A stretch of 10,917 nucleotides of DNA from Chloroflexota bacterium. GTDB taxonomy: Bacteria; Chloroflexota; Limnocylindria; Limnocylindrales; CSP1-4. Each line of letters starts with the position of its first letter. The first letter of the stretch is position 1. The notes beneath the pieces were generated by a model, which saw only the letters and a program-made list of their open reading frames with translations, ran no database searches and was not told the DNA's origin. This document shows, one piece after another, positions 1 to 10,917 of this stretch. The DNA is taken from assembly GCA_021786915.1 (NCBI GenBank), contig JAJYMP010000580.1:1-10917 (forward strand), given 5' to 3'. Made by a program: the position numbers and the translations under genes.

Positions 1-1
1 G

Positions 2-115
2 AGCTCCCCCTTGAGCCGCGACTCCTCCTGGGAGAGCTCCGCGAGCGCACCGGGGCCGGCGCGGGCCGCCCGCTTGGCCCGGAAGGCCGCCTGGAGGGCG
101 GAGGGCCGCGAGTAG
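2..115 (+). CDS. Possible C-terminal tail of an upstream gene (partial)
   Basis: A frame open from the left edge ends in a TAG stop at 113-115, 23 bases before the yajQ ATG, where the last codons of a preceding operon gene would lie. Its third positions are almost all G or C. The 37 residues are rich in Arg, Ala and Ser and show no recognisable domain. The antisense frame sharing the same wobble positions is also open and reads as a plausible helical peptide, but it has no ATG, GTG or TTG in this stretch, and its nearest start would be a GTG at 255 deep inside yajQ. The sense tail is therefore preferred, weakly. Confidence 0.3.
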   Translation, partial: SSPLSRDSSWESSASAPGPARAARLARKAAWRAEGRE

Positions 116-138
116 CGCGCGGGCTGAAGGGAGCGCCG

Positions 139-630
139 ATGGCGGGCGAGGTCTCGTTCGACGTGGTGTCGGACTTCGACGAGCAGGAGCTGCGGAACGC
201 GCTGGACCAGGTCCGGCGCGAGATCGTCCAGCGCTACGACTTCAAGGGCGCCCACGTCGAGCTGACGCAGGAGAAGGGCCAGCTCGTCCTGGTGACCGAC
301 AGCGAGATGCGGGCACGGGCCGTTCGCGACCTCATCGAATCGAAAGCCGTGCGGCGCAACCTCTCGCTCAAGATCTTCGACTGGGGAAAGGTGGAGCCGG
401 CCGGCGGCAACAAGGTCCGCCAGGAGATCCCGCTGCGACGCGGCCTCTCGGACGACCTGGCGCGCAAGATCGTCAAGCTGATCCGGGACGAGTTCCCCAA
501 GGTCCAGCCGAGGGTCCAGGGCGACGCCGTCCGCGTCGCGGGCAAGAGCAAGGACGAGCTGCAGCGGGTGATCGTTCGCCTTCGGGAGCTCGACGAGGCC
601 GTGCCTCTGCAATTCGAGAACTACCGCTAG
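139..630 (+). CDS. yajQ: YajQ family nucleotide-binding (c-di-GMP effector) protein
   Basis: A 163-residue protein, the normal length for YajQ (about 160 residues). It begins with the family hallmark SFDVVSDFDEQELRNALDQ at residues 6-24, continues with the RYDFKGA segment near residue 32, and ends with QGDAVRVAGKSKDELQRVI (127-145) and the terminal LQFENYR, equivalent to QFKNFR of the E. coli protein. Family knowledge: two RNP-like ferredoxin folds; homologues in Xanthomonas and Pseudomonas bind cyclic di-GMP and act with a transcription factor, while others bind nucleotides or RNA. Which role applies here cannot be read from the sequence. The ATG is preceded by a GAAGGGAG ribosome binding site at about 126-133, and the N-terminus aligns with the family, so the frame being open further upstream is ignored. 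It is the first complete gene of a + strand cluster. Confidence 0.96.
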   Translation: MAGEVSFDVVSDFDEQELRNALDQVRREIVQRYDFKGAHVELTQEKGQLVLVTDSEMRARAVRDLIESKAVRRNLSLKIFDWGKVEPAGGNKVRQEIPLRRGLSDDLARKIVKLIRDEFPKVQPRVQGDAVRVAGKSKDELQRVIVRLRELDEAVPLQFENYR

Positions 631-640
631 GAGGAGCCGG

Positions 641-748
641 ATGCCGGGAGCCAAGTCGGCCCGCACGGTGATGATCATCGTCGCGTTCGTGGTGGTCGCC
701 GGGCTTGTCGCGGCGATGTTCGCCGGAGCCGCCATTCCAACGAGGTAG
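641..748 (+). CDS. Small single-pass membrane protein, 35 residues
   Basis: This short gene lies 10 bases after the yajQ stop. It has a strong GAGGAG Shine-Dalgarno sequence at 631-636 and a 4-base spacer before ATG 641-643; the stop is TAG at 746-748. The product starts MPGAKSAR, a short positive N-terminus, followed by one hydrophobic segment at about residues 9-32 (TVMIIVAFVVVAG and onward), and ends PTR. Third codon positions are G/C-biased like the neighbouring genes. This predicts a small inner-membrane protein with its N-terminus in the cytoplasm. No family is recognised and no function can be inferred; position alone suggests co-transcription with yajQ and the downstream ThDP enzyme. 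It could instead be a chance short frame, but the ribosome site, spacing and hydrophobic core argue against that. Confidence 0.68.
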   Translation: MPGAKSARTVMIIVAFVVVAGLVAAMFAGAAIPTR

Positions 749-776
749 CGCGCGCTGCCAACCCCCCAAACGCCCC

Positions 777-803
777 GGCGCCGGACGGACCGCCGTCCCC
801 GCC
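777..803 (+). other. Hairpin just upstream of the ThDP-enzyme ribosome binding site
   Basis: A perfect 6-bp stem (GGACGG 783-788 with CCGTCC 793-798, loop ACCG) is extended by an outer pairing of GGCG 777-780 with CGCC 800-803. It sits between the small membrane-protein gene and the AGGAGG at 808-813. There is no T-tract, so termination is doubtful. It may be an RNA spacer between cistrons or a weak attenuator. Confidence 0.35.
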
Positions 804-818
804 GGCCAGGAGGTCGCG

Positions 819-2930
819 ATGTCGGAGAGCGAAGGGCATGTCGAGGAGCGACAGGCCGAGCGGGACGAGGAGCCGGGGATTGCCCCGGCTGGCCTGACCG
901 AGGACGCCGTCGATGCCGATGGCGCCGCGGTTGCCGGTGACGCCGCTGCGGAGCCCGTTGACGAGGCCGAATCGGCCGCCTGGGCACGACAGCCTGCAAG
1001 CCCGGAAGCCGAGCCCGCGTTCGTCGACGATTCTGCCGAGGGCGTCGCGAAGGCCGTGGGCGCCGAGCCGGCCGAAGCCCCGAGCGCCGACGCGCCGCCA
1101 GCGGCCGACGAGGACGCCGCGGCCGCCGAGTCCGACGGGCCGCCGGCGGACGAGGATGTCGTCGCGGCGGGCGAGTCCGCAGATGCGGGGGAGCTCAGCG
1201 CCGAGGCTGGGGGGCAGGTCGCCTCTGGCGAGGGCGCTGAGACGGAGCCCGCCCGCGCCGAGCCGACCACGGTCGCCGAGCTGATCGCCGCCACCCTTCG
1301 CGCCGCTGGCGTCCGCCTCGCGTTCACGGTCCCCGGCGAGAGCTTCCTGCCGGTCCTCGACGCGTTCGCCGCCGCGGGAATCCGCGTCATCGCCACCCAC
1401 CACGAAGGCGCGGCCGCCATGGCCGCCGAGGCCTACGGCCAGCTGACCGGACGCCCCGCCGCCTGCCTCGGGACCCGTGCCGTCGGCGCCGCCAACCTGG
1501 CCATCGGCATCCACACCGCCACCGCGGACTCCACGCCCATGTTCGCGCTGGTGGGAGACGTGGACCGCGGCATCCGCGGTCGTGAGGCCTTCCAGGAGGT
1601 CGATCTCGTCGGCACGATCGGGCGGCTCGCCAAGTGGGCGGGCCGAATCGACGACGCGGAGACGGCCGCCGCCACGCTCGAGGCCGCCGTGAAGTCGGTC
1701 CTGGAGGGACGTCCCGGCCCTGCGCTGCTCGCCCTGCCAGAGGACGCCCTGGACCTCGTGCTCCCCGAGGGAACGATGGTCCCCGTGGTCCGCCCGCACC
1801 CCGAGGCTCCCGCGCGATCCGACGTGACCGCCGTGCTGCACGCCCTTGCGGGCGCGGAGCGCCCGCTGATCCTCGCCGGGGCCGGGGTCCTGCGCGCCCG
1901 CTGCTCGAACGACCTCGTGCGCCTCGCCGAGCTGCTGCACGTGCCCGTCGTGTCGAGCTGGCGGCGCGGCGACGTCATCCCCAACGACCACCCGCTGTAC
2001 CTGGGCATGACCGGCTTCGGCAGCCCGGCAACCGTCCGCGAGCGCGTCGCGGCGGCCGACGTGCTGGTCGTGATCGGGTCGCGGCTGTCCGAGCCGACGA
2101 CCGCCGGCTACCAGCTGCCGGCGCCGGGCCAGCACTGGATCCACATCGACGCGGAGCCGCGGACGGAGGCGGTCGGCGATTCGCCGGCGCCTGCACTCTC
2201 GATCCGCGCGGACGCCCGCGCCTTCCTGCGCGCCGCCACCGCCCGCCTCAAGGACGCGGCCCTGCTCGCCGAGCCCGTTGCCGCGCGCGACCGGCACAAC
2301 GCCGCGGACCGCGCGGCCTACGAGGCGGCGAGCGTCGTCGACCAGCACCCGTGGAGCGGTCCGGGCGTGAACCCCGGCAAGGTCGTCGCCGAGCTGCGAC
2401 GCCTGCTGCCCGAGGACGCCATCGTCACCACCGACGCCGGCGCGTTCGGGGGCTGGGCCGCGCGCGGCTTCCGCTTCCGTCGGCCCGGCACCTTCCTCGG
2501 GCCCACCTCGGGCGCGATGGGCTACGCCTTCCCGGCGGCGCTGGCGGCGGCGGTCGTCCACCGCGAGCGGCGCGTGGTCGCACTCGTCGGGGACGGCGGG
2601 ATGGGCATGACCCTGGCCGAGTTCGAGACGGCGGTGCGCGAGGGCGCCCATGTCGTGGCGCTCGTGTTCGACAACGAGCGCTACGGGATGATCCGCGACC
2701 ACCAGCAGCAGCGCGGCAGCCCCACGTCGCCCGGGACGGATCTCGGGCCCCTAGACTTCGCCGCCGTGGCCCGCGCCTGCGGGGCGCGAGGCGTGCGCGT
2801 GGAGACGGACGCGGCGTTCGAGCCCGCGCTGCGGACGGCCCTGGCCGCGTCCGGGCCGACGCTGATCCACCTGCTGGTGGACCGGCGCTGGGTCAGCGTG
2901 GACCAGCCCGCAACCTTGGACGAGGCGTGA
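819..2930 (+). CDS. Thiamine-diphosphate-dependent enzyme, acetolactate synthase-like, with acidic N-terminal extension
   Basis: A 703-residue protein. ATG 819 is chosen over the upstream in-frame 705 because AGGAGG lies at 808-813. Residues 1-149 are low-complexity, rich in Ala, Glu, Asp and Pro. The three ThDP-enzyme domains follow. The pyrimidine domain (about 150-315) carries the catalytic-type glutamate in THHEGAA (E196) and the AFQEVD segment near 257-262. The central domain spans about 334-477. The pyrophosphate domain (about 517-692) has SGAMGYAFPAA and the metal/diphosphate motif GDGG (591-594), with Asn 27 residues after its Asp in VFDNERYGM. Similarity is closest to acetolactate synthase and relatives (2-keto acid decarboxylation or carboligation), but the exact reaction is not determinable and no small regulatory subunit gene is adjacent. 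The catalytic part alone matches the usual 550-600 residues. It overlaps the next gene by 4 bases. Confidence 0.93.
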   Translation: MSESEGHVEERQAERDEEPGIAPAGLTEDAVDADGAAVAGDAAAEPVDEAESAAWARQPASPEAEPAFVDDSAEGVAKAVGAEPAEAPSADAPPAADEDAAAAESDGPPADEDVVAAGESADAGELSAEAGGQVASGEGAETEPARAEPTTVAELIAATLRAAGVRLAFTVPGESFLPVLDAFAAAGIRVIATHHEGAAAMAAEAYGQLTGRPAACLGTRAVGAANLAIGIHTATADSTPMFALVGDVDRGIRGREAFQEVDLVGTIGRLAKWAGRIDDAETAAATLEAAVKSVLEGRPGPALLALPEDALDLVLPEGTMVPVVRPHPEAPARSDVTAVLHALAGAERPLILAGAGVLRARCSNDLVRLAELLHVPVVSSWRRGDVIPNDHPLYLGMTGFGSPATVRERVAAADVLVVIGSRLSEPTTAGYQLPAPGQHWIHIDAEPRTEAVGDSPAPALSIRADARAFLRAATARLKDAALLAEPVAARDRHNAADRAAYEAASVVDQHPWSGPGVNPGKVVAELRRLLPEDAIVTTDAGAFGGWAARGFRFRRPGTFLGPTSGAMGYAFPAALAAAVVHRERRVVALVGDGGMGMTLAEFETAVREGAHVVALVFDNERYGMIRDHQQQRGSPTSPGTDLGPLDFAAVARACGARGVRVETDAAFEPALRTALAASGPTLIHLLVDRRWVSVDQPATLDEA

Positions 2931-3271
2931 GCCGAACGACGCTCCACATGGTGCCCGCGGCGTTCTGGGAGGGGCGCAAGGCGGTCGCCTCGTACCTGCC
3001 CGCCGCGTATTCGGAGGACGGGTTCATCCACTGCACCGACGGCGACGAGGCGATGGTCGCCACCGCGAACCGCTTCTACCGCGACGACCCGCAGGCGTTC
3101 CTGGTCCTGACCGTGGACCTCGACGCCACCGGGAGCCCGTGGCGATTCGACGATGCGGAGCAGCGCTTCCCGCACGTCTACGGCCCGATGGACCCCGCGG
3201 CCGTGGTGGAGGTCCGGGAGATGGTCCGCGATGCGGACGGCACGTTCACAGGGATCGCGACGCGAGCCTGA
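2927..3271 (+). CDS. DUF952 family protein
   Basis: A 114-residue protein whose GTG start (2927-2929) overlaps the stop of the ThDP enzyme in the arrangement GTGA, typical of translational coupling. Family landmarks of DUF952 (PF06108) are visible in order: TLHMVP near the N-terminus, DGFIHCT (31-37), the helix containing ANRFY (47-51), LVLTVDLDA (59-67) and FPHVYGP (81-87) before the C-terminal valine-rich strand. The length is typical, since DUF952 proteins are small single-domain proteins of about 110 residues. Biochemical function is unestablished; the conserved His and Cys in GFIHC could suggest a catalytic or binding pocket, but that is inference. Neighbouring genes do not suggest a pathway. 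It is the last gene of the + strand cluster and faces the convergent MFS gene. Confidence 0.94.
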   Translation: MSRTTLHMVPAAFWEGRKAVASYLPAAYSEDGFIHCTDGDEAMVATANRFYRDDPQAFLVLTVDLDATGSPWRFDDAEQRFPHVYGPMDPAAVVEVREMVRDADGTFTGIATRA

Positions 3272-3310
3272 CCCGGACCGCCGCGCACGCTGAGCCGGCC
3301 GGCTGCAGCC

Positions 3311-4543
3311 TCAGGCGCCCACGTCGAACGTGGGCGCGCGGCGCGGGACGAGCACCCAGGTGAACAGCGCCGACGATGCGGTGATCGCGATCGAGACCGC
3401 AATCGCCACGCTCGGGCTGATCGTCACCAGCTGGCCGCCGATGGCCGCGCCGATCGGGTAGCCGAGGAAGTTGAGCGACATCGACACCGCGAACGCGCGG
3501 CCGAGCCAGGCCGGGTCGGTTCGGCGCTGGCGGAGCGTGAACAGCGCGACGTCCATCGGGCCGTTGATCAGTCCCTGGAGCGCGACGGTCATGATGATCA
3601 CCGCGAGAGTGGGGGAGACGAGCACGAACACGCCGGTGAACGCATAGCCCGCCATGCCCAGCGTCAGGATGGTGCGCTCGAGCCCGGCGATCCGCCATCG
3701 GCCGGCCGCCAGCGCGCCGATCCCGCCGGTCACGCCCATGATCGCCCACACGCCGCCCACCACGCTGCCGCCGAGGTGCAGGCTGGTGAGCAGCAGCACC
3801 GGCAGCACGATCGAGATGATCCCGCCACCCAGGTTGAGGACCGCCAGGCCCACGCCGAGTCCCAGCAGCGTCCGGTTCCGCAGGGTGTAGCGCAGGCCCT
3901 CCCAGGCGTTGACCAGCAGGCGGCCCTCGGACGACGTCGAGCCGGGCGGATCCTTCACGCCGATGATGACCACCGCCGCCACGGCGTACAGCGACGCGAT
4001 GATGAGGAGCGCCGCAGGGCCGCCCAGCGTCTGCACGAGCACGCCCGCGGCCGGCGGCCCGATGAGGGTGGCCACGACGTACCCGTTGGAGTCAATGGCG
4101 TTCACGCGCTCCCAGAGGCGGCGCGGCACGATGAGCGGGAACAGCGTGCGCAGCCCCACGTTGGACAGCGGGTTCGTCAGCCCGGTCAGGGCGGTGATCA
4201 GCAGCAGGAGCGCCGGCGTGAGCTGGTTCGTGAACGAGAGGATCGCGACCAGGACCAGTGACGCGAAGGCCGTCGCCTGGTCGATGACGATGAGGCGGGC
4301 ACGGCCGTGCCGGTCCAGCAGTGCGCCCACGATCGGCGCGACGAGCAGCCCCGGCGTGACGCTCGCGAACGTGACGAGGCCGGCCAGCCCTGGCGAGTGG
4401 AACCGCTCGAGGGTGAACAGCACGAGCGCGACGCCCAGCATGCTCGCCGCAATCCGACTGATCACCATGCCCAGCAGGATCCGCCCCATCGACGGGATGC
4501 TGAGGACAGCGCGATACGAGGGCGGGAGGTCCTGGGACTGCAC
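3311..4543 (-). CDS. MFS permease (DHA3-like efflux transporter)
   Basis: A 410-residue, strongly hydrophobic protein with alternating membrane segments, close to the usual 400 residues and consistent with 12 helices. The major-facilitator motif A between helices 2 and 3 is clear: GALLDRHGRA at residues 73-82, with the conserved Asp-Arg and Gly-Arg. The overall pattern, including SRIAASMLGVALVLFTLER in helix 1 and TNPLSNVGLRTLFP near mid-protein, resembles DHA3/MefA-type proton-coupled exporters. The substrate is unknown. The start is GTG at 4543-4541; in-frame stops lie directly upstream, so this is the first possible start. It lacks a properly spaced Shine-Dalgarno sequence but has a -10 box 6 bases before the GTG, suggesting leaderless translation. 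It is transcribed alone and convergently to the DUF952 cluster. Confidence 0.94.
   Translation of the reverse strand: MQSQDLPPSYRAVLSIPSMGRILLGMVISRIAASMLGVALVLFTLERFHSPGLAGLVTFASVTPGLLVAPIVGALLDRHGRARLIVIDQATAFASLVLVAILSFTNQLTPALLLLITALTGLTNPLSNVGLRTLFPLIVPRRLWERVNAIDSNGYVVATLIGPPAAGVLVQTLGGPAALLIIASLYAVAAVVIIGVKDPPGSTSSEGRLLVNAWEGLRYTLRNRTLLGLGVGLAVLNLGGGIISIVLPVLLLTSLHLGGSVVGGVWAIMGVTGGIGALAAGRWRIAGLERTILTLGMAGYAFTGVFVLVSPTLAVIIMTVALQGLINGPMDVALFTLRQRRTDPAWLGRAFAVSMSLNFLGYPIGAAIGGQLVTISPSVAIAVSIAITASSALFTWVLVPRRAPTFDVGA
3315..3337. terminator. Perfect 10-bp inverted repeat at a convergent gene junction (candidate bidirectional terminator)
   Basis: GCGCCCACGT (3315-3324) and ACGTGGGCGC (3328-3337) are exact reverse complements around a CGA loop. 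The repeat lies 44 bases after the DUF952 stop and overlaps the last codons of the MFS gene on the other strand. No T-run follows on either strand, so intrinsic termination of the classical kind is not proven. Strong G+C hairpins without U-tracts are, however, often proposed as transcription stops in high-GC genomes. Confidence 0.5.
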
Positions 4544-4549
4544 CCCTCG

Positions 4550-4579
4550 ACGCTATCACCGTCGACGGGCTAGCCGTCG
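4550..4579 (-). promoter_or_regulatory. Putative leaderless promoter and operator-like inverted repeat of the MFS gene
   Basis: Read on the - strand, TAGCGT (complement of 4550-4555) fits the TANNNT -10 consensus and ends 6 bases before the GTG start, so transcription would begin at or next to the start codon. Upstream, CGACGG (4563-4568) and CCGTCG (4574-4579) form an inverted repeat around GCTAG in the -20 to -36 area, a position suited to a repressor site. No good -35 hexamer is seen. The promoter is inferred, not demonstrated. Confidence 0.4.
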
Positions 4580-4692
4580 TCGTGTCCGCTGCGCGGACCT
4601 GCGCCGGGATCGTCTGCGAAGACATGGCAGCGATCCACTCCGCTAGAGGGTGTCGTGGCCGGCGGTCGACGTTCCCGCGGCATCGGTCGCGC

Positions 4693-4919
4693 GGTGGCGC
4701 AGCACCACCAAATCGGCGCGGAACGCCCCACGCTCGGCGGATTCGGTGCGGAATGGTGGCCCGGTGCCAACACCTGGGGCCGCTCGGCCCCGACGAGGCG
4801 ACATCGATGGCCCCGCGCCAACACTTGGGGCCACAATCCTCGCTCCGCGCGACGTTGGTGGCGCGCAGCCACCACGGGCCGGCGGCTGGCGGCTGTTTGG
4901 TGGGGCTGCGCCAACACCC
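4693..4919. repeat. Array of five degenerate intergenic repeats, about 50 bp apart
   Basis: The 446 bp between the MFS gene and the next gene contain recurring related blocks: GGTGGCGCAGCACCACCAA (4693-4711), GTGCCAACACCTGGGGCC (4764-4781), GCGCCAACACTTGGGGCC (4815-4832), GGTGGCGCGCAGCCACCA (4857-4874) and GCGCCAACACCC (4908-4919). The shared core GCCAACAC or a variant starts at 4702, 4766, 4817, 4868 and 4910. Copies two and three are the closest match, and copy four forms a 7-bp hairpin (TGGTGGC/GCCACCA). A second related pair, ATCGGCGCGGAA (4712-4723) and TTCGGTGCGGAA (4742-4753), lies between copies one and two. Origin and function are unknown. Third positions in any frame are less G/C-biased than in the neighbouring genes, so the stretch is probably non-coding. 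Confidence 0.6.
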
Positions 4920-4989
4920 GCGGAGGGGTTCGGGCGGGGGCTCTCGGCGGGATCAGCAGCCTCCAGCCGCAGGCCCGCGCGGCCGCCGC

Positions 4990-5403
4990 CTAGTCTCGCG
5001 GGTTCTTGTGCCTCGGCTCGGTCTTCGGCGGGCGCGTCGCCTCGCGCTCCCAGGTGTCAGCGATCTGCTTGTACACCTTGCCCATGCCGGGGCGCAGGAG
5101 CTCGCGGCGCTCGGCTTCGGCCTCGTGGTCACGGCGCTTGACCCGGGCAGCTTCTCGAGGGTCGAGGTCCTCGTCGTCGTCCACAACGCGATGCTGGTCC
5201 GATGGGCCGTCGGCGTCAAGCCCGAGGTCGCAGCTCTGGGGCAAGCTCTCGGGGCGCGCGCCCTTGCCTCTGGCATCCTTGCCCGATGCCCGGCCACTCC
5301 CGCTCCGCCTCCGGGCATCGACCGGCGTCGTGGCAGCCTCGTCCTCGTGTCGCTCGCGCTGCGGCCGCAGGTCGCCGGATCGGCCGCTGTCCGGTCGGAT
5401 CAT
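4990..5403 (-). CDS. Hypothetical protein, charged and largely disordered
   Basis: A 137-residue protein beginning at ATG 5403-5401, 13 bases after the methyltransferase stop, with AGGG close to the start codon as a modest ribosome site. Codon third positions are strongly G/C, supporting real coding. Residues 1-80 are hydrophilic, rich in Arg, Asp, Gly and Ser, with an acidic run VVDDDEDLD at 73-81, and look disordered. Residues 82-125 (starting PREAARVKRRDHEAEAERR) look helical and include GMGKVYKQIADTWERE at 106-121. The C-terminus is basic (KTEPRHKNPRD). There is no signal peptide or membrane segment. I do not recognise a family. Its position downstream of the methyltransferase suggests co-transcription, and a nucleic-acid or partner-binding accessory role would be only a guess. 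Confidence 0.72.
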   Translation of the reverse strand: MIRPDSGRSGDLRPQRERHEDEAATTPVDARRRSGSGRASGKDARGKGARPESLPQSCDLGLDADGPSDQHRVVDDDEDLDPREAARVKRRDHEAEAERRELLRPGMGKVYKQIADTWEREATRPPKTEPRHKNPRD

Positions 5404-5416
5404 CGACCCTGTACAG

Positions 5417-6274
5417 TCACGGGCGGGTCGCGGTCACCGAGAACGACAGGGGGAGGCGGCCCCGCTCGGCGGGATGGACGTCGCGGTGGCCGCCGTACCA
5501 GTCCACCGGGTGCTCGGTCACGGTCTCCACCCGCAGTCCCGAGCCGAGCAGCGCCGTAACGACCTCGCCCAGCGTCCACGCCCTCGCGAACTTCCACGCC
5601 TGCTCATCGTCGGGGAGCGAGAGGCGCTCGATGTAGGCCGGGGACCAGCCGCGCGACGCCTCGGGCCCCGCGAAGTAGTCGTACTCGGTCAGCAGCCAGC
5701 CGCCCTCTCCGTCGCCGTCGAAGAGCCACTCGGCGGGGTGCCCCTCGAACAGCACCAGCCGGCCCCCGGGGCGAGGCAGGCGCGCGAGGCCGGCCGCCCA
5801 TGCGTCCAGGTCCTGCACCCACATGATCGACCCGCGCCCGGTGTAGACGAGGTCGGCGGTGGCGTCGAGCTCGTGGGGCAGGTCCAGCACGTCGGCCCGG
5901 ACCCACGTCGCCGGGGCGCCGACCGCCGCCGCCAGCCGCCTCGCGAGGTCGAGCATCCGGGGGCTGAAGTCGATGCCGGTAACCCGCGCCGCGCCCGCCA
6001 GCCACAGCGAGAGCGTGTCCTCACCGCCCGCGCACTGGACGTGGATGGCGTGGTCGCAGCGGGCGTGCAGGTCGCCGATCAGGTCGAGCTCGACCGGCAG
6101 GAGCGAGGGCCGCCCAGCGCGAAGGCGTTCGATCGAGCCCCCCAGCCGACGTTCGTAGTCCTCGGCGGCCTCGTCCCACGCGACCTGGTTGGCGGCATGC
6201 ATCCGGCGCGGATCGGCAGCCTCGTCGGGCGTGGCCGGGCGCACGTCCGGCTGGTCGCCGGGGGAGGGAATCAT
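5417..6274 (-). CDS. Class I SAM-dependent methyltransferase
   Basis: A 285-residue protein. The Rossmann methyltransferase core starts after NQVAWDEAAEDYERR (29-43). The SAM-binding loop is HVQCAGGEDTLSLWLAGA (78-95), a variant of the glycine-rich motif I in the style of HLQCxxGxDTLS methyltransferases. The acidic residue ending strand 2 is Asp102 in GIDFSPRMLDLAR, and RADVLDLP (126-133) and the motif LPRPGGRLVLFEGHP (166-180) follow. Substrate is unknown; the relatives include many small-molecule methyltransferases. The first 24 residues are Pro/Asp-rich and lie outside the fold, so M25 (6202) is an alternative start. ATG 6274 is kept because a -10 box lies 6 bases upstream of it. It is the first gene of a two-gene - strand unit with the downstream hypothetical protein. 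Confidence 0.93.
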   Translation of the reverse strand: MIPSPGDQPDVRPATPDEAADPRRMHAANQVAWDEAAEDYERRLGGSIERLRAGRPSLLPVELDLIGDLHARCDHAIHVQCAGGEDTLSLWLAGAARVTGIDFSPRMLDLARRLAAAVGAPATWVRADVLDLPHELDATADLVYTGRGSIMWVQDLDAWAAGLARLPRPGGRLVLFEGHPAEWLFDGDGEGGWLLTEYDYFAGPEASRGWSPAYIERLSLPDDEQAWKFARAWTLGEVVTALLGSGLRVETVTEHPVDWYGGHRDVHPAERGRLPLSFSVTATRP

Positions 6275-6275
6275 A

Positions 6276-6300
6276 GTGCGAGTCTACTTGCGTCTCGCAC
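6276..6300 (-). promoter_or_regulatory. Putative leaderless promoter within an inverted repeat, upstream of the methyltransferase
   Basis: On the - strand, TAGACT (complement of 6281-6286) is a good TANNNT -10 box ending 6 bases before ATG 6274. GTGCGAG (6276-6282) and CTCGCAC (6294-6300) are exact inverted repeats separated by 11 bases, and they bracket the -10 element. A dimeric regulator bound here would block polymerase. No convincing -35 hexamer and no Shine-Dalgarno sequence are present. Confidence 0.45.
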
Positions 6301-6339
6301 GGCGAAGGGTCGCAGGAATGACCCGTCGGCACACGACAA

Positions 6340-6447
6340 CGGGCCGCCATGTCCGTGGACGGCGGCCCGCGATGGTTCTGCCTGGGGGGCTGACACCAGT
6401 CAGCCCCTCGAGACTGGCGGTTCCGTGGCTCGCGCCCCCGGACCGCC
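6340..6447. other. Cluster of three strong hairpins in a 677-bp gene-free region (candidate structured RNA)
   Basis: Hairpin 1: CGGGCCGCC (6340-6348) with GGCGGCCCG (6361-6369). Hairpin 2: GGGGCTGAC (6386-6394) with GTCAGCCCC (6399-6407), loop ACCA. Hairpin 3: GGCGGT-T-CCG (6416-6425, one bulged base) with CGGACCGCC (6439-6447). A weaker 5-bp hairpin, GGGTC/GACCC, precedes them at about 6307-6324. None is followed by a T-run. They could be a non-coding RNA, a transcript end or a long leader. No known riboswitch, tRNA, SRP or RNase P motif was recognised. The rest of the 6275-6951 gap shows no convincing gene. Confidence 0.4.
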
Positions 6448-6893
6448 GTCAGCAGCCAGCTCGGGTGTCGCTCGAGATGTTGCCCGCGCGAGGGCGGCTG
6501 ACCGGATTCAAGACACCGCGCGATGCGTCTTCGCTCGCAGTCAATCGGCGCGCCAGAGTCCAGCGCCGCCGCGAGCCCAGGCTCAAGGCCGATCGCATCG
6601 ACATCACCCCGATGCCTCCCGGAACGCCCATGCACGGAGGAGGTTTGGAGGACTCCATTATCTCGCCCCGGGCAATCCCCCCGATCGTGGGATGACGTTC
6701 GCCGAGAGGCGGGCACGGGTTGCAACGACACGACACCTGCCGCGATCGACACGGCGCCGTCCTGCCTCGACCCCTTCGCGCTGCTGGGCAACGGGACGGA
6801 CATCAACCGCGACAAGCTGGGGCGAGGTGCGGTTCGTCGGCGGCTGGGGCCGGGCGGGTGGCGGCCCGTTCCCCGTCGGCCGTTGCGAGCCGG

Positions 6894-6899
6894 TATGGT
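6894..6899 (+). promoter_or_regulatory. Possible -10 box of the ECF transporter operon
   Basis: TATGGT matches four of six bases of the -10 consensus and lies 52 bases before the S-component start codon. That leaves a short 5' leader with a G+C-rich hairpin (GCCCGC 6910-6915 with GCGGGC 6921-6926) before the ribosome site. There is no clear -35 hexamer at the expected distance, so the assignment is weak. Confidence 0.3.
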
Positions 6900-6951
6900 T
6901 GGGGCCTGCGCCCGCGGGCGGCGGGCCTCAAGCGGTGAGACGGAGGATCGG

Positions 6952-7641
6952 ATGGCGGTCAGTGTGTCGCGGCGGCTGCCCGACGACGCCAGCCTGACGC
7001 AGGCGGTGATGATCGTCGCGCTGTGCGCCGCGCTGAACGTGTTCGGCGGCTTCACGGCGAAGGCCCTGGCCATCCCGATCGTCTACCTCGACACCATCGG
7101 CACCTTCGTCGCGGCCGTGCTCCTCGGCCCGTGGTGGGGCGCGGCCGCCGGCGTCACCTACAACCTCACGGCGTCGCTGACGTTCGACCCGGGCACGTGG
7201 CCGTTCGCCATCGTGAGCGTCGTGGTCGCCCTGCTGTGGGGCTACGGGATCCGCGGGTTCGGCATGGGCCGCTCGCCGATCACGTTCTTCGCGCTCGGCC
7301 TGGTCGTGGCCGTGGTCTCCGCGATCGTGGCGTCGCCCATTGTCCTGTTCCTCTACGGCGGGGCCACGGGGAGCGCCTCGGACGCGATCACGTTCGCCGC
7401 GCAGCTGGCCGGGCTCGACCAGGGACCGGCCGTGTTCCTCAGCAACATCGAGAGCAACCTGGCGGACAAGGTCCTCACCGGGTCGGTGGGGCTCGCCCTC
7501 GTCCGAGCGCTGCCCGGGACGAGCGTTGCCGGCCTGCGCCTGCCCGCGCAGTCTCGGTTCGGCACCCTCGCGATGACGAGCGGCGGCCTCGCCATCGGGG
7601 TGGCGCTGGTGCTCGTGGCGATGGCCCTGCCCCACGGCTGA
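6952..7641 (+). CDS. ECF transporter S component (substrate-binding membrane subunit)
   Basis: A 229-residue hydrophobic protein with about six membrane segments (roughly 16-33, 38-60, 63-77, 85-103, 110-135 and 207-227). The block YLDTIGTFVAAVLLGPWWGA (45-64) followed by AGVTYNL resembles S components in which LGPxxGAxxG connects two helices. The glycine-rich GPWWG turn and the size (about 200 residues) fit the ECF S-subunit fold. The family's job is to bind a vitamin or similar micronutrient in the membrane and topple with EcfT. I could not match the sequence to RibU, BioY, ThiT, YkoE, QueT or CbrT signatures, so the substrate is unassigned. ATG 6952 is preceded by CGGAGGA at 6941-6947; the same frame is open far upstream but without family-like sequence. 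It is the first gene of an S-ATPase-T operon, 19 bases before the ATPase gene. Confidence 0.84.
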   Translation: MAVSVSRRLPDDASLTQAVMIVALCAALNVFGGFTAKALAIPIVYLDTIGTFVAAVLLGPWWGAAAGVTYNLTASLTFDPGTWPFAIVSVVVALLWGYGIRGFGMGRSPITFFALGLVVAVVSAIVASPIVLFLYGGATGSASDAITFAAQLAGLDQGPAVFLSNIESNLADKVLTGSVGLALVRALPGTSVAGLRLPAQSRFGTLAMTSGGLAIGVALVLVAMALPHG

Positions 7642-7660
7642 TCGGCCGCAGGCGCAGGCC

Positions 7661-9445
7661 GTGGCTGAGCCGCGCGGGCCCGTCATCGCCCTGGCCGGCT
7701 TCGGCTTCCGCCACGCCGGGTCGGATCGGCCGGCTCTGGCCGACGTTACGCTCGAGGTTCGGTCCGGCGAGTACCTGGGCGTCCTGGGCGCCACGGGCGC
7801 GGGTGCCACGACGCTCCTGACCGCGCTCGACGGGGTGGTGCCGCAGCTGGTCCGCGGCCAGGCGAGCGGGACCATCTCGGTCCTCGGCCGCGACCCGCGC
7901 ACCGTTCCCGTGCCCGACCAGGCGGGCCAGGTGGGCCTCGTGTTCGACGACCCCGGGCTCGCGACCACCCAGGCGACCGTCGCCGACGAGGTCGCGTTCG
8001 GGCTCGAGAACCTCGGCGTGCAGCGTGAGGAGATGGACGCGCGGATCGCCGCCGCGCTGCTCGCGGTGGGCCTGGCCGGGTTCGAGGGCCGTGATCCGGC
8101 CACGCTCTCCGGCGGAGAGCAGCAGCGGCTCGCGATCGGCTGTGCGCTCGTGACCGGGCCGTCGATCCTGGTCCTCGACGAGCCCTCGGCGAACCTCGAC
8201 CCGGCTGGGCGCCGGTCGCTGTACGGCATCGTGCGGCGGCTGAACCGCGAGCACGGCGTGACGGTGGTCGTGGCGGACCAGGACCCGGCCGGGATCGCAC
8301 GGGATGCGACACGGGTCGTGGTGCTCGACGGCGGCCGGGTGGTGGCCGATGGAGCCCCGGAGGTCGTCCTCGGCTCGCCCGGGACCCTTCGCCTGCACGG
8401 CGTCCGAGCAACCGATGCCGCCGCGCTGGGCGCGGCGCTGGGGCTGGTGCCGCCGATCCCCACCGCGGGGCCGGACCTTGCCCGGCGCCTGAAGCTGCGG
8501 AGCGCAGCAGGCCCGGCGCGAGAGAGGGCCCCCGAATCCGCGGCCCACGCCGTCCTCGACGTCCGCGACGTCACCTACAGCTACCCGGGCTCGGACCGCC
8601 CGGCCGTCGCCGGGATCACGTTGCGGGCGGCCCGAGGCGAGGTGCTCGGCATCGTCGGTGCCAACGGGAGCGGCAAGACCACCCTGGGTCGGCTCGTGAA
8701 CGGCCTGATCCGGCCTGGGCATGGCCGGATCAGCGTGGACGGGATGGACACGGCCGCCCACCCGGTCCGAACGCTGGCTGCGCACGTCGGGTCTGTCTTC
8801 CAGGACCCGGCCCACCAGCTGTTCGCGGGCACCGTGGCCGAGGAGCTGGCCCTCGGACCCAGGGCGCTCGGCATGTCCGAGGCGCGGATCGGCGAACGGG
8901 TGCGCGAGCTGGCGCAGGCGCTCGAGATCGACGGGCTGCTCACCCGCCACCCGCTCCGACTGGGCCGCGCCGAGCGCAAGCTCGTGGCGCTCGCGGCGGT
9001 GCTCGCGATGCGCCCGCGCGTGCTGGTGCTCGACGAGCCCACGACGGGTGCGGACCTGCGACTGGCGGGGGTCATCGAGGGGAGGATCCGGGCCGCGGCG
9101 GGGGAGGAGGGGACGGCGGTGCTGGTCGCCTCCCATGACATGGGGTTCCTCGGCCGCGTGGCCTCGCGGCTGGTCGTGATGGACATGGGCCGGGTGGTCG
9201 CTGACGGCCCCATCCGATCGGTCTTCGCCGACGTGCAGCTGCTGGCGCTCGCGGGGCTGGAGCCGCCGGAGGTCACCCGTGTCGCGCTCGCGCTTGCCCC
9301 GCGCGGGCCGGAGCCGTGGCCCCCGGTGTCGATCGACGAGGCCGTGGCCGTGCTGCGGGCGGCGGGTCCGGAGCCGGCGCCGAGACCCCGTGAAGCGGAT
9401 TCGGCCGACGCGCCGGCCACGACCGCTGACGGGGGGCCGCCATGA
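7661..9445 (+). CDS. Fused ECF transporter ATPase (two ABC domains, EcfA-EcfA' type) with asymmetric ATP sites
   Basis: A 594-residue protein with two tandem ABC domains (about 8-240 and 298-530) and a Pro/Ala-rich tail. Domain 1: degenerate Walker A GATGAGATT (43-51, Ala49 where Lys is expected), Asp96 at the Q-loop position in VFDDP, intact signature LSGGEQ (149-154), intact Walker B ILVLDEP (169-175), and Gln207 instead of the switch His (VADQD). Domain 2: canonical Walker A GANGSGKTT (333-341), Q-loop Gln381 in VFQDP, Walker B VLVLDEP (454-460) and His492 in ASHD, but the signature position reads LGRAERK (434-440) instead of LSGGE. The domains energise the S and T membrane subunits; the fused S-AA'-T order resembles ykoEDC. 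The GTG start has only a weak GCAGG ahead of it. The gene overlaps ecfT by 4 bases (ATGA). Confidence 0.95.
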   Translation: MAEPRGPVIALAGFGFRHAGSDRPALADVTLEVRSGEYLGVLGATGAGATTLLTALDGVVPQLVRGQASGTISVLGRDPRTVPVPDQAGQVGLVFDDPGLATTQATVADEVAFGLENLGVQREEMDARIAAALLAVGLAGFEGRDPATLSGGEQQRLAIGCALVTGPSILVLDEPSANLDPAGRRSLYGIVRRLNREHGVTVVVADQDPAGIARDATRVVVLDGGRVVADGAPEVVLGSPGTLRLHGVRATDAAALGAALGLVPPIPTAGPDLARRLKLRSAAGPARERAPESAAHAVLDVRDVTYSYPGSDRPAVAGITLRAARGEVLGIVGANGSGKTTLGRLVNGLIRPGHGRISVDGMDTAAHPVRTLAAHVGSVFQDPAHQLFAGTVAEELALGPRALGMSEARIGERVRELAQALEIDGLLTRHPLRLGRAERKLVALAAVLAMRPRVLVLDEPTTGADLRLAGVIEGRIRAAAGEEGTAVLVASHDMGFLGRVASRLVVMDMGRVVADGPIRSVFADVQLLALAGLEPPEVTRVALALAPRGPEPWPPVSIDEAVAVLRAAGPEPAPRPREADSADAPATTADGGPP

Positions 9446-10335
9446 CCGTCACCGCCTCGCCGTTCGCGTACGCGCATGGTTCGTCCTGGCTCCACCGGCG
9501 GAGCGCCGTGGCGAAGGTGGCGTGGCTGGCGGCCGCGCTGGCGTTCGCGCTGGCCACGCTCCACCCGGTCCCGCTGCTGCTCGTGTTCGCGGGGGGCGTC
9601 GCGCTGGCCGTCTCGGCTGGCGTCGGGGGGCGGATGTGGCGGGCCATGCGCCTGCTCGGGCCCCTGGCCGCGTCGATCGTGGTGCTGCAGGCGGCGGCGC
9701 CGGGCGTGTGCGGCGTCGGCTGCACGGAGGTCGCGCGAGTGGGGACGGTGACGATCACCGCCGAGGCGCTCGGACGGGGGGTCGCCTACGTCTCGCGCCT
9801 GCTGGCGATCGAGTCGGCGGGGGTCGTGCTGCTGGTGACCACCCGCCCCGCGGACCTCTTCGGCGCGCTCCGGCGGCTGCGTGTGCCGCACCCCGTGGCC
9901 CTGCTGCTCGCGACCACGATGGAGCTCGTCCCGCTGCTCCAGCGCGAGCTCGCGGTCGTGCTCGATGCCCAGCGTGCGCGAGGGATGCGGGCGAGCGGCG
10001 CACGCGCCCTGGTGCCTGCGCTCCTGCCCGTGTTCGTGTCCGCCTTCGAGCGTGTGGGCCGGCTCGCCATCTCGATGGAGGCCCGGGGCTACGGTGCGTC
10101 TGCCGCCCGCACATCGTATCGGACAGACGCGTTCAGCCGGAGCGACCGGGCCCTCGCGTGGGCGGGCGTCGTCGCGGGCGTCGCGGGCGTCGCCACGGGC
10201 ACGATCCTGTGGGGCCCGGCGTCGGTGCCCGCGCTCGTGGTGCCGGCCTGGGCGGCCCTCGTGATCGTCGGGGCGGCCGGCCTCGCGTTCGCTGGCCTGG
10301 TCGCAGCGACGCTGGTGGCGGTGGCGCGGGCTTAG
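9442..10335 (+). CDS. ecfT: EcfT, energy-coupling transmembrane subunit of an ECF importer
   Basis: A 297-residue membrane protein whose ATG overlaps the ATPase stop codon (ATGA), implying coupled translation. The N-terminus has the family pattern SSWLHRRSAVAKVAWL (14-29) before the first helices. TTRPADLFGALRRLRVPHP (133-151) precedes the coupling region, where the two diagnostic Ala-Arg-Gly motifs occur: DAQRARG (175-181) and SMEARG (211-216). In characterised EcfT proteins these arginines dock into grooves of the ATPase domains. Two further membrane segments (about 238-260 and 262-295) follow. A CGVGC pair of cysteines (90-94) sits in a probable extracytoplasmic loop and is unusual. EcfT binds the S component of the same operon and the fused ATPase, making a dedicated (group I) ECF transporter. 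Confidence 0.95.
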   Translation: MTVTASPFAYAHGSSWLHRRSAVAKVAWLAAALAFALATLHPVPLLLVFAGGVALAVSAGVGGRMWRAMRLLGPLAASIVVLQAAAPGVCGVGCTEVARVGTVTITAEALGRGVAYVSRLLAIESAGVVLLVTTRPADLFGALRRLRVPHPVALLLATTMELVPLLQRELAVVLDAQRARGMRASGARALVPALLPVFVSAFERVGRLAISMEARGYGASAARTSYRTDAFSRSDRALAWAGVVAGVAGVATGTILWGPASVPALVVPAWAALVIVGAAGLAFAGLVAATLVAVARA

Positions 10336-10339
10336 GGCA

Positions 10340-10386
10340 GCCGAGTCAGGCGGCGGTTCCCTGCAGTTTCAGGCGTGCGCCTCGGC
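10340..10386. terminator. Possible bidirectional stem-loop after ecfT
   Basis: GCCG (10340-10343) and AGGCG (10348-10352) can pair with CGGC (10383-10386) and CGCCT (10378-10382), giving 9 bp with a 4-base bulge. It starts 5 bases after the ecfT stop, between convergent genes. There is no T-tract. A separate 8-bp inverted repeat, CCCTGCAG (10359-10366) with CTGCAGGG (10446-10453), also spans this 129-base gap. Function is inferred from position only. Confidence 0.25.
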
Positions 10387-10464
10387 TCGGGTCGGGCGCG
10401 ACGTGTGACCTGCCTGCATCGTGCTGTGGGCGATCATGCCCCCGGCTGCAGGGTTGCTCGGGTC

Positions 10465-10707
10465 TCAGCCGAACCAGGTATCGATGTCGCCGTCCTCGAC
10501 GCGAGGCATCGTCAGGACGTTGAAGATCGCCTCTGGCGGCATCGTCGTGCGCCGTGCCACGAGGGCCGCAATCCGGCGGGCGTCGTTGTGGCATCGGCGG
10601 AGGGCTGTGCGGTCGAGGCGGGGCCAGAGGGCCAAGGCGCGCCGCTCGAGCGCGCCGACGCCTTCGCTCCTGACCGAGCTCCCCCGGACCAGCTCGATGG
10701 TCGCCAC
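10465..10707 (-). CDS. Hypothetical protein, 80 residues
   Basis: An 80-residue protein starting at GTG 10707-10705, preceded on the - strand by a perfect GGAGGT Shine-Dalgarno sequence with a 5-base spacer. That makes the start and the gene convincing despite its small size. The product is mostly helical in appearance. Residues 17-50 are basic with regular Leu and Ala (GALERRALALWPRLDRTALR), then MPPEAIFNVLTMPRVEDGD (56-74), and the chain ends DTWFG. There is no signal peptide, membrane segment or metal-binding cluster; a single Cys lies in RRCHND (37-42). I do not recognise a family. It converges on ecfT and is divergent from the lipoprotein gene at the right edge. A regulatory or antitoxin-like role is possible only in the sense that such small basic proteins often have one. 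Confidence 0.75.
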   Translation of the reverse strand: MATIELVRGSSVRSEGVGALERRALALWPRLDRTALRRCHNDARRIAALVARRTTMPPEAIFNVLTMPRVEDGDIDTWFG

Positions 10708-10807
10708 CGAACACCTCCTTCGGTATGGGGGATGCTGCTCGCGTCCGCTGTCACCCGCAAGGGTCCGCGCGGCGAAGTTTTCTCAACCTTCAGGCCCTCC
10801 CGGCCGA

Positions 10808-10836
10808 TTGACCGGCCGGCCGCGCCCGGGCACCCT
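10808..10836 (+). promoter_or_regulatory. Putative promoter of the lipoprotein gene
   Basis: TTGACC (10808-10813) is a near-consensus -35 hexamer. After exactly 17 bases, CACCCT (10831-10836) is a poor -10 that keeps only the A2 and T6 positions, and it ends 6 bases before the GTG start. CCGGCC (10800-10805) and GGCCGG (10814-10819) form an inverted repeat around the -35 element. The arrangement suggests a leaderless transcript but is weakly supported. Confidence 0.35.
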
Positions 10837-10842
10837 GTTGCC

Positions 10843-10917
10843 GTGAAGCAGCTGCCGAGCGGGGTACGGCCGATCGTGGCCGCCTTGGTGCTGGTCGCTG
10901 CCTGCGGGTCGCCGGTC
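10843..10917 (+). CDS. Lipoprotein N-terminus (partial, runs off the right edge)
   Basis: From GTG 10843 there are 25 open codons to the end of the window. The product begins MKQLPSGVRP, a short positively charged n-region, followed by the hydrophobic IVAALVLVAAC. Val18-Ala19-Ala20-Cys21 forms a lipobox, with Cys21 as the expected lipidated residue after signal peptidase II cleavage, followed by GSPV. The mature protein would therefore be anchored on the outer face of the cytoplasmic membrane. Nothing of the mature domain is in the window, so function is unknown; substrate-binding proteins are the commonest class with this start. There is no Shine-Dalgarno sequence ahead of the GTG, and a promoter-like pair lies just upstream. 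It is divergent from the 80-residue hypothetical gene. Confidence 0.68.
   Translation, partial: MKQLPSGVRPIVAALVLVAACGSPV

Follow-up and report, generated by a model that had tools for sequence, protein, structure and literature searches.

The window, that is the whole stretch of 10,917 nucleotides analysed here, carries an operon for a dedicated ECF importer that probably runs on an asymmetric ATPase, in which site B would be the sole hydrolytic site and site A would act as a hinge. To judge from sequence motifs, site A is strongly degenerate and site B fully consensus. Among the ECF ATPases surveyed, this one appears to be the most extreme case of an asymmetry that is widespread and belongs mostly to dedicated modules.

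An ECF importer operon

The S gene (6952..7641, +) encodes a CD3073-like, substrate-binding membrane protein, assigned from its NF045596 score together with its fold and neighbourhood. The score (119.7 bits) lies under the curated cut-off of 180, and a Pfam search of the product gave no match. An S-type gene adjoins ecfA in 5/5 class relatives checked. The AlphaFold model of the S component (pLDDT 89.2) matched RibU, FolT and ThiT in Foldseek with probabilities up to 1.00, but with E values of 0.016 or worse. The fold was rejected as a guide to the substrate, since its matches to RibU, FolT, ThiT and a biotin S component are all weak. No riboswitch that would name the substrate was detected within the window at Rfam gathering thresholds, and CD3073 was not mentioned among the matches listed from the open-licence literature on ECF transporters.

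The S gene is followed by a gene for a fused EcfA-EcfA' ATPase of 594 aa (7661..9445, +, GTG start), which passed the cut-offs of both TIGR04520 (353.6 bits, cut-off 315) and TIGR04521 (351 bits, cut-off 330). In Pfam the chain contains ABC_tran twice, without a membrane domain family. The next gene, ecfT (9442..10335, +; CbiQ family, PF02361, 94.5 bits), begins within the last 4 bases of ecfA, its start and the ecfA stop sharing ATGA. Its product contains two copies of Ala-Arg-Gly (QRARGM and MEARGY), a sequence described as the coupling motif of T units (PMC3246461), and scored 51.9 bits against TIGR02454, the cobalt CbiQ equivalog, below the cut-off of 111.8. The S-A-T gene order of the window recurs in five other loci (L022, L023, L030, L031 and L032), and an S-A-A'-T order with the same S family as in the window was found in L244 and L247. 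The operon is thus predicted to encode S-EcfAA'-T, an ECF importer module of the dedicated type (group I).

MFS and methyltransferase genes flank the operon (3311-4543 and 5417-6274 (-)). Compared with locus L002, the MFS protein (compared over 207 residues, as the locus ends within it) and the methyltransferase are 95% identical, and S, A and T are just 55, 71 and 72% identical. The corresponding values for L001 are 89% for the MFS protein (89 residues), 92% for the methyltransferase and 88, 75 and 78% for S, A and T. Replacement or transfer may have given the ECF operon a history separate from that of its flanks. Further upstream lie a gene for a TPP-dependent (acetolactate-synthase-like) enzyme (705-2930, +), whose up to ~190 leading Ala/Glu/Asp-rich residues have no Pfam domain and whose true start may be further in, and a gene for an ordinary DUF520 protein (139-630, +), which we take to be of the YajQ type.

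Motifs and pairing of the two ATP sites

Site A is built from the Walker A, Walker B, Q-loop and H-loop of domain 1 and from signature 2, and site B from the corresponding elements of domain 2 and from signature 1. In site A, Walker A1 (GATGAGATT, 7787..7813, +) has Ala49 in place of the lysine, Q-loop 1 (VFDDPG) has Asp96 in place of Gln (7946..7948, +) and H-loop 1 (VVVADQD) has Gln207 in place of His (8279..8281, +). Signature 2 is degenerate (LGRAERKL, 8960..8983, +; Gly435, Arg436 and Ala437, LGRAE being residues 434-438). The A-loop position of domain 1, placed from the alignment, is His18 in the window (7712..7714, +) and Tyr in 231/248 fused proteins outside the window's clade. Retained in domain 1 are the P-loop glycines, Thr50/Thr51 and an intact Walker B1 (ILVLDEP, 8165..8185, +) with Asp173 and the catalytic Glu174. 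All elements of site B listed here are consensus: Walker A2 (GANGSGKTT, 8657..8683, +) with Lys339, Q-loop 2 (VFQDP) with Gln381 (8801..8803, +), Walker B2 (VLVLDEP, 9020..9040, +) with Asp458 and Glu459, H-loop 2 (ASHD) with His492 (9134..9136, +), and signature 1 (LSGGEQQR, 8105..8128, +).

The residues given in the preliminary description (Ala49, Asp96, Gln207, LSGGE, Lys339, LGRAE and the intact motifs of domain 2) were all numbered exactly. Its summary of one consensus and one fully degenerate site holds for site B and goes too far for site A, which keeps its Walker B1 and P-loop glycines; it also missed His18 and the family-wide scale of site A erosion. Loss of the catalytic Walker B Glu has been described as a hallmark of degenerate nucleotide sites (PMC7544095), and the window lacks this hallmark, Glu174 being present. 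It has two other features of such systems, one complete consensus site (B) and a changed partner signature (LGRAE).

The AlphaFold model of the fused chain (pLDDT 93.9, pTM 0.91) is an NBD pair that aligns over its whole length with closed head-to-tail ABC dimers, among them the ATP-bound fused DppD (8wdb_D; 484 residues, 2.8 A); some apo-labelled chains align nearly equally well (8avy). Domain 1 resembles EcfA1-type chains and domain 2 EcfA2/CbiO-type chains. The model supports a head-to-tail closure of the two domains in which Walker A1 would face signature 2. The earlier proposal that such pairing unites the damaged motifs within a single composite site, leaving its partner with intact motifs, is supported by the whole-chain match of the predicted structure to closed dimers.

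Conservation within the clade

Of 4721 matches in a protein search, in which the window's own protein ranked first, the best 120 were used. The clade was defined as the first 39 listed proteins, i.e. the window and its 38 nearest listed homologues, with at least 58% identity. Position 49 is Ala in 10 of them and Val in 29, so that Lys is missing from all 39. Asp96 and Arg436 are present in 39/39, the first Gly of signature 2 is changed in 39/39, and at position 437 Gly is replaced by Ala, Ser or Val, again in 39/39. The H-loop 1 position is variable (His kept in 1/39, gone in 38/39) and the A-loop position is His in 37/39. Gly43, Gly48 and Ser/Thr50 of the P-loop are kept in all clade rows, Asp173 in 39/39 and the catalytic Glu174 in 34/39. 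Ser-Gly-Gly of signature 1 is found in 39/39, and Lys339, Gln381, Asp458, Glu459 and His492 occur in all rows, save Lys339 in P0039. Site B is consensus in 38/39, the exception P0039 having a frame-shifted-looking stretch. Two further residues, Glu110 and Glu395, each in the stretch after a Q-loop, are invariant in an alignment of 87 sequences and would have a role at the reported EcfT docking stretch.

None of the 38 nearest listed homologues has Lys49 with LSGGE in domain 2, and a strain-specific defect or a sequencing error is ruled out by the agreement of 39/39 proteins. Mean identity, calculated over 37 of the 39 clade proteins, is 71.3% for domain 1 and 70.2% for domain 2. With six coding sequences (15 pairs), Nei-Gojobori dN ranged over 0.09-0.23 in domain 1 and 0.12-0.32 in domain 2, with dS of 0.56-0.98. 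dN was lower than dS for both domains in 15/15 pairs, and domain 1 had the higher dN of the two domains in 3/15. Because domain 1 is as conserved as domain 2 and its dN is well below dS, it is not decaying. The asymmetric pattern is thus conserved and under purifying selection. The earlier claim of selection for a one-site motor rather than decay is sustained as regards conservation and purifying selection; the one-site motor itself is a mechanistic proposal, treated below.

A protein lacking Lys49 occurs in at least 7 of the 177 genomes searched in the class of one relative. Four genomes of the group (G001, G009, G010 and G011) also encode another fused ECF ATPase, in which both Walker A motifs contain Lys.

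Survey of fused ECF ATPases

For a wider survey, the sequences of the protein search were complemented by those of genomes searched in one class and in three samples at phylum level; two of these genome searches covered largely identical genomes. As a guard against best-hit bias, 60 lower-ranked places were added, of which 2 partial ones were dropped and 58 used. Four rows of another ABC type were excluded, as were L001, L002, L093 and L026 (repeats or partial). The 303 rows were reduced to 287 by a 95% identity filter, and eight positions were scored per site.

Site A was off consensus at 688/2296 positions and site B at 3/2296, the rows having been chosen by similarity to two queries, so that the proportions here and below do not describe ECF transporters as a whole. 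At least one site A departure was found in 262/287 proteins; the remaining 25/287 had none, Thr being accepted for the signature Ser. Departures among the 287 concerned Lys in 46, Gln in 64, Glu in 12 and His in 105, and, in signature 2, Ser in 145, the first Gly in 255 and the second Gly in 61. There were 0 departures at the Walker B1 Asp173, which is invariant in all 287. In site A, wear is thus most frequent in signature 2, followed by His, Gln and finally the Walker A Lys. This lysine is retained in 241/248 sampled fused proteins outside the clade, and the special trait of the clade is its added loss.

Several natural variants stand apart. The only site B departures in the 287 besides P0039 are in L188 and L189, whose signature 1 reads LSAG and LSSG. 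Another site A loss, Q-loop 1 Gln to Gly (VFGDP) with His to Gln, is found in L143, L144, L145 and L147. In L084, L085 and L095 the catalytic Glu of Walker B1 is Gln (LDQP); Glu to Gln in Walker B is the laboratory change used to block hydrolysis, and here it occurs in natural fused ECF ATPases.

On a FastTree tree of all 303 rows, built with the motif columns removed, site A required at least 67 changes and site B at least 3. The site A changes were 2 for K, 8 for Q, 6 for E, 13 for H and 15, 13 and 10 for the signature positions. An IQ-TREE analysis covered 60 chosen rows; the 22 proteins with Ala or Val at position 49 grouped in one clade (99/97). Four proteins with Arg for the Walker A1 Lys formed a second (99/97). 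Loss of Lys took at least two changes on this tree, one of them in P0113, which is placed elsewhere. The joins of the Ala/Val and Arg clades with P0040-P0043, which keep Lys and bear Asp96, lack resolution. A strict ladder of losses, with Gln first and then Lys and His as on the FastTree tree, was set aside, since IQ-TREE leaves these forks open.

Unfused relatives and gene context

The unfused set comprised 22 loci and yielded 19 A/A' pairs; L229, L232 and L242 proved fused. In 19/19 pairs the signature of the domain-2-type subunit is non-consensus, and site B (K, Q, D, E and H of domain 2 with signature 1) is intact. The domain-1-type subunit keeps Lys in 19/19, with Gln changed to Asp in 11 and to Glu in 1, and His changed to Gln in 11. 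Six loci from genomes of the same class as the 177-genome search (L244-L247, L250 and L251) have a signature 2 of the form (L/I)SFP(L/M)RKL, with Lys and His kept and Gln changed to Asp. Gene fusion as the cause of the asymmetry is ruled out by these 19 unfused pairs. The preliminary description had also suggested a distinct ECF subtype; as an isolated case this is contradicted by site A departures in 262/287 fused and 19/19 unfused systems.

The 30 loci of 61 genomes with the highest scores to the EcfA2 model served as a contrast set. It gave 29 pairs (L279 gave none), and 28/29 have two consensus sites, L276 having Ser for one Gln. Gene context was compared for ten loci per set. A TrpP-family membrane protein (Pfam) is encoded directly 5' of the eroded pair in 9/10 and is taken as the putative S component, and a CbiQ gene follows the pair in all 8 tested; in L296 there is no gene of at least 110 aa directly before the pair. 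Because of the TrpP-family gene before and the CbiQ gene after, the eroded pairs are read as dedicated modules, although these loci are little varied, all being TrpP-like and of one S family. NCBIfam gave no match for the S-type genes beside the nine eroded pairs. In the consensus set, the gene directly 5' of the pair is that of ribosomal protein L17 in 9/10, with no S gene at that place, in keeping with a shared module. L305 (the same pair as L268) has a TrpP-family gene before the pair, yet two consensus sites. The asymmetry thus seems to track dedicated modules more than fusion, with exceptions. As an observation in its own right, the TrpP family, named in Pfam for tryptophan transporters, provides the S-type gene of the one-sidedly eroded unfused modules L287-L295.

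Comparison with known systems

The shared-module ECF transporters (group II EcfA1-EcfA2-T, such as L. delbrueckii ECF-FolT2 and CbrT) resemble the window's module in their EcfA1/EcfA2-type domains and in an EcfT with two Ala-Arg-Gly motifs. They differ by their two consensus sites (28/29 contrast pairs), whereas site A of the window is without Lys, Gln, His and signature. In the L. delbrueckii module, replacing the catalytic Glu by Gln in just one of the two ATPases, whichever it was, was reported to impair growth on cobalamin severely; the ATPase activity of the mutant motors did not rise above background, and they transported no folate (PMC10368641). Because either Glu change disables that motor, a natural one-site ECF would work differently. 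YkoEDC-type dedicated systems share with the window an S, a fused AA' and a T in one operon (PMC5037267); among the sampled fused proteins outside the clade, 241/248 retain the Walker A1 Lys that the clade has lost.

Among exporters, degenerate sites are well documented (PMC7756269). According to the same source, Pdr5 also joins a consensus and a degenerate site in one chain, with the Walker A Lys of NBD1 replaced and the His and the NBD2 signature changed. It differs as an exporter with its own membrane domains, and its substitutions are Lys to Cys and Glu to Asn (PMC7756269), unlike those of the window's clade, where Lys is Ala or Val and the window keeps the catalytic Glu. The NBD-TMD-NBD-TMD layout of the PDR proteins is absent from the window's chain (two ABC_tran, no membrane family), and the Pdr5-like pattern would represent convergence. 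ABCG5/ABCG8 combines a changed signature with Walker A Lys to Arg in its degenerate site (PMC7756269), and Lys to Arg also occurs in the side group P0044, P0045, P0054 and P0067. With its Glu kept, the window's pattern resembles the one reported for ABCG5/G8, although that system is a heterodimeric exporter and the present one a predicted single-chain importer module. RbsA/NupO-type ATPases likewise belong to importers and have fused NBDs and a degenerate site whose Walker A is without Lys (PMC11466899). There, however, Lys is absent from the second domain, in the window from the first, and RbsA/NupO is a type II importer with a binding protein, not an ECF system (PMC11466899). ECF systems are outside the scope of PMC11466899, and no description of a degenerate ATP site in ECF transporters was found among the matches listed from the open-licence literature.

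Proposed mechanism and the role of site A

In the proposed mechanism, site B alone would hydrolyse, with one ATP per cycle, and site A would be empty or would hold a slowly exchanging nucleotide. Site A would serve as a hinge, keeping the two domains in partial contact as site B cycles between open and closed. The motion of site B would move the coupling helices of EcfT, and the S component would thereby be released and recaptured. The window's site A would be the end state of an erosion that affects the same site across many ECF ATPases, independent of fusion. Several points weigh against a one-site motor. The shared-module ECF fails when either catalytic Glu is changed (PMC10368641), so that no ECF is known to function with a single site, the intact Walker B1 leaves room for weak hydrolysis in site A, and consensus sites persist both in 25/287 fused proteins without a site A departure and in L305, despite its S-type gene.

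As for what site A does, a quite plausible possibility, to which we would give somewhat less than an even chance, is an empty pseudo-site, domain 1 having a structural or coupling function and lending only its LSGGE and its EcfT groove. Such a site agrees with the combined loss of Lys, the A-loop Tyr, Gln, His and the signature, with the Ser-Gly-Gly of signature 1 in 39/39 and with Glu110, invariant in 87 sequences. The invariance of Asp173 in 287 proteins and the presence of Glu174 in 34/39 would be odd without a Mg-nucleotide. Alternatively, site A may be a permanent clamp that binds ATP tightly without hydrolysis, the nucleotide being held by Walker B and the glycines, a reading that we rate a little lower. 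Permanent clamps are known from the degenerate sites of exporters. Gly43, Gly48, Ser/Thr50 and Asp173 in all clade rows, with Glu174 in 34/39, are consistent with bound nucleotide, and the degenerate sites of Pdr5 and ABCG5/G8 likewise have the Walker A Lys replaced, by Cys or Arg (PMC7756269). Against a clamp, the A-loop Tyr is gone (His in 37/39), Lys is replaced by Ala or Val and the signature is unable to engage normally, all of which would make for weak binding.

A motor with two working sites, in which site A also hydrolyses through unconventional residues, is improbable. Walker B1 is intact and Arg436 could replace the lost lysine, but His is lost in 38/39, and Gln and the first signature Gly in 39/39, and the same elements have been lost repeatedly in the wider family. 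It is equally doubtful that dedicated ECF importers, unlike shared-module ECFs, are largely one-site and that, in the clade, the phosphate-binding charge has been relocated to the other side of the dimer, Arg436 of the partner's signature replacing the Walker A Lys. Arg436 is present in 41/41 proteins with Ala/Val49 in the survey of 287, and in the five Arg49 proteins position 436 is Met in three, Leu in one and Lys in one. The link between the loss of Lys49 and Arg436 is just suggestive, because the Ala/Val proteins form a single clade (22 rows tested) and a basic residue at 436 also occurs in 103/241 Lys49 proteins. Finally, random decay, sequencing error or a pseudogene has next to no probability and is refuted by conservation: the loss of Glu174 in 5/39 clade members would fit continuing decay, but the same residues recur in 39 proteins, dN is far below dS, the S-A-T order is kept in 5/5 relatives and Lys-bearing fused paralogues exist in four genomes of the group.

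Together, these data point to a natural family with one perfect and one stripped ATP site, in which the use of one or two ATP per cycle would become testable. Its relatives span the range from two consensus sites to a site A with little beyond Walker B. Site asymmetry, familiar from exporters, also exists in ECF importers, independent of gene fusion.
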